NCBI GenBank assembly: GCA_024642525.1
Contig: JAHEAX010000002.1
Location: 1 to 64,000 of the forward strand
Reading direction: 5' to 3'
Length of the DNA: 64,000 bases
Origin: Erythrobacteraceae bacterium
GTDB lineage: Bacteria > Pseudomonadota > Alphaproteobacteria > Sphingomonadales > Sphingomonadaceae
A program made the position numbers and the translations under genes. This document shows, in pieces, positions 1-64,000 of this stretch. Below the pieces are notes generated by a model that was not told where the DNA came from, searched no databases, and worked only from the letters and a program-made list of their open reading frames with translations. The stretch's first letter is position 1. Every line of letters begins with the position of its first letter.

Positions 1-2
1 AG

Positions 3-221
3 GATGTGATGGAGCAATATCAGCTGCGCTATATTTCGCGGGCAGATCAGAAAGACCGCACCGCGACCACGCGGATCGCCATCAAGTCGTTCAACAAGCT
101 GATTGACCTGATCGAGGCGGGCGACCCTGATGCGGCAGAGCGGCACTGGTGCCTGCACCTGGCCAATTCGAACAAGCAATGGGCCACCGACAAGACCCTT
201 CGCGAAATTCTGGCAGACTGA
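3..221 (+). CDS. GntR-family transcriptional regulator, C-terminal (FCD-like) end, truncated by window start
   Basis: Reading frame open from the window edge; C-terminal 'IDLIEAGDPDAAERHWCLHLANSNKQW' resembles the FCD effector domain end of GntR/FadR proteins. Confidence 0.6.
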   Translation, partial: DVMEQYQLRYISRADQKDRTATTRIAIKSFNKLIDLIEAGDPDAAERHWCLHLANSNKQWATDKTLREILAD

Positions 222-263
222 TCGCTGCTGAACGCGCCGCCTGAAATCTAAGGAGGAACGCCA

Positions 264-1028
264 ATGAAACCCGATCTTGCCAGCCGCACTGTCATGCTGA
301 GCGGGGCATCGTCCGGCATCGGTGAACATCTGGCGGAGGTTCTGGCCCATGCGGGTGCCAATGTCGTGCTCGGCGCGCGGCGGACAGACCGGACAGAAGC
401 GCTTGCAAAGCGTATTCAGGCTGGCGGCGGCAAGGCCCTGGCGGTTCGGCTGGATGTGACGGACGAAGCATCGGTGATCGCTGCCTATGATGCGGCTGAA
501 AGCGCCTTTGGCATGGTGGACACGGTAATTGCCAATGCGGGCATTTCATCTGCTGGCCGCGCGACCGATGTGACTGAAGCCGGCCTGCGGGCTGTGCTCG
601 ATACCAACCTGCTCGGCGTTTACCTGCTTGCCCGAGAAGGCGCGAAGCGAATGATCGCAGGCGATATCCGCCAGACCCAAGCAGGGCGCGTCGTCCTGAT
701 TGGCTCGATCACGGCGGAGATGACTGCGCAGGGGGACGCCGCCTACGCCGCCAGCAAGGCGGCAGTGGCACATCTTGGCCGTCAGTTCGCGCGCGAATGG
801 GTGCGGCAGGGCATCAACGTCAACACCATCCAGCCCGGCTATATCCGCACCGAGATTTCCGGCGACTGGTTCGACACCGAGGGCGGCGCGCGGCAGATTG
901 GCAGCTGGCACCGCAAGCGGCTGATGGATATCGATGCGCTGGACGATGTGACGCTTTATCTATGTTCGGATGCCGCGCGCTATGTCACCGGTTCCACCAT
1001 CACCATCGATGACGGCCAATCGCTGTAG
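264..1028 (+). CDS. SDR family oxidoreductase
   Basis: GASSGIGEHLA nucleotide-binding motif, NAG motif, YAASKAA catalytic motif; RBS aggagg upstream. Confidence 0.92.
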   Translation: MKPDLASRTVMLSGASSGIGEHLAEVLAHAGANVVLGARRTDRTEALAKRIQAGGGKALAVRLDVTDEASVIAAYDAAESAFGMVDTVIANAGISSAGRATDVTEAGLRAVLDTNLLGVYLLAREGAKRMIAGDIRQTQAGRVVLIGSITAEMTAQGDAAYAASKAAVAHLGRQFAREWVRQGINVNTIQPGYIRTEISGDWFDTEGGARQIGSWHRKRLMDIDALDDVTLYLCSDAARYVTGSTITIDDGQSL

Positions 1029-1093
1029 CCGCGAGCATCCAGCCCTGAGGCCAGAACGATGCAAATCACCAAATTAGTGCCGGGGCTGACGAA

Positions 1094-1169
1094 TGGTGGG
1101 CGCTGACGGGCTCGAACCGCCGACCCTCTCGGTGTAAACGAGATGCTCTACCAACTGAGCTAAGCGCCC
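1094..1169 (-). tRNA. tRNA-Val (anticodon TAC)
   Basis: Reverse complement GGGCGCTTAGCTCAGTTGGTAGAGCATCTCGTTTACACCGAGAGGGTCGGCGGTTCGAGCCCGTCAGCGCCCACCA folds as a cloverleaf with encoded CCA; anticodon loop TTTACAC gives TAC. Confidence 0.95.
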
Positions 1170-1261
1170 AAACTTTGCGTTCGGAAAGGCGCTAATAGCG
1201 TCCGAAATTTCAAAAGCAATTGGTATTGGTGAAAATCGTGCCGGATCGCTACGGCAAGTGC

Positions 1262-2242
1262 ATGACGGACACGCATATCGAAGTTTTTGCCACTGGGGGC
1301 ACCATCGCAGGCATGGCCGGGTCGGCGACAAGGCGGGATTATCGCCCGGGACAGATCGGTATCGACGATCTGCTGGCGGGAATGGCTGCGCTGGGCCTGC
1401 CTGCCAAGCTGGTGGGCCACCAGTTTGCGAACATCGGATCGGAAGACATCGGGCCGGAATTGTGGCGCAAATTGCATGAAGCGGCTGCCCAAAGGATGGG
1501 CGATTCGGCGTGTCAGGGCATCATCATCACCCATGGCACCGATACGGCAGAAGAAACCGCCTTCCTGTTCGACCAGACTTTGCCGACCACAAAGCCGGTT
1601 GTGCTGGTGGGCGCAATGCGTCCGGCTGATGCTGTTGGCAGCGATGGAATGCGCAATTTTGCCAATGCAGTGCGCGTAGCCAGTGACCCGGAAGCGGCGG
1701 GGCGCGGCGTATTGCTGGTGATGAGCGACCATATCTTTGCCGCACGCGATGCCCGCAAGGCGCGGACCGAGGGCGCAAATGCATTTCGTGGTTTTCCGCG
1801 CGGGCCGGTTGGCCATGTTACCCCTGCATCGCTGGAATGGTTCGGGCCGCCATGGCGCGTGGATGAACCGGCACGTTTCGAATTTCACGAGAATATGCCG
1901 AAAGTCTCCATCCTTTACGCCTATGCCGGAATGTCGGCTGAAAACGTGGTGCAGGCGCTGGAAGGCGGGGCAAAAGGCCTTGTGCTGGCCGGGTTTGGCC
2001 ATGGTAATGCATCAGGGGGCATCCGGGCAGCGCTGGCAGATGCTGTGGCTGCAGGGGTGCCCGTTGTGCGGGCATCACGCGTGGATGAAGGGTTGGTGGA
2101 CCGCGAACCTGATGATGATGCCCATGGCTTTATTGCCGCCCGCGCCCTGGGGCCGCCCAAGGCGCGGATATTGCTGCAACTGCTGCTCGCAAACGGGATC
2201 AACGACCCCGTCCGCGCGCAACAGGCGTTTGACCGGCGTTAA
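1262..2242 (+). CDS. asparaginase (L-asparaginase family)
   Basis: EVFATGGTIAG and ITHGTDTAEETA signatures; start chosen at MTDTHIEV. Confidence 0.88.
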   Translation: MTDTHIEVFATGGTIAGMAGSATRRDYRPGQIGIDDLLAGMAALGLPAKLVGHQFANIGSEDIGPELWRKLHEAAAQRMGDSACQGIIITHGTDTAEETAFLFDQTLPTTKPVVLVGAMRPADAVGSDGMRNFANAVRVASDPEAAGRGVLLVMSDHIFAARDARKARTEGANAFRGFPRGPVGHVTPASLEWFGPPWRVDEPARFEFHENMPKVSILYAYAGMSAENVVQALEGGAKGLVLAGFGHGNASGGIRAALADAVAAGVPVVRASRVDEGLVDREPDDDAHGFIAARALGPPKARILLQLLLANGINDPVRAQQAFDRR

Positions 2243-3345
2243 GGCGTTACGAGATATTTCTCGCCCGTGTGCATGGCACGGTAATCGGTTGCCGCTTCCT
2301 TGGTCAGCATTTCTTCCAGCGATACCTTCGCCTTGTAGCTGCTGGCAAATGTCGTCGTCAGATTATCCAACACGCGCTTGCGCATACGGACCATAGTTTC
2401 CATCCCTGCGTTGGCGAGGAATGGGGTCAGCAACCAACCTGACAGCGTGAAGCCGAAGCCGTAAGACGGCGTAAGGATGGTCGGCCCGAGGTCGAGGCGG
2501 CCATAGATATACATCTTCTTCTGCTGGTTCGAACCGTAGCGATTATAGTCGGTCATCTTGCTGACGGCGACTTGTTCCATCGCCTTGAAGACTGTGTCCA
2601 CCATGGTGCCGCCGCCAATCGGATCGAAACCGAAGAAAGCGTCGGTTTCATCAATTGCACTGCGCAATTGGTGCATGAAATCATCATCCGACGAATTCAC
2701 GACATATTTCGCGCCGATGCCCTTGAGCAGATCGACCTGTTCCTGCTTGCGGACGATATTGATCAGTTCAAGCCCGTCTTCCTGGCAGATTTTGTTGAGC
2801 ATCTGGCCAAGGTTGGATGCAGCAGCCAGATGTACGATGGCTTTCTGGCCTTCCATCCGTGCGGTTTCGGCGAAGCCCAGCGCTGTCATCGGATTGACGA
2901 AGGCAGATGCGCCGTCTTCACATGAAACATCACCCAGCGGCAGGCACATGGCTGCTTCTGCGATGGCATATTGCGAAAATGCATTGCCCGGAACGCAGGC
3001 AACGCGCTGGCCGACCAGTGCCTGCGCCATTTCGCTGTCACCTGCCGCGATGACGGTGCCTGCACCTTCGTTGCCAACCGGCAGGCGCTGGCCGTGACGA
3101 CCCTTTGCTCCGCTGGCGAATGGTTCGGGCATTTTTGCCACGATCTTGCCGGGCGAATATTGCGCATTTTCAAGGTCAGCCGGGCCAAACAGCAAGGCAA
3201 GATCGGACGGGTTGATGGGCGCAGCTTCCATGCGGACCAGAACCTGTGTCGGCTTGGGATCGGGGAAGGTGCTTTCCGCAACTTCCACCGTCAGAGTGCC
3301 GTCAGCTTCCAGCGTTGTGAAAATCTGTTTTCCGGTAGTGCTCAT
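2239..3345 (-). CDS. zinc-binding-dehydrogenase / quinone-oxidoreductase-like MDR protein
   Basis: GroES-like N-terminus (PTQVLVRMEAAPINPSDLALLFG) and Rossmann region; start overlaps truA stop (TGATG). Confidence 0.82.
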   Translation of the reverse strand: MSTTGKQIFTTLEADGTLTVEVAESTFPDPKPTQVLVRMEAAPINPSDLALLFGPADLENAQYSPGKIVAKMPEPFASGAKGRHGQRLPVGNEGAGTVIAAGDSEMAQALVGQRVACVPGNAFSQYAIAEAAMCLPLGDVSCEDGASAFVNPMTALGFAETARMEGQKAIVHLAAASNLGQMLNKICQEDGLELINIVRKQEQVDLLKGIGAKYVVNSSDDDFMHQLRSAIDETDAFFGFDPIGGGTMVDTVFKAMEQVAVSKMTDYNRYGSNQQKKMYIYGRLDLGPTILTPSYGFGFTLSGWLLTPFLANAGMETMVRMRKRVLDNLTTTFASSYKAKVSLEEMLTKEAATDYRAMHTGEKYLVTP

Positions 3346-4115
3346 CAAATGTGCTCCTGCATTGTGTCTTGTTCTTCGGGATAATCGGCATGGACGAAGT
3401 AGAGCCCATGGGGCGGGGCGTTCAAGCCCAATTCCTGCCTGTCGCGCGCTTGCAGCGCATCGGCAATCCGGTTTTCTTCCCACCGGCCCATGCCAACCAG
3501 TGCAAGACACCCTACCATGGATCGAACCTGGTGATGCAAGAAACTGCGGGCAGCGGTTTCCACCAGCACCCATTCGCCTTCGCGGCGGATGTCCAGCCGG
3601 TCCAGCGTCTTGACCGGACTTTCCGACTGGCAATGGACCGAGCGGAAAGTGGTGAAATCGTGCAAGCCCACCAGCGATCGTGCGGCGCGCTGCATCGCAT
3701 CTGCGTCCAGGTCTGGCCGGATATGCCAGGCCCGCTTCTTGTCGAGCGTAAGCGGAGCGCGGCGGTTGAGTATCTTGTAGATGTAACTGCGCCCGATGCA
3801 GGAAAAACGGGCATGCCAGTCATCAGGTTTGATCTCGCAGCGGGTCACGGCGATTGGCGCAGGACGCAATTTTGCGTTCAATGCCTCTGCCAGTCGGAAC
3901 GGGGATATATCCTTGGCAATGTCGACATGGCTGCGCATCGCCAGCGCGTGAACGCCGGAATCCGTACGCCCCGCTGAATGGAGTATCGCTTCCTCGCCCG
4001 TCACATCGAAAATCGCCTGTTCCAGCGATTGCTGGATAGTTGACCCATGTTTCTGGCGTTGCAGGCCCTGAAAGGGCGTGCCGTCAAATTCGAGAGTAAG
4101 CGAAAATCGGGTCAC
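3345..4115 (-). CDS. truA: tRNA pseudouridine(38-40) synthase TruA
   Basis: [43 protein letters not shown] motifs; GTG start overlaps fmt stop (GTGA). Confidence 0.95.
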
Positions 4116-5017
4116 CCCAGCTTCGTCCCGCAGGGGACGGTTCGGCCGCGCAGGAAAGCGCCCAGTTCCATCACCGGCTTGCCTGCCCGCTGAATACTGA
4201 CCGGGCGCAGTGCCTGCTGACCGCAAGCAATCGTCATGGCATCGTCAATCGTGGCGCCAGCCTCGCCCGAACCTTCGACCACTTCGGCTTTCAGCAGCTT
4301 GATCCGCTCCCCATCCAGATCGAACCATGCGCCGGGGAAGGGGGCAAAGGCGCGAACCTGCCGTTCGATTTCTTCGGCGCTGTGCGCAAAGTCGATTTTG
4401 GCCTCGGCCTTGTCGATCTTGGGGGCGTAGCTTGCCTCGGCATCATCCTGCGCAACAGCTTGCAGCATCGGTAGGTCGATAAGGGTGCCGACCATCAATT
4501 GCGCGCCCAGTTCGGCCAGTTCCTCGGTGAGTTCGCCAGCGGTCTTGTCCTCGATCGGGGTGCGAAGGGTTGCCAGCATCGGGCCGGTATCTAGCCCGGC
4601 TTCCATTTGCATTATGGTGATGCCGGTCACCTTGTCGCCTGCAAGGATGGATCGTTGTATCGGCGCGGCGCCGCGCCAGTGGGGCAGCAGCGATGCATGG
4701 ACGTTGAGGCAGCCGTGACGCGGCATATCCAGCACTGCTTGCGGTAATATCATGCCATAGGCCGCCACGACTGCGAGGTCGGCATCGAGCGCGGCAAACG
4801 CTGCTTGCGCCTCTGCATCCTTCAGCGAAGCGGGGCTGCGCACTTCGATGCCTCGAATCTCCGCCTCGATCTGGACTGGCGAAGGTTGCAGTTTCTTGCC
4901 CCTGCCCGCGCGGCGGGGCGGCTGGGTGTAGGCAGCGACGATAGTGTGATTGGCCTCGTCCAGCGCGGCCAGTGTCGGCACGGCGAATTCGGGCGTTCCC
5001 ATGAAAATGATGCGCAT
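4112..5017 (-). CDS. fmt: methionyl-tRNA formyltransferase
   Basis: [56 protein letters not shown]. Confidence 0.97.
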
Positions 5018-5070
5018 GACCCGCTAGGTCGGACTTCCTATTGCGCGGCGCAAGCCCTATCTTTCATTCC

Positions 5071-5667
5071 ATGGCATCCCAAGAGATCGAGACACTGGCA
5101 TCGGCGCTTGCGCGGCTTCCCGGATTAGGGCCGCGTTCTGCGCGCCGTGCAGTGCTTTGGCTGGTTAAACGGCGCGAAACAGCGCTGGTCCAATTACTGG
5201 ATGCGCTGACACAGGTTCGTGACAGGCTGGTGGAATGCGAAACCTGCGGCAATGTCGATACGATGAACCCGTGCGGAATCTGTTCCGATCCGCGCCGTGA
5301 CCAGACTTCCATCTGCGTGGTGGAAGACGTGGCCGACCTGTGGGCGCTGGACCGGGCGAAGCTGTTCACTGGCCGCTATCACGTGCTGGGCGGCAAATTG
5401 TCCGCCATGGACGGGGTGCGGCCTGAGGACCTTAATATCGGTGCATTGCTCGACCGGGCGGCCCAAGGCGGCATCGACGAGATCGTGCTCGCCATGAATG
5501 CGACGTTGGAAGGGCAGACGACAGCCCATTACCTTGCCGAACGGCTGGAACGTTATCCGGTGCGCATCACCCGGCTGGCACATGGCCTGCCGGTGGGGGG
5601 CGAGCTTGATTATCTGGATGAAGGCACGCTGGCGCAGGCATTGCGCGCCAGAAAGCCGATGATCTGA
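5071..5667 (+). CDS. recR: recombination mediator protein RecR
   Basis: [20 protein letters not shown]4-type [30 protein letters not shown] Toprim. Confidence 0.97.
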
Positions 5668-5730
5668 CCGCTTGCCGAATGACCTGCCAATGGCATTGCG
5701 AAATTGGCAGACGCGCACTATCTGGCACCT

Positions 5731-6300
5731 ATGGCTATCCGTGAAATCCTAGAAGTGCCGGACCCCCGGCTAAAAACCGTGTCGACGCCGGTCGAAAAGT
5801 TCGATGACGAACTCAAGACCCTGGTCGAAGACATGTTCGAAACAATGTATGATGCGCCAGGCATCGGCCTTGCGGCCATTCAGGTGGGCGTACCCTTGCG
5901 CGTGCTGGTAATCGACCTTCAGCCGGACGATCCCGATGCCGAACCGGAAGTATGTACCGCGCATGGCGGCCACCATCACACGCATCAGCCGACGCTGAAA
6001 GAACCGCGGGTTTTCATCAATCCGGAAATTCTCGACCCGGCAGAAGAACTGGCCACATACCAGGAAGGCTGCCTGTCGGTGCCGGATATCTATGCCGATG
6101 TCGATCGGCCGGCCACGTGCCGCGTGCGTTATCAGGACCTCGACGGCAAGTTGCATGAAGAAGATCTTGATGGCTTGATGGCGACGTGCATCCAGCACGA
6201 GATGGACCACCTTGAAGGCATACTGTTCATCGACCATCTCAGCAAATTGAAGCGCGGAATGGCGCTTAAGAAGCTGGACAAGATGCGCAAGGCCGCCTGA
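5731..6300 (+). CDS. def: peptide deformylase
   Basis: GIGLAAIQVGV, EGCLSVP, QHEMDHLEGILFIDHLS motifs. Confidence 0.97.
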   Translation: MAIREILEVPDPRLKTVSTPVEKFDDELKTLVEDMFETMYDAPGIGLAAIQVGVPLRVLVIDLQPDDPDAEPEVCTAHGGHHHTHQPTLKEPRVFINPEILDPAEELATYQEGCLSVPDIYADVDRPATCRVRYQDLDGKLHEEDLDGLMATCIQHEMDHLEGILFIDHLSKLKRGMALKKLDKMRKAA

Positions 6301-6323
6301 CCGGTCTTGACCTGCCCAACAAG

Positions 6324-6350
6324 AACCCCGGCCACTGGCCGGGGTTTTCG
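6324..6350 (+). terminator. Rho-independent terminator between def and the convergent csp-like gene
   Basis: AACCCCGGCC-ACT-GGCCGGGGTT stem followed by TTCGTTT. Confidence 0.8.
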
Positions 6351-6352
6351 TT

Positions 6353-6751
6353 TCAGCCGTTGCGGTTCATCACTTCAAGCGCGCGGCGGCAATCATCCGC
6401 ACATTCCTGGCACATCTGGGCGCAGCGCTGGCAATGCGGATTGTCATGCCTGGAACATTCGCCTTCGCAGGCGACGCACGCCTCGATGCAGGTTTCCAGC
6501 ATGGCCTTGAGAACCGCGACATTGCCTGCCGTACGCCGTGTGGCCACGCGATAGGTCGCAGTGCAAATGTCCGAACAGTCGGAACATACGCGGATGCATT
6601 CGGCCATGGCCATCGCCTCGGCACTGCAGGCATCTGCGCAGCTGTTGCAAATGGCCGCACAATACATGGCATGCTTGACCGCTTCGGCCAGTTCTTCGTT
6701 GAAGTTGGCACCGACTTGGGGATGGTCGGCAATCATTTCCTTGATCGACAT
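6353..6751 (-). CDS. four-helix bundle copper-binding protein (Csp / DUF326-like), Cys-rich
   Basis: 132 aa with 17 Cys in CxxxC/CxxC spacing (MYCAAICNSCADAC...CIRVCSDCSDIC...CIEACVACEGEC...CQRCAQMCQECADDC); no signal peptide apparent. Confidence 0.87.
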   Translation of the reverse strand: MSIKEMIADHPQVGANFNEELAEAVKHAMYCAAICNSCADACSAEAMAMAECIRVCSDCSDICTATYRVATRRTAGNVAVLKAMLETCIEACVACEGECSRHDNPHCQRCAQMCQECADDCRRALEVMNRNG

Positions 6752-6866
6752 GGAACTTCCTATTTTTGCTGGGTTTCACCTATCAAGCGAGCCAGCCTTG
6801 CGGTTGTTCCACAATAATCGGGAAACCCCTCTTCCCGACCACGCCTGTTCCAGCTATGTTCCATTT

Positions 6867-8288
6867 ATGGATATCATAGCACTTATCGTTGGAATTGTTG
6901 CTCTTATCATTGGCGCGGCGGCTGGCTGGCTTGCCGGATCACGGCCTGTGGCGGATTGGAAAACGCGCCATGCGGAACGCGATGCAGAGGCGAAAGACCT
7001 GTCTGAAAAACTGTCGCGCATGGCGCCGGAACTGGCGACGATGAGCGACCGCGCAGCCCGCGCAGATGGCCTTGCAGCGCAGCTCGATAGTGCCCGTGCT
7101 GATAAGGAAGGCCTTGCAGCCGAACTGGCGACATTGAAGGCCAATGCCGCCAATTTCGAAGAGCAGAAACGTCTGTTGGTCGAAGCCAAGGAAGCCATGC
7201 TCAAGGAATTCAAGCTGACTGGGTCCGATGTGCTTGGCCGCGCGCAGGAAGAATTCCTCAAAAATGCCAGCGAACGTTTCGGAAATTCGGAAAAGACTAA
7301 CAAGGAAGCGGTCGCAGCCTTGCTCGAACCGGTGAACCAGCGCCTCAAATCCTATGAAGACCAGGTCACCAACCTTGAAAAGCAGCGGGTCGAGGCGTTC
7401 GGCGGCCTGCGCGACCAGATCGAACAGATGCGTCTGGGGCAGGAAGAAGTCCGGCGCGAGGCGCAGCGGCTTGGCAATTCGCTCACCAATGCACCAAAGG
7501 CGCGGGGCCGCTGGGGTGAACGCGCGCTTCAGAACGTGCTGGAGCAATGCGGCCTGTCTCAGCATACCGATTTCAATCTCGAACAGTCAGTCGATACGGC
7601 AGATGGCCGCCTGCGCCCCGATGCCATCGTCAATGTGCCGGGCCAGAAGAAACTGGTGATCGATGCCAAGGTTTCGCTCAACGCCTATCAGGAGGCGTTC
7701 GAGGCGGACGATGATGATGTGCGCAAGGCAGCATTGGTGGCCCACGCCAAATCCATGCGCAGCCATGTGCAAACGCTCGGTGCCAAAAGCTACCAGAGCC
7801 AGTTCGAAGACGCACCCGACTATGTGGTGATGTTCGTGCCGGGCGAACATTTCGTCGCAGCCGCGCTGGAAACAGACCCTGAACTGTGGGACTTTGCCTT
7901 CAAGAACGGTGTGTTGCTGGCCACACCGACCAATCTGGTGGCGATTGCCCGCACGGTGGCGCAAGTCTGGCGGCAGGACCAGCTGGCTGATGAAGCCCGC
8001 GAAATCGGCCGCATGGGCAGCGAGCTATACGATCGTCTCCGCACAGCCTCGGAACATCTGAAAAGAATGGGGTCCGGGCTTGAAAGCGCCGTCGGCAATT
8101 ACAACAAGTTTGTCGGCAGCTTTGAACGCAATGTGCTCACCTCGGGCAAGCGCCTGGCGGAAAAAGGTATTGAAATCGGCAAGAAGGAAATCGAGGAAGT
8201 GCCGCTGGTCGAAAGCTTACCACGCTACACTTCTGCCGATGTCACGGAACAGGCCGCACTGCCATCTGTTGATGATACGCAAACATAA
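6867..8288 (+). CDS. rmuC: DNA recombination protein RmuC
   Basis: N-terminal TM segment, coiled coil, then RWGERALQNVLEQCGL ... VIDAKVSLNAYQEAFEADDD ... YVVMFVPGEHFVAAAL. Confidence 0.93.
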   Translation: MDIIALIVGIVALIIGAAAGWLAGSRPVADWKTRHAERDAEAKDLSEKLSRMAPELATMSDRAARADGLAAQLDSARADKEGLAAELATLKANAANFEEQKRLLVEAKEAMLKEFKLTGSDVLGRAQEEFLKNASERFGNSEKTNKEAVAALLEPVNQRLKSYEDQVTNLEKQRVEAFGGLRDQIEQMRLGQEEVRREAQRLGNSLTNAPKARGRWGERALQNVLEQCGLSQHTDFNLEQSVDTADGRLRPDAIVNVPGQKKLVIDAKVSLNAYQEAFEADDDDVRKAALVAHAKSMRSHVQTLGAKSYQSQFEDAPDYVVMFVPGEHFVAAALETDPELWDFAFKNGVLLATPTNLVAIARTVAQVWRQDQLADEAREIGRMGSELYDRLRTASEHLKRMGSGLESAVGNYNKFVGSFERNVLTSGKRLAEKGIEIGKKEIEEVPLVESLPRYTSADVTEQAALPSVDDTQT

Positions 8289-8297
8289 TGGTCGGAG

Positions 8298-9017
8298 TTG
8301 GAAATGCGGTATTCAATCGGTGCAGTCCTCCTGTTGTTGTCCCTTGCTGGCTGCAAACGGGACGAAGCGCCAGCCGACAAGATCAAGGATGCCGCTGAAG
8401 AACTGGTCGAAAGCGTCGACGGCAATGGTCCGGCCATGCTGCAGGAAGGGCTTTATGCCCCGCGCGATGAATGCACGTCGATTGCCGGCGCCAGCGCTTT
8501 CCGCGAACGGCTGGCAAGCGTAGTCGAAGCGCGCGATATTGATGGCCTCGTCGCCTTGGCGGCAAATGATGTCCAGCTTGATTTTGGCGGCGGGTCAGGC
8601 GCGCAGGAATTGCGCAAGCGGCTTGCCGACAAGGACTGGAAGCTGTGGGACGAACTCGACACGCTCCTTACACTGGGCTGTGCTGCCAACGATCAGGGCG
8701 GCATTACTCTGCCTTGGTATTTCAACCAGAAGATTGAAAAGATTGATCCGATGATGGGGATGATCGTGATGGGGCAGGATGTGCCTCTACGCGCCGGTCC
8801 GGGCGACAAAGACAAGCCCGTGCGGATGCTATCATGGGATGCAGTAGAACTGGCCGCTGGCTTGCAGCCGGACAAGCCCTACCAGAATGTGAAACTGCCC
8901 GATGGCACCCTTGGCTTTGTAGAAACCTCGAAATTGCGCAGCCTGATCGCCTATCGGATGATTGCGTCGAGCCGTGATGGCGACTGGCGCTTCACGACGC
9001 TGATTGCGGGGGATTGA
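8298..9017 (+). CDS. SH3-like-domain lipoprotein, hypothetical
   Basis: Signal/lipobox LLLLSLAGC; C-terminal 'VPLRAGPGDKDKPVRMLSWDAVEL' resembles bacterial SH3 domain. Start may be 8304. Confidence 0.65.
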   Translation: MEMRYSIGAVLLLLSLAGCKRDEAPADKIKDAAEELVESVDGNGPAMLQEGLYAPRDECTSIAGASAFRERLASVVEARDIDGLVALAANDVQLDFGGGSGAQELRKRLADKDWKLWDELDTLLTLGCAANDQGGITLPWYFNQKIEKIDPMMGMIVMGQDVPLRAGPGDKDKPVRMLSWDAVELAAGLQPDKPYQNVKLPDGTLGFVETSKLRSLIAYRMIASSRDGDWRFTTLIAGD

Positions 9018-9429
9018 CCTGTTCCAGCACGGCAACATGACCCCTTGATCGCAGGAAAGGACGATTGGATGCGCGTTCGATTGTCGGGGCGGCGGCCAGC
9101 AACGCTTCGATAGACTGTTCCTGACTATACACCTGCTGCGGGCAAAAGCTGCGTGAACCTTTCATCGGGCCCGGCAATCAGCCGGTCCTGTTTGATGCGC
9201 CATACGCCATCGGTCTGATCGCAGCCGACACCCGCGTTCAGCGTATCATCGTGAAAATGCAGCTTGGCATCTGCTGGTTCAGCAGGTGCCGGATTGTCAA
9301 TTTCAAGAATGCGCCAATGGCTGCGCCTGCCAACTGGCTTTCGAGCGAGCCATGTGCAGTGCAGGCCGCCAGCAGACAAGCAAGGTTGAGGGGCAGGGTA
9401 TGCGCATGGCGGGCCATTATGGCCGCCAT
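8992..9429 (-). pseudogene. META-domain (HslJ-like) lipoprotein, disrupted by two compensating frameshifts
   Basis: Frame A gives a lipoprotein N-terminus (LNLACLLAACTAHGSLESQLAG), frame B gives HWRILEIDNPAPAEPADAKLHFHDDTLNAGVGCDQTDGVWRIKQDRLIAGP, then frame A again GPMKGSRSFCPQQVYSQEQSIEALLAAAPTIERA; together these form a META-like domain. The tail overlaps the convergent upstream gene. Confidence 0.7.
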
Positions 9430-9452
9430 CCCTGGTTGCCGCTGAATGCAGT

Positions 9453-10253
9453 TCAGTTTTCGAGGCTGTGCAGCACTTCATAGGCGAGTACGGCACCGGC
9501 CACAGCAGCATTAAGGCTGTCTGCACGTCCGCGCATAGGCATCGTCACGCGCAGGTCGCAGGCCGTTTCATAATCTTCCGGCAGGCCGCGGGATTCGTTG
9601 CCGACAAGCATGAAGCACGGTGCCGTGTAAGGCGCACCGCGATAATCCTGCGAATCGCGCAAGGAAGCTGCCACCAGCTGCCCTTCGCCTTCGCGCAGCC
9701 AACTGATAAAATCATCCCATCCGGCCTGCGCGATCTGCTGTGTGAAGACAGCACCCATGCTGGCCCGCACGGCCTCCACGGAAAACGGATCTGCGCAATC
9801 ATCCACCAGTATCAGGCCGCCAGCGCCCACTGCATCGCAAGTGCGCAGCATGGTGCCCAGATTACCCGGATCACGCAAAGCCTGAGCCACCATCCAGATC
9901 GGTCCGGCGCTCCTGTCGAGCGATTGCAGGGATGTATCGAACTCTGAAAACATCCCGGCAACTGCCTGCGGATTGTCCTTGCCGGTTATCTTGGAAAGAA
10001 TGTCGGCGCTGGTTTCGATGATTTCGCCGCCCGCCATCATAACAGCGCGTTCCAGATCATCCAGCAAGGGGTGCGGGTCGCGGCCCGTTGCCATCACCAG
10101 CATTTCAGGCACTTTGCCGGTTTCTCGCGCATCGGTCAGCAAGCGCAGCCCTTCGACGAGAAATTTGCCTTCCCTGCGGCGGTTCTTCTTGTCGCGGAGG
10201 CCCCGCAGATATTTGACGGTCGGATTGGAAAAACCGGTAATCTCGCGGCGCAT
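9453..10253 (-). CDS. TrmH-family RNA methyltransferase (SpoU)
   Basis: QALRDPGNLGTMLRTCDAVGAGGLILVDDCADPFSVEAVRASMGAVF, LVGNESRGLPEDYE. Confidence 0.92.
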   Translation of the reverse strand: MRREITGFSNPTVKYLRGLRDKKNRRREGKFLVEGLRLLTDARETGKVPEMLVMATGRDPHPLLDDLERAVMMAGGEIIETSADILSKITGKDNPQAVAGMFSEFDTSLQSLDRSAGPIWMVAQALRDPGNLGTMLRTCDAVGAGGLILVDDCADPFSVEAVRASMGAVFTQQIAQAGWDDFISWLREGEGQLVAASLRDSQDYRGAPYTAPCFMLVGNESRGLPEDYETACDLRVTMPMRGRADSLNAAVAGAVLAYEVLHSLEN

Positions 10254-10531
10254 CAGTCCTCGCCGAACCCGTCGCCGACCAGGGTGCACAATTGTTCCAG
10301 CACATGGTCACTGCCATCGCCATTGACGATCAGTTCCACCGTGTCGCCCTTGGCAGCGCCCAGCATCATGAGACCCAGAATGGAGCCGCCGACGGCTTCA
10401 TTGCCATCCTTGGCAACGCGCACGTCCAGCCCTTCGGGCAACTGGCTTACCAGATTGACGAATTTGGCGCTGGCCCGTGCATGAAGCCCGCGCTGGTTAA
10501 CGATCATGATCTTGCGTCGATGTTCGCTCAT
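10253..10531 (-). CDS. ptsH: HPr family phosphocarrier protein
   Basis: NQRGLHARASAKFV (His active site) and GGSILGLMMLGA (regulatory Ser region). Confidence 0.93.
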   Translation of the reverse strand: MSEHRRKIMIVNQRGLHARASAKFVNLVSQLPEGLDVRVAKDGNEAVGGSILGLMMLGAAKGDTVELIVNGDGSDHVLEQLCTLVGDGFGED

Positions 10532-10941
10532 CCTGCATTCTCGCTCTGGCCGAGGAATTCCGATGCCACGGTGATGTAGGTGCGCCCTGCATCCCTTGCC
10601 GCGGCAACTGCTTCCTTGATGGGGCAGGTCTTGCGCGTTCCTGAAAGGCGGATGAGCATCGGCAGGTTGATCCCTGCAATGACTTCGACCCGGCCCGCTT
10701 CGAGAAGGGAAATCGCGAGGTTGGACGGTGTGCCGCCGAACAGGTCGGTAAGTATCACCACACCCTGGCCCTGATCGACTTTCTCGATCGCCGAGGCGAT
10801 TTCGAGGCGGCGCTTTTCCATGTCGTCATTGGGGCCGATGCACACGGTCGCCACTGCGTCCTGCTGACCCACGACATGTTCCATCGCATGGACGAATTCT
10901 TCCGCCAGCTGGCCATGCGTTACCAGGATCATTCCGATCAT
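10528..10941 (-). CDS. PTS EIIA component, mannose/fructose (EIIA-Man) type
   Basis: MIGMILVTHGQLAEEFVHAMEHVVG, TDLFGGTPSNLA. Confidence 0.93.
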   Translation of the reverse strand: MIGMILVTHGQLAEEFVHAMEHVVGQQDAVATVCIGPNDDMEKRRLEIASAIEKVDQGQGVVILTDLFGGTPSNLAISLLEAGRVEVIAGINLPMLIRLSGTRKTCPIKEAVAAARDAGRTYITVASEFLGQSENAG

Positions 10942-11013
10942 GATTGGCAGCTGCAGCTAGGGAAATGGGTGGGGGAAACTATCGAAATTGTCATATTGAG
11001 GCCTGGTGCAACC

Positions 11014-11970
11014 TTATGATGGGGGGCCTTCGATCTGATCGGCGGCACGCGACCCCAAATTGCGGTGCAGAACCGTGGGCGAAAATCCGGCTTCGCGCAA
11101 GGCCTGCGCCATAGTCTCTGCCGTAAAGACCGAACGGTGCCGCCCGCCGGTGCAGCCAAAGGCAATGTTTACATAGCTTTTCCCCTGCGCCTGATAGCGA
11201 GGCAGCAAGGTCATCAGCAGATCGCGAATCTGTCCGAATGCCTGTTCGAATGCAGGGTCCGTGCGCACGTGTTCGCCAACCGCTTCGTCCAGACCTGTCT
11301 GCTCGCGTAATTCAGGCACCCAATGCGGGTTGTCGAGAAAGCGCATATCAAACACCAGATCAGCCAGAGGCGGCGTGCCGCGGGCAAATCCGAAGCTGGA
11401 TACGATGACCGACATGTCCTGCGGCGCTGTATCGGCAAACCTTTCGCGGATATCCTGCTGCAACTGGTTGGTTGCAAATTCCGTCGTGTCCACCACGGCA
11501 TCGGCCCAGCTTCGCAGCGGTTCGAGCAATTCGCGTTCTGCCTGAATGCCGACCCGTACCGGACGGCCATGCGCCATAGGGTGGCGGCGCCGCGTTTCAT
11601 TATAACGCCGTTCCAGCTCGCCGCTGGTGCAATCGAGAAACAGGGTCGTTACCAGCAAGTCATCCCGCTCGCTCAGCTCGCGCACCTGCGCAATGATATC
11701 GGGCGGATTGAAGCCACGCGTCCGGGAATCGAAGCCGATCGCCAGCGGATGACCGTGCCCCTTGTTTCCGGCTTTCGGGATAAGCCTGCCCAGCAGCCTG
11801 ATCGGGAAATTGTCGATCGCCTCCCAGCCAAGGTCTTCCAGCACGCGCAGTGCAGTGGTCTTGCCTGCGCCCGAAAGGCCGGTAACCAGCAGGATGCGCT
11901 GGCGCGAATCTTCGACACTGGCGGGGGAATTTTGCGACATGGACCGGTTCTGATCTGAAATTTCGGTCAT
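11014..11970 (-). CDS. rapZ: RNase adapter protein RapZ (YvcJ family)
   Basis: LLVTGLSGAGKTTALRVLEDLG, VNIAFGCTGGRHRSV; start at ATG overlapping hprK stop (ATGA). Confidence 0.95.
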   Translation of the reverse strand: MTEISDQNRSMSQNSPASVEDSRQRILLVTGLSGAGKTTALRVLEDLGWEAIDNFPIRLLGRLIPKAGNKGHGHPLAIGFDSRTRGFNPPDIIAQVRELSERDDLLVTTLFLDCTSGELERRYNETRRRHPMAHGRPVRVGIQAERELLEPLRSWADAVVDTTEFATNQLQQDIRERFADTAPQDMSVIVSSFGFARGTPPLADLVFDMRFLDNPHWVPELREQTGLDEAVGEHVRTDPAFEQAFGQIRDLLMTLLPRYQAQGKSYVNIAFGCTGGRHRSVFTAETMAQALREAGFSPTVLHRNLGSRAADQIEGPPS

Positions 11971-12437
11971 GGGAAGGGCACACCGTGCATCTGCAAGGCA
12001 TATTCGGCTCGGATGGCTGCAGCTTCTCCGCGTATATCGAATGCGATGGTGGGAACTGGAATTCCGGAAATATCTGTCTTTCCAACCGCTTCCACAAAGC
12101 GCGGCGCATTGTCCTGAGCCTGGATCAGCAGAGCAACGGGTGCCTGTGTTGTGGGCAGGGAAACGAAGCCGATATTGCGAATTTCCATCATACCGGCCGT
12201 GTTGGGCGGCGGTGCGGCCCATAATTCGCCGTTGCGGACCGACAGGGTTACGCCATCATCACCGATCAACCGAGCACCGCGGTCTATCAGCATCAACGCA
12301 AGGCTGGTTTTGCCGCTGCCAGGCGCACCTTCGATCAGCAATGCGCGCCCGCCAATTTCGACACAGCCTGCCTGCCGGATGTGGGCCTGTTCCACAGTGC
12401 CTAGCGCACCAGTTCCGGCAAACGCAGGACAAGACAC
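11967..12437 (-). CDS. hprK: HPr kinase/phosphorylase (short, C-terminal-domain form)
   Basis: LLIEGAPGSGKTSLALMLIDRGARLIGDDGV P-loop and HprK context. Confidence 0.88.
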   Translation of the reverse strand: MSCPAFAGTGALGTVEQAHIRQAGCVEIGGRALLIEGAPGSGKTSLALMLIDRGARLIGDDGVTLSVRNGELWAAPPPNTAGMMEIRNIGFVSLPTTQAPVALLIQAQDNAPRFVEAVGKTDISGIPVPTIAFDIRGEAAAIRAEYALQMHGVPFP

Positions 12438-13972
12438 GCACCAGCGCTGCCATCCTTGCGGCCCTGCGCCACCAGCGTTCCATCATGCGCTTCCGCGATG
12501 GATCGGGCGATGGCGAGCCCAAGGCCGCTGTGGTCGCCAAATGCTTCGGCATCGGGGCGCAGCGAATGGAACCGTTCAAAGACCTTTTCCCGCGCATCTT
12601 CAGGAATGCCGGGGCCATTGTCGCACACGCTGAGAACGACATTATTGCCCTCGTGGCCAATTGTGACCTCGATTGTTCCGTCAGGCGGTGTGAACGACAC
12701 GGCATTGTCCAAAAGGTTCTCGATCACCCGTTCCAGCCGTGCTGGAACGCCGCGCACTTTGGCACCGCCAAGCGGTTTTTGCAGGGTGACTTCGCGGCCA
12801 TCATTCTCGGCCCGGTTTTCTCGCGTGCCGATAATCGCGCGGGTCAGGTGGACCAAGTCCATTTCTTCAAAAATTGCGCGCGACATTTCGGAATCGATCC
12901 TGCTGGCATCGGCAATTTCTGTCACCAACCGGTCAATCCGGCGCACATCATGTGAGGCTATCTGGGTCAGCTGCGCCCGCAATTCAGGGTCTTCCACGCG
13001 GGTGAGCGATTCAATCGCGCTGCGCAGCGATGCGAGCGGGTTCTTGATTTCGTGGGCTACGTCGGCGGCGAAATGGTCCACCGCGTCAATTCGCTGGCGC
13101 AGGGCAGTGGTCATGTCGGAAATGGCACGGGCCAGCTGGCCGATTTCGTCGCGCCGTTCGGGCAGGCGCGGCACTTCCACTTCGCGGTCACGGCCCAACC
13201 GGACGCGGGTGGCGGCCTTGGCCAGCAATTGCAGCGGGCGGACAATGGTCCGCGCCATGAACAGCGACAGGGCGATCGACACCAGCAGGGCGAGGAAAAC
13301 CGCACTGACCAGGGTGGAGCGCGCACTACGCACCGAATCCGTGATATCGACCGCATTGCGGGTGGTGAGCAGGGTCGAGCCCTTAAGCCCGACTGGCGCT
13401 GCGGCATTGATCACCGGCGTGCCATCGGGCGCATCGCGCAGCTGGATCTGTGACAGACCTTCTTCGCGTGCACGGGCGAGTTCAGGCCAGGAATTGGCCT
13501 TGGCTTCGGCTGGTTCGATATAGTCGGGGATGGGGTCGGCACCGACAATCGTATCAACCGCCCGGTCCAGCATCCGGGCGAAATCTTCGTTCCACGGTTC
13601 CTTCACCGGATCATCGAAAGTGAAGGCAGGCGTATCCAGCGCAAAGCTGTCTGCCCAAAGGTTGCCTTCAGCATCGAACATCCTGAGCCGCATCCGCTGT
13701 TCCTTGCCGATCTGGATCAGCAAGGCTTCCTGCCGTTCGCGGCTGGCACCGGCCAGTGCCTCTGCGGTGATCTGCGCCTCTATTCGCGCCAGCTTGTACC
13801 GCTCGCCGAGCAATTGTTTGCGATAACCATCGAGATAGAAAATGCCGCCGCCCAGCAGTGCCAGCGGCAGGATGTTGACCGCAAGGATGCGCGCCGTCAG
13901 CGACATTCCGCGCGACCAGATAAGGCGCGCCGGCCACGCGCCGGTCCGGCCAATCATGTCAGCATTAGCCAT
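12401..13972 (-). CDS. chvG: ChvG-type sensor histidine kinase
   Basis: Two TM segments, [25 protein letters not shown]-box, [16 protein letters not shown]; adjacent to ChvI-type regulator. Confidence 0.92.
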
Positions 13973-14711
13973 CGGTGAAGCTGTAACCTGCCCCATAGAG
14001 CGTTTCGATGGCGCCAAAATCCCTGTCTACGGCGCGGAACTTGCGGCGGATACGCTTTATATGGCTGTCTACCGTCCGGTCATCCACGAACATGTCTTCG
14101 GTATAGGCCGCGTCCATCAACTGGTTGCGCGACTTGATGACGCCGGGCCGGATCGCCAGCGCTTCAAGGATGAGGAATTCGGTCACTGTCAGCGAAACCG
14201 GCTTGCCGTCCCAGCTGACATGGTGCCGTGCCGGGTCCATCAGCAACCGGCCACGCGACAGCGTTTCTACCGCGCCATCCTGCTTGGACGCATTTTCAGG
14301 GTCTGCATCGGCTGCAAGGGCCGCACTGCGGCGCAATATCGCGCGGATCCGCGCCAGCAGCAGGCGCAGGCTGAACGGTTTGGCGATGTAATCATCAGCG
14401 CCCAGTTCCAGGCCCATTTCCTCGTCCTGCTCGTCATCCTTGCTGGTGAGGAAAATGACCGGCAGGTTCGAATGGCGGCGCAACTGGCGCAGCAGTTCCA
14501 TGCCGTCCATTCGCGGCATCTTGATATCGAATACCGCAAGATCAGGCGGGTTTTCCAGCAACGCCTTCAACGCTGCCTCGCCATCGGAATAGAGGCGCGT
14601 GGCATAACCTTCAGCCTGCAAGGCAATTGAAACGGTGGTCAGGATGTTGCGGTCATCATCGACCAGCGCAATCACCTTCTGACCGGTTTCGCGCAGTGGC
14701 GGTTCGGTCAT
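13965..14711 (-). CDS. chvI: ChvI-type response regulator (OmpR family)
   Basis: [55 protein letters not shown], winged-helix C-terminus. Upstream in-frame ATGs (up to 14816) possible. Confidence 0.92.
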
Positions 14712-14999
14712 TGTCGCTGTTGTTCCCGTGCCCGCGCCAATGGCGGCAGCAGGAGCCATAACGTCTTTGTCAGGTGCACCGTTGTCCATGACTCGAGAGG
14801 GTAAACGTTTCGGCACCGCGAAACAACGAATTGGCGCGCCTGAAGATAAGTTTTCATACTGTTTCGCCGCAGGGTTTGACGCAGCGGCAAGGCGCGATTA
14901 TGCGCAAGCCCGCCGAACGTGCATTCGTATGCACCCGAATCGGACGCAGCCCCGGCATTATCCACGGGCGCTACTATCCGACCCGATCAGGAGAATTCA

Positions 15000-16604
<1,605 letters not shown>

Positions 16605-16645
16605 ATGATGCCGGCTTGACCGGCATCTGACAGGTTGGAGAGGAG

Positions 16646-16687
16646 GCCCTCTTCCCCCCTAATCATCGGTGGGAAGAGGGCTTTTTC
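16646..16687 (+). terminator. Rho-independent terminator of pckA
   Basis: GCCCTCTTCCC...GGGAAGAGGGC stem followed by TTTTTCTT. Confidence 0.9.
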
Positions 16688-16704
16688 TTGTGCTGCTGCC
16701 GCGA

Positions 16705-18552
16705 TCAGGCGGTTGCAATGTACCGGGCGACATTTTTCGCCAGCACGTCGAGCGGCGCATTACCGCCCAGCACGACCGCATCGTTGAATGCCTTGAAGTC
16801 ATAGGCGCTGCCCATTGCGCTTTGCGCCAATGCGCGCTGTCGGATGATTTCGCTATGGCCGACCTTGTAACCGCACGCCTGGCCCGGCCAACTGCAATAA
16901 CGGTCCACTTCGCTGGCGACTTCTTCCACCTTGCTGCCGTTGCGCTGGACAAAGAAGTCCACTGCCTGCTGGCGGCTCCACCGCCTGGAATGGAGGCCCG
17001 TGTCCACCACCATGCGGCAGGCACGGAATGCCAGCGACTGGAGATATCCCAGCTTGCCGACGGCAAAATCGTCATAGGCACCAAGTTCGTCGGCCAGCTG
17101 TTCACCATAGAGCGCCCAGCCTTCGGAGAATGCGTTGAATTTAAGCATCGAGCGGATCAGCGGCAGGCTGTTGGAAAATTCGCCCTCCCAGACGTGGCCG
17201 GGAATGGATTCGTGGAAGGTCAGGTCTGCCAGATCATATTTGCGGTGAAGATCGGTGGTCCGCAGGTTGATCCACATCCGGCCGGGTATGGAGCCATCCT
17301 TCGACCCCGCACCGCCATAGGCACCCGGCGCGCCGATTTCTTCAGCAAGCGGGATGCGTTTCACTTCCAGATTGGGGTCGACCAGCGTGTTGAAGGCACG
17401 CGGCATCTGCGCCTTGATCCAACTTATCCGGTCATTGATGAATGCGGTAATTTCCGCACGGCCTGCATCGCCTTCTGCAAATTTGAAGCGCGGATCGCTG
17501 CCCAGCGCGGTCATCCGGCTGCCGACAGAGCCGGAAGTATAGCCAAGATCGCGCAGAATAGGGTCCATTCTGGCATGGAGTGTTTCAAGTTCTTCCAGCC
17601 CGCGTTCATGCACTTCGTCAGGGGTCATGCGCGTGGTGGTGCTAGCCCGTAGCGCCCATGCATAGAATTCGTCCCCACCGGGCCGCGCCCACATGCCGGG
17701 ATCGCCCGTGGCGGCTTTCTGCTGGCGGTACAGTTCAGCCAGCTGCGCTTCGAATGCAGGGGCAATATCCCGCGTGACGATATCGTGCGCCGCTTGCTGC
17801 CACTTCGCGCCGCCGGGAAGCTCTCCTGCCTTCTTGGCAAGAGGCTTTACCAGTTCGCCGCCTTTCATTGCATCTTCCAGTGTGCTGCGCATCTGGCGCA
17901 CGGCCTTCGCCAGCAGGAAGTCAGGCGGGACAACGCCCATGTCGGTTGCGCTGCGCATCCGGTCCAGCTCCCCCGCCAGCACGGAAGGCACCGCGGCCAG
18001 CCGGTCGATATAGGCTTGAGCATCATCGTCATTGCGCAGCGGATGGGTGGAACCCATGAAGCGCGGCAAATCGATGTATGCACCTACGTTCTGGATCACC
18101 ACATAGGGCGCATTGCGCCATCCGCCCACCGCGACATCGCCATAGGGCAGGGCAAATCCATCAAGCGCGGTGGAATAAGCGCTTTCGACCACTTCGAAAC
18201 TGGTCCGCGTGGCGGCATCCAGCCCCCCGATGTCTGCCGCGCGCACCCGCTCCAGATTTGACCGCAAAGTTTCCGCAAGTGCCTGCCGACCAGCCTGTGT
18301 CTTATCGCCAAGACGGGACCGAAGGCCGGCATATTTCCCGGTGTCGACACCAAGACTGGTGGCACCCTGCGGCTGGTGGTTCAGCAGGTTATAGGCAATG
18401 TCATCCAGCAGGCCAGCGGCGGCAGATTGGCCGATAGCGCCGGGCTGTGAAAGGCTGCGAGCACAGCCCGGCAATGCCAGAACGGAAACACCCGCCCCCA
18501 GTCCTGCAAGGGTCTGGCGGCGGGTGAGATTTTGCGTTTTCAGGAATGTCAT
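16705..18552 (-). CDS. DUF885 domain-containing protein (exported, Tat/lipoprotein-like signal)
   Basis: N-term NLTRRQTLAGLGAGVSVLALPGC; 'LADLTFHESIPGHVWEGEF' HExxPGH motif typical of DUF885. Confidence 0.87.
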   Translation of the reverse strand: MTFLKTQNLTRRQTLAGLGAGVSVLALPGCARSLSQPGAIGQSAAAGLLDDIAYNLLNHQPQGATSLGVDTGKYAGLRSRLGDKTQAGRQALAETLRSNLERVRAADIGGLDAATRTSFEVVESAYSTALDGFALPYGDVAVGGWRNAPYVVIQNVGAYIDLPRFMGSTHPLRNDDDAQAYIDRLAAVPSVLAGELDRMRSATDMGVVPPDFLLAKAVRQMRSTLEDAMKGGELVKPLAKKAGELPGGAKWQQAAHDIVTRDIAPAFEAQLAELYRQQKAATGDPGMWARPGGDEFYAWALRASTTTRMTPDEVHERGLEELETLHARMDPILRDLGYTSGSVGSRMTALGSDPRFKFAEGDAGRAEITAFINDRISWIKAQMPRAFNTLVDPNLEVKRIPLAEEIGAPGAYGGAGSKDGSIPGRMWINLRTTDLHRKYDLADLTFHESIPGHVWEGEFSNSLPLIRSMLKFNAFSEGWALYGEQLADELGAYDDFAVGKLGYLQSLAFRACRMVVDTGLHSRRWSRQQAVDFFVQRNGSKVEEVASEVDRYCSWPGQACGYKVGHSEIIRQRALAQSAMGSAYDFKAFNDAVVLGGNAPLDVLAKNVARYIATA

Positions 18553-18608
18553 GCAGCGGCGTTTGGCGGGGCCAGCGGCTGCTGTCAAACCTCATTAGCG
18601 GTGGGTAC

Positions 18609-19001
18609 TTAGTCGATAAATTCAGCAGGCACCTTGCCGCCATTGCGGGCCAGTTCCTGCATCGTCTTGCGGTGCAGCCAGATGTTCATTTCGGCCGAAC
18701 CATCGAGCTCACCGGTATAGCCGAGTTCCTGCGCCAGCGCCTTGCGTGCAGTCAGGCTGGAATCGACACCGATGAGCTTCATCAGGTCGACAATGGATGT
18801 CCGCCAGTTGAGCCGGTCTGCGCCCGCCATGGAATCGAGGCGGCTTTCCACATCCACTTCGCTGATGGCAGCGCTGGTGTTTGGTGTGCCGACTGGTGTG
18901 GGCGTGACGATAGGGCCGTTGCTGGATGGGGCGGCGTTGGGCGCAGGATCGGCCTTTTTCTTGCCGAAAATCGCGTCCTTTATGCTGCTGAAAATACCCA
19001 T
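18609..19001 (-). CDS. DUF3597 domain-containing protein
   Basis: MGIFSSIKDAIFG N-terminus; VESRLDSMAGADRLNWRTSIVDLMKLIGVDSSLTARKALAQELGYTG. Confidence 0.82.
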   Translation of the reverse strand: MGIFSSIKDAIFGKKKADPAPNAAPSSNGPIVTPTPVGTPNTSAAISEVDVESRLDSMAGADRLNWRTSIVDLMKLIGVDSSLTARKALAQELGYTGELDGSAEMNIWLHRKTMQELARNGGKVPAEFID

Positions 19002-19123
19002 GATAAAACTCCCGTTCGCTGGCACCGAAATGATGCTGTATGATGGTCTAACGGTTCTATCGGGCCGGAGGTTCCTGCCGATGCGGGTTCACCTTTGTCA
19101 CACAGCACGCTAGCAGGGTCTTC

Positions 19124-19330
19124 ATGGCTACAAGCACGGTTCTATCGATACTCGTCCTGGCTGCGATTGCGCTGCTGGTCGGGGCGTTTGTTCTCTGGCG
19201 TAAAGGCGGCGCCAGTCGCCAGGCCACGCTGATGGTGATCCTGGCGCTGGTTGCCATTGCGAATGTGGCAATCTGGACCGTGCCCGATGCTGACGGCAAT
19301 GCGCCGATTGGGCAGATAGGCACGGATTAG
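19124..19330 (+). CDS. small membrane protein, hypothetical
   Basis: 68 aa, two hydrophobic segments. Confidence 0.55.
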   Translation: MATSTVLSILVLAAIALLVGAFVLWRKGGASRQATLMVILALVAIANVAIWTVPDADGNAPIGQIGTD

Positions 19331-19335
19331 GCCCG

Positions 19336-20013
19336 TCAGGGCAGCTGCCACCTCACTGAATTGGTGAATGTGCCAGCAGTCTTTTCGCCTGCCCTGTCAC
19401 GCGCAGGGTCGAACCGGGCGCGGCGGGTCACAAGGTCGCAGGTTGCCTTATCCAGCACATCATGGCCGCTTGAACGCGTGATTAGGCAGGATTCCACCCT
19501 TCCATTGGCGCCGACCTGAAGCTTGAAGCCTGCGGTTCCGGTCAATTCACGGTTTATCCAGCTGGTCCGGTAATCCTGCGTGGTTACCCAGCTTGCCGGA
19601 TCGTTCCGGGGCGATACCGCCACAGGCTCAAAGGCCGGTTTCATCTTGCCAGTGCCGCCCGGCACAGGGGTGATGTTGGGCGTGGCCTTGGGGATGATGT
19701 CAGGCAAGGGCGGAAGTAGCAAGTCAGTGGTATCGACCAGCGGCGGCTGCGGCTGCAGGGTGATGGGCGGCTGCGGCGTGAAGATGGGCGGGGCGGCCGA
19801 GTCTGCACGCGGCGTGTCCACTTCCGGCACTGGCGGCGGTTCGGGCGGCTTGGGTGTAATAATGGTCGCTTCGGGGTTTTTCTGGATGATGGTTTCCACA
19901 AAATCCACGGCCATCCCGCTCACCAGCAAATAGCCGATGGCAGCATGGATGGCGATTACGCCAACGACAGCCTTGCTGCGACCTTCCGTAAGCCTCTGGT
20001 CAACATATGCCAT
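19336..20013 (-). CDS. TonB energy transducer
   Basis: N-terminal TM, Pro-rich PKPPEPPPVPEVDTP, C-terminal GTAGFKLQVGANGRVESCLITRSSGHDVLDKATCDLVTRRARFDPARD. Confidence 0.9.
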   Translation of the reverse strand: MAYVDQRLTEGRSKAVVGVIAIHAAIGYLLVSGMAVDFVETIIQKNPEATIITPKPPEPPPVPEVDTPRADSAAPPIFTPQPPITLQPQPPLVDTTDLLLPPLPDIIPKATPNITPVPGGTGKMKPAFEPVAVSPRNDPASWVTTQDYRTSWINRELTGTAGFKLQVGANGRVESCLITRSSGHDVLDKATCDLVTRRARFDPARDRAGEKTAGTFTNSVRWQLP

Positions 20014-20068
20014 GTCTCTCTCCTTTCATGTCATGTCCGCCTTGCCGTTTTCGGAATCGCGGATTGCT

Positions 20069-20085
20069 ATGTTACAACATAACAT
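20069..20085. promoter_or_regulatory. Zur-like inverted repeat ATGTTA-CAACA-TAACAT upstream of tonB
   Basis: Perfect 6-bp inverted repeat with 5-bp spacer, 56-72 bp upstream of the tonB start; resembles known Zur-box architecture. Confidence 0.5.
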
Positions 20086-20202
20086 GACACTGGAGATTGA
20101 GACGGACAAGAAAAATCGCGTGGCAAACTGCCACTTAAACCGGTCAAAACATTGGGAAAGCTGCCGGTAGCGAGGGCAGGCCCCCGCTACCGGAAGATTG
20201 AT

Positions 20203-20859
20203 CTACTTGATCGGGCAGTCCGGAGACAGGCGGAAATCGAGGTAATTGTCAACCGATCCCATCAGGTCTTCGATTTCGTTTTCGAAGAAATGGTTGGCCC
20301 GCGGGATCTCTTCGTGATGGATGGTGATGTGCTTCTGCGTGCGCAGCTTGTCGACCAGTTTCTGCACTGCGCTTGGCTGCACAACCGTGTCGGCAACGCC
20401 CTGGATGAAGATGCCTGATGCAGGGCAAGGGGCGAGGAACGAGAAGTCATACATGTTGGCTGGCGGGGCAATGGAGATGAAGCCGCGCACTTCCGGGCGG
20501 CGCATAAGCAATTGCATGCCAATCAGCGCGCCGAAGCTGACGCCGGCAACCCAGGTCGTCTGCGCTTCCGGGTGGATCGATTGCACCCAGTCAAGCGCCG
20601 CTGCAGCATCGGACAATTCGCCAATGCCATTGTCGAAGCTGCCCTGGCTGCGGCCTACGCCGCGAAAGTTGAAGCGCAATGTGGCAAAGCCGCGATCGGT
20701 AAAGGTCTTGAACAGGCGCTGGGTAATACGCTCGTTCATCGTGCCGCCGCCCTGTGGGTGCGGGTGCAGGATCATGGCAACCGGTGCGCGCGGGCGGGGT
20801 GCAGGAGTGTAACGGCCTTCAAGACGGCCCTCAGGGCCGGGAAAAATCACAGATGGCAT
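20203..20859 (-). CDS. alpha/beta hydrolase
   Basis: HPHPQGGGTMNERITQRLF, RFNFRGVGRSQGSFD, GVSFGALIGMQL nucleophile elbow. Confidence 0.87.
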   Translation of the reverse strand: MPSVIFPGPEGRLEGRYTPAPRPRAPVAMILHPHPQGGGTMNERITQRLFKTFTDRGFATLRFNFRGVGRSQGSFDNGIGELSDAAAALDWVQSIHPEAQTTWVAGVSFGALIGMQLLMRRPEVRGFISIAPPANMYDFSFLAPCPASGIFIQGVADTVVQPSAVQKLVDKLRTQKHITIHHEEIPRANHFFENEIEDLMGSVDNYLDFRLSPDCPIK

Positions 20860-20986
20860 AATTGACCTGTCAGAAGAGTGCGGGTGCGCGGGTAGCGCGG
20901 ACCATATGCTAAGCTATATAGTGATAAACCCGCTTTTCGCAATTCCCGCGATCATGCCGCCCCATTAGTAGACGAGTTAGCCAATC

Positions 20987-22057
20987 TTGCGCACATATCT
21001 TGACCATGCAGCCACTTCGCCGCTTCGTCCGCAAGCGGCAGAAGCATTGCGCGATGGCTTTGAAATATGGGCAAATCCGTCCAGCCCGCACGCCGAAGGG
21101 CGAAAGGCGCGGGCTGCGCTGGAAGATGCGCGGGCGCGGATAAAATCAGCCCTTGGCTGGACGGGCGAGATCATCCTCACCAGCGGCGCGAGCGAGGCGG
21201 CGGAACTGGCCATGAGCCGTGCAAACGGCGGTGCCCGTCTGGTGAGTGCGGTCGAACATGATGCCGTGCTCAAGGCAGCGCCGACAGCAGAGCGGCTGCC
21301 GGTATTGCCCGATGGCATGGTGGATGCGGAAATCCTGCGTGAAGCTGTCGATGGGCGGGGCGCACCTGTCGTTGCCATCCAGCAGGTAAATTCCGAGACA
21401 GGTTGCCAGCAGGACATCGGCGCATTGTCGCAAGTGGTGCATGATGCAGGCGGGCTGATGGTGGTGGACTGCGCGCAGAGTGCTGGCAAAATAGCACTAG
21501 ATGGCGGAACGGACATGGCCATCGTGTCAGCCCATAAATTTGGCGGGCCAATCGGCATCGGCGCACTGCTGGTGCGCGATTTTGCCATGCTGGAACCTGT
21601 TGGCGGGCAGGAGCGCGGATATCGCCGCGGCACGGAAAACTTGCCTGGCGCAATGGCCATGGCGGCCGCGTTGGAAGCCTGCGATATACCCTATGTTGGC
21701 GAAGATGTGCTTGAACCGCTGGAACTGTTCCGGGACGAAGTCATTGCGCTGGGCGGTGTGTGGCTTTCAGACCGGCTTGGCGCGTCCACGCCCTATATCC
21801 GCGCGGTTGCGATGCCGGGCATGTCGGGCAGCGCCCAGCTGATGCGGTTCGACATGGCGGGCATCGCCGTTAGCCAGGGGTCTGCCTGTTCGTCGGGCAG
21901 CCTGCGGCAAAGCCATGTGCTGGAGGCAATGTCACTGGAAGATGATTTGATAGCGCGCACCATCCGTGTCAGCTTCGGGTGGAATACCGCACGCGCCGAT
22001 GTCGAGCGGTTTTGCGAGGTTTGGCTGGAAATGGCGCGGCAAGGGAAAACCACCTGA
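20987..22057 (+). CDS. cysteine desulfurase family protein (copy 1)
   Basis: YLDHAATSPLRP, SAHKFGGPIGIGALLVR (PLP Lys), SQGSACSSGS (catalytic Cys loop). Confidence 0.9.
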   Translation: MRTYLDHAATSPLRPQAAEALRDGFEIWANPSSPHAEGRKARAALEDARARIKSALGWTGEIILTSGASEAAELAMSRANGGARLVSAVEHDAVLKAAPTAERLPVLPDGMVDAEILREAVDGRGAPVVAIQQVNSETGCQQDIGALSQVVHDAGGLMVVDCAQSAGKIALDGGTDMAIVSAHKFGGPIGIGALLVRDFAMLEPVGGQERGYRRGTENLPGAMAMAAALEACDIPYVGEDVLEPLELFRDEVIALGGVWLSDRLGASTPYIRAVAMPGMSGSAQLMRFDMAGIAVSQGSACSSGSLRQSHVLEAMSLEDDLIARTIRVSFGWNTARADVERFCEVWLEMARQGKTT

Positions 22058-22059
22058 GC

Positions 22060-23136
22060 ATGATCTATCTCGACTATCAGGCAACCACGCCCCTTGCGCC
22101 CGAAGCGCGCGAGGCGATGCTTCGCTGGCTGGACGGGCCGGACGGCACAGGATTTGCCAATCCGCATAGCCCGCATGCGCTTGGGCGGCAGGCCCATGCG
22201 GCGATTGAACTGGCGAGGGAACGGGTCGCCGGCCTCTTTCCAGCAGGCGGCAGGGTAATCTTCACAGGATCTGCAACAGAGGCGATCAACCTTGCCATCC
22301 GTGGCAGCGCAGCAGGCCCGTCTGCAATTTCCGCCATCGAACATGCCGCCGTGCGCGACACCGCAATGTCTATGGGCGACTGCCGGAATTTGCCCGTCAA
22401 TTCTGCCGGGATTGTCGATGCGGAAGTGCCGATTGCCGAAGGCACAAAGCTGGTCGCGGTGATGCAGGTCAATAATGAGATCGGCACGATCCAGCCGGTG
22501 GAACGGCTTGCGCAACGTGCCACTGCCATGGGCGCGCTATTCCTGTGCGATGCGGTGCAGGGCGCAGGAAAACTGGATGCGCCGCGCGGGGCAGACATGA
22601 TCGCCATCAGCGCACATAAATTTCATGGCCCCAAGGGTGTTGGTGCCTTGTGGCTGCGCGACGGGCTGGAAATATCGTCGATGATCACTGGCGGTGGGCA
22701 GGAACAGGGGCTTCGTTCAGGCACATTAAGCCCTGCGCTGATTGCAGGAATGGGCGTGGCAGCCCAGCTTGCGGTAGAGCGCAAGAACGAAGACGCGGCC
22801 CATGTCGAGCAGCTGTGGCAACGCGCGCGCGAATGTTTTTCCGGCTGGACCCTGAATGGCAGCGAGGAACAGCGCTGGCATGGCAATCTCAACCTGCGGC
22901 GTGAAGGCGTGGATGTGTCCCGCCTGATGAGCGATTGCAGGGACATCATGTTCAGCGCCGGTTCTGCCTGCGCCAGCGGCTCTGGCAGGCCTAGCCATGT
23001 GCTGAAAGCAATTGGGCTTGACGATCGGGCGGCGAAAGGCTCGATAAGACTTGGATTCGGGCGCTACACGACGCTTGACCAGATCGAGGATGCCGCAAAC
23101 AGGATCAATGCCGCAGCAGCGGCACAGGAGGTCTGA
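22060..23136 (+). CDS. cysteine desulfurase family protein (copy 2)
   Basis: MIYLDYQATTPLAPEARE, SAHKFHGPKGVGALWLRD, SAGSACASGS. Confidence 0.92.
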   Translation: MIYLDYQATTPLAPEAREAMLRWLDGPDGTGFANPHSPHALGRQAHAAIELARERVAGLFPAGGRVIFTGSATEAINLAIRGSAAGPSAISAIEHAAVRDTAMSMGDCRNLPVNSAGIVDAEVPIAEGTKLVAVMQVNNEIGTIQPVERLAQRATAMGALFLCDAVQGAGKLDAPRGADMIAISAHKFHGPKGVGALWLRDGLEISSMITGGGQEQGLRSGTLSPALIAGMGVAAQLAVERKNEDAAHVEQLWQRARECFSGWTLNGSEEQRWHGNLNLRREGVDVSRLMSDCRDIMFSAGSACASGSGRPSHVLKAIGLDDRAAKGSIRLGFGRYTTLDQIEDAANRINAAAAAQEV

Positions 23137-23468
23137 TGGTTCGCGTGCGCTTCATTACCGCCCGGGGTGAAACAGTCGATACCGAAGGGGCAGAAGGCTC
23201 GTCATTGCTCGAAGCCGGGCAGGCCGCCGGTATGCCGCTGGAAGGCACCTGCGAAGGCCAGATGGCCTGTTCCACCTGCCATGTCATCATAGCTCCGGAT
23301 TGGTTCGGCAAACTGGATGAAGCGTGTGAGGAAGAAGAAGACATGCTCGACCTTGCAGCAGGAATAACCCGCACAAGCCGCCTGTCATGCCAGATAACCC
23401 TGACTTCCGACCTCGACGGTATAGAAGTGAACATCCCGCCTGAAAGCAGGGATATGCAGGGCCGCTGA
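23136..23468 (+). CDS. [2Fe-2S] ferredoxin (adrenodoxin/ISC type)
   Basis: CEGQMACSTC (CX5CX2C) plus downstream RLSCQI Cys; start overlaps previous stop. Confidence 0.92.
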   Translation: MVRVRFITARGETVDTEGAEGSSLLEAGQAAGMPLEGTCEGQMACSTCHVIIAPDWFGKLDEACEEEEDMLDLAAGITRTSRLSCQITLTSDLDGIEVNIPPESRDMQGR

Positions 23469-23526
23469 AGACGTGGGGGCGGGGCCAGTGATTATGGCCG
23501 TAACCCCCACATCATCGTCGGCAAAT

Positions 23527-24438
23527 TCAGGTTGAGGGTGCCTGTGATTTGCCTGCGGCCAAGCGGCGCTGAAGCCGCAATCCGCCAAGCCCGATCGCGC
23601 CAACCGGCACGGCGACCGCCAGCATTACGATAAGCGCCGCAATCATCATTCCAAGGATGGAACCAAGCGACCCCAGCGCGCTGCGGATCGGGTCGATGAA
23701 CCCGCCCGAAGCGGGGCTGGGGGATTCGTATGAAATACTGATCCGGCTGTAGGCGACACGTCCGCGCATTTCCTCCAGCCAGCTTCGCGCCTGATCGATT
23801 TCCTCGTTTACGCGGGCAACACCGCGTTCGGCTTCCACCAGTTCGGAAACCTTACCCTGCCGTGTTTCCAGCACGTTGAGCAGCCGGTCACGCAGCACCG
23901 TGCGGGCGCGCAGGCGGGCTTCGGTGTCGATAATCTGCTTTGACAATTCCTCGCCCTGCATGGTGGCCGAAACCTGGTCACCGCCAGCGCGTGATGCAGC
24001 AGCTGCCAGTTTCTTGCCAAAATCGCGGGCCTTGGGCGCGGCCACCGCCAATTGCAGCTGGCCCGAGGCATATTCCCCTTCCTGGCCGGAATGGGTCATC
24101 GACAGGATCTGGCAGGTGTAGGGGCCCTGCGCTTCGCAGAGATCGGCATGGTCCTGCTGAAGGCTGGCAATGTCATCGCCCGGCAGCCTGTATCCATAAT
24201 CATAGACATAGGCGACCTTGGGCATAGTGACGGGGATATCGGCGCGGCTGTCGATGCCGGACAAAGCGCCTGCCTGAGGGCTTTCGGCCTGCTCCGGCTC
24301 ATCCACGGCCATTCCTGCGTCTGCTGCGGCTTCCGCCATATCCGTCGTTGCATTGCCCACAGGTGCCTCTTCACATGCAGCTAGCATTAAAAGTGGGGCG
24401 CACCCCATGATCAAACCGCGATTAAAAGCCTGCCTCAT
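23527..24438 (-). CDS. DUF4349 domain-containing lipoprotein
   Basis: Lipobox LLMLAAC; IIDTEARLRARTVLRDRLLNVLETRQGKVSELVEAERGVARVNEEIDQARSWLEEM; C-terminal TM. Confidence 0.85.
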   Translation of the reverse strand: MRQAFNRGLIMGCAPLLMLAACEEAPVGNATTDMAEAAADAGMAVDEPEQAESPQAGALSGIDSRADIPVTMPKVAYVYDYGYRLPGDDIASLQQDHADLCEAQGPYTCQILSMTHSGQEGEYASGQLQLAVAAPKARDFGKKLAAAASRAGGDQVSATMQGEELSKQIIDTEARLRARTVLRDRLLNVLETRQGKVSELVEAERGVARVNEEIDQARSWLEEMRGRVAYSRISISYESPSPASGGFIDPIRSALGSLGSILGMMIAALIVMLAVAVPVGAIGLGGLRLQRRLAAGKSQAPST

Positions 24439-24510
24439 TTCAGCCTCCTTTATGCCACAATTTCGCCATAATTGAGCCTGGATTTCAGTTTTGGCAAGCG
24501 CAAAATGCGA

Positions 24511-24547
24511 AATGGCCCTGCTGCACGGTTGCAGCAGGGCCATTTTT
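24511..24547. terminator. Strong Rho-independent terminator
   Basis: AATGGCCCTGCTGCA-CGGT-TGCAGCAGGGCCATT 15-bp perfect stem followed by TTTA; lies between two minus-strand genes. Confidence 0.8.
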
Positions 24548-24566
24548 ACAGTTTAAGTTGAGTTGT

Positions 24567-25109
24567 TTAGGCCGGTTCTTTGGCCATTTCGTTCATGCTG
24601 TCGATCAGCGCTTGCGAAAAGGCCGGAATATCGTCCGGGCAGCGGCTGGTGATGAGATTGCCATCTTTGGCCACTTGCTGATCGACCACATTCGCGCCTG
24701 CATTGCGAAGATCCGTGCGGATGGATTTCCAGCCCGTCACCGTCCGTCCGCTGACGATATCTGCTTCAATAAGCAGCCATGGCGCGTGGCAGATTGCGGC
24801 AATCGGTTTTCCCGCACGATCAAATTCGCGGACAATGCCGACAGCCTTTTCGTTGGTCCGCAAAATGTCGGGGTTGATTTGTCCACCGGGCAGCAACAGC
24901 GCATCGAACTCTGCGACATTCACATCGTCCAAAGTAGCATCGACATCGACAGAATCGCCCCAGTCATCATCATCCCATCCCTGGATCTCGCCCGGTTCGA
25001 TGCTGACAACAGTGGTTTGGATGCCAGCCTTTTCCAGTTTGGCCTTCGGCCCTGTCAGTTCCGATTGTTCATAGCCATCGGTCGCGAGGATCATTACCCG
25101 CTGAGTCAT
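24567..25109 (-). CDS. DJ-1/PfpI family protein (type 1 glutamine amidotransferase-like)
   Basis: RVMILATDGYEQSELTGPKAKLEKAG, AICHAPWLLIEADIVSGR. Confidence 0.92.
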   Translation of the reverse strand: MTQRVMILATDGYEQSELTGPKAKLEKAGIQTTVVSIEPGEIQGWDDDDWGDSVDVDATLDDVNVAEFDALLLPGGQINPDILRTNEKAVGIVREFDRAGKPIAAICHAPWLLIEADIVSGRTVTGWKSIRTDLRNAGANVVDQQVAKDGNLITSRCPDDIPAFSQALIDSMNEMAKEPA

Positions 25110-25207
25110 ATTTAGCTCCTTGAATTGGTGTCGTTTGTTCAACGGGCGGGGAAAGCGAGTGGTTCCCTTATTGTTAGGCGAGCCGTGGCGGTGATAGGGC
25201 AAGCCGC

Positions 25208-27517
25208 ATGGCCACTACCGACATTGAAAAATCCGATTCCGACCCTGCCGATTCCATCGTCAATGAATCCTTCGATTCCGCCTTGTCGGAACGGTATCTT
25301 GTCTATGCGATGTCCACGATCACGGCGCGTTCGCTGCCTGATCTGCGCGATGGGCTGAAGCCGGTTCACCGCCGCCTGTTGTGGGCGATGCGGCAATTGA
25401 AGCTGGCGCCGACCGATGCATTCAAGAAATCGGCGCGCGTGGTGGGCGATGTCATCGGCAAATATCACCCGCATGGCGATGCCTCTGTCTATGATGCGAT
25501 GGTCCGCCTGGCGCAGAGTTTTGCGCTGCGTTATCCGCTGGTCGAAGGGCAGGGCAATTTCGGCAATATCGACGGCGATAATGCCGCTGCCTATCGCTAC
25601 ACCGAAGCACGCCTGACCAAGACGGCCATCACCCTGATGCAGGGCCTGGATGAAGGTACGGTCGACTTCATTCCTACCTATAATGGCGAGGAAGAAGAGC
25701 CGGAGATTTTCCCCGGCATCTTTCCCAATCTGCTGGCCAATGGCGCCAGCGGTATCGCCGTGGGCATGGCGACATCGATACCGAGCCACAATGTCGCCGA
25801 AGTCATCGATGCGACGCTGGAACTGATCGATAACCCCCATGTCGAACATGCCCGGTTGATGGAACTGTTCCACGGGCCCGACTTTGCCACCGGCGGGCTG
25901 GTGGTGGACAGCGCAGACGCCATTTCCCACGCCTATGAAACGGGGCGCGGGTCGTTCCGTGTCAGGGGCAGGTTCCATGCTGCAGAAGCGGAAAACGAAG
26001 CAGACCGTGATGCGGGTATCGAACGCCTTGGTGGCGGACAGTGGCAGCTGGTCATCAGCGAAATCCCCTACATGGTCCAGAAGGGCAAGTTGATTGAACA
26101 GATCGCCCAGGCAATTGCGGACAAGAAGCTGCCCATCCTCGAAGACGTGCGCGACGAAAGTGACGAAGCAATTCGCATCGTGCTGGTGCCGCGCAGCCGC
26201 AATGTCGATCCTGAACTGCTGAAGGAATCGATTTACAAGCTGACCGACCTGGAAAACCGTTTCGGCCTCAATTTGAACGTGCTGGATGCGACCCGCACTC
26301 CGATGGTGATGGGGCTGAAGGAATTGCTGGGCAACTGGCTCACCAGCCAGATCGACATTCTTCAGCGGCGCACGCAGCACCGGTTGGAAAAGATTGCCGC
26401 ACGTCTCGAACTGCTCGAAGGCTATATCATCGCCTTCCTCAATCTTGACCGCGTTATCGAGATTATCCGGACAGAAGACGAGCCCAAGCCCGTGATGATG
26501 GCCGAATTCAGCCTGACTGACCGTCAGACCGAAGCCATCCTGAACATGCGCCTGCGGTCTTTGCGCAAGCTGGAAGAAATGCAGCTGCGCAATGAACACG
26601 ACGAGTTGATCAAGGAGCAGGGCGAGCTTGAGACGCTGCTGGCTTCGCCTGCCCGCCAGCGCACACGGATCAAGCGTGATCTGACGGCCTTGCGCAAGGA
26701 ATATAGCGAGGAAACCGCGATCGGTGCGCGGCGCACGACCATTGCAGAAGCGTCCCCTACGGTCGAATTTTCGATGGATGCGATGATCGAGAAGGAACCG
26801 GTGACCGTAATCCTGTCAGCCAAGGGCTGGATCAGGGCAGCGCGCGGCCATGTTGACCTCGGGCCAGATGGCAAGGGCGCTGACTTCAAGTTCAAGGAAG
26901 GCGATGGCCCGGCGTTCGCTCTTCATGCGCAGACGACTGACAAGCTGCTGATTGCGGTGGATACGGGCCGCTTCTACACCATCGGCTGTGACAAGCTGCC
27001 GGGTGCACGCGGCTTTGGTGAACCGATCCGCAACATGCTGGATATAGAGGCGGAGGCCAATATTGCCGGGCTGGTGTTGCACCGGCCCAAGGGCCAGTTG
27101 CTGCTTGCCGCGACGACCGGAAAGGGCTTTGCTGCCGAAACTGACGAGATTTTGGCAGAAACCCGAAAGGGGCGGCAGGTCGTCAACCTCAAGGGCGACA
27201 ACAAGCTGGTCGTGGTCCGCGAAATTTCTGCTGAACATGACCACGTGGCCGTGGTGGGTGACAACCGCAAACTGGTTATCTTCAGCCTTGAAGAATTGCC
27301 GATACTGGGCCGCGGGCAGGGCGTAACCTTGCAGCGTTACCGCGATGGCGGCCTGTCTGATGCGACCACCTTCACGCTTGAAGATGGCCTAAGCTGGGCA
27401 ATGGGCGGCGACAGCGGTCGCACGCGCACGGAAAAGGACGTGTGGCAGTGGAAAGTGGCGCGCGGCGCAGCGGGCCGCTTGCCGCCGCAAGGCTTCCCGC
27501 GCGACAACAGGTTCTAG
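25208..27517 (+). CDS. parC: DNA topoisomerase IV subunit A
   Basis: LSERYLVYAMSTITARSLPDLRDGLKPVHRRLLWAM, KYHPHGDASVYDAMVRLAQ, EARLTKTA (active-site Tyr region). Confidence 0.97.
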   Translation: MATTDIEKSDSDPADSIVNESFDSALSERYLVYAMSTITARSLPDLRDGLKPVHRRLLWAMRQLKLAPTDAFKKSARVVGDVIGKYHPHGDASVYDAMVRLAQSFALRYPLVEGQGNFGNIDGDNAAAYRYTEARLTKTAITLMQGLDEGTVDFIPTYNGEEEEPEIFPGIFPNLLANGASGIAVGMATSIPSHNVAEVIDATLELIDNPHVEHARLMELFHGPDFATGGLVVDSADAISHAYETGRGSFRVRGRFHAAEAENEADRDAGIERLGGGQWQLVISEIPYMVQKGKLIEQIAQAIADKKLPILEDVRDESDEAIRIVLVPRSRNVDPELLKESIYKLTDLENRFGLNLNVLDATRTPMVMGLKELLGNWLTSQIDILQRRTQHRLEKIAARLELLEGYIIAFLNLDRVIEIIRTEDEPKPVMMAEFSLTDRQTEAILNMRLRSLRKLEEMQLRNEHDELIKEQGELETLLASPARQRTRIKRDLTALRKEYSEETAIGARRTTIAEASPTVEFSMDAMIEKEPVTVILSAKGWIRAARGHVDLGPDGKGADFKFKEGDGPAFALHAQTTDKLLIAVDTGRFYTIGCDKLPGARGFGEPIRNMLDIEAEANIAGLVLHRPKGQLLLAATTGKGFAAETDEILAETRKGRQVVNLKGDNKLVVVREISAEHDHVAVVGDNRKLVIFSLEELPILGRGQGVTLQRYRDGGLSDATTFTLEDGLSWAMGGDSGRTRTEKDVWQWKVARGAAGRLPPQGFPRDNRF

Positions 27518-27533
27518 GCTGGTTCCGGAAACG

Positions 27534-27569
27534 AAAAGGGCCAGGCACGATCATCATCGTGCCTGGCCC
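27534..27569 (-). terminator. Rho-independent terminator of the 27605 gene
   Basis: GGGCCAGGCACGAT-(4 nt)-ATCGTGCCTGGCCC stem; minus-strand 3' side runs CCCTTTTCG. Confidence 0.75.
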
Positions 27570-27604
27570 AATCCTGCTTTCAGCCTATGCGGGCTGGGAA
27601 AAAC

Positions 27605-28129
27605 TTAACCTTCGGCCTTGGCAGCAGCAGCGGCTTCTGCAGCAGCTTCGATCTGCGCCATGGTGAACAGGGCGATCAGCGTGCCATTGGCATCAACCGC
27701 GAAATGTTCGCGCTGAAGGGCAACCGGACCCGTTTCGATTTCAACCACGACATTGTCGCCATCAACTGATTTTACAGTGCCGAGCATGGCATTCTTGGCC
27801 GTGTGGACCATTGCGCCAGGGATAAGTGCAGCATCGCGCTGCGCCGCAGCTGCGGCCAGCTGTTCGTCCAGCATGGCGTTGATCTGCGCCTGCGTCACGG
27901 TGATGGTCGGGCCATTTTCACCGGCGCCAAATGCGTTGGCAGGCAGCGGTGCCTTGTGCTTGCCAGTGTCCACGGTGACAACACCGTCAGCCACTGATTC
28001 GACAGTGCCCACTACGTTGCCCTGCGGGCCATAAACGGTTGCGCCAGCGACGATTTTGCCATCGGCAGCAAGCGCAGCAACGCTGGAAAGGGCAAGGGCC
28101 GTTGCAGCAGCCATTTTGAGAAATTTCAT
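27605..28129 (-). CDS. exported hypothetical protein with two internal repeats
   Basis: Signal peptide MKFLKMAAATALALSSVAALAA; two related halves (GATVYGPQGNVVGTVESVADGVVTV / GAMVHTAKNAMLGTVKSVDGDNVVVEI). Confidence 0.75.
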   Translation of the reverse strand: MKFLKMAAATALALSSVAALAADGKIVAGATVYGPQGNVVGTVESVADGVVTVDTGKHKAPLPANAFGAGENGPTITVTQAQINAMLDEQLAAAAAQRDAALIPGAMVHTAKNAMLGTVKSVDGDNVVVEIETGPVALQREHFAVDANGTLIALFTMAQIEAAAEAAAAAKAEG

Positions 28130-28416
28130 GAATTAACTCCAGTCAGAATTCGTCATGCGGCGCGACCACGCTGCCACCGGAAGTGCGGTGCGGCGATCGG
28201 CCAGGGATGGGTGCGCATATCGGTGCAGGTCGCCCCGCAGAAAAATCAGCCCCGGGGATAAGACCATCGGGACCAGTCAAATGCGCTGTCTCGCTGTAAG
28301 CAAGGGGCCAAGCCTTAGCCATGATAGCCAAGGCTTGGCAACCGTCATCCTTTTATCGCGCCGAACATGAAGCAGGACTGAAGCAATTGCTGGGCCGGAA
28401 TTCATCCGGCCCGCAA

Positions 28417-29877
28417 TCAATAGGAAGGGCGACCGCGCGAACGACGGTCACCGCCGCCGCGTTCGTCGCGCGGCTTGGCTGAAGTCACCGGGTTGGTCAC
28501 CGGACCACGCCCACCATCGCTGCGCCCGCCGCTGCGTGCACCGCCATTGGCGCCGCCACGTTTGCCGCCGCCACCGGGGGTGCCACGGCTTGCGCCATCA
28601 CGGCCGCGGCCACCGTTGTTGCTGCGGCCATTGCCGCCCGGGCCACGCCCGCGATTGTGCTGGCCGCCGCCTGGCGCACGTTCCGCGCCGGAACGCTTTG
28701 GTGCAGGTGCGGGCAGGGTGCGTGCCTGCAACTGGAAATCGGATGGAAGCGGCATCGGGGTCAGCTTCACGCCGGTCAGGCGCTCGATACCCTTGATATA
28801 CGGCTTTTCGTCAGCCGCGATGTAGGAAATGGCAATGCCGTCTGCGCCGGCACGGGCCGTGCGGCCGATGCGGTGGACATATTGTTCCGACACGTTGGGG
28901 ATTTCAAAGTTGAACACATGGCTCACGCCTGAAACATCGATACCGCGTGCAGCAATATCGGTGGCGACCAGAACCGGCACAGTGCCGTTGCGGAAGCCGT
29001 CCAATGCGCGGGTGCGCTGGGCCTGTGTCTTGTTGCCGTGGATCGCAGCGGCATTGATACCGGCTGCAACCAGGTGGCGAACAACCTTGTCTGCACCATG
29101 CTTGGTGCGGGTAAAGACCAGGCTGCGGTCAATGCTCTTGTCATCAAGGCCGGCGCGCAGGGTCAGCGTCAGCAGTGCCTGCTTTTCAGCCTGGTTGATG
29201 AAAGTGCCATATTGTTCAACCCGTTCAGCCGTGGTCGACTGCGGGGCAACTTCAACCCGAACGGGGTTCTTGATGAAGCGCTTGCCAAGGTCGGCAATCG
29301 CCTTGGGCATGGTGGCAGAGAAGAACAGGCTCTGGCGGTCTTCAGGCAGCATCGCCGCAATGCGGGTCAGCGGCTTGATAAAACCGAGGTCCATCATCTG
29401 GTCAGCTTCGTCGAGAACGAAGATTTCGACGTGACGCAAGGTGAGGGCGCGCTGTTCGATAAGGTCAAGCAGGCGGCCAGGCGTTGCCACCAGCACATCG
29501 CAGCCAGGCACGAGCTTGCGGGCCTGCTTGCTGGCGGGAAGACCGCCGAAAATGCACTGGACCGACAGGTCGAGGAACTTGGCATAACCGCGCATATTGT
29601 CGGCAATCTGCGCTGCCAGTTCGCGCGTGGGAGACAGCACCAGCATCCGGCAACCGGACGGGTAACGGCCCGTCGGGTTCTTCGCCAGATGGTGCAGGGA
29701 TGGCAGGGAGAAAGCAGCGGTCTTGCCGGTGCCGGTCTGTGCGATCCCCAACAGGTCGCGGCCTTCCATCAGCGCAGGAATAGCCTGCTTCTGAATCGGC
29801 GTAGGGTCTGCATAGCCCTTGTCATTGAGGGCGCGGAGAATAGGTTCGGCAAGGCCGAGTTGTTCAAAATAGGACAT
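28417..29877 (-). CDS. DEAD/DEAH-box RNA helicase with Arg/Gly-rich tail
   Basis: AQTGTGKTAAF, VLDEADQMMDLGF, SATMP, HRIGRTARAG; RGG-like C-terminus. Confidence 0.95.
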   Translation of the reverse strand: MSYFEQLGLAEPILRALNDKGYADPTPIQKQAIPALMEGRDLLGIAQTGTGKTAAFSLPSLHHLAKNPTGRYPSGCRMLVLSPTRELAAQIADNMRGYAKFLDLSVQCIFGGLPASKQARKLVPGCDVLVATPGRLLDLIEQRALTLRHVEIFVLDEADQMMDLGFIKPLTRIAAMLPEDRQSLFFSATMPKAIADLGKRFIKNPVRVEVAPQSTTAERVEQYGTFINQAEKQALLTLTLRAGLDDKSIDRSLVFTRTKHGADKVVRHLVAAGINAAAIHGNKTQAQRTRALDGFRNGTVPVLVATDIAARGIDVSGVSHVFNFEIPNVSEQYVHRIGRTARAGADGIAISYIAADEKPYIKGIERLTGVKLTPMPLPSDFQLQARTLPAPAPKRSGAERAPGGGQHNRGRGPGGNGRSNNGGRGRDGASRGTPGGGGKRGGANGGARSGGRSDGGRGPVTNPVTSAKPRDERGGGDRRSRGRPSY

Positions 29878-30131
29878 AAATTACTTTCAGCATGCGCCAT
29901 GCGGACTCCGGAAAAACCGGGAGTCCGGGCGCAGAATTTGGGTCTGCGACCCAAGCGTGAAAAGGGAAGCTTAGCGAATAACGCTTGCCGTAGGTCGGGT
30001 GCCGGACTTCTGCCTTTTTGTGTGGCGAAGTTCACGCTCGCAGCCGATTGCGCATAGTCGTTATGCGCCGGACGTTGCGGGCCATGTAGTGCGACTTGTG
30101 TGAATAAGCAATGAAATTACGCTGGCCTTGG

Positions 30132-31310
30132 TTATTCTTGTGCCAGCTCTTCATCAAGAATGGCGGAAACGCGTGCTTTGTCGGGGAAACCTTCGTCCAG
30201 CCAGCGTGTCTCCACAGCGTGTAGGATGCGGGCAACTGCAGGCCCGGCCTTGATGCCGCGGCGGACAATTTCGCCTCCCTTAAGTGGCAATTCGGGTGCA
30301 TCCCATCCGATGATGGTGGCAGGGTCAGCGCCGGTCAGCAGCAAGCGGTCCACCGCGCAATCCATACCTTCGCGATAAGCAAGTGCACGGGGGTTTTCGC
30401 CATCACGCATGTCGCGCGCTGCCACGCAGGCAAGGCGCGACCGCTGGCTGCGCGATAGGCGCAGCCGCGTGGTGACTGCTGATGCGATGGCGGGCAGGGC
30501 TGGCAACAGGGCGGCCATGCGCCGCATTGCATCGGGTTTTATCCCTGCTGCCTTTTCTGCCGCTACCAGCTTGGCCAATTGGGCAATTTCATGCTTGCCG
30601 GTTTCCGGCAGGACAACCTGCAACACGTGCAATTTATGCATCCGCGCCACGGTTTCGGACGGGTCGGGCAGGGCCAGCAGGTTCTGCAATTCCCAGCCCA
30701 CCCGTTCGCGCGAAAGACCTTTCAGCGTTTCGGCCAGATCGGCGCAGGCACTTTCTGCCTCTTCATCCAGGCTTGACCCGAAGCGCGTCTGGAACCGGAA
30801 ATAGCGCAAGATACGCAAGTGATCTTCGCGGATACGTTGCCGTGCATCACCGATGAAGCGCACGCGGCGCTGTGCGAGGTCTTCCAACCCGCCGAAATAA
30901 TCGCTGATGTCCAGCGTTTGCGGATGGGCATAGAGCGCATTGATGGTGAAATCGCGCCGCGATGCATCATCGCGCCAGTCGCTGGCATATTTGACGGTTG
31001 CCCGCCTGCCATCGGTGGTGACATCGTGGCGCAAGGTTGTGATCTCGACATTGCTGCCGCTGACAATGGCCGTGATGGTCCCATGGTCGATGCCGGTAGG
31101 TATGGTCCGCACGCCTATCGCATCAAGGCGGTTGATGACATCCTGCGGTTCCAGCGGAGTGGCGGCATCAATATCATGCACATCCACGCCCAGAATGGTG
31201 TCGCGCACGGCGCCGCCCACCCAGCGCACATTGTCTGCGCCAAGGGCTGCCACCAGTTCCGCAAGATCAGCGCGGCTGGTCCATTTGGCAGCAGGTAAAC
31301 GGTCAGCCAT
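30132..31310 (-). CDS. CCA tRNA nucleotidyltransferase / poly(A) polymerase family
   Basis: VRWVGGAVRDTILGVDVHDIDAAT, RRDFTINALYAHP, DHLRILRYFRFQTRFG. Confidence 0.93.
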   Translation of the reverse strand: MADRLPAAKWTSRADLAELVAALGADNVRWVGGAVRDTILGVDVHDIDAATPLEPQDVINRLDAIGVRTIPTGIDHGTITAIVSGSNVEITTLRHDVTTDGRRATVKYASDWRDDASRRDFTINALYAHPQTLDISDYFGGLEDLAQRRVRFIGDARQRIREDHLRILRYFRFQTRFGSSLDEEAESACADLAETLKGLSRERVGWELQNLLALPDPSETVARMHKLHVLQVVLPETGKHEIAQLAKLVAAEKAAGIKPDAMRRMAALLPALPAIASAVTTRLRLSRSQRSRLACVAARDMRDGENPRALAYREGMDCAVDRLLLTGADPATIIGWDAPELPLKGGEIVRRGIKAGPAVARILHAVETRWLDEGFPDKARVSAILDEELAQE

Positions 31311-31908
31311 GGTCGAGCGCCCTATGTGAAATACGCCGGGATAGGTTGGCTATTATAGCGGCAGTTACGCCCCAGATGCGATTTCCCTGCCACGCAATTT
31401 CTAGATATTCACGCGTCTCGCCTTGCCAGAAGGCGCTTTGCGGAACGTGATTGGCAGGGTCCAGCACGAACCTCAGCGGGGCTTCGAACCAGTCTGCGAC
31501 TTCTGCCGGATTGGGGATCAGCGGCAAATCGGGCGGCACAGTGGCCAACACTGGTGTCACATCAAACCCGCTGCCTGTGCCGAACCGGTCGGTTGCGCCG
31601 ATGATCTTCACATCGGCAGACAGGATGCCCAGTTCCTCGTTCGCTTCGCGCAGGGCAGCTTCCACGGCATTCTCGCCCGGGTCGATCTTGCCGCCAGGAA
31701 ACGCAACCTGGCCGGGGTGCGAACGCATATCGTGTGGCCGGTGGATCAACAGGACACCCGGATCAGCCCGTTCGGTAACTGCAATCAGCACCGCGGCAGG
31801 GCGCGGCGTGACCTTGGGGCCAAGATGGCTGTCATCGTGCAAGTCGGGCAGGTCCAGACCGTGGCCTTCGTCAAACAGGGCAGAAAGATGGTCGAACAAT
31901 GCGCTCAT
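31303..31908 (-). CDS. CoA pyrophosphatase (NUDIX hydrolase)
   Basis: GGKIDPGENAVEAALREANEELGI Nudix box. Confidence 0.93.
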   Translation of the reverse strand: MSALFDHLSALFDEGHGLDLPDLHDDSHLGPKVTPRPAAVLIAVTERADPGVLLIHRPHDMRSHPGQVAFPGGKIDPGENAVEAALREANEELGILSADVKIIGATDRFGTGSGFDVTPVLATVPPDLPLIPNPAEVADWFEAPLRFVLDPANHVPQSAFWQGETREYLEIAWQGNRIWGVTAAIIANLSRRISHRALDHG

Positions 31909-32471
31909 GCGGGAGGCATCAGCGAAAAAATCGCGCCCTGGGTGCTGACCGTCCAGTCGTCTCCCTCAGCCAGCGCAATATCGGCCAGTTGCTGATACGT
32001 GCTGCGGTTAAGCCGCGCTTCCAGCCCGCGGCGGACCAGAAGGTAAAGCGCAGGCGTTTCGCTGCTGCCTCTGGCCAGCAGAGGATTTTCCGGCCCGGCG
32101 GCCACCAGTTCATCGGTGTTCAGCCGGAAACCTATTGCCTTGCCGCCATCAGCAGCTTCTTTCAGCGACACGTCGGTGGCGATAAAGGCTGCGTCTTCGA
32201 CTTCGATAGAAAGTTTCTCGAACGGCGTGACCAGCCAGTGCTGGCCATCATCATCGCGCGTTAACAAGCCGGAAAAGGCGCGCACCATCGCCTGCCGCTT
32301 TATCGGGCCGCCATCGTGGTACCACGTGCCGTCAGCGGCAATCCGCATCAGGCTGTCGCCCATGTTCTGCGGCGCCCAGCCTTCGACCGGAGGCAGCTTG
32401 CGCTGCGCCACCTGTTCGGCAATCTGGGCAAGGGTGAGGCCGGCAAGTTCTGGCGGTGGTTCATATGGCAT
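31905..32471 (-). CDS. DUF1285 domain-containing protein
   Basis: GDSLMRIAADGTWYHDGGPIKRQAMVRAFSGLLTRDDDGQHWLVTPFEKLSIEVEDAAF. Confidence 0.87.
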   Translation of the reverse strand: MPYEPPPELAGLTLAQIAEQVAQRKLPPVEGWAPQNMGDSLMRIAADGTWYHDGGPIKRQAMVRAFSGLLTRDDDGQHWLVTPFEKLSIEVEDAAFIATDVSLKEAADGGKAIGFRLNTDELVAAGPENPLLARGSSETPALYLLVRRGLEARLNRSTYQQLADIALAEGDDWTVSTQGAIFSLMPPA

Positions 32472-32523
32472 CAGCGTTCAGATGCCAGATGCGCGGGCAG
32501 CAAACAATCCCGGCCTTGCATGG

Positions 32524-33048
32524 CTAGTTGCCTGATGCTGCGCCCAGCCACGGGCCGATCATCCCCTTGGGCGGCAATATGGCTGGATTGTCGCAGCGGA
32601 CCAGCAGTCGGTCACGTTCAAACGGGCCGGGGCAGTACCATTCGCCGGTGTGATCTGCGCTGAAGCCGAAGAAGCGGCCATAATAATCCGCATCGCCAAT
32701 CAGCACCTGCGGCAATGCTGCCTTGGGGTCGAGCGCGCGCAGGGCTGCCAGCATCAGCGCCTTGCCGAACCCTTCCTGCTGGCGTTCCGGCATCACGGCC
32801 ACTGGTCCCACCATCAGCATGGGGTGCGCACGCCCTTCAGGGTCGGTCAGCGCAACTGGCCAAAGCTGAATTGTTCCGACCAGATAATCATCATCGTCCA
32901 GCGCAGCAAAGCTGAGGCGCGGCAACCATTCCACCCCTTCGCGCATCCGGTATGCCGTGCGCGCATGGCGATCCGGCCCGAAAGCACGGTCGAGCAATTC
33001 CTCGACAAGCGCAGGGTCGATATTGGCAAGGGGTACTATGGTGGACAT
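32524..33048 (-). CDS. GNAT family N-acetyltransferase
   Basis: LMVGPVAVMPERQQEGFGKALMLAALRA acetyl-CoA motif; start at MSTIVPL. Confidence 0.82.
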   Translation of the reverse strand: MSTIVPLANIDPALVEELLDRAFGPDRHARTAYRMREGVEWLPRLSFAALDDDDYLVGTIQLWPVALTDPEGRAHPMLMVGPVAVMPERQQEGFGKALMLAALRALDPKAALPQVLIGDADYYGRFFGFSADHTGEWYCPGPFERDRLLVRCDNPAILPPKGMIGPWLGAASGN

Positions 33049-33127
33049 GCGTGCTCCTGAAGCGAGCGCGCCGATAGGTGGCGCAAACGCCCCTGTCGAC
33101 AATAATTCGCCTATGGGCGCATCATTC

Positions 33128-34315
33128 TCAGCTTGGGGTCAGGCGCAGCAGACGGCCCTTTTCACCATCTTCCAGCAGCCAGATTGCACCGTCGGGGCCT
33201 TCCACGATCTCGCGAATGCGGTTGCCCATGTCGTACCGGCCAACTTCGGTCGCCTTTTCGCCGTTGATTTTCACATTGACGACCGCGTTGGTTTTCAGCC
33301 CGGCAATCAGCGCATGGCCGCGCCAGTCACCGAACATCTTGCCGCTGTAGAAAATCATGTCCCCCGGCGCGATGACCGGGGTCCAGCCAATGGCAGGCCC
33401 AGCAAGATCGGGGCGGGTGTTATTGTCGGGGATGACCTTGCCATCGTAATGGTCGCCGTCCGACACCACTGGCCAGCCGTAATTCTGGCCTGCCTTGACC
33501 AGGTTGAGTTCATCACCCCCTGCCGGGCCGTGCTCCACATCCCACAGCCTGCCTTGGGCATCGAACTGGAGACCAAGGATATTGCGATGGCCATAAGACC
33601 AGATCTGGCTGGTTACCCCGCCTTCTGCGGCAAAGGGGTTTCCGGCAGCGGGTTTGCCATCCAGAGTGAGGCGGACGATGCTGCCCAGATTGTTAGACCT
33701 GTCTTGCGCAGGTTCGCCCTTCTGGCGTTCACCGCTGGCGACGAAGAGGTATTTGCCGTCAGGCGAAAAAGTGATGCGGTGTGAATAATGCCCCCGGCCT
33801 GTGACCTTGGGCGCCTGGCGCCAGATGACGGACAATTGATCTATCCGGCAGGCATCTGCCGTGCCGCAAACCAGCGTTCCGCGGCCAACCACTGCGCCGC
33901 GCGTATCCCCATCACCTGCCTCTGCCCAGCTGAGATAGACCGTGCGCCGGTCCAGCTTTGCGCTGGCCTCGGATGGAAGGAAGGCAATGTCGCCAAGGCC
34001 GCCCTGGCCGCCGTAATCCACGGTTGGCACACCGCTGACGGTGCCTGTCCGTCCGCTGGACGAATCGACGAATTTGATCGCGCCTGCCTGTTCCGTGATG
34101 AACAGCACATTCGTGCCAGGCGCAAAGTCAGCAGCCCAAGGTTCAGCAAAGGCGCCATGTTCCGTCACCGAAAACGGCCCGACCGTGCGCGCATTTGCTG
34201 GCGCCGGGGTCGACTGCGTTTCCTGCATCCTGTCCACCGATGCTTCGCTCCCGCAGCTTGCGAGGGAAATGGAGGCGGTGGATAGAAGTGCGGCAATGAG
34301 TTTCGATTTGGACAT
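33128..34315 (-). CDS. PQQ-dependent sugar dehydrogenase (glucose/sorbosone dehydrogenase family), lipoprotein
   Basis: MSKSKLIAALLSTASISLASC lipobox; GGQGGLGDIAF, YSHRITFSPDGKYLFVASGER, VEHGPAGGDELNLVKAGQNYGWP. Confidence 0.92.
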   Translation of the reverse strand: MSKSKLIAALLSTASISLASCGSEASVDRMQETQSTPAPANARTVGPFSVTEHGAFAEPWAADFAPGTNVLFITEQAGAIKFVDSSSGRTGTVSGVPTVDYGGQGGLGDIAFLPSEASAKLDRRTVYLSWAEAGDGDTRGAVVGRGTLVCGTADACRIDQLSVIWRQAPKVTGRGHYSHRITFSPDGKYLFVASGERQKGEPAQDRSNNLGSIVRLTLDGKPAAGNPFAAEGGVTSQIWSYGHRNILGLQFDAQGRLWDVEHGPAGGDELNLVKAGQNYGWPVVSDGDHYDGKVIPDNNTRPDLAGPAIGWTPVIAPGDMIFYSGKMFGDWRGHALIAGLKTNAVVNVKINGEKATEVGRYDMGNRIREIVEGPDGAIWLLEDGEKGRLLRLTPS

Positions 34316-34943
34316 ATCCGGGCTTTCTGGCTCAGCTGAACTGCAATGCGATTCCGAAACATTGGTTTTCGGCGTGGATGAAGCGGGGCGTGGCCCGCTG
34401 GCGGGGCCAGTTGTGGCGGCTGCTGTGGCGCTTTGCAAGCCGCGCCCTGCCGGGCTCGACGATTCCAAGAAATTGACGGCCAAAAGACGGGCGGAACTGG
34501 ATATTTCCATCCGCCGCCGCTGCGCATGGGCAGTAGGCGTGGTGGATGTGGAGGCGATTGACCGGATCAACATATTGGCGGCCACCATGCTGGCAATGAC
34601 GCAGGCGGTGGAGCGGCTGTCCAGGGCGCTTGGCCATGACCCCAAAACCGTCCTGATCGATGGCAACATGACGCCGCGGGGGCGCGCTGATGGCTGGCGC
34701 TGGGATGGCCGGGCCATTGTGGGCGGAGACGCAATCGAACCTGCCATTTCCGCAGCATCGATCGTGGCGAAGGAATGGCGTGACCGGATCATGCTGGAGG
34801 CAGCAGGGCAGCATCCGCAATATGGTTGGGAACGGAACAAGGGCTATGGCACGCGGGACCATATGGCGGCCCTGGCCGAACATGGCCCGTGCCCGATGCA
34901 CCGGCGCAGTTTTGCGCCTGTTTCCCAGATGGTGCTGCTCTAG
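34296..34943 (+). CDS. rnhB: ribonuclease HII
   Basis: VFGVDEAGRGPLAGPVVAAAV, LDDSKKLTAKRR, SIVAKEWRDRIM. Confidence 0.95.
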   Translation: MSFDLDISGLSGSAELQCDSETLVFGVDEAGRGPLAGPVVAAAVALCKPRPAGLDDSKKLTAKRRAELDISIRRRCAWAVGVVDVEAIDRINILAATMLAMTQAVERLSRALGHDPKTVLIDGNMTPRGRADGWRWDGRAIVGGDAIEPAISAASIVAKEWRDRIMLEAAGQHPQYGWERNKGYGTRDHMAALAEHGPCPMHRRSFAPVSQMVLL

Positions 34944-35839
34944 CCCAGAATTTCCGATGCTTCGGCGGCAATCACGGCAGCAATCGCGGCATAGGTATCG
35001 CTGAATGCCGCATCCTTGCGCCAGACGGCAGCAATCGACCGTTTTGCTTCCCACCCCTTGATTTCGAAGCGTTTAACCATGTCTTCGCCGCCTGTTTCGG
35101 AGCGGACATAGAGTTCGGGCAAGACAGCCAGCCCAAGACCCGATCCAGCCATCTGGCGCAGACTGTCGAGGCTGGTGCCTTCGTAATCTCGCAGCAATTG
35201 CGCGCCCAGAGCCGAACAGATTTGTGCAGTCTGCCGGTGAAAATGGTGGCGCGGGTCGAGGCTGAGGACGGGCTGTCCGGAAAAATCCGAAGGTTCGAGA
35301 TGTGCCCTTGCGTGCAGTGGATGATCGGGCGCACCGAACATGTGAAGTTCTTCAAGAAACAGCGGCTGCACGGTGAGTCCGGGCGATGCATCGGGCGCGG
35401 GGCCGAGCACCATGTCAAGCTTGCCATTAAGCAATTCGGTCTTCTGTTCGTCGGGAATCCCCTCGCGTATATACAGGCGGAGGGAAGGGTGTTCGCGGTG
35501 CAACCTGACCACGGCGTGGGGAATGAGATAAGGGCCAAGCGTGGGTGTCACGCCAAAGCGAATGGTGCCTGCCATGCCGCGATTGCTGGCTTCAGCCACA
35601 TGGCGGATTTCCGCGACATCCAGCAGCACGCGGCGTGCACGGCTGGCAATTTCCCTGCCAATTGGTGTCAGCCTTACGGGCCGGCCGCGTTCCACCAGTT
35701 TTACGCCAAGCCGGGCCTCCAGCTCTTTCAACTGCTGGCTCAGCGTGGGCTGGGTCACGGGGATACTGTCCGCCGCGCGCCCGAAATGTTGGGTTTCTTC
35801 CAGGGCGACCAGATATCGAAGCTGTCTTAATGTAGGCAT
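34940..35839 (-). CDS. OxyR-like LysR-family transcriptional regulator
   Basis: LRQLRYLVALEETQHFGRAADSIPVTQPTLSQQLKELEARLGVKLVERG HTH; LysR substrate domain. Confidence 0.88.
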   Translation of the reverse strand: MPTLRQLRYLVALEETQHFGRAADSIPVTQPTLSQQLKELEARLGVKLVERGRPVRLTPIGREIASRARRVLLDVAEIRHVAEASNRGMAGTIRFGVTPTLGPYLIPHAVVRLHREHPSLRLYIREGIPDEQKTELLNGKLDMVLGPAPDASPGLTVQPLFLEELHMFGAPDHPLHARAHLEPSDFSGQPVLSLDPRHHFHRQTAQICSALGAQLLRDYEGTSLDSLRQMAGSGLGLAVLPELYVRSETGGEDMVKRFEIKGWEAKRSIAAVWRKDAAFSDTYAAIAAVIAAEASEILG

Positions 35840-35840
35840 G

Positions 35841-35855
35841 ATAGGATTTATCTAT
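35841..35855. promoter_or_regulatory. OxyR-type half-operator ATAG-N7-CTAT immediately upstream of the LysR gene
   Basis: ATAGGATTTATCTAT matches ATAG-N7-CTAT exactly, 2-16 nt upstream of the start codon. Confidence 0.5.
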
Positions 35856-35949
35856 CAAATGTCGATGTAACTTCCAATTGGAATTATCACCGCCGACCTG
35901 CCATTCCAATCGGGACAGGGAAATGATCTTGCCGACAAAGGAGGCTTGA

Positions 35950-36123
35950 ATGAACACCCATCTTGACCGTCTGACCAAACGACACCGGCGACTTGATCGC
36001 CTGATCGACACCAGCAAGGCAGCGGGCAAACAGGAAGATCTCAAGTTGCTCAAGCGCGTGCGACTGCGCTTGCGTGACGAGATTGCCGAACTCAGGAATG
36101 GCAAGAAACCAGTCATGTCATAG
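35950..36123 (+). CDS. YdcH / DUF465 family small protein
   Basis: 57 aa MNTHLDRLTKRHRRLDRLIDTSKAAGKQEDLKLLKRVRLRLRDEIAELRNGKKPVMS; RBS aaaggagg 5-6 nt upstream; below the ORF-track size cutoff. Confidence 0.85.
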   Translation: MNTHLDRLTKRHRRLDRLIDTSKAAGKQEDLKLLKRVRLRLRDEIAELRNGKKPVMS

Positions 36124-36292
36124 TTCGGTTGGCGGCGCGCATCTCTCTCCCCCTCCTCATGGGGTGCGCGTCGCCGCAATTTCTGCAACACTCTCAGGCG
36201 GCGTTTCCGGAGTATATCCGGCGCCGCCTTCGTTTTGATCTTGCCGCCGCTCTGGCGCCGCCACCTGCCACATATGAACCAAGGACAACACA

Positions 36293-37486
36293 TTGCCCCT
36301 GATGCCGACAAAGCTTGCCGGAAATGCCGCCCAGTCTATGCGCGACTTTCTGAAGGAAGAAAGCGCAGGCGGCATCGTGCTGATGGTCGCCGCTGCCTGC
36401 GCGCTGTTTCTTGCCAACAGCCCCTGGGCTGGGTGGTATAATTCGGCGCTGGCGACGGAAATTGCGCTGACCGTGGGCGGCGCAGGCATCGAAAAGCCTG
36501 CCCTGCTGTGGATCAACGACGGGTTGATGGCGCTTTTCTTCTTCCTCGTCGGGCTGGAGGTTAAACGCGAAGTGCTGACTGGCCAGCTTTCCAGCTGGAA
36601 ACAATCGTCCCTGCCTCTGTTTGCCGCGATTGGCGGCATGGTGCTGCCGGCGCTGGTGTTCACGGCAATCAACTGGAACCAGCCTGAAAACCTGGCGGGC
36701 TGGGCCATTCCTGCCGCCACCGACATCGCCTTTGCGCTCGGCATTCTGGCGCTATTGGGCAGCCGCGTTCCGGTGGCGCTGAAGGCGTTGTTGCTGGCGA
36801 TTGCAGTGATCGACGACATCGGCGCAATCATTATTATCGCATTGTTCTATACGCCTTCGGTCGATGGCACCATGCTGGCCTTTGCCGCCGCCATATTTGC
36901 ACTGCTGACGATGATCGGCAAGGCGCGCGTCGGATCGTCGCTGCCCTATGTAATCCTGGGCGTTGCCTTGTGGTTTTTCGTTCTGAAATCGGGCGTTCAT
37001 GCCACCTTGGCAGGCGTGGCGCTCGCGATAACGGTGCCCCTGTCAGACCGCCGCGGGCGCGATGTGCTGGAACGTATGGAACACGGCCTCCACCCGTGGG
37101 TGGCGTTCATGGTGGTGCCGATTTTCGCGTTGGCCAATGCGGGTGTTTCCTTTGCCGGTATGGAACTGGCCGCATTTGCAGCGCCGCTGCCGCTGGGCAT
37201 TGCGCTGGGCTTGTTCCTCGGCAAGCAATTGGGCATTTTCGGATTTGCCTGGGCCGCAGCCAGGACCGGCATTGCCAGCCTGCCCGAAGGCATCAGCTGG
37301 AAACAGCTTTACGGCCTGTCGCTCATCGCCGGCATCGGCTTTACGATGAGCCTGTTCATCGGCAATCTTGCCTTTGCATCTGCTGACCAGATCGCTGCTG
37401 TAAAACTGGGCGTGATCTGCGGTTCGCTTGTGGCGGCCCTTGCCGGAATTTTCATTCTTCGAAATTCAGAAAGTAATGCGCGATGA
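36293..37486 (+). CDS. nhaA: Na+/H+ antiporter NhaA
   Basis: LWINDGLMALFFFLVGLEVKREVLTGQL, PAATDIAFALGILALLG, IDDIGAI. Confidence 0.96.
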   Translation: MPLMPTKLAGNAAQSMRDFLKEESAGGIVLMVAAACALFLANSPWAGWYNSALATEIALTVGGAGIEKPALLWINDGLMALFFFLVGLEVKREVLTGQLSSWKQSSLPLFAAIGGMVLPALVFTAINWNQPENLAGWAIPAATDIAFALGILALLGSRVPVALKALLLAIAVIDDIGAIIIIALFYTPSVDGTMLAFAAAIFALLTMIGKARVGSSLPYVILGVALWFFVLKSGVHATLAGVALAITVPLSDRRGRDVLERMEHGLHPWVAFMVVPIFALANAGVSFAGMELAAFAAPLPLGIALGLFLGKQLGIFGFAWAAARTGIASLPEGISWKQLYGLSLIAGIGFTMSLFIGNLAFASADQIAAVKLGVICGSLVAALAGIFILRNSESNAR

Positions 37487-38406
37487 CTGCGTCAATTCTC
37501 TTATGCCTTGCCGGGCTGGTTGGCCTAGGGCTGGGTGGTGACTGGCTGGTGAAGGGCGCTGTGGGCATTGCTCGGCGCGCTGGCATATCCAGCTTGCTGA
37601 CCGGCCTTGTCATCGTCGGTTTCGCTACCTCCATGCCGGAACTTGTGACCAGCGTCAGGGCGGCGCTGGCAGGATCGCCCGGCATTGCATGGGGTAATGT
37701 CATCGGTTCCAACATCGCGAACACTCTCCTCATCCTTGGTGCAACCGCACTGGTCGCGCCGATTATCCTGACCGGCACCGGCCGCCGCGATGCAGTGGTG
37801 GCACTCGTGGCGTCTGCCCTTGTCTGGATATTGGCGGTGCAGGGTCTGGCTTCTGTGTGGCTGGGTCTGCTGCTCATGGGGCTGACCGCGGCCTATGTCT
37901 TCTGGCGCTATCGCTATCCGCGCAACGACGAAGGCGAAGAAGAAGATGACGAGCCGATGCAATCGCTGCCGCGTTCCTTATTCTGGTTGGTTGTGGGCCT
38001 CGCGGCACTGGTTGCAGGCGGCCATTTTCTGGTCGAGGGCGCGATTGACCTCGCGAGCATGGCAGGCGTGAGCGAAACCGTAATCGGCCTTACCGTGGTG
38101 GCTGTTGGCACTTCGCTGCCGGAACTGGCCGCATCGATTGCGGCGGCCATGCGTGGCAAATCCGCTCTGGCCATTGGCAATGTCGTGGGTTCCAACATCT
38201 ACAATCTGTTGGCCATTGGCGGCGTTACGCTGGCGATTGCGCCGCTGCCTATTCCGCAGGAAATGGCCGATGTGGAACTGCCGGTCATGGTCGGCAGCGC
38301 ATTGATGCTGCTGGTGATGTGCTGGTTCGGCAGGCGGATCAGCAGGGTTGGGGGCGCGCTGCTGGTCGGGGCCTTTTCCATCAATACACTCATCCTGTTC
38401 GTTTAA
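37483..38406 (+). CDS. calcium/sodium antiporter (CaCA family, YrbG-like)
   Basis: Two alpha repeats: GFATSMPELVTSVRAAL..GNVIGSNIANTLLILG and AVGTSLPELAASIAAAM..GNVVGSNIYNLLAIGG. Confidence 0.94.
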   Translation: MTASILLCLAGLVGLGLGGDWLVKGAVGIARRAGISSLLTGLVIVGFATSMPELVTSVRAALAGSPGIAWGNVIGSNIANTLLILGATALVAPIILTGTGRRDAVVALVASALVWILAVQGLASVWLGLLLMGLTAAYVFWRYRYPRNDEGEEEDDEPMQSLPRSLFWLVVGLAALVAGGHFLVEGAIDLASMAGVSETVIGLTVVAVGTSLPELAASIAAAMRGKSALAIGNVVGSNIYNLLAIGGVTLAIAPLPIPQEMADVELPVMVGSALMLLVMCWFGRRISRVGGALLVGAFSINTLILFV

Positions 38407-38418
38407 TGCTGGCAGGTT

Positions 38419-38570
38419 GAGTCCTTCGCGCCACACCCCAAGATGGCGAGTCTGGTGAACCACAGCAGACTCAACATCTTGTGGGGGACTCTTTTCGTTC
38501 TCCCTTAATTGAGCGGGCGTTAACTATATTCGTCCATCATTCCTGCTTGACGTGGAGTCCGCGAGGACTC
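38419..38570. promoter_or_regulatory. Cluster of six GANTC (CcrM-type methylation) sites upstream of the ccrM-like gene
   Basis: GANTC at 38419, 38448, 38468, 38487, 38555, 38566; the last two form GAGTCC-GCGA-GGACTC inverted repeat. Confidence 0.8.
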
Positions 38571-38583
38571 ACCCTGTGGATAA

Positions 38584-39753
<1,170 letters not shown>

Positions 39754-39772
39754 TCAGGACATTCCTGACTTT

Positions 39773-40885
39773 ATGGACCAGCTATACATTCGCCCGATCG
39801 GCCTGACGGCCAGCCCGCAAAGCGAGGACGGCGATGCTGTGCGCCTTGCCGGCGGCATGGTCTATGCGCACCGCTTCGCCATCCTGCTGCGCCGGAATGG
39901 CGAAGTCACATTGCGTGACCGGGTCACGCCATCCGGAATGGCGCAGGCTTTGGGCCATTTGCCCGACAGCGTGGGGGCAGAGGCAGAGGCCCAGTGGTCG
40001 GCGCTCCGTTTTGCGCATCCTGCTCTTCAGTTGGGGGAACGCACCGTGCGGCTGGACCAGCCGCAAGTGATGGGAATTCTGAATGTAACGCCTGACAGTT
40101 TTTCGGATGGCGGCGCTTTTCTGGATAATCCCGAAGCAGGGCGCGCCCACGCTGCTGCCATGCTCGAAAGCGGCGCTGCGCTGGTCGATATTGGCGGTGA
40201 AAGCACACGGCCCGGTGCGCCTGCCACATGGGAAGGTGACGAGCTGGAACGGGTGCTGCCTGCGGTTGAATATTGTGCAACCATGGGCGCTGCAATCAGC
40301 GTGGACACGCGCCGGCCTGCCGTGATGGAAGCTGCGCTGGCCAAGGGTGCGCATATTTTCAACGATGTTTCCGCCCTGCGCCACGATCCGCGCAGCATCG
40401 AACTGGCAGCTGCCAGCAGATGCCCGGTGGTGTTGATGCATTCACCCGGGGTGGGCGACGATCTGCATGCAGATGCTGACTACGGGAATGTCGTGTTCGA
40501 CGTGTTCGACTGGCTCAAAGCGGCCAGGGACCGAGCGCTTGAAGCAGGTATCCTGCGCGAAAACATCATCCTCGATCCCGGCGTCGGTTTTGGCAAGACG
40601 CTGGCAGAAAACCTGTCCTTGATGAACGCACTGCCGTTGTTCCATGCCTTGGGCCAGCCTCTGCTGCTGGGCGCGAGCCGCAAACGGATGATCGGCGCCC
40701 TGTCGAACGAGGCTGATGCCGAACATCGCTTGGGCGGCAGCATCGCGCTGGCGATGGCGGGCATGGATGCAGGCGTGCAATTGCTGCGCGTCCATGATGT
40801 TGCCGAAACGGTGCAGGCCCGCAATGTCTGGCGCGGGCTGAGAGATGCCGCGCTGACGGACTTTTCCGACATTCCTGCGGATTGA
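39773..40885 (+). CDS. folP: dihydropteroate synthase
   Basis: MGILNVTPDSFSDGGAF, DIGGESTRPGA, LDPGVGFGKT. Confidence 0.95.
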   Translation: MDQLYIRPIGLTASPQSEDGDAVRLAGGMVYAHRFAILLRRNGEVTLRDRVTPSGMAQALGHLPDSVGAEAEAQWSALRFAHPALQLGERTVRLDQPQVMGILNVTPDSFSDGGAFLDNPEAGRAHAAAMLESGAALVDIGGESTRPGAPATWEGDELERVLPAVEYCATMGAAISVDTRRPAVMEAALAKGAHIFNDVSALRHDPRSIELAAASRCPVVLMHSPGVGDDLHADADYGNVVFDVFDWLKAARDRALEAGILRENIILDPGVGFGKTLAENLSLMNALPLFHALGQPLLLGASRKRMIGALSNEADAEHRLGGSIALAMAGMDAGVQLLRVHDVAETVQARNVWRGLRDAALTDFSDIPAD

Positions 40886-40941
40886 CCTGATGCGTTAGGG
40901 ACGAGCGAAAAGCTGAACGACCTCGCCCTTGGCTGGCAGCG

Positions 40942-41346
40942 TTACTGCGCGGCCTCCACGCGGCTGATGAGGTCCCTGAAGGTGGCTTCCATCCAGCTTT
41001 CGTCCACCGCATCGAATGTGCTGGATACAGGCGATGTGTCCCGAAGCGTATATTTGCTGCGTTCAATCTGTTCTGCAGCCACCATCGCCCGCCCGTTTTC
41101 GAGATAGATCAGTATGGCGACAATGCGGTTGCCGTGCACTTTCAGGATGAACCGCTTGATATCGGCGGTCGCGCCTTCTTCGGTCAGCGAGAAATCTCCG
41201 CGCGGCTCCAGCGTGGCGTGGGCAAGGGCCACCAGTTTGGCCAACATCGGACCTTCCTCGCGGTCCCAGCGAAGGCGTTCAAACAGGAAGCTGTCGACAT
41301 CCTTGGAAAGGCGGTCGCATTCTGATTGCAGGCTGTCTTGGGACAC
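40942..41346 (-). CDS. hypothetical protein
   Basis: 134 aa, soluble, codon-plausible ORF with no recognised domain. Confidence 0.6.
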   Translation of the reverse strand: MSQDSLQSECDRLSKDVDSFLFERLRWDREEGPMLAKLVALAHATLEPRGDFSLTEEGATADIKRFILKVHGNRIVAILIYLENGRAMVAAEQIERSKYTLRDTSPVSSTFDAVDESWMEATFRDLISRVEAAQ

Positions 41347-41476
41347 AGGATTTCCAAAAGATCATGGACGCGGCGGCATTGCCTGCCGGTCGGTTGAACA
41401 GGTGACTGCCATAGCCGGCATTCCCTAACAACTTGCATGACTTCCTGTGAAAATCATGGCCTAGAGGCGCGCGGCC

Positions 41477-42256
41477 CTAGAGCGAATATCCACCATCGCT
41501 GACCAGCACCGTGCCGGTAATATTGGCCGCGGCATCAGACAGCAGGAAGCCGATTTCGCCAGCCAGTTCATCCGGCGTGGAAAATTGCCCGCGCGGCGTG
41601 GTGGCAGCCATGGCTTTCATCGTTGCATCGCGGCCATGTTCGGCCACGGCTTTGCGAAAATCCTCACCTCCATCCCAGATGGCCGTGTCCACCCCGCCTG
41701 GCGCAATGGCATTTACGCGGATGGAGTGCTGGGCATTTTCTGCCGCAGCGATCCGCGCCATGTGGGCCACGGCGGCCTTGGCAACACCATATGGCCCGAT
41801 GCCCGGCACAGGTTTGATGCCGGTGACGGACGATGTCAGCACCACGCTGCCGCCCTTGATACCGCCTCCGTCTTTCCTGATGGCGCGCAGGCCCGCTGCC
41901 ATGGTCAGGAATGCGCCATCAAGGTTGACGTCCATCACCCGCCGCCATTCGGCAAAGGAGAGATCGGCAAACTGCCCGCTGCCCGAAATGCCTGCATTCA
42001 CCACCACATGGTCGAGCGGGCCGATGCTCTCTTCCAGCTTTTCCCAATTTGCCGGGTCGGCAACGTCGAATGCATGGCGTTCTACCTTGCCCTCCAGGCG
42101 CAGCGTATCCAGCGCCGCCTTGTCGCGGTCCACCAGTACAAGCCGCGCTGCGCCATGGGCAGACAGCCACCGCGCCACGCCTGCGCCAATTCCTGATGCT
42201 GCGCCTGTCACCAATGCGCTGCGGCCTGAAAAGTCGAGCGGGTTGGGAATGGCCAT
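41477..42256 (-). CDS. SDR family oxidoreductase
   Basis: ALVTGAASGIGAGVARWL, VVNAGISG, YGVAKAAVAHMAR. Confidence 0.92.
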   Translation of the reverse strand: MAIPNPLDFSGRSALVTGAASGIGAGVARWLSAHGAARLVLVDRDKAALDTLRLEGKVERHAFDVADPANWEKLEESIGPLDHVVVNAGISGSGQFADLSFAEWRRVMDVNLDGAFLTMAAGLRAIRKDGGGIKGGSVVLTSSVTGIKPVPGIGPYGVAKAAVAHMARIAAAENAQHSIRVNAIAPGGVDTAIWDGGEDFRKAVAEHGRDATMKAMAATTPRGQFSTPDELAGEIGFLLSDAAANITGTVLVSDGGYSL

Positions 42257-42380
42257 GCATAATCTCCGGGAAAACGTATTCGCGCGCCCTACAGCTTCAG
42301 CGTTGGCAGAGGCAACGGGCAAGGTGAAAACGCAGCGAGCGTGCAACGCTATTTTAAAGCAAATCTGCCAGATCAAGGCG

Positions 42381-43349
42381 ATGCTGCCCGTGCTGATCAC
42401 CATTGATACCGAATATTCGTCCGGCCTGTACCGCAGGGGCGAGGCGCAGGATCGTGCCGCGAATTTCGGGCGAACCATCGCGTGCCGGTCTGCGGCGGGC
42501 GAATCCGGCATATTCTACCAGATGGATTTGTTCGAAAGGCACGGCATCAAGGCTGTGTTCTTTGTCGATCCGATGCCGGCAATGGTGTGGGGGCAGGTTG
42601 CCGTCGATGAAGTTGTGCAGCCCATTCTGCAACGGGGGCACGAAATCCAGTTGCATTGCCACACCGAATGGCTGGATTTTGCGCAGGATAGCCCGGTGGA
42701 TGACCGTCGCGGGCAACATATCCGCAATTTCAGCCAATCGGACCAGGCCATCTTGCTGGAATGGTGCCTCGCGCGGATCGAAGCGGCTGGCGCGCCAAGG
42801 CCGATTGCCTTTCGGGCCGGAAATTACAGCGCCAACGATGACACGCTGCGCGCGCTTGCCAGCCTTGGCCTGCGCTGGGACAGCAGCTTTCCTGCCGGAT
42901 ATGATGGGTCGCTGTGCGAGATTTCCTTGCCCAAGGGCGATTGCAGGCCGGTGAGGCACTGCGAGATGCAGGAATTTCCGGCAAGCGCGATCGCTGCACA
43001 TGGCACGTGGCGCCATGCCCAGCTGACAGCCTTGTCCTTTGCGGAAATCCGTAGCGCGATTGAACATGCAGCCGCCCATGATTGGCCGGGCTTCTGCCTC
43101 GTGTCCCATTCGTTTGAATTGTATAACCGCCAGAGCGAACGGCCCAACCGGCTGTTGTGCCGCAGGTTTGAAAAACTATGCGAATGGCTCGGGCGGTCAG
43201 ACATCGCGCACAGCGCAGGCTTTGCCGATCTGGCAGGCGACATTTCGGACCGGTCAGCAGAGCGTGAATTACTGCTGATGCCGCATAGCGCGTGGCGCAC
43301 AGGTGCAAGGATGGCAGAACAATTCGCTGCCAACACGCTGTTCAGATGA
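42381..43349 (+). CDS. polysaccharide-deacetylase-like protein
   Basis: LITIDTEYSSGLY, GIKAVFFVDP, QRGHEIQLHCHTEWLDF, RAGNYSANDDTLRALASLGLRWDSSFP. Confidence 0.82.
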   Translation: MLPVLITIDTEYSSGLYRRGEAQDRAANFGRTIACRSAAGESGIFYQMDLFERHGIKAVFFVDPMPAMVWGQVAVDEVVQPILQRGHEIQLHCHTEWLDFAQDSPVDDRRGQHIRNFSQSDQAILLEWCLARIEAAGAPRPIAFRAGNYSANDDTLRALASLGLRWDSSFPAGYDGSLCEISLPKGDCRPVRHCEMQEFPASAIAAHGTWRHAQLTALSFAEIRSAIEHAAAHDWPGFCLVSHSFELYNRQSERPNRLLCRRFEKLCEWLGRSDIAHSAGFADLAGDISDRSAERELLLMPHSAWRTGARMAEQFAANTLFR

Positions 43350-43906
43350 CAGGCGCGGTTTCCCGGAATTTCGGCACGATGCGCGGGTTGGTGCGGCTCG
43401 GCCTGTCCTATGGCCAGTCCTTGCCGTTCCTCTCCCGCGCCAATGCGCCTGCGCCTTGCGCGGTGAAACGGCTGGTCTTCGTCTGCCACGGCAACATCTG
43501 CCGCAGCGCATTTGCCGAAGGTGTGGCGCGCGATCTCGGCCTTGCGACGGCATCGTTCGGCCTTTCCACCAGCAGCGGCAAACCTGCGCATGAACCCGCC
43601 CGGGAACTGGCAGAAGCGCTCGGCCACCCGATTGAAGGTCACCTAACGACGCGGGTGGAGGATTTCGTGCCACAGGCAGGGGATTACCTCCTGTGCATGG
43701 AACATCGCCACCTCGCAAAACTGGCTGGCAATGCTGAATTGTCCGCCTATCCGCGCGGTCTGCTGGGGCAATATGCAGCAGTGCCGGTGCCGCATCTGCA
43801 CGATCCCTACCAGCTCGACCCGGCCTATATGGAAGTGTGCTTCCGCCGGATTGAAACCGCGGTGAACGGTCTTTCTAGGCGCTACCGCGGCGCAAGGCTT
43901 TCCTGA
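43346..43906 (+). CDS. low-molecular-weight protein tyrosine phosphatase-like protein
   Basis: LVFVCHGNICRSAFAEGVAR active site; ATGA overlap with upstream deacetylase. Confidence 0.87.
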   Translation: MTGAVSRNFGTMRGLVRLGLSYGQSLPFLSRANAPAPCAVKRLVFVCHGNICRSAFAEGVARDLGLATASFGLSTSSGKPAHEPARELAEALGHPIEGHLTTRVEDFVPQAGDYLLCMEHRHLAKLAGNAELSAYPRGLLGQYAAVPVPHLHDPYQLDPAYMEVCFRRIETAVNGLSRRYRGARLS

Positions 43907-45062
43907 CGATTGCCGCCGCATCGGCAAAGAACGGGCGCGGATCGCGCAGGGACCAGACATAATAGGCTGTCGACGGGTCGAAATAGCGCAGAATGAAGCT
44001 GCCGAGCAGTTTCAGCTTTGCCGCAAAGGCGACATCGTCTGATTTGATCTGTGCTGCCAGATGCTTTGTATCCGGCACCATGTAACGCGCACGCCGGTGG
44101 CGAATGGGCGCCGCCTCAACCGCGCCCAGCCCATGCGCGCAGCGCCAGCTTTCCCACACGAAATGCGCGCCGGAATGGTAGGCAAGGGGAATGCTGCCCC
44201 AGAACCGCCCGTTGATTTCCATCAGGCAATAACGCCCGGTGGAAGGATCATGGCGATATTCGACCATGGCCGGACCTTCCCAGCCTATTTCGCTCAGCAG
44301 CGCTTCGGAAAGGTCCATTTGCGCTGAATGCCGGCCAAGCGGGACAGACGCGCAATAGGTCGAAACGCCGCCCGACGGGGGCCATTCACGAAGCCTCTGG
44401 TGCTGGAATTTCAGCGTGGCGCGGCCCTGATGCATATTGATCATCTGCCCAAGGCCGTACCCCGCAGCATATTCCTGCACGAGTGGATAGGCACCCAGCC
44501 GGTCATATCTTGCCAGCACTTGCTGCAATTGCATGGGGCTGGATGCATATTCGATCTTTTCCAGCGGAAGTCCTGCATCCGCTATTTGTCCCGCCATGCT
44601 GACCGGATCTGCCCATTTCACCGCGACAGGGTAGGTGAGCGGCTGCGATGCAATGTCGGCCGCCAGGGAAGAGCGCGGCTGCCAGCCTGCGGGAATATTG
44701 ATGCCCACCTTGCGGGCCACGTCCATCGTCGCCTGCTTGTCGAGAACCAAGGCCAGTTTAGCTGGTTCGGGCGCAATGATGGTGCAATCTGGCATGGCAG
44801 ACGCCAATTGCGACAGTTCCACCAATGTCCCTTCGGACACGGCCATGACTGCGCCAATATCGTTATCGCGCACGAATGCGGGCAGCCACCCGGCCACCGG
44901 CTGCGATGGCCTGACGGTGAATGCGGCTGCAAAGCGCGATGACGCGCCAAGGGAATCCTTGCGTGAACCGATCGCGTGGACAGGAACGCCATGTTCGCCA
45001 AGTTCGCGCACCATTGTAAGCCCGATCGGACTATCGGTGCCGATGATGGCCGTTTTGTTCAT
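43875..45062 (-). CDS. ATP-grasp domain-containing protein
   Basis: KQATMDVARKVGINIPAG, YPVAVKWADP, YRHDPSTGRYCLMEINGRFWGSIPLA. Confidence 0.85.
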   Translation of the reverse strand: MNKTAIIGTDSPIGLTMVRELGEHGVPVHAIGSRKDSLGASSRFAAAFTVRPSQPVAGWLPAFVRDNDIGAVMAVSEGTLVELSQLASAMPDCTIIAPEPAKLALVLDKQATMDVARKVGINIPAGWQPRSSLAADIASQPLTYPVAVKWADPVSMAGQIADAGLPLEKIEYASSPMQLQQVLARYDRLGAYPLVQEYAAGYGLGQMINMHQGRATLKFQHQRLREWPPSGGVSTYCASVPLGRHSAQMDLSEALLSEIGWEGPAMVEYRHDPSTGRYCLMEINGRFWGSIPLAYHSGAHFVWESWRCAHGLGAVEAAPIRHRRARYMVPDTKHLAAQIKSDDVAFAAKLKLLGSFILRYFDPSTAYYVWSLRDPRPFFADAAAIVRKALRRGSA

Positions 45063-45066
45063 GGGT

Positions 45067-46485
45067 TCAGGCCGCGTCGCCGATGCCCAGGTCGCCAAGC
45101 TTGCGGTAAAGAGTGGAGCGGCCAATGCCGAGGCGGCGTGCAACTTCGGTCATGCGGCCACGATAATGGCCGATGGCAAGGCGGATGACATCAGCTTCGA
45201 TCTCTTCCAGCGGGCGCAGATTTCCGTCGGACGTATAAAGCATGACGCCCACGCCTTCCTGCATCGGATTGATGGTTTCCTCAAAATCGCCGAGCATTTC
45301 GGACAATTGCGGGAAGCTTTCCGCCGTAAGTGTTTCGCCATCGCAGAATACGGCTGCGCGGAACAACACCGCTTGCAGCTGGCGGACATTGCCCGGCCAG
45401 TCGAATGCGGCCAGCAGCGCCAGCGCCTGATCGGTGATGGACAAGGTGCGCAGACCCGGCTGATCGCCGATGCGCGCGAGGAAATGGCGGGTGAGGGCGG
45501 AAATATCGCCCTGCCGTTCACGCAGGGGCGGCAGCACGATCTTGGTCGCTGAGATAGCCTTGTAGAGCCCTTCGTCGAAATGGCCCGCGGCAACCAGGTC
45601 AGCCAGCGGCAGGTTGCTGGCAGCGAGAAGGCGCACATCCACCCTGAAACCATGCTTTGCGCCAACGGGCCGCACGATTCCGCTGGTGAGCGCTTCGGCC
45701 AGCACTTCCTGCAACGGCAACGCCAGCCGGTCGATTTCGTCCAGCACCAGGGTCCCCCCGTCACAATGCTGTAACGCGCCGATCTGACGGTCGAATGCGC
45801 CGGGAAAGGCGTTTTGTTCATGCCCGAAGAGGGCCGATTCAATCGAATTGGCTGGAACGCCGCCAATATTGATGATGCGCAGCGATGCCTTGGACCGCGT
45901 GCTGGCCGAATGCATGGCGCGCACCAGCATTTCCTTGCCTGTGCCGCTTTCCCCTTCAATCAATACAGGACCGTGGCCGCGCGCGGTCTTGGCCGCATTG
46001 GCCAAAGCTGCGCGGAATGATGGCGCTGTGCCGATCATTGCGTCAAAATCCAGTACTGCCGGCATTTTCTCGGTCAGCGGCTGCAATTCGTCTTTTGGTG
46101 GTTCCAGCCGTGTCGCGCTGCGCAGGGCCGTCATCAGGCGGTCGGGTGCGACCGGTTTCACCAGATAATCGGTTGCCCCGGCGCGCATTGCCTCGACTGC
46201 CAGTAAGGGCGATGCGCTGGTCGTCAGCATCAGGATTGGCATGGCCGGCCTGCGAGCCTTCAATTCCGAAATGAGGTCGCAGGCATCGTCGCCCGGCACC
46301 CACTGGTCGAGAATGATGGCAGACAGCTGCATTCCCTGGCGCGTGCCAAGGGTGGCAATCGCGGTTTCAGCGTCATTTACCACCAAAACCCGCCATCCTT
46401 CACGCGCGGCCAACGCCGTGATCAACCGGCTTTGCGCCGGTTCATCATCGATCAGCATCAGCAAGCGCGTAGCGTCTTCTGCCAT
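45067..46485 (-). CDS. NtrC-family response regulator (receiver-AAA+-Fis HTH) with degenerate GAFTGA
   Basis: Receiver DDE / LD / LVKP; Walker A GESGTGKE; GGTLVLDEIDRL; Fis-type HTH MTEVARRLGIGRSTLYRKL; GAFTGA position reads NAFPGA. Confidence 0.9.
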   Translation of the reverse strand: MAEDATRLLMLIDDEPAQSRLITALAAREGWRVLVVNDAETAIATLGTRQGMQLSAIILDQWVPGDDACDLISELKARRPAMPILMLTTSASPLLAVEAMRAGATDYLVKPVAPDRLMTALRSATRLEPPKDELQPLTEKMPAVLDFDAMIGTAPSFRAALANAAKTARGHGPVLIEGESGTGKEMLVRAMHSASTRSKASLRIINIGGVPANSIESALFGHEQNAFPGAFDRQIGALQHCDGGTLVLDEIDRLALPLQEVLAEALTSGIVRPVGAKHGFRVDVRLLAASNLPLADLVAAGHFDEGLYKAISATKIVLPPLRERQGDISALTRHFLARIGDQPGLRTLSITDQALALLAAFDWPGNVRQLQAVLFRAAVFCDGETLTAESFPQLSEMLGDFEETINPMQEGVGVMLYTSDGNLRPLEEIEADVIRLAIGHYRGRMTEVARRLGIGRSTLYRKLGDLGIGDAA

Positions 46486-46710
46486 AGTCCCTCAAAACCG
46501 TCCCGTTGCGGTACACCGGCACGATCTAGCCAAAACGGGTAAAGGTCCGATTAAGGACAAGGACAATTGCTTTTCAAAAGAGCGAAAATGGGCGGTCAGC
46601 CCGAAATTCACGCAGGTTGGTGCGGGGTAAGTGCGATTGTGAGGGTTGATGCTGTTGGCGCTGCGCGATAGACAACAGCGCAACAGTTTTTACGACAAGG
46701 GAAATGTAAG

Positions 46711-46836
46711 ATGGCTTCCGCAAACGACATGAACGCAGCGAAAAAGACCTATGGCGGTTTCATCAGCCTGCTCAAATGGTCGGTCCCGCTCATTGCCATC
46801 ATCACGATGCTCATTGTCATCCTGATTGCTGATTGA
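46711..46836 (+). CDS. aa3-type cytochrome c oxidase subunit IV-like small membrane protein
   Basis: 41 aa MASANDMNAAKKTYGGFISLLKWSVPLIAIITMLIVILIAD; single TM; stop overlaps pntA start; below the ORF-track size cutoff. Confidence 0.78.
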   Translation: MASANDMNAAKKTYGGFISLLKWSVPLIAIITMLIVILIAD

Positions 46837-47969
46837 GCGAATATAGCTTGCGTATTGCTGTCCTGAAGGAACGCGCTGCCGGCGAGGCCCGCGTTGCCAT
46901 CATTCCTGAAACGGTGAAGAAATTCGCCGCTCTGGGCGCGACCCTTGCGATTGAGGAGGGGGCAGGCGGCGACGCTTCCATTTCAGACCAGTCCTACGCT
47001 GATGCGGGGGCCGAAATAACCTCCGCGGCGAAAGCTGTCGAAGGTGCCGACATCGTGCTGGCCGTGCAGGCGCCTGATGTCGCGCAGCTAAATGGTGCAA
47101 AGCCCGGTGCCTGGGTTGCGGCCACTTTCGACCCGTTCGGCCAGAAAGACCGCGTGGAAGCATACGCCAAGGCGGGGTTTGAAGCGCTGTCGATGGAATT
47201 CATGCCGCGCATCACGCGCGCGCAATCCATGGATGTGCTTTCCAGCCAGTCCAATCTGGCTGGATACAAGGCCGTGCTGGCTGCGGCCGATGAATTCGGG
47301 CGTGCATTCCCGATGATGATGACGGCTGCCGGTACAATTACCGCAGCGCGCGCATTCATCATGGGCGTTGGCGTTGCCGGTTTGCAGGCAATTGCCACAG
47401 CGCGGCGGCTGGGCGCACAGGTCAGCGCCACCGACGTGCGTTCCGCCACGAAGGAACAGATCCAGTCATTGGGCGCAAAGCCGATTTTCGTCGAGAATGT
47501 CGCTGGCATCGAAGGCGAAGGCAGCGGCGGCTATGCCACCGAAATGAGCGAGGAATACCAGAAGGCACAGGCTGAACTGGTGTCCAGCCATATCGCCAAG
47601 CAGGATATTGTCATTACCACCGCGCTGATCCCCGGACGTGCCGCGCCGCGCCTCATTTCCGATGCGCAGATCGCCACAATGAAGCCGGGCAGTGTCATAT
47701 TCGATCTTGCCGTGGCGCAGGGCGGCAATGTCGAAGGCAGCGTCCCCGATCAGGTGGTCGTGAAGCACGGCGTCAAGATCATGGGCTATTCCAATACGCC
47801 GGCCCATCTGGCGGCGGATGCATCGGCGCTGTTTTCCCGCAATCTGTTCAATTTCCTCAGTGCGTTCTGGGATGAAGACACCAGGCGGCCTGTGCTGGAT
47901 GAAGAAATCGGCGATGCTGTCCGGCTGACCCGTGATGGCAAGATCGTCAATGAGCGGTTGCTCGGCTGA
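46833..47969 (+). CDS. pntA: NAD(P) transhydrogenase subunit alpha part 1
   Basis: LRIAVLKERAAGEARVAIIPETVKKF, MGVGVAGLQAIATARRLGA; TTG start (46833, alternatively TTG 46848). Confidence 0.94.
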   Translation: MSEYSLRIAVLKERAAGEARVAIIPETVKKFAALGATLAIEEGAGGDASISDQSYADAGAEITSAAKAVEGADIVLAVQAPDVAQLNGAKPGAWVAATFDPFGQKDRVEAYAKAGFEALSMEFMPRITRAQSMDVLSSQSNLAGYKAVLAAADEFGRAFPMMMTAAGTITAARAFIMGVGVAGLQAIATARRLGAQVSATDVRSATKEQIQSLGAKPIFVENVAGIEGEGSGGYATEMSEEYQKAQAELVSSHIAKQDIVITTALIPGRAAPRLISDAQIATMKPGSVIFDLAVAQGGNVEGSVPDQVVVKHGVKIMGYSNTPAHLAADASALFSRNLFNFLSAFWDEDTRRPVLDEEIGDAVRLTRDGKIVNERLLG

Positions 47970-47980
47970 AGGGGGTAACC

Positions 47981-48298
47981 GTGGATTTCATTTCAATTCT
48001 CTCGATCTTCGTAATGGCCTGTTTTGTAGGCTATTATGTCGTCTGGTCAGTCACTCCTGCGCTGCACACGCCGCTGATGGCCGTTACCAACGCGATTTCT
48101 TCCGTCATCATCGTTGGAGCGCTGATTGCTGCTGCTGGTGCAGGTAACCCTGTTGCCAAGTGGCTGGGGCTGGCAGGCATCGTGCTGGCCAGCGTAAACA
48201 TTTTCGGCGGCTTTGCTGTCACGGCGCGGATGCTGGCCATGTATAAAAAGAAGGAACGGCCAGCGGCTGCTTCTTCGGCAAAAGGGGAGAAAAGCTGA
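47981..48298 (+). CDS. pntAB: NAD(P) transhydrogenase subunit alpha part 2 (membrane)
   Basis: VVWSVTPALHTPLMAVTNAISSVIIVGALIAA, NIFGGFAVTARMLAMYKKK. Confidence 0.94.
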   Translation: MDFISILSIFVMACFVGYYVVWSVTPALHTPLMAVTNAISSVIIVGALIAAAGAGNPVAKWLGLAGIVLASVNIFGGFAVTARMLAMYKKKERPAAASSAKGEKS

Positions 48299-49812
48299 TG
48301 CTTCCTGCCCCACCGCCTTCACCACAACAGATGCCCGCAATTCCCGCCATTGGCGATGCATTGGCCAGCCACGCGGTGAACCCCTGGGTCGCGCTTGCCT
48401 ATCTTGCATCGGGCGTATTGTTCATTCTGGCCCTGCGCGGGCTTTCCTCGCCATCCACCAGCCGTGCGGGTAACCGCTTCGGCATGGCAGGGATGCTGAT
48501 TGCCGTTGCGACCACGCTGGTGACGCATCAGCTGGCCAGCTTGCCTGAAATCCTCGGTGCAATCGCGATTGGTGGCGGTATCGGCTGGGTCATCGCGCGG
48601 CGCATTGCAATGACGGACATGCCGCAGCTGGTGGCTGCGTTCCATTCGCTGGTCGGCCTTGCCGCCGTGCTGGTGGGCTGGGCAGCGTTTCTCAATCCCG
48701 AAGCGTTCGATCTGCTGGTCGTAACAGGAGTCAGCAGCAATCAGGACCTGATCAGCATCAAGACTGCCATCGGCCCTGTCAGCCGTGTGGAAATGGCGCT
48801 GGGCGTGGCCATCGGCGCGCTGACATTTTCCGGTTCCGTGATCGCCTTCCTGAAACTGGCAGGCAAGATGAGCGGCGCGCCCATCCTTTTGCCCGGGCGG
48901 CACATCATCAATCTCGGCACGATTGTCGCCATTCTCGGCCTGACGGCGGCTTTCGCCATGGGTGAGGTGGATAATACGACCTATTTCGTGGCTATTACCG
49001 TGCTGGCGTTTCTGGTCGGTTTCCTGTTAATCATTCCCATCGGCGGCGCGGATATGCCGGTCGTCGTGTCGATGCTGAACAGCTATTCGGGTTGGGCGGC
49101 AGCGGCGATGGGCTTCACCCTGCATAACACGGCAATGATTATCACCGGCGCGCTGGTCGGCAGTTCGGGCGCGATCCTGTCCTACATCATGTGCAAGGCC
49201 ATGAACCGTAGCTTCATTTCGGTTATTGCCGGCGGATTCGGCGCCGAGGCAGGATCATCCGGCGATGGCGCGAAAACCGACCGCCCGTGGAAGCGCGGCA
49301 GTGCAGAAGATGCGGCTTTCCTGCTGAAGGAAGCAGAAAATGTCATCATCATCCCTGGCTATGGCATGGCCGTGGCGCAGGCCCAGCACGCCTTGCGCGA
49401 AATGGGCGATGTGCTGAAAGACCATGGCGTCAACGTGCGCTATGCAATTCACCCTGTTGCAGGGCGTATGCCCGGCCACATGAACGTGCTGCTGGCAGAG
49501 GCCAATGTCCCTTACGACGAAGTATTCGAGCTGGAGGATATCAACAGCGAGTTCGCGCAGACTGACGTGGCATTCATTATCGGTGCGAATGACGTGGTCA
49601 ATCCGGCGGCCAAGACTGACAAAAGCAGCCCCATTTACGGAATGCCGGTGTTCGATGTGGAAAAGGCAAAAACCGTCATGTTCATCAAGCGCAGCATGGG
49701 CGGGGTCGGTTATGCCGGTGTCGACAATGACGTTTTCTACATGGACCAGACCATGATGCTGCTCGCTGATGCCAAGAAGATGGTCGAAGAGATCATCAAG
49801 AACCTGGACTGA
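48298..49812 (+). CDS. pntB: NAD(P) transhydrogenase subunit beta
   Basis: IPIGGADMPVVVSMLNSYSGWAAAAMGF, GYGMAVAQAQHALREM, VAGRMPGHMNVLLAEANVPYDEV, VVNPAAKTDKSSPIYGMP. Confidence 0.97.
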   Translation: MLPAPPPSPQQMPAIPAIGDALASHAVNPWVALAYLASGVLFILALRGLSSPSTSRAGNRFGMAGMLIAVATTLVTHQLASLPEILGAIAIGGGIGWVIARRIAMTDMPQLVAAFHSLVGLAAVLVGWAAFLNPEAFDLLVVTGVSSNQDLISIKTAIGPVSRVEMALGVAIGALTFSGSVIAFLKLAGKMSGAPILLPGRHIINLGTIVAILGLTAAFAMGEVDNTTYFVAITVLAFLVGFLLIIPIGGADMPVVVSMLNSYSGWAAAAMGFTLHNTAMIITGALVGSSGAILSYIMCKAMNRSFISVIAGGFGAEAGSSGDGAKTDRPWKRGSAEDAAFLLKEAENVIIIPGYGMAVAQAQHALREMGDVLKDHGVNVRYAIHPVAGRMPGHMNVLLAEANVPYDEVFELEDINSEFAQTDVAFIIGANDVVNPAAKTDKSSPIYGMPVFDVEKAKTVMFIKRSMGGVGYAGVDNDVFYMDQTMMLLADAKKMVEEIIKNLD

Positions 49813-49815
49813 TCA

Positions 49816-50139
49816 TTGCGCGGCAGATTTCTGCTCGTCCTGGCATTTTCCATCGCGACATCGGGCTGCATCGACCGCGTGGTGGAAAGCCGCTTGCGTT
49901 CTGCCCTGTCTGAAGCGGGGCTGTCGGACCGCAATTCATCCTGCATGGCAACGCGCATGGTTGACCGGCTGACAATTGGCCAATTGCGCAAGTTGGAAGA
50001 ATTGAAGGACCGCGAAGGCGAGGCTGCAAAGCCGGTTGGCCTGCGCGATTATGTCGAGCGGGTCCGCCGGGTGGGTGATGCAGAAGTCATAGCCGTAACC
50101 GCAAGTTCAGCCGCGCTTTGTGCAACGGGCCTTGGCTGA
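49816..50139 (+). CDS. small lipoprotein, hypothetical
   Basis: TTG start; lipobox IATSGC; follows pntB by 3 nt. Confidence 0.6.
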   Translation: MRGRFLLVLAFSIATSGCIDRVVESRLRSALSEAGLSDRNSSCMATRMVDRLTIGQLRKLEELKDREGEAAKPVGLRDYVERVRRVGDAEVIAVTASSAALCATGLG

Positions 50140-50145
50140 CACTCT

Positions 50146-50562
50146 TCAGAATTTCGTGAAATTCACGGATTTGCAGAACATCATGACGCAGCCTTTGACT
50201 TTCAGCTTGCTGCCATCCCGCGCGACATCGGCGTTGAAATAGCGGCCATCTTCAGGGCTGTATCCCTTGCCTTCATAGCTGTTGGCATCCGGGGCGAGGT
50301 TCCAGAAAATTGGCATTCCCAACAATTTGCGGTCGCGCTTCATTTTGTCGGGGTTCTTTGAATCGAGCGCGCCACCCTTGGGTTCAGGCACCAGGAACCG
50401 GTCAATCTTGCCGCACATCGCATTGCCACATTCGTAAAAGGAAATGACCGAGCGGCCGTCATCGGTCTTCCACTTGCCGGCAATGGATGCAGGCGCAGCC
50501 AGCGCAGGCGTGGCGGCAAGGCCGGCAGCAATCATGGCAATGGCAAGTGAAGCATTTCGCAT
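50146..50562 (-). CDS. DUF2147 domain-containing exported protein
   Basis: Signal peptide; IAGKWKTDDGRSVISFYECGNAMCGKIDRF ... YEGKGYSPEDGRYFNADVARDGSKLKVKGCVM. Confidence 0.88.
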   Translation of the reverse strand: MRNASLAIAMIAAGLAATPALAAPASIAGKWKTDDGRSVISFYECGNAMCGKIDRFLVPEPKGGALDSKNPDKMKRDRKLLGMPIFWNLAPDANSYEGKGYSPEDGRYFNADVARDGSKLKVKGCVMMFCKSVNFTKF

Positions 50563-50698
50563 GGTTTATCCTTTGATTGGCAGGTCTTGTGGCATCAGTT
50601 CGAATGGGCCGAAAGTATTTTCCTCATAACGTTTGGTACTGCGCCTTGGTTTCATGGCAAAATTCGCGCATCATGACTTTCAGGAGAGAGGACCTGCC

Positions 50699-51913
50699 AT
50701 GCAAAACCTGAACGCTGCCTGTTTGTCTGCCTTGATTATGGGCGTATTCGCCCAGCCTGCCGCCGCCGGAGTAATCGAGATTGCCGCCGGGGAAGGCGCG
50801 CAGGAACGGTTGCAGGAAGCGTTGATAATGGCGCAGCCGGGTGACGAGATCGTCCTTGGCGCAGGGCGATTTGAATTGTCCGACGGGCTTTCGCTGGATG
50901 TCGATAGTGTAACTGTTCGCGGCGCAGGCATGGATGCCTCCATTCTCGATTTCACATCGCAGCAAGGCGCTGGCGAGGGGCTGCTGGTCACGTCAGACTT
51001 TGTCACCCTGCGCGATTTCGCCCTGGAAAATCCCAAGGGAGACGGGGTCAAATCCAAGGGCGCAGATGCCATTGTTTATCACCGCATCAGGGTGACATGG
51101 ACAAATGGCCCCGCCGCCACAAATGGTGCTTATGGCATTTATCCGGTTGAAAGCACCGGTATCCTGATCGACGGCAGCAAGGTTTCCGGCGCGTCCGATG
51201 CGGGCATCTATGTGGGCCAGAGCCGCGCGATCACCGTTCGCAATTCCATCGCGGAAGCCAATGTGGCCGGTATCGAGATTGAAAACAGCCGCGACGCATT
51301 GGTTGAAGGGAATATCGCCACCCGCAATACCGGCGGCATTTTGGTGTTTGACCTGCCCAACCTGCCTGTGATGGGCGGGGGCAATGTAATCCTTCGCAAC
51401 AATCTGGTCGTCGCCAATGACGAACCCAATTTTGCACCGCCGGGCAATATCGTCGCAGGGGTCCGCCGCGGCACCGGCATTTTGGTGATGGCGAATGATG
51501 GCGTGCTGGTCGAAGGCAATATCCTGAAAGACAATCCGACCGCCCATGTGATGGTGGTCGCCTATACCCAGCAATATGATGACACGCGTTACAACCCCTA
51601 TGCCCGCAATGTGGTGGTAGGGCCCAATAGTTTCGGCCGCGGCGGGGACGATCCGCAGCTGGACGGGGCAGCACAATTGCTGGCTGCATTTGGCGGCGCG
51701 TTGCCACCGGTCCTGTGGGATGGTCTGGCCCAGGGCGCTACCGGCCTCACGGCTGTGTCGGGCGTGGCAGGTTGGTCCCTTAACCTTACTGCGGTGGGCC
51801 AAGGGCTGGCAGGCGCGCAGCCAGGGCCTTTGACAGTGCCTGCCCCCACGTTTGCATTCGATGATGCAACTGTGGGCGCACCGGCAGAGCTGGAAGCGCG
51901 CCTCACCAGATGA
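50699..51913 (+). CDS. parallel beta-helix domain-containing exported protein
   Basis: Signal peptide; repeating beta-helix pattern (GILIDGSKVSGASDAGIYVGQSRAITVRNSIAEANVAGIEIENSRDALVEGNIATRNTGGILVF). Confidence 0.87.
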   Translation: MQNLNAACLSALIMGVFAQPAAAGVIEIAAGEGAQERLQEALIMAQPGDEIVLGAGRFELSDGLSLDVDSVTVRGAGMDASILDFTSQQGAGEGLLVTSDFVTLRDFALENPKGDGVKSKGADAIVYHRIRVTWTNGPAATNGAYGIYPVESTGILIDGSKVSGASDAGIYVGQSRAITVRNSIAEANVAGIEIENSRDALVEGNIATRNTGGILVFDLPNLPVMGGGNVILRNNLVVANDEPNFAPPGNIVAGVRRGTGILVMANDGVLVEGNILKDNPTAHVMVVAYTQQYDDTRYNPYARNVVVGPNSFGRGGDDPQLDGAAQLLAAFGGALPPVLWDGLAQGATGLTAVSGVAGWSLNLTAVGQGLAGAQPGPLTVPAPTFAFDDATVGAPAELEARLTR

Positions 51914-52914
51914 TCGGGCGCTGGCTTTTCGGGCTGGCGCTGACAGCCGCTGTCGGCGCGATGGCAACTGCGTCACAGCCGCTTTCTGGCGTCAGCGATG
52001 CCGCCATTACCGATGGTGGTCTGGTTCGCAGCCTGTCGGATTTCGGCTTTTTTGCCGATGCGAATGCGCAGATCCCGGCATCCGGCGTCATTCCCTACAG
52101 GCTGAACACGCCGCTGTTTTCTGACGGGGCCGAGAAGCTGCGCTTCCTCTATCTGCCACCCGGCGCACAGGCCGCAGCAAATGGCGAGGGGCTGCTGTCG
52201 CTTCCCGTGGGCGCGGCACTGATCAAGACTTTTGCCTTCAGGCAGGATGGGGAACGCCGCCTGATCGAAACGCGGGTGTTGCTGCACCGCGCGGATGGCT
52301 GGGTTGCCCTGCCATACCAATGGGATGAAGCGCAGCAGGAAGCACGGCTGGTGATCGCAGGTGCGCGGCTCACCGTCGCCACGCCTGCGGGTGAAACCAT
52401 CAGCTACCGCGTGCCCAACAAGAACCAATGCAAGGAATGTCACGGCCTTGGCGGAGCGGTCATACCCATCGGCCCCAAGGCAAGGAACCTGTCGGGGGAA
52501 TGGCTGGCTTCGCTGGTTTCGGCAGGCAAGATGGACCAGATGCCGCAGGTGGCCGCCAGCTTGCCCCTATGGGAAGCGCGCGAAGGAGAGCCCGCTGCGG
52601 CAGTGGCGCGTGCATATCTCGATGTGAATTGCGCCCACTGCCACCGGCCGGGCGCCACCGCGTCCAATTCCGGTCTCGATCTACGCTGGGAACAAGATGA
52701 TGCACACGCAATCGGCATCGGCAAGCGGCCCGTCGCCGCGGGGCGCGGTTCCGGCGGGCATGAATTTGATATCGTCCCGGGCCGGAGCGATGCTTCGATA
52801 CTGGTTCACCGCATGAAAAGCCTAGAGGGCGGGGTGGCCATGCCCGAACTTGGCAAATCGACTGTGGACGAGGAAGGCGTAGCTGCCGTTGAACGCTGGA
52901 TCGGGGGGATGTGA
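51910..52914 (+). CDS. SO2930-family diheme c-type cytochrome
   Basis: NQCKECHGLGG and VNCAHCHRPGATASNSGLDLRW heme motifs; ATGA coupling to beta-helix gene. Confidence 0.88.
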   Translation: MIGRWLFGLALTAAVGAMATASQPLSGVSDAAITDGGLVRSLSDFGFFADANAQIPASGVIPYRLNTPLFSDGAEKLRFLYLPPGAQAAANGEGLLSLPVGAALIKTFAFRQDGERRLIETRVLLHRADGWVALPYQWDEAQQEARLVIAGARLTVATPAGETISYRVPNKNQCKECHGLGGAVIPIGPKARNLSGEWLASLVSAGKMDQMPQVAASLPLWEAREGEPAAAVARAYLDVNCAHCHRPGATASNSGLDLRWEQDDAHAIGIGKRPVAAGRGSGGHEFDIVPGRSDASILVHRMKSLEGGVAMPELGKSTVDEEGVAAVERWIGGM

Positions 52915-52918
52915 CCAG

Positions 52919-53881
52919 ATGAAGAAACTTGGCAAAATCGCGCTGGTGGTGCTCGTCTTGCTGGTGGCAGCATTTGTGATTTTCCGCACGCCTGACACCG
53001 ATCCGGCTGAAATGCGGGCGAAATATGCATCCGCACCTTCACAGTTCCTTGCTCTTGGAACAGGGCAGGAACTGCATCTGCGGGATGAAGGCCCGCGCGA
53101 TGCGCCGGTCATCATGCTGCTGCATGGGTCGAACGCAGATCTGAGCGCATGGGACGACTGGGCAGAGCGCCTGACAGATCAATATCGGGTCGTCCGTTAT
53201 GACCAGATTGGCCACGGCCTGACGGGCCCTGCGCCCGATGGTGATTACAGCCAGGCAGCCTTTGCCGCGATGCTGGGGCAAGTGGCGGACAGGCTGAAAA
53301 TCGACAAGTTCATCCTCGGCGGAAATTCCATGGGTGGCGGCGTTGCAATGGCATATGCACTAGCCCACCCCGAAAGGTTGAACGGGCTGGTGCTGGTCGA
53401 TGCAGCGGGCGCACCAATCAAGCGCGAAGGCGGCGGAAATATCGGCTTTACGTTGGCAAGGACCCCGGGGATCAACCTGCTGATGACGCAGATCACGCCG
53501 CGTTCGCTGGTAGAGCGCAGCCTTGCGCAAAGCGTGTCGAACAAGGCAGTCGTGACACCTGCTGCGGTTGACCGATACTGGGAAATGCTTCGCTACCCCG
53601 GCAACAGGGGGGCCACTGCAACGCGCTTCGGGACGGAGCGGAAGCCGTTTTCAGCCGGCGAAGTGCAGGCGATGCAGGTCCCCACCCTTGTCATGTGGGG
53701 CGAGGAAGACGCGCTCATCCCATTTGCGGCGGCCGGATGGTTTGCCGAAAACCTCCCATCGGCCAGCAGCGTGTCCTATGCGGGCATCGGCCATTTGCCA
53801 ATGAATGAAGCGCCAGATCGAAGTGCGGCAGACCTGCGCGGCTGGCTTGATGAATTGCCGTTAAGCACGCAAGACCGCTGA
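52919..53881 (+). CDS. alpha/beta hydrolase, membrane-anchored
   Basis: N-terminal TM; MLLHGSNADLSAWDDW, YDQIGHGLT, LGGNSMGGGVAMAYAL. Confidence 0.9.
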   Translation: MKKLGKIALVVLVLLVAAFVIFRTPDTDPAEMRAKYASAPSQFLALGTGQELHLRDEGPRDAPVIMLLHGSNADLSAWDDWAERLTDQYRVVRYDQIGHGLTGPAPDGDYSQAAFAAMLGQVADRLKIDKFILGGNSMGGGVAMAYALAHPERLNGLVLVDAAGAPIKREGGGNIGFTLARTPGINLLMTQITPRSLVERSLAQSVSNKAVVTPAAVDRYWEMLRYPGNRGATATRFGTERKPFSAGEVQAMQVPTLVMWGEEDALIPFAAAGWFAENLPSASSVSYAGIGHLPMNEAPDRSAADLRGWLDELPLSTQDR

Positions 53882-53980
53882 AAGCGCGGTGTTCGCGATG
53901 CGGCTAGACGATTGGAAAAGGCCTGCGTAAGCCGGTATCGGGAATTTGAGTGAAGTTATTTCAACAAGGGGCAAGATTCG

Positions 53981-54676
53981 TTGCGTAAACTGGGGCTGAT
54001 CGGCGGGCTGAGCTGGGTTTCGACCGCGACCTATCTTGAACAGATAAACCGTGTGGTGCAGCGCCGCACAACGCGCCGGACCACTGCGCCCCTGCTCATC
54101 GAAAGCCTCGATTTCGCGGATGCCTACGATCTGCGCGAAGGCAGCAATTGGGACCGGTACGGCACAGAACTGGCCAATTCGGCAAAGCGGCTGGAACAGG
54201 CAGGCGCAAGCGGCGTGATCATCTGCGCCAATTCCATGCACAAGGTTTATGACCAGGTTGCGGCCGCCGTTGACATTCCCGTCATCCACAGCGCGGACTG
54301 CATCGGCGCGAAGATGGCGAAAGACGGGGTGACCAATGTTGCCCTGATCGGGCGGCGCAGCGTGATGATCGAGAATTTCTACCGCCAGCGGCTGGTTTCC
54401 CATGGGGTCGACCTGATGGCGCCCGACATAGACAACGTCGAACTGGTCGACCGGATCATTTCGGATGAACTGATGGTCGGCAAGACGAGCCGCAACGCCG
54501 AGAGGGAATTGCGCACCATTATCGCCAAAAAGGCGCAAGCAGGCGCGCGCGCAATCGTGCTGGCCTGCACAGAGCTGGAACTGGTGGTGGATGTGGATGC
54601 CAACGTGCTGCCGATATATGATTCCGCACGTATCCACTGCGAAGCGGCAGCTGACTGGATTCTGGGCGAAACGTAG
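53981..54676 (+). CDS. aspartate/glutamate racemase family protein
   Basis: KLGLIGGLSWVSTATYLEQIN; both catalytic Cys motifs ICANSMHK and LACTELEL; TTG start. Confidence 0.9.
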   Translation: MRKLGLIGGLSWVSTATYLEQINRVVQRRTTRRTTAPLLIESLDFADAYDLREGSNWDRYGTELANSAKRLEQAGASGVIICANSMHKVYDQVAAAVDIPVIHSADCIGAKMAKDGVTNVALIGRRSVMIENFYRQRLVSHGVDLMAPDIDNVELVDRIISDELMVGKTSRNAERELRTIIAKKAQAGARAIVLACTELELVVDVDANVLPIYDSARIHCEAAADWILGET

Positions 54677-54806
54677 TTTTCAACAGCCTTGCTTGTCGCT
54701 TGCCTGCGCGGCTGATAGCAAGATGCCAAGGCAGGGGTGTTTCGGCGCAATTGCTGCATGATTTTCGAGATTACCGGCGCTGCTTTCACATCGACCGGAA
54801 AACTCT

Positions 54807-54838
54807 GGGCCGTCAGTCGCAAGATTGACGGCCCTTCT
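54807..54838 (+). terminator. Possible terminator hairpin upstream of dgt
   Basis: GGGCCGTCA-(10 nt)-TGACGGCCC perfect 9-bp stem followed by TTCTT. Confidence 0.45.
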
Positions 54839-54917
54839 TGGTCCAGCGCGCTGATTTGCGATGTTGCCCGATTGTTCCCGTTGTTTGATGCCGCAGCCTC
54901 TCGTAAGCCCGCGCAAC

Positions 54918-56078
54918 ATGACACGTGCCCCTTTCGCCGCCGATCCAACCGCTTCGCGCGGCCGTGAATTCCCCGAAAACCGCGAGGGAACACGCGGACC
55001 GCGCAGCGAATTCCAGCGCGACCGCGATCGTATCATCCATTCCATCGCTTTCAGGCGTCTGCGCAGCAAGACGCAGGTCTTCATTTCGCCCGACGGGGAC
55101 CATTACCGCACCCGCCTGACACACAGCCTGGAAGTTGCCCAGATTGGCCGCGTCATTGCCCGCGCATTGGGCCTTGATGAAGACCTGACCGAGGCCCTGT
55201 GTCTGGGGCATGACATCGGCCATCCTCCTTTCGGCCATGCCGGTGAAACCGCGCTGTCGCAGGCGATGGAACGCCACGGCGGTTTCGATCACAATGCCCA
55301 GACGCTGCGGATGTTGATGCGGCTGGAAAGCCCCTATTGCGATCATGAAGGGCTGAACCTGACGTGGGAGTTGCTGGAAGGCATGGCCAAGCACAATGGC
55401 CCTGTCACAAACCCCGGCTGGGCGCTGGCGGAACTCGACCGCGATTTTCCGCTGGAACTGGACCAGTATCCATCGCTGGAAGCGCAGATCGCCGCAATTG
55501 CTGACGATATCGCCTATGACAATCATGACATCGACGACGGTCTGCGTGCCGGAATGCTGGAACTGGATGATCTGCTGACGCTCGATTTTGTTGCTGACCA
55601 GTGGCGGCATGTAGAACGCCGTTTCCAGCGCGCCCCGCACGACCGCCAGTTGCGCGAACTTGTCCGGGGCCAGATCGGGGTGATGGTCAACGATGTGATC
55701 GAGCAGACGCGCGGCGCAGTGGCAGGTTGTGACAGCGTCGATGCGGTGCGAAGCGCGGGCAGGGCGCTCGGCACATTTTCGCCGCAGATGCAGGCGGACG
55801 AACGGCGGCTGAAGCAGTTCATGTATGAACGGCTCTATTACCACCCTGAACAAGTGGTCACATCAGAACGGGCGCGCGATGTGGTTGCGCGGTTGTATGC
55901 GGCCTATGAACAGGACGGCTCTCTGCTGCCCGATGGCTGGCGGCAGGCTTTGCCGCCTTCAGAGCCAGAACGCAGTCGCCATATCGCTGATTTCATTGCC
56001 GGGATGACAGACCGTTATGCCATCGATCAATGCGCCCGTATCTATGGCCGGATACCCGAAGGTCTGAGCAATGTCTGA
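54918..56078 (+). CDS. dgt: deoxyguanosinetriphosphate triphosphohydrolase-like (HD domain)
   Basis: RDRDRIIHSIAFRRLRSKTQVF, RTRLTHSLEVAQIGR, LGHDIGHPPFGHAGE. Confidence 0.95.
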   Translation: MTRAPFAADPTASRGREFPENREGTRGPRSEFQRDRDRIIHSIAFRRLRSKTQVFISPDGDHYRTRLTHSLEVAQIGRVIARALGLDEDLTEALCLGHDIGHPPFGHAGETALSQAMERHGGFDHNAQTLRMLMRLESPYCDHEGLNLTWELLEGMAKHNGPVTNPGWALAELDRDFPLELDQYPSLEAQIAAIADDIAYDNHDIDDGLRAGMLELDDLLTLDFVADQWRHVERRFQRAPHDRQLRELVRGQIGVMVNDVIEQTRGAVAGCDSVDAVRSAGRALGTFSPQMQADERRLKQFMYERLYYHPEQVVTSERARDVVARLYAAYEQDGSLLPDGWRQALPPSEPERSRHIADFIAGMTDRYAIDQCARIYGRIPEGLSNV

Positions 56079-56769
56079 TCCGCTGCGCATTGCCCTTGTC
56101 GGTGCCACGGGCCTTGTCGGCCGCGCCGTTGTCCATGCAGCAACGGGCCGCGAGGATATGCGGCTGGTGGCGATTGCACGGCGCGAAATGAAGCTGCCGA
56201 CGGGCGCGCGAATGGAAATGTTCGTCGCAGAACCGTCCCATTGGGGCGAGGTGATCGAAGCAGTGAAGCCTGATGTGCTGATCAATGCGCTGGGCACCAC
56301 ATGGAACAAATCCGGCAAGGATGAAGCGGCATTTCGCGCAGTGGACCAGGACCTGGTGCTGGATGTTGCCCGTGCGGCACACAAGGCAGGCGTGAAGCGC
56401 TTTATCTCGATCAGTTCAGTGGGTGCCAGCCTCGCGGCCAAGAACTTCTACCTGCAGGTGAAAGGCGAGGTCGAACGCGATCTGGCCAAGGTCGGATTCA
56501 AGCGGCTCGACATATTGCGGCCCGGGCTGCTCCGCGGCAGCCGCGAAAATGACGTGCGTGCGGCAGAGGGCCTAGGCAGAATTGCAGCGCCTCTCCTCAA
56601 CATGGCCCTGCATGGCAAATTCAGGCAATATCGCGCAATCAAGGCAGAAACGGTTGCCGATGCGGCACTTTCGCTGGCAATGAAGAAGGCTGGCGGCAAA
56701 TTCGCCCATGACAACGATGCGATTATTCGCGCCGCGCAATCACTGACAAGGCCCGAACTGGCCCCCTAG
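56071..56769 (+). CDS. NAD(P)-binding oxidoreductase (atypical SDR, HTATIP2-like)
   Basis: IALVGATGLVGRAVV; FISISSVGA; LRPGLLRGSR. Confidence 0.82.
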   Translation: MSDPLRIALVGATGLVGRAVVHAATGREDMRLVAIARREMKLPTGARMEMFVAEPSHWGEVIEAVKPDVLINALGTTWNKSGKDEAAFRAVDQDLVLDVARAAHKAGVKRFISISSVGASLAAKNFYLQVKGEVERDLAKVGFKRLDILRPGLLRGSRENDVRAAEGLGRIAAPLLNMALHGKFRQYRAIKAETVADAALSLAMKKAGGKFAHDNDAIIRAAQSLTRPELAP

Positions 56770-56787
56770 CCCGAGAGGAACATTGCC

Positions 56788-57243
56788 ATGTGGCAGACAA
56801 TTTTCAGCGCGGCGAACCTGGTGGCAATGGCGGGGTGGGTTGTGCTCATTTTCCTGCCGCGCAGGCCATTGCCGCTGACGGCTGTGCTGTATCTGGGCGT
56901 TGGACTGCTGTGCATGGTCTATAGCGCCGGTCTGATTGCGCTGCTGTCAGGTGCGGTGGATGCTGGCGGTGGGCCCGATGCGGCCATGAACTTTTCCACT
57001 ATCGAGGGTGTTCGCGCCATCTTTGCATCTGATGGCGGGGTTACCATCGGCTGGACGCATTATCTGGCCTTTGACCTTTTTACCGGCCTGTGGATTGCGC
57101 GCGATGCAGATGCGAAAGATTTCTCTCGGTTCATCCAGGCCCCCGTTCTGTTTGCCACTTTCATGGCTGGTCCGCTGGGCTTGTTCGTGTGGCTGATCGT
57201 GCGCGAAAGGCGCGCGCGCAAACATGGCCGGATGAAAGTCTGA
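56788..57243 (+). CDS. ABA4-like (DUF4281) membrane protein
   Basis: GWTHYLAFDLFTGLWIARDA, FMAGPLGLFVWLIVR. Confidence 0.87.
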   Translation: MWQTIFSAANLVAMAGWVVLIFLPRRPLPLTAVLYLGVGLLCMVYSAGLIALLSGAVDAGGGPDAAMNFSTIEGVRAIFASDGGVTIGWTHYLAFDLFTGLWIARDADAKDFSRFIQAPVLFATFMAGPLGLFVWLIVRERRARKHGRMKV

Positions 57244-57259
57244 CTGGTCTGCCCGCGCA

Positions 57260-57853
57260 ATGAAGCGCCACGCCCCGGCCACGGCGCGCAACAGCGCGGC
57301 CATCGCGCAGGTCCTGCAAATGGAATTGCCCGGCCAGGGCCAAGTGCTGGAAGTGGCCAGCGGCACCGGCGAACACGCCGTCTATTTTGCGAAAGCGTTT
57401 CCGCAATTGAACTGGCAGCCCAGCGATCAGGACCCAGAAGCGTTGCTGTCGATCGAGGAATGGAGCGCTGAAGCGGGCCTTGTAAACCTGTTGCCGCCGG
57501 TCAGGATAAATGCCGCTGATGTTGAATGGGCGGTGGCTGATGCCTCGGCAATCCTGTGCATCAACATGGTGCATATCAGCCCGTGGCAATCAGCCGAGGG
57601 GCTGTTTCGAAATGCGGGCCGCATATTGGCCAAAGGCGCGCCGCTGGTGCTTTATGGGCCGTTTCTGGAAGCGGGTGTTGAAACGGCCCCGTCCAATACG
57701 GATTTCGATGCCAGCCTGAAGGCCCGAGATAAGCGATGGGGGCTGCGCGAACTGCCTCGGTTGGACATGCTGGCCGAAGAATGCGGGCTCGGTCGAACAG
57801 CGCGCCATCCCATGCCGGCCAACAATCTGACGCTTGTCTATCGGCGGACTTGA
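57260..57853 (+). CDS. DUF938 SAM-dependent methyltransferase-like protein
   Basis: VLEVASGTGEHAVYFAKAFPQLNWQPSDQD, INMVHISPWQSAEGLFRNAGRIL. Confidence 0.9.
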   Translation: MKRHAPATARNSAAIAQVLQMELPGQGQVLEVASGTGEHAVYFAKAFPQLNWQPSDQDPEALLSIEEWSAEAGLVNLLPPVRINAADVEWAVADASAILCINMVHISPWQSAEGLFRNAGRILAKGAPLVLYGPFLEAGVETAPSNTDFDASLKARDKRWGLRELPRLDMLAEECGLGRTARHPMPANNLTLVYRRT

Positions 57854-57949
57854 AGCCCCTAGAGCGGCCTTGAAAAAGGGAACGCCCGCCGGATCTCTCC
57901 GACGGGCGCCCTGCGACCCTACAGACGTAGGGTGAGAATGTTTTTGAAA

Positions 57950-58078
57950 TCAGGTGATGTCGTCGCCTGCCTGGCCGACAGATTCGATGTCGTTGCCAAG
58001 GCCTTTGACCGTGTTGCAGGCTGCAGCAGACATGGTCATTGCGGTGATGCCAACGGCGATAAGAATTTTACGAACCAT
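57950..58078 (-). CDS. entericidin A/B family lipoprotein
   Basis: MVRKILIAVGITAMTMSAAACNTVKGLGNDIESVGQAGDDIT. Confidence 0.85.
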   Translation of the reverse strand: MVRKILIAVGITAMTMSAAACNTVKGLGNDIESVGQAGDDIT

Positions 58079-58145
58079 TTTCAGTCTCCGAATTATGCCT
58101 GATGCAGGCAATCGGATACATAACGCGTGTTCTGTGCCAAGGTTC

Positions 58146-59051
58146 CTAATCACCTGCGATTAATTGCGGGGCGGTTTTAGACAGGCGGTGTTCTCGCCAT
58201 GCGATGAGCAGGCCCGCGCCAACAATCAGCGGCGCGCCAAACCATGTTGCAGCAGGCGGCAACCGGTCAAAAACAGCCCATCCAAACAAAGTCGCCCAGA
58301 TCAGCGCGGAATAATCCATCACGATCACGCTGGCGACTGCGCCAATACGCAAGGCCGCTGTAAGCAGAAACTGGCCGAGAATGCCGAACAGGGCGAGGCC
58401 GCCCAGCAGCATCCATTCATAAGGCGTGTGCGACCGCGCCACAAATGGCAGCGCCAGCGCCAGAACAGGTGTGCTGAAGGCGGAAAAATAGAAGACAGTC
58501 GTCAGCGGATGCTCGGTCTTGCCAAGATCGCGGATCTGGATCGAGATGAGTGCGATCATGAAGGCGGCAGACAGGGATACAATCGCGCCCAGTAGCGGAA
58601 TGTCGCCCTTGCCGGGCTGGGCAATAACCAGCACCCCGGCAAACCCCATCAGCACTGCCGCCCAGCGATAACGGCCTACCTTTTCATGCAGCAGCAGCGC
58701 GGAAAGGATGACGGCCCAGATGGCAGAGGTGAAATTGAAAGTGGTTGCCTCGGCCAGCGGCAACAGCAGTACGCCGCCAAAATTGAGGAACATGCCGATC
58801 AGGCCGTATATCGCCCTCTTGCCGTGCAGGGTGATGCGCTCGGTCCTGAGCAGATACATCGTGCCGCTGGCAAAGAACCAAGCGCCGAGAACGGGCAGAG
58901 TGACAACTTGCCGCCAGAACAGGATTTCCGCGAGATGAACCCCGCTTTCCCCAAGCAGCTTGACGAAGACCAGCATCACCGACAGCACGAATGCCGCGCC
59001 CAACCGGACGACGAGTGCAAATACCGGCCTTTGAAGGGGAACCTCGCTCAT
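58146..59051 (-). CDS. DMT (EamA) family transporter
   Basis: Ten predicted hydrophobic segments; two EamA halves. Confidence 0.88.
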   Translation of the reverse strand: MSEVPLQRPVFALVVRLGAAFVLSVMLVFVKLLGESGVHLAEILFWRQVVTLPVLGAWFFASGTMYLLRTERITLHGKRAIYGLIGMFLNFGGVLLLPLAEATTFNFTSAIWAVILSALLLHEKVGRYRWAAVLMGFAGVLVIAQPGKGDIPLLGAIVSLSAAFMIALISIQIRDLGKTEHPLTTVFYFSAFSTPVLALALPFVARSHTPYEWMLLGGLALFGILGQFLLTAALRIGAVASVIVMDYSALIWATLFGWAVFDRLPPAATWFGAPLIVGAGLLIAWREHRLSKTAPQLIAGD

Positions 59052-59148
59052 CCAGCGGCCTTAAGCGCTGCGTCCTGATTCTCAAGCAACAAGAATTTCC
59101 GGTCGCCCGTTGTCCTGCTGCCGGAAAGTGACCATATCGCGCTGCGCG

Positions 59149-59379
59149 ATGAAACTGCACGAATTCCTGACCTTTGCCAGCGAAGCTGAAATTGCCGGCC
59201 TGTGGGGTCTTGGGATGATCGGTATCGCCCTTCTGGCCCTGCTGGGCGAGCGCAGGCGCATGAAGCGCGCGCGCATTGACGGGGTCGGCTGGGTGCCGTG
59301 GACCAGCATTTTCATGACCAGCGCCATCATCGGCGCGGGTCTGCTGGCCTTGGCAGCCAAGGGACTTATGGCAGGCTGA
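59149..59379 (+). CDS. small membrane protein, hypothetical
   Basis: MKLHEFLTFASEAEIAGLWGLGMIGIALLALLGERRRMKRARIDGVGWVPWTSIFMTSAIIGAGLLALAAKGLMAG; two TM. Confidence 0.6.
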   Translation: MKLHEFLTFASEAEIAGLWGLGMIGIALLALLGERRRMKRARIDGVGWVPWTSIFMTSAIIGAGLLALAAKGLMAG

Positions 59380-59382
59380 GCC

Positions 59383-60915
59383 TTAGAGGCAGGCTTCCAG
59401 ATAGGCCTGGTCAAAACCGAACTGGCGCGCCTTTTCCAGCGTGTATGGACGCAGGCCTGACGAACGATATTCGCCAAGGATCTTGCCGTCGTCGCTTTCT
59501 TCCAGATATTCGAATTTGAACAGTTCCTGCGTAACGATCACGTCGCCTTCCATCCCGATGACTTCGGTGATGTTGGTGGTGCGGCGCGAACCGTCGCGCA
59601 GACGCTTTACCTGCACGATAAGATCGACAGATTCTGCAATCTGGCGCGAAATCGCTTCCTTCGGAATCTTGATGTCGCCCATCAGGATCATGTTTTCCAT
59701 ACGGCCAAGGCATTCGCGCGGGCTGTTGGCGTGAAGCGTACACATGGACCCGTCATGGCCGGTGTTCATGGCGGCCAGAAGATCGAAGCATTCCGCGCCG
59801 CGGATTTCGCCCAGGATGATGCGGTCAGGTCGCATACGCAGGGCGTTCTTCACAAGATCGCCAATGGTAATCGCGCCCTGTCCTTCAAGGTTTGGCGGGC
59901 GGGTTTCCAGCGGCAGCCAGTGTGGCTGCTGCAGGCGAAGTTCGGCGGCATCTTCAATCGTCAGCACGCGTTCGCCGGGGTCGATCATTTTCGACAAGGC
60001 GTTGAGCATCGTGGTTTTACCCGAACCGGTACCGCCCGAAATGACGACATTCATCCGGCACGCACCGGCAATTTTCAGCGCGGTTGCCATTTTGTCGCTC
60101 ATCGAGCCGAACTCCTTGAGCATATCGATGGTGATAGGCTTCTCGGAGAATTTACGAATCGAGATCGCCGTGCCGCGCAGCGACAGTGGCGGGACGATGA
60201 CGTTGACGCGGCTGCCGTCCTTGAGACGGGCGTCAGCCAGCGGCGTGGTCTGGTCGACGCGGCGGCCAACCTGGTTCACGATGCGCTGGGCGATCTGGAA
60301 CAGGTGCTGTTCGTCGCGGAACTGGATCGGGGCAAGCATCAGCTTGCCCTTCTTTTCGATGTAGGTCTGGTCAGGCCCGTTGACCATGATGTCCGAAACA
60401 TCAGGGTCGCCGAGCAATTCTTCCAGCGGACCGAAGCCCAGCAATTCGTCGATCAGCACCTTTTCCAGCGCAAATTGCTCGCGCCGGTTGAGGGTGATTT
60501 TCAGCTCGGCCAGCACTTCCAGAATGATCGGCCGGAATTCTTCCGACAGTTCATCTTTGGACAGCGTGGCAGCAGCTTCGGGGTCAACACGTTCGAGCAG
60601 GCGGGGAAGTACCTGCTCCTTGATCTTGTGGACGCTTTGTTCAAATCCGCCGACATTCGACTGGTTGTCGACGACGTTATTGGCGCGTTCAGCCAGACGG
60701 CTCATTGCGTCGGCCTGAGGTGCGCCGCCATTGCCGCCAACAGCGTCCATCCCTTCGCCCGGCAGGGGCGGGAATTGCTCGCCACCTTGCGGCGAAGCGG
60801 GATTCTGGCTTGGGGCAGGGGCGCCGCCGCCCTTCATGGGCTTGGCAACACCGAAAGAAGGGCGCGCACCGGGCTTCATGGCCCCTGGGCCGCTTTTTCG
60901 TCCGAATGCGCTCAT
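59383..60915 (-). CDS. cpaF: CpaF family secretion ATPase (tad/Flp type)
   Basis: ISGGTGSGKTTMLNALSKMI, EDAAELRLQQPHWLPLETRPPN, RMRPDRIILGEIRGAECFDLLAAMNTGHDGSMCTLHAN. Confidence 0.95.
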   Translation of the reverse strand: MSAFGRKSGPGAMKPGARPSFGVAKPMKGGGAPAPSQNPASPQGGEQFPPLPGEGMDAVGGNGGAPQADAMSRLAERANNVVDNQSNVGGFEQSVHKIKEQVLPRLLERVDPEAAATLSKDELSEEFRPIILEVLAELKITLNRREQFALEKVLIDELLGFGPLEELLGDPDVSDIMVNGPDQTYIEKKGKLMLAPIQFRDEQHLFQIAQRIVNQVGRRVDQTTPLADARLKDGSRVNVIVPPLSLRGTAISIRKFSEKPITIDMLKEFGSMSDKMATALKIAGACRMNVVISGGTGSGKTTMLNALSKMIDPGERVLTIEDAAELRLQQPHWLPLETRPPNLEGQGAITIGDLVKNALRMRPDRIILGEIRGAECFDLLAAMNTGHDGSMCTLHANSPRECLGRMENMILMGDIKIPKEAISRQIAESVDLIVQVKRLRDGSRRTTNITEVIGMEGDVIVTQELFKFEYLEESDDGKILGEYRSSGLRPYTLEKARQFGFDQAYLEACL

Positions 60916-61220
60916 CTGGCGTAACCCCCATTGTGGCAAAAGCCACATCAAACATGTGTGTCTGCTTCGTGTGATATGGCGAAGCAGTTCTGATCAAGAA
61001 TGGTGAATAATTCGGAAACCTTATTTTTTCTTAAACATCGGGCCGGCTTTCGGGCTGGCGGGCATTTTTTTGAATGATGGGCGTGGCGAAGCGTGTTGCG
61101 GGTCTTTTCGTGCCTGTTCCAATGGTCAAACCGGCCAACAGGCGGTAAGGGCACGCTTCGCGCTGCGGCATCGTCTTGTGCGGGGGCAACCCATTTTCTC
61201 TGACATCGCAGGAGCAACGC

Positions 61221-62120
61221 GTGCAAAAGAATGAAGAGAGCGGGCTACTTCTTGCTCTCGCTGGCTTTGCCCTGCTGTCTTGCGGTGATGCCATTATAAA
61301 GTCGATGGCGGGCGAGATCTCGCCCCTTGTGGTTGCAGCGCTGCGGTTTACCATCGGTGCAATCGGCCTTTCGGTCATCCTTGCAATAAGGGAAGGGGCG
61401 CAGGCGTTTCGTCCCCGGCGGCCATGGCTGCAGGCTGCACGCGGCATGTTTCTTGCAGCGGCCACCATCTGCTTCTTTTCTGCATTGTTCGTCATGCCGC
61501 TTGCCGAAGCGACTGCATTGATATTCGTCGCGCCCATCATAACCGCCTTGCTCAGCGGGCCTGTGTTGGGAGAAAAAGTCCCTCCTGCAACATGGATCGC
61601 ATCGGTGGTGGCATTTGGCGGGGTCATTCTCATCCTGCGGCCAAATCTGGCCGAACTGGGCATTGTCGCAATGCTGCCGCTTGGTTCTGCCGTGGCGTTC
61701 AGCATGATGATGCTGGCGAACCGCGCTGTTGCAGGCGATGGCAGCGCCTTGTCGATGCAGGTCTTCATGGCACTGGGAGCAGCGCCGATCCTGATTTTCT
61801 GCGCTTTGCTCGGTGGGGCCAGCGGAGCGCCGGTTCTGGCACTCAGCATGCCTGACTGGACGGTCGTTGCACGCTGCGCAGTCGTTGCTGTCAGCGCCAG
61901 CACTGCGCATTGGCTGGTCTATCTTGGGACGACGCGGGCCGGCGCAGCGACTGTTGCCCCCATGACTTATGCGCAGCTGCTGGTGGCTATCAGCCTTGGC
62001 TGGATCATGTTCGGTGATGCACCTGATGTGATAACTCTGATAGGCTCGGCCATCATCATCGGCGCGGGTCTGTTCCTGTGGAACAGCGGGCGAAGGCCAC
62101 AAAATCCAATCCTTGATTGA
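61221..62120 (+). CDS. DMT (EamA) family transporter
   Basis: EamA-like hydrophobic pattern; GTG start with ggag RBS. Confidence 0.87.
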   Translation: MQKNEESGLLLALAGFALLSCGDAIIKSMAGEISPLVVAALRFTIGAIGLSVILAIREGAQAFRPRRPWLQAARGMFLAAATICFFSALFVMPLAEATALIFVAPIITALLSGPVLGEKVPPATWIASVVAFGGVILILRPNLAELGIVAMLPLGSAVAFSMMMLANRAVAGDGSALSMQVFMALGAAPILIFCALLGGASGAPVLALSMPDWTVVARCAVVAVSASTAHWLVYLGTTRAGAATVAPMTYAQLLVAISLGWIMFGDAPDVITLIGSAIIIGAGLFLWNSGRRPQNPILD

Positions 62121-62209
62121 ACATGGCGCACATCACGCTAAATCAGGCACCAATTCATGCCCGCGATTTCCGATGCAGGCAAAAAACCCTTGAATGAAAG
62201 CAGTTATTT

Positions 62210-64000
62210 ATGTGCGGAATTATCGGCATCGTCAGCAATCAGGCCGTAACCGACCGGTTGGTGGATGGACTGCGCCGCATGGAATATCGCGGCTATGACA
62301 GTGCCGGTGTCTGCACGATTGACGATGGCAAGCTGGTGCGCCGCCGAGCACAGGGCAAGCTGAACAATCTGGTGGAAGAACTGGCCGGAAACCCTGCGCC
62401 CGGCAATATCGGTATCGCACATACACGCTGGGCCACCCATGGCGCGCCTACCACCCATAATGCACACCCCCATGCCACTGACCACGTGGCGCTGGTGCAC
62501 AATGGCATCATCGAGAATTTCAAGCATCTGCGCGATGAACTGCTGGGACGCGGCCGTGTGCTCGAAAGCGAAACCGATAGCGAAGTGGTCGCGCATCTCA
62601 TTTCCGAACAGGTCGAGAATGGCGCATCGCCCACCGATGCGGTGAAAACCGTGTTGCCGCGTCTGCGCGGCGCTTTCGCACTGGCCATCACTTTCAAGCA
62701 GCACCCTGATTTGCTGATCGGTGCGCGGTTGGGTTCGCCATTGGTGGTGGGATACGGCGAAGGCGAGATGTATCTTGGCTCTGACGCGCTTGCGCTGGCG
62801 CCGCTGACGCAGCAGATCGCCTATCTGGAAGAAGGCGACTGGGTGGTCATCACCCGCGATGAAGCCAGAATTTTCGATTCAGAAAACCAGCCTGTCGAAC
62901 GTGAAATAACCACGTCTGGCGCATCGGCGGCTTCTGTCGAAAAGGGCAATTACCGCCATTACATGCAGAAAGAGATTTTCGAGCAGCCAACCGTGGTTGC
63001 CCAGACTCTTGGCAGCTATATTCACCAGTCAGACAACAGCGTGGCCCTGCCGCAGATCGATTTTGACCTGTCGGCAATCAAGCGGATCACCATCGTTGCT
63101 TGCGGCACGTCCTATTATGCGGGGATGGTGGCGAAGTACTGGTTTGAACAATTCGCGCGGGTGCCGGTCGATATCGATGTTGCCAGCGAATTTCGTTACC
63201 GCGATCCGGTGCTGGAAGATGGCGGCCTGGCGCTATTCATTTCGCAATCCGGCGAAACCGCCGATACGCTGGCCGCGCTCCGCCATTGCAAACAGGCCGG
63301 TCAAACCATTGCGGTAGTGGTGAATGTGCCGACCAGTTCGATGGCCCGCGAAGCCGATTTGCTGTTGCCCACCCATGCAGGCCCTGAAATCGGCGTTGCA
63401 TCGACCAAGGCATTCACCTGCCAGCTGGCAGTTCTGGCCGCGCTTGCCGCGCATCTGGCTGTCCGCAAGGGACGGATGGGCCGGGACGAAGAACAGGAAG
63501 TTGTGAAACATCTTCTTGAAGCGCCAGCCGCGCTTAATTCCGCGCTCGATCATGATGATGATATTGCCGCAATGGCGCCGCTGATCGCGCCAGCACGTGA
63601 CGTGCTCTACCTGGGCCGCGGGCCGGATTATCCCCTGGCCATGGAAGGCGCGCTCAAGCTGAAGGAAATCAGCTACATCCACGCTGAAGGTTACGCGTCG
63701 GGTGAAATGAAACATGGCCCGATTGCGCTTATCGACGAGGCCGTTCCGGTCATCGTTCTTGCGCCATCAGGCCCGCTGTTTGAAAAGACCGTTTCCAACA
63801 TGGAAGAAGTGCGCGCTCGCGGCGGCCAGATCGTTCTGATTTCCGACCGCGAGGGCCTCGAACAAGCGGGCGAGGGCTGCCTTGCCACGATCGAGATGCC
63901 GCGTGTGCATCCGCTGATTGCGCCGCTGGTCTATGCGGTCCCTGTCCAACTGCTCGCCTATCATACGGCTTGTGTTAAGGGTACGGACGTCGATCAGCCA
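62210..64000 (+). CDS. glmS: glutamine--fructose-6-phosphate aminotransferase (isomerizing), truncated at window end
   Basis: MCGIIGIVSN (N-terminal nucleophile Cys), MEYRGYDSAGV, TRWATHGAPTTHNAHPH, ISQSGETADTLAAL; absent from ORF track because it runs off the edge. Confidence 0.97.
   Translation, partial: MCGIIGIVSNQAVTDRLVDGLRRMEYRGYDSAGVCTIDDGKLVRRRAQGKLNNLVEELAGNPAPGNIGIAHTRWATHGAPTTHNAHPHATDHVALVHNGIIENFKHLRDELLGRGRVLESETDSEVVAHLISEQVENGASPTDAVKTVLPRLRGAFALAITFKQHPDLLIGARLGSPLVVGYGEGEMYLGSDALALAPLTQQIAYLEEGDWVVITRDEARIFDSENQPVEREITTSGASAASVEKGNYRHYMQKEIFEQPTVVAQTLGSYIHQSDNSVALPQIDFDLSAIKRITIVACGTSYYAGMVAKYWFEQFARVPVDIDVASEFRYRDPVLEDGGLALFISQSGETADTLAALRHCKQAGQTIAVVVNVPTSSMAREADLLLPTHAGPEIGVASTKAFTCQLAVLAALAAHLAVRKGRMGRDEEQEVVKHLLEAPAALNSALDHDDDIAAMAPLIAPARDVLYLGRGPDYPLAMEGALKLKEISYIHAEGYASGEMKHGPIALIDEAVPVIVLAPSGPLFEKTVSNMEEVRARGGQIVLISDREGLEQAGEGCLATIEMPRVHPLIAPLVYAVPVQLLAYHTACVKGTDVDQP

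Follow-up and report, generated by a model that had tools for sequence, protein, structure and literature searches.

Why should six copies of GANTC lie within 152 bp directly upstream of a gene for a GANTC adenine methyltransferase? In Alphaproteobacteria CcrM marks how far replication has advanced, and the regulators known to control it are CtrA, GcrA and DnaA. The window, by which we mean the whole 64,000-nucleotide stretch of DNA that was analyzed, carries a ccrM gene at 38599-39753 (forward strand, 384 aa), and all six sites were found where the first-pass annotation had placed them: GAGTC at 38419 and 38448, GACTC at 38468 and 38487, GAGTC at 38555 and GACTC at 38566. The assignment of the gene as CcrM-type was supported by the NCBIfam CcrM model (E 1.3e-184, residues 32-376 aligned), yet its score of 613 bits is below the curated equivalog cut-off of 830. 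The named ccrM loci most similar to ours are those of Erythrobacter and Altererythrobacter. GANTC is avoided in the window, since 64 sites were observed where dinucleotide shuffles predicted 230. With the 64-kb window as the background, six sites in 152 bp is the maximum density, and 1 of 20000 random placements of 64 sites matched it. Two other places in the window were seen to hold closely set sites. Four of them (GATTC, GATTC, GAATC, GATTC) fall within 44 bp at 25235-25278, inside coding sequence at the 5' end of 25208-27517, which resembles a gene for DNA topoisomerase IV subunit A. A hairpin at 29904-29925, GGACTCCGGAAAAACCGGGAGTCC, has GACTC and GAGTC, one per arm.

The GANTC sites are conserved across the ccrM loci of the family, Sphingomonadaceae (including Erythrobacteraceae), and the upstream regions of these relatives split the six into two units. 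One is a rigid element of 73 bp (38419-38491, forward strand) made up of sites 1-4, with start-to-start spacings of 29, 20 and 19 bp; the other is a promoter, to which sites 5 and 6 belong. Among 106 family loci, GAGTC was present at site 1 (38419-38423) in 96 and at site 2 (38448-38452) in 79, GACTC was present at site 3 (38468-38472) in 93, and site 4 (38487-38491) was found in 52. When the element was searched for as GANTC-24-GANTC-15-GANTC-14-GANTC, with any middle base permitted, 105 of the 401 family genomes were found to hold exactly one copy each, and our own genome a single copy; the reversed control pattern had no match in the 401. The middle bases were fixed, and all 420 sites in the 105 sequences read GAGTC, GAGTC, GACTC and GACTC in that order. 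A sequence-only model of the element matched 76 of the 80 named Sphingomonadaceae/Erythrobacteraceae ccrM loci, and its strong whole-genome matches were at ccrM only. The element is upstream of ccrM throughout the family and accompanies ccrM even in relatives that have a different gene upstream. An inverted repeat at 38436-38484 encloses sites 2 and 3. Two candidate explanations were rejected along the way. One forward frame of the element is open in 98 of the 105 sequences, but base preference is nearly absent from the 15-bp loop, and the element was not taken as coding sequence. The idea that CWCAANATNTTGWG, as a single palindrome, defines a regulon was dropped as well: its remaining matches are scattered, many of them within reading frames, and the second match in our own genome seems to lie within one.

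NrdR is a repressor that monitors the supply of DNA precursors by sensing dATP and ATP. The boxes to which it binds have the consensus acaCwAtATaTwGtg and occur in pairs separated by a whole number of helix turns (PMC4009431). NrdR depends on a pair of boxes set about three turns from each other and carrying conserved GC pairs at a 9-bp interval (PMC9110341), and it accepts spacers of 14-17 bp (PMC12051234). Two NrdR-box-like palindromes are present on the forward strand of the element, CCCCAAGATGGCGAGT at 38436-38451 (diagnostic C 38439 and G 38448) and ACTCAACATCTTGTGG at 38469-38484 (diagnostic C 38472 and G 38481). Box 1 alone is a weak match, with 9 of 16 consensus positions, and box 2 has 12 of 16. 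The consensus forms of the two arms are the quasi-palindromes CACAAGATATTGAG and CTCAATATCTTGTG, with centres 33 bp apart, and the 33-bp spacing in our genome corresponds to a spacer of 17, inside the tolerated range. The C-G pairs are 9 bp apart in both boxes (C21/G30 and C54/G63 in element positions), and C21 and G63, which were free in the search pattern, are invariant in 105 of 105 sequences. Site 2 contains the diagnostic G of box 1 and site 3 the diagnostic C of box 2. This pair is the sole one scoring at least 21 in the window, and when the upstream region was shuffled 3000 times its score was reached twice. Judged from the DNA, it is probable that 38436-38484 serves ccrM as a paired NrdR operator and that, in Sphingomonadaceae, CcrM's own sites have been built into it.

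Another possible explanation, which we consider unlikely, is that a different factor recognizes a palindrome resembling the NrdR box and that the fixed GANTCs make up a methylation-sensing operator for that factor. GYMACACC is strongly conserved directly to the left of box 1 (window 38430-38438, element positions 12-20) and is outside the NrdR consensus. This motif and sites 1 and 4, which lie outside the boxes, are left over by the NrdR reading and not explained by it, and such conservation beyond the consensus would suit a different factor. The element is also specific to ccrM, whereas NrdR normally serves reductase genes. In contrast, GC pairs 9 bp apart in two boxes at a spacing of 31-33 bp are a hallmark of NrdR. 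The 450 bp upstream of ccrM were scored against the published consensus, with C4 and G13 required and a spacing of 31-33, and the best pair was compared with shuffles. A pair at p<=0.05 was found in 107 of 118 Sphingomonadaceae loci and in all 22 loci of other Sphingomonadales. It was also found in 29 of 70 other alphaproteobacterial loci, where 3.5 were expected (binomial 1e-19), a class-level set whose sequences had partly been seen before the consensus test: the NrdR idea first arose from reading ccrM upstream regions of other orders, and the published consensus was applied afterwards. No outstanding pair was found in the 450 bp upstream of the other 41 of these 70. The score peaked at a spacing of 33 in Sphingomonadaceae, 32 in other Sphingomonadales and 31 in other Alphaproteobacteria, and in the two groups for which palindromes were permuted, 0 of 60 permutations gave a mean as high as the observed one. 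The spacing peaks and the permutation test both favor an NrdR box over the site of a different factor.

The distribution of nrdR bears on the same choice. Our genome encodes NrdR, and the protein retains D15, R17, R26-29 and R37, which have been named as its DNA-contact residues (PMC9110341). Among 37 family genomes, nrdR was not found in G011 and G025 (both 99% complete) or in G024 (85% complete). The element has been lost from G011 and G025, which retain the TTGAC-GANTC promoter. Co-loss of nrdR and the element gave a Fisher p of 0.016 without G024 and 0.042 with it, on the basis of two losses, and argues against a different factor. Three nrdR-bearing family genomes without the element (G016, G019 and G030) point the other way. 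Similar pairs are present in reductase promoters of the same genomes, which again favors NrdR; they were seen in 14 of 35 reductase upstream regions from 37 related genomes, own nrdA included, with control regions chosen crudely and containing coding sequence. At the level of single loci, the paired boxes upstream of ccrM have been lost and the GANTC promoter retained in L014, L112 (Citromicrobium) and L018; the genomes of L014 and L018 are G011 and G025, where no nrdR was found. In the upstream region of our own nrdA (L260, about 1123-1175), GATTC runs into box 1 of the NrdR-like pair, and the same arrangement was seen in L259, L263 and L264.

The first-pass annotation had read the six sites as a strengthened methylation-sensing autoregulatory switch or a binding site for a GcrA/SciP-like factor. 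The sites are indeed not due to chance, are conserved and look regulatory, but they do not form one six-site methylation-sensor array, and NrdR had been overlooked. That the element is a GANTC array recognized by GcrA or CcrM itself, with the palindromes incidental, is very unlikely. The fixed middle base of sites 1-4 could be taken in its favor, but the particular G/G/C/C set and the 14-bp arms exceed what GANTC recognition involves. In 98 of 98 high-scoring family pairs, the diagnostic G13 of box 1 or C4 of box 2 is also a base of a GANTC; outside the family, such overlap was found in 1 of 21 pairs from other Sphingomonadales and 7 of 23 elsewhere. Because the boxes of other Sphingomonadales are nearly free of GANTC, the boxes look older than their methylation sites, and the arms, not the GANTCs, appear to be the older constraint. 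In those other families box 1 lies within the 3' rnhB codons for Asn-Ala-Gly-Tyr-Gly. There, GGATATGG is fixed in 22 of 22 loci, compared to 1 of 53 in Sphingomonadaceae and 7 of 51 in the wider class. Constraint of this kind at synonymous positions is consistent with selection on the site.

For sites 5 and 6, the GANTC-array reading may still hold. They lie in the spacer of a promoter-like sequence at 38547-38570 (forward strand), in which TTGACG at 38547 is -35-like and the layout is TTGACG-N2-GAGTC-N6-GACTC, directly before a DnaA box. The palindrome GAGTCC-GCGA-GGACTC that had been reported for these two sites is present at 38555-38570, ending 28 bp from the ATG at 38599. No good -10 consensus was found at 38547-38570, and a simple scan for a sigma-70 consensus promoter found none. 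TTGAC with a GANTC close behind is widely conserved (101 of 118 family loci, 21 of 22 in other Sphingomonadales and 44 of 70 in other Alphaproteobacteria), and the middle base of these promoter GANTCs is variable. The two features looked for in a GcrA-dependent promoter, a GANTC within a TTGAC promoter and a gcrA gene in the genome, are both present here. By its sequence the TTGAC-GANTC-GANTC promoter is a separate part that is probably GcrA-activated. The GcrA-type reading fits only sites 5 and 6. Sites 2 and 3 are merged with paired palindromes, an operator for which NrdR is the best match. A perfect DnaA box, TTATCCACA, follows at 38575-38583 on the reverse strand and is the sole perfect match in the window. 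In the relatives L001-L014 a perfect DnaA box likewise separates the GANTC promoter from the start of ccrM, and 52 of 118 family loci have one at most 80 bp from that start, compared to 0 of 117 in a coding-region control stretch. The DnaA box, TTGACG at 38547, the inverted repeat at 38436-38484 and the spacing of sites 1-4 are all features that the first-pass annotation did not contain. A CtrA-like TTAACCA was seen between the element and the promoter in 49 of 118 family loci and in 1 of 117 control stretches.

That the element is an RNA hairpin (a terminator, leader or small RNA) is hardly credible: it lies upstream of the promoter and follows ccrM despite the change of upstream gene, no terminator-like site was found in a scan of the region, there is no Rfam match here, and the long-arm columns of the 105 sequences pair no more than base composition predicts. 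Our own sequence does fold strongly (z -3.98 over 196 nt), and its hairpin pair counts are greater than in every column shuffle and every slid version, but the excess comes mostly from three loop-flanking pairs. RNAalifold retained the GANTC pairs and two further pairs only, with 0 compensatory; along the arms, the search for compensatory base changes yielded nothing beyond that small excess beside the loop. Since the long arms are without covariation, this is a DNA element and not an RNA. Repair of imperfect palindromes could cause the pairing excess.

The position of the box pair relative to the promoter was also compared across loci. Our pair ends 62 bp upstream of the -35, and in the family TTGAC mostly follows box 2 at a distance of 61-64 and otherwise at 51-52 or 72-74, in steps of about 10.5 bp, or one helix turn. 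The distance is 93-96 in other Sphingomonadales, and the commonest value elsewhere is 37. These one-turn steps suggest that the element acts on the promoter from a fixed helical face.

If the element is a paired NrdR operator, it could work as follows. When precursors are plentiful and replication is slowing, NrdR loaded with dATP and ATP would bind both boxes as a tetramer. Once in place, this tetramer would impose a sharp bend on the DNA and repress the ccrM promoter, which begins 62 bp further downstream on a constant face of the helix. A drop in dATP during replication would then release NrdR, allowing ccrM and ribonucleotide reductase to be expressed at the same time. Each box in Sphingomonadaceae appears to have acquired a GANTC site at its inner edge, where methylation by CcrM would mark the edge of each box and could change NrdR binding. 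The CcrM marks, or the half-marked state after passage of the fork, might in this way provide feedback; alternatively, NrdR could shield the GANTC sites. With the inner sites inside the NrdR-like pair, ccrM may be switched both by the supply of nucleotides and by the methylation that its product lays down. We infer the binding of NrdR, repression as the direction of its action and every effect of methylation from the arrangement of the sites.

Two observations do not sit easily with the NrdR reading. The boxes are further upstream of the -35 than usual, and NrdR often overlaps the RNA polymerase site. In addition, anoxia reduces ccrM 7-fold in Sphingopyxis granuli (PMC6472365), a response that a model of simple release at low dATP does not anticipate. 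A broader proposal, which we make only tentatively and would not expect to hold in full, is that NrdR control of ccrM is an old alphaproteobacterial circuit, tying the supply of precursors to the epigenetic clock of the cell cycle, and that Sphingomonadaceae fused the operator with GANTC, so that NrdR binding and methylation gate each other in a combined sensor of nucleotides and replication forks. A paired NrdR operator at ccrM would, if true, directly link deoxynucleotide pools to the timing of DNA methylation. The arrangement would be unusual as well, in that the target sequence of a methyltransferase would form part of a nucleotide sensor's operator. No paper covered by our literature search connects NrdR and ccrM in this way; the search did not extend to the NrdR regulon paper of 2005 or to the RegPrecise site tables, and an earlier prediction is possible. 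A Caulobacter nrdR deletion mutant exists (PMC12186491).

The locus can be compared with several known systems. Caulobacter promoters of the GcrA/CcrM type (mipZ, ftsZ, ctrA P1) share TTGAC with a GANTC near or in the spacer and the presence of GcrA and CcrM, but the likeness is one of sequence and covers sites 5 and 6 only. The Caulobacter ccrM promoter is CtrA-activated and has GANTC in the leader; it resembles the family loci in combining ccrM with GANTC sites, and 49 of the 118 have the CtrA-like TTAACCA. MucR in Caulobacter shields GANTCs from CcrM and leaves hypomethylated sites (PMC5172544). The idea of a DNA-binding protein covering GANTCs against CcrM is the same, but the protein and the targets are different, and shielding at the ccrM operator is only possible. 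The closest likeness is to the NrdR box pairs of Streptomyces coelicolor nrdRJ and nrdAB and of Escherichia coli nrdHIEF, nrdDG and nrdAB, with two palindromes of the same consensus, the same GC pairs and about three helix turns between them. Unlike those pairs in reductase promoters, the element at ccrM targets a DNA methyltransferase gene, its boxes are well upstream of the promoter, and they carry GANTC fused to their inner edges.
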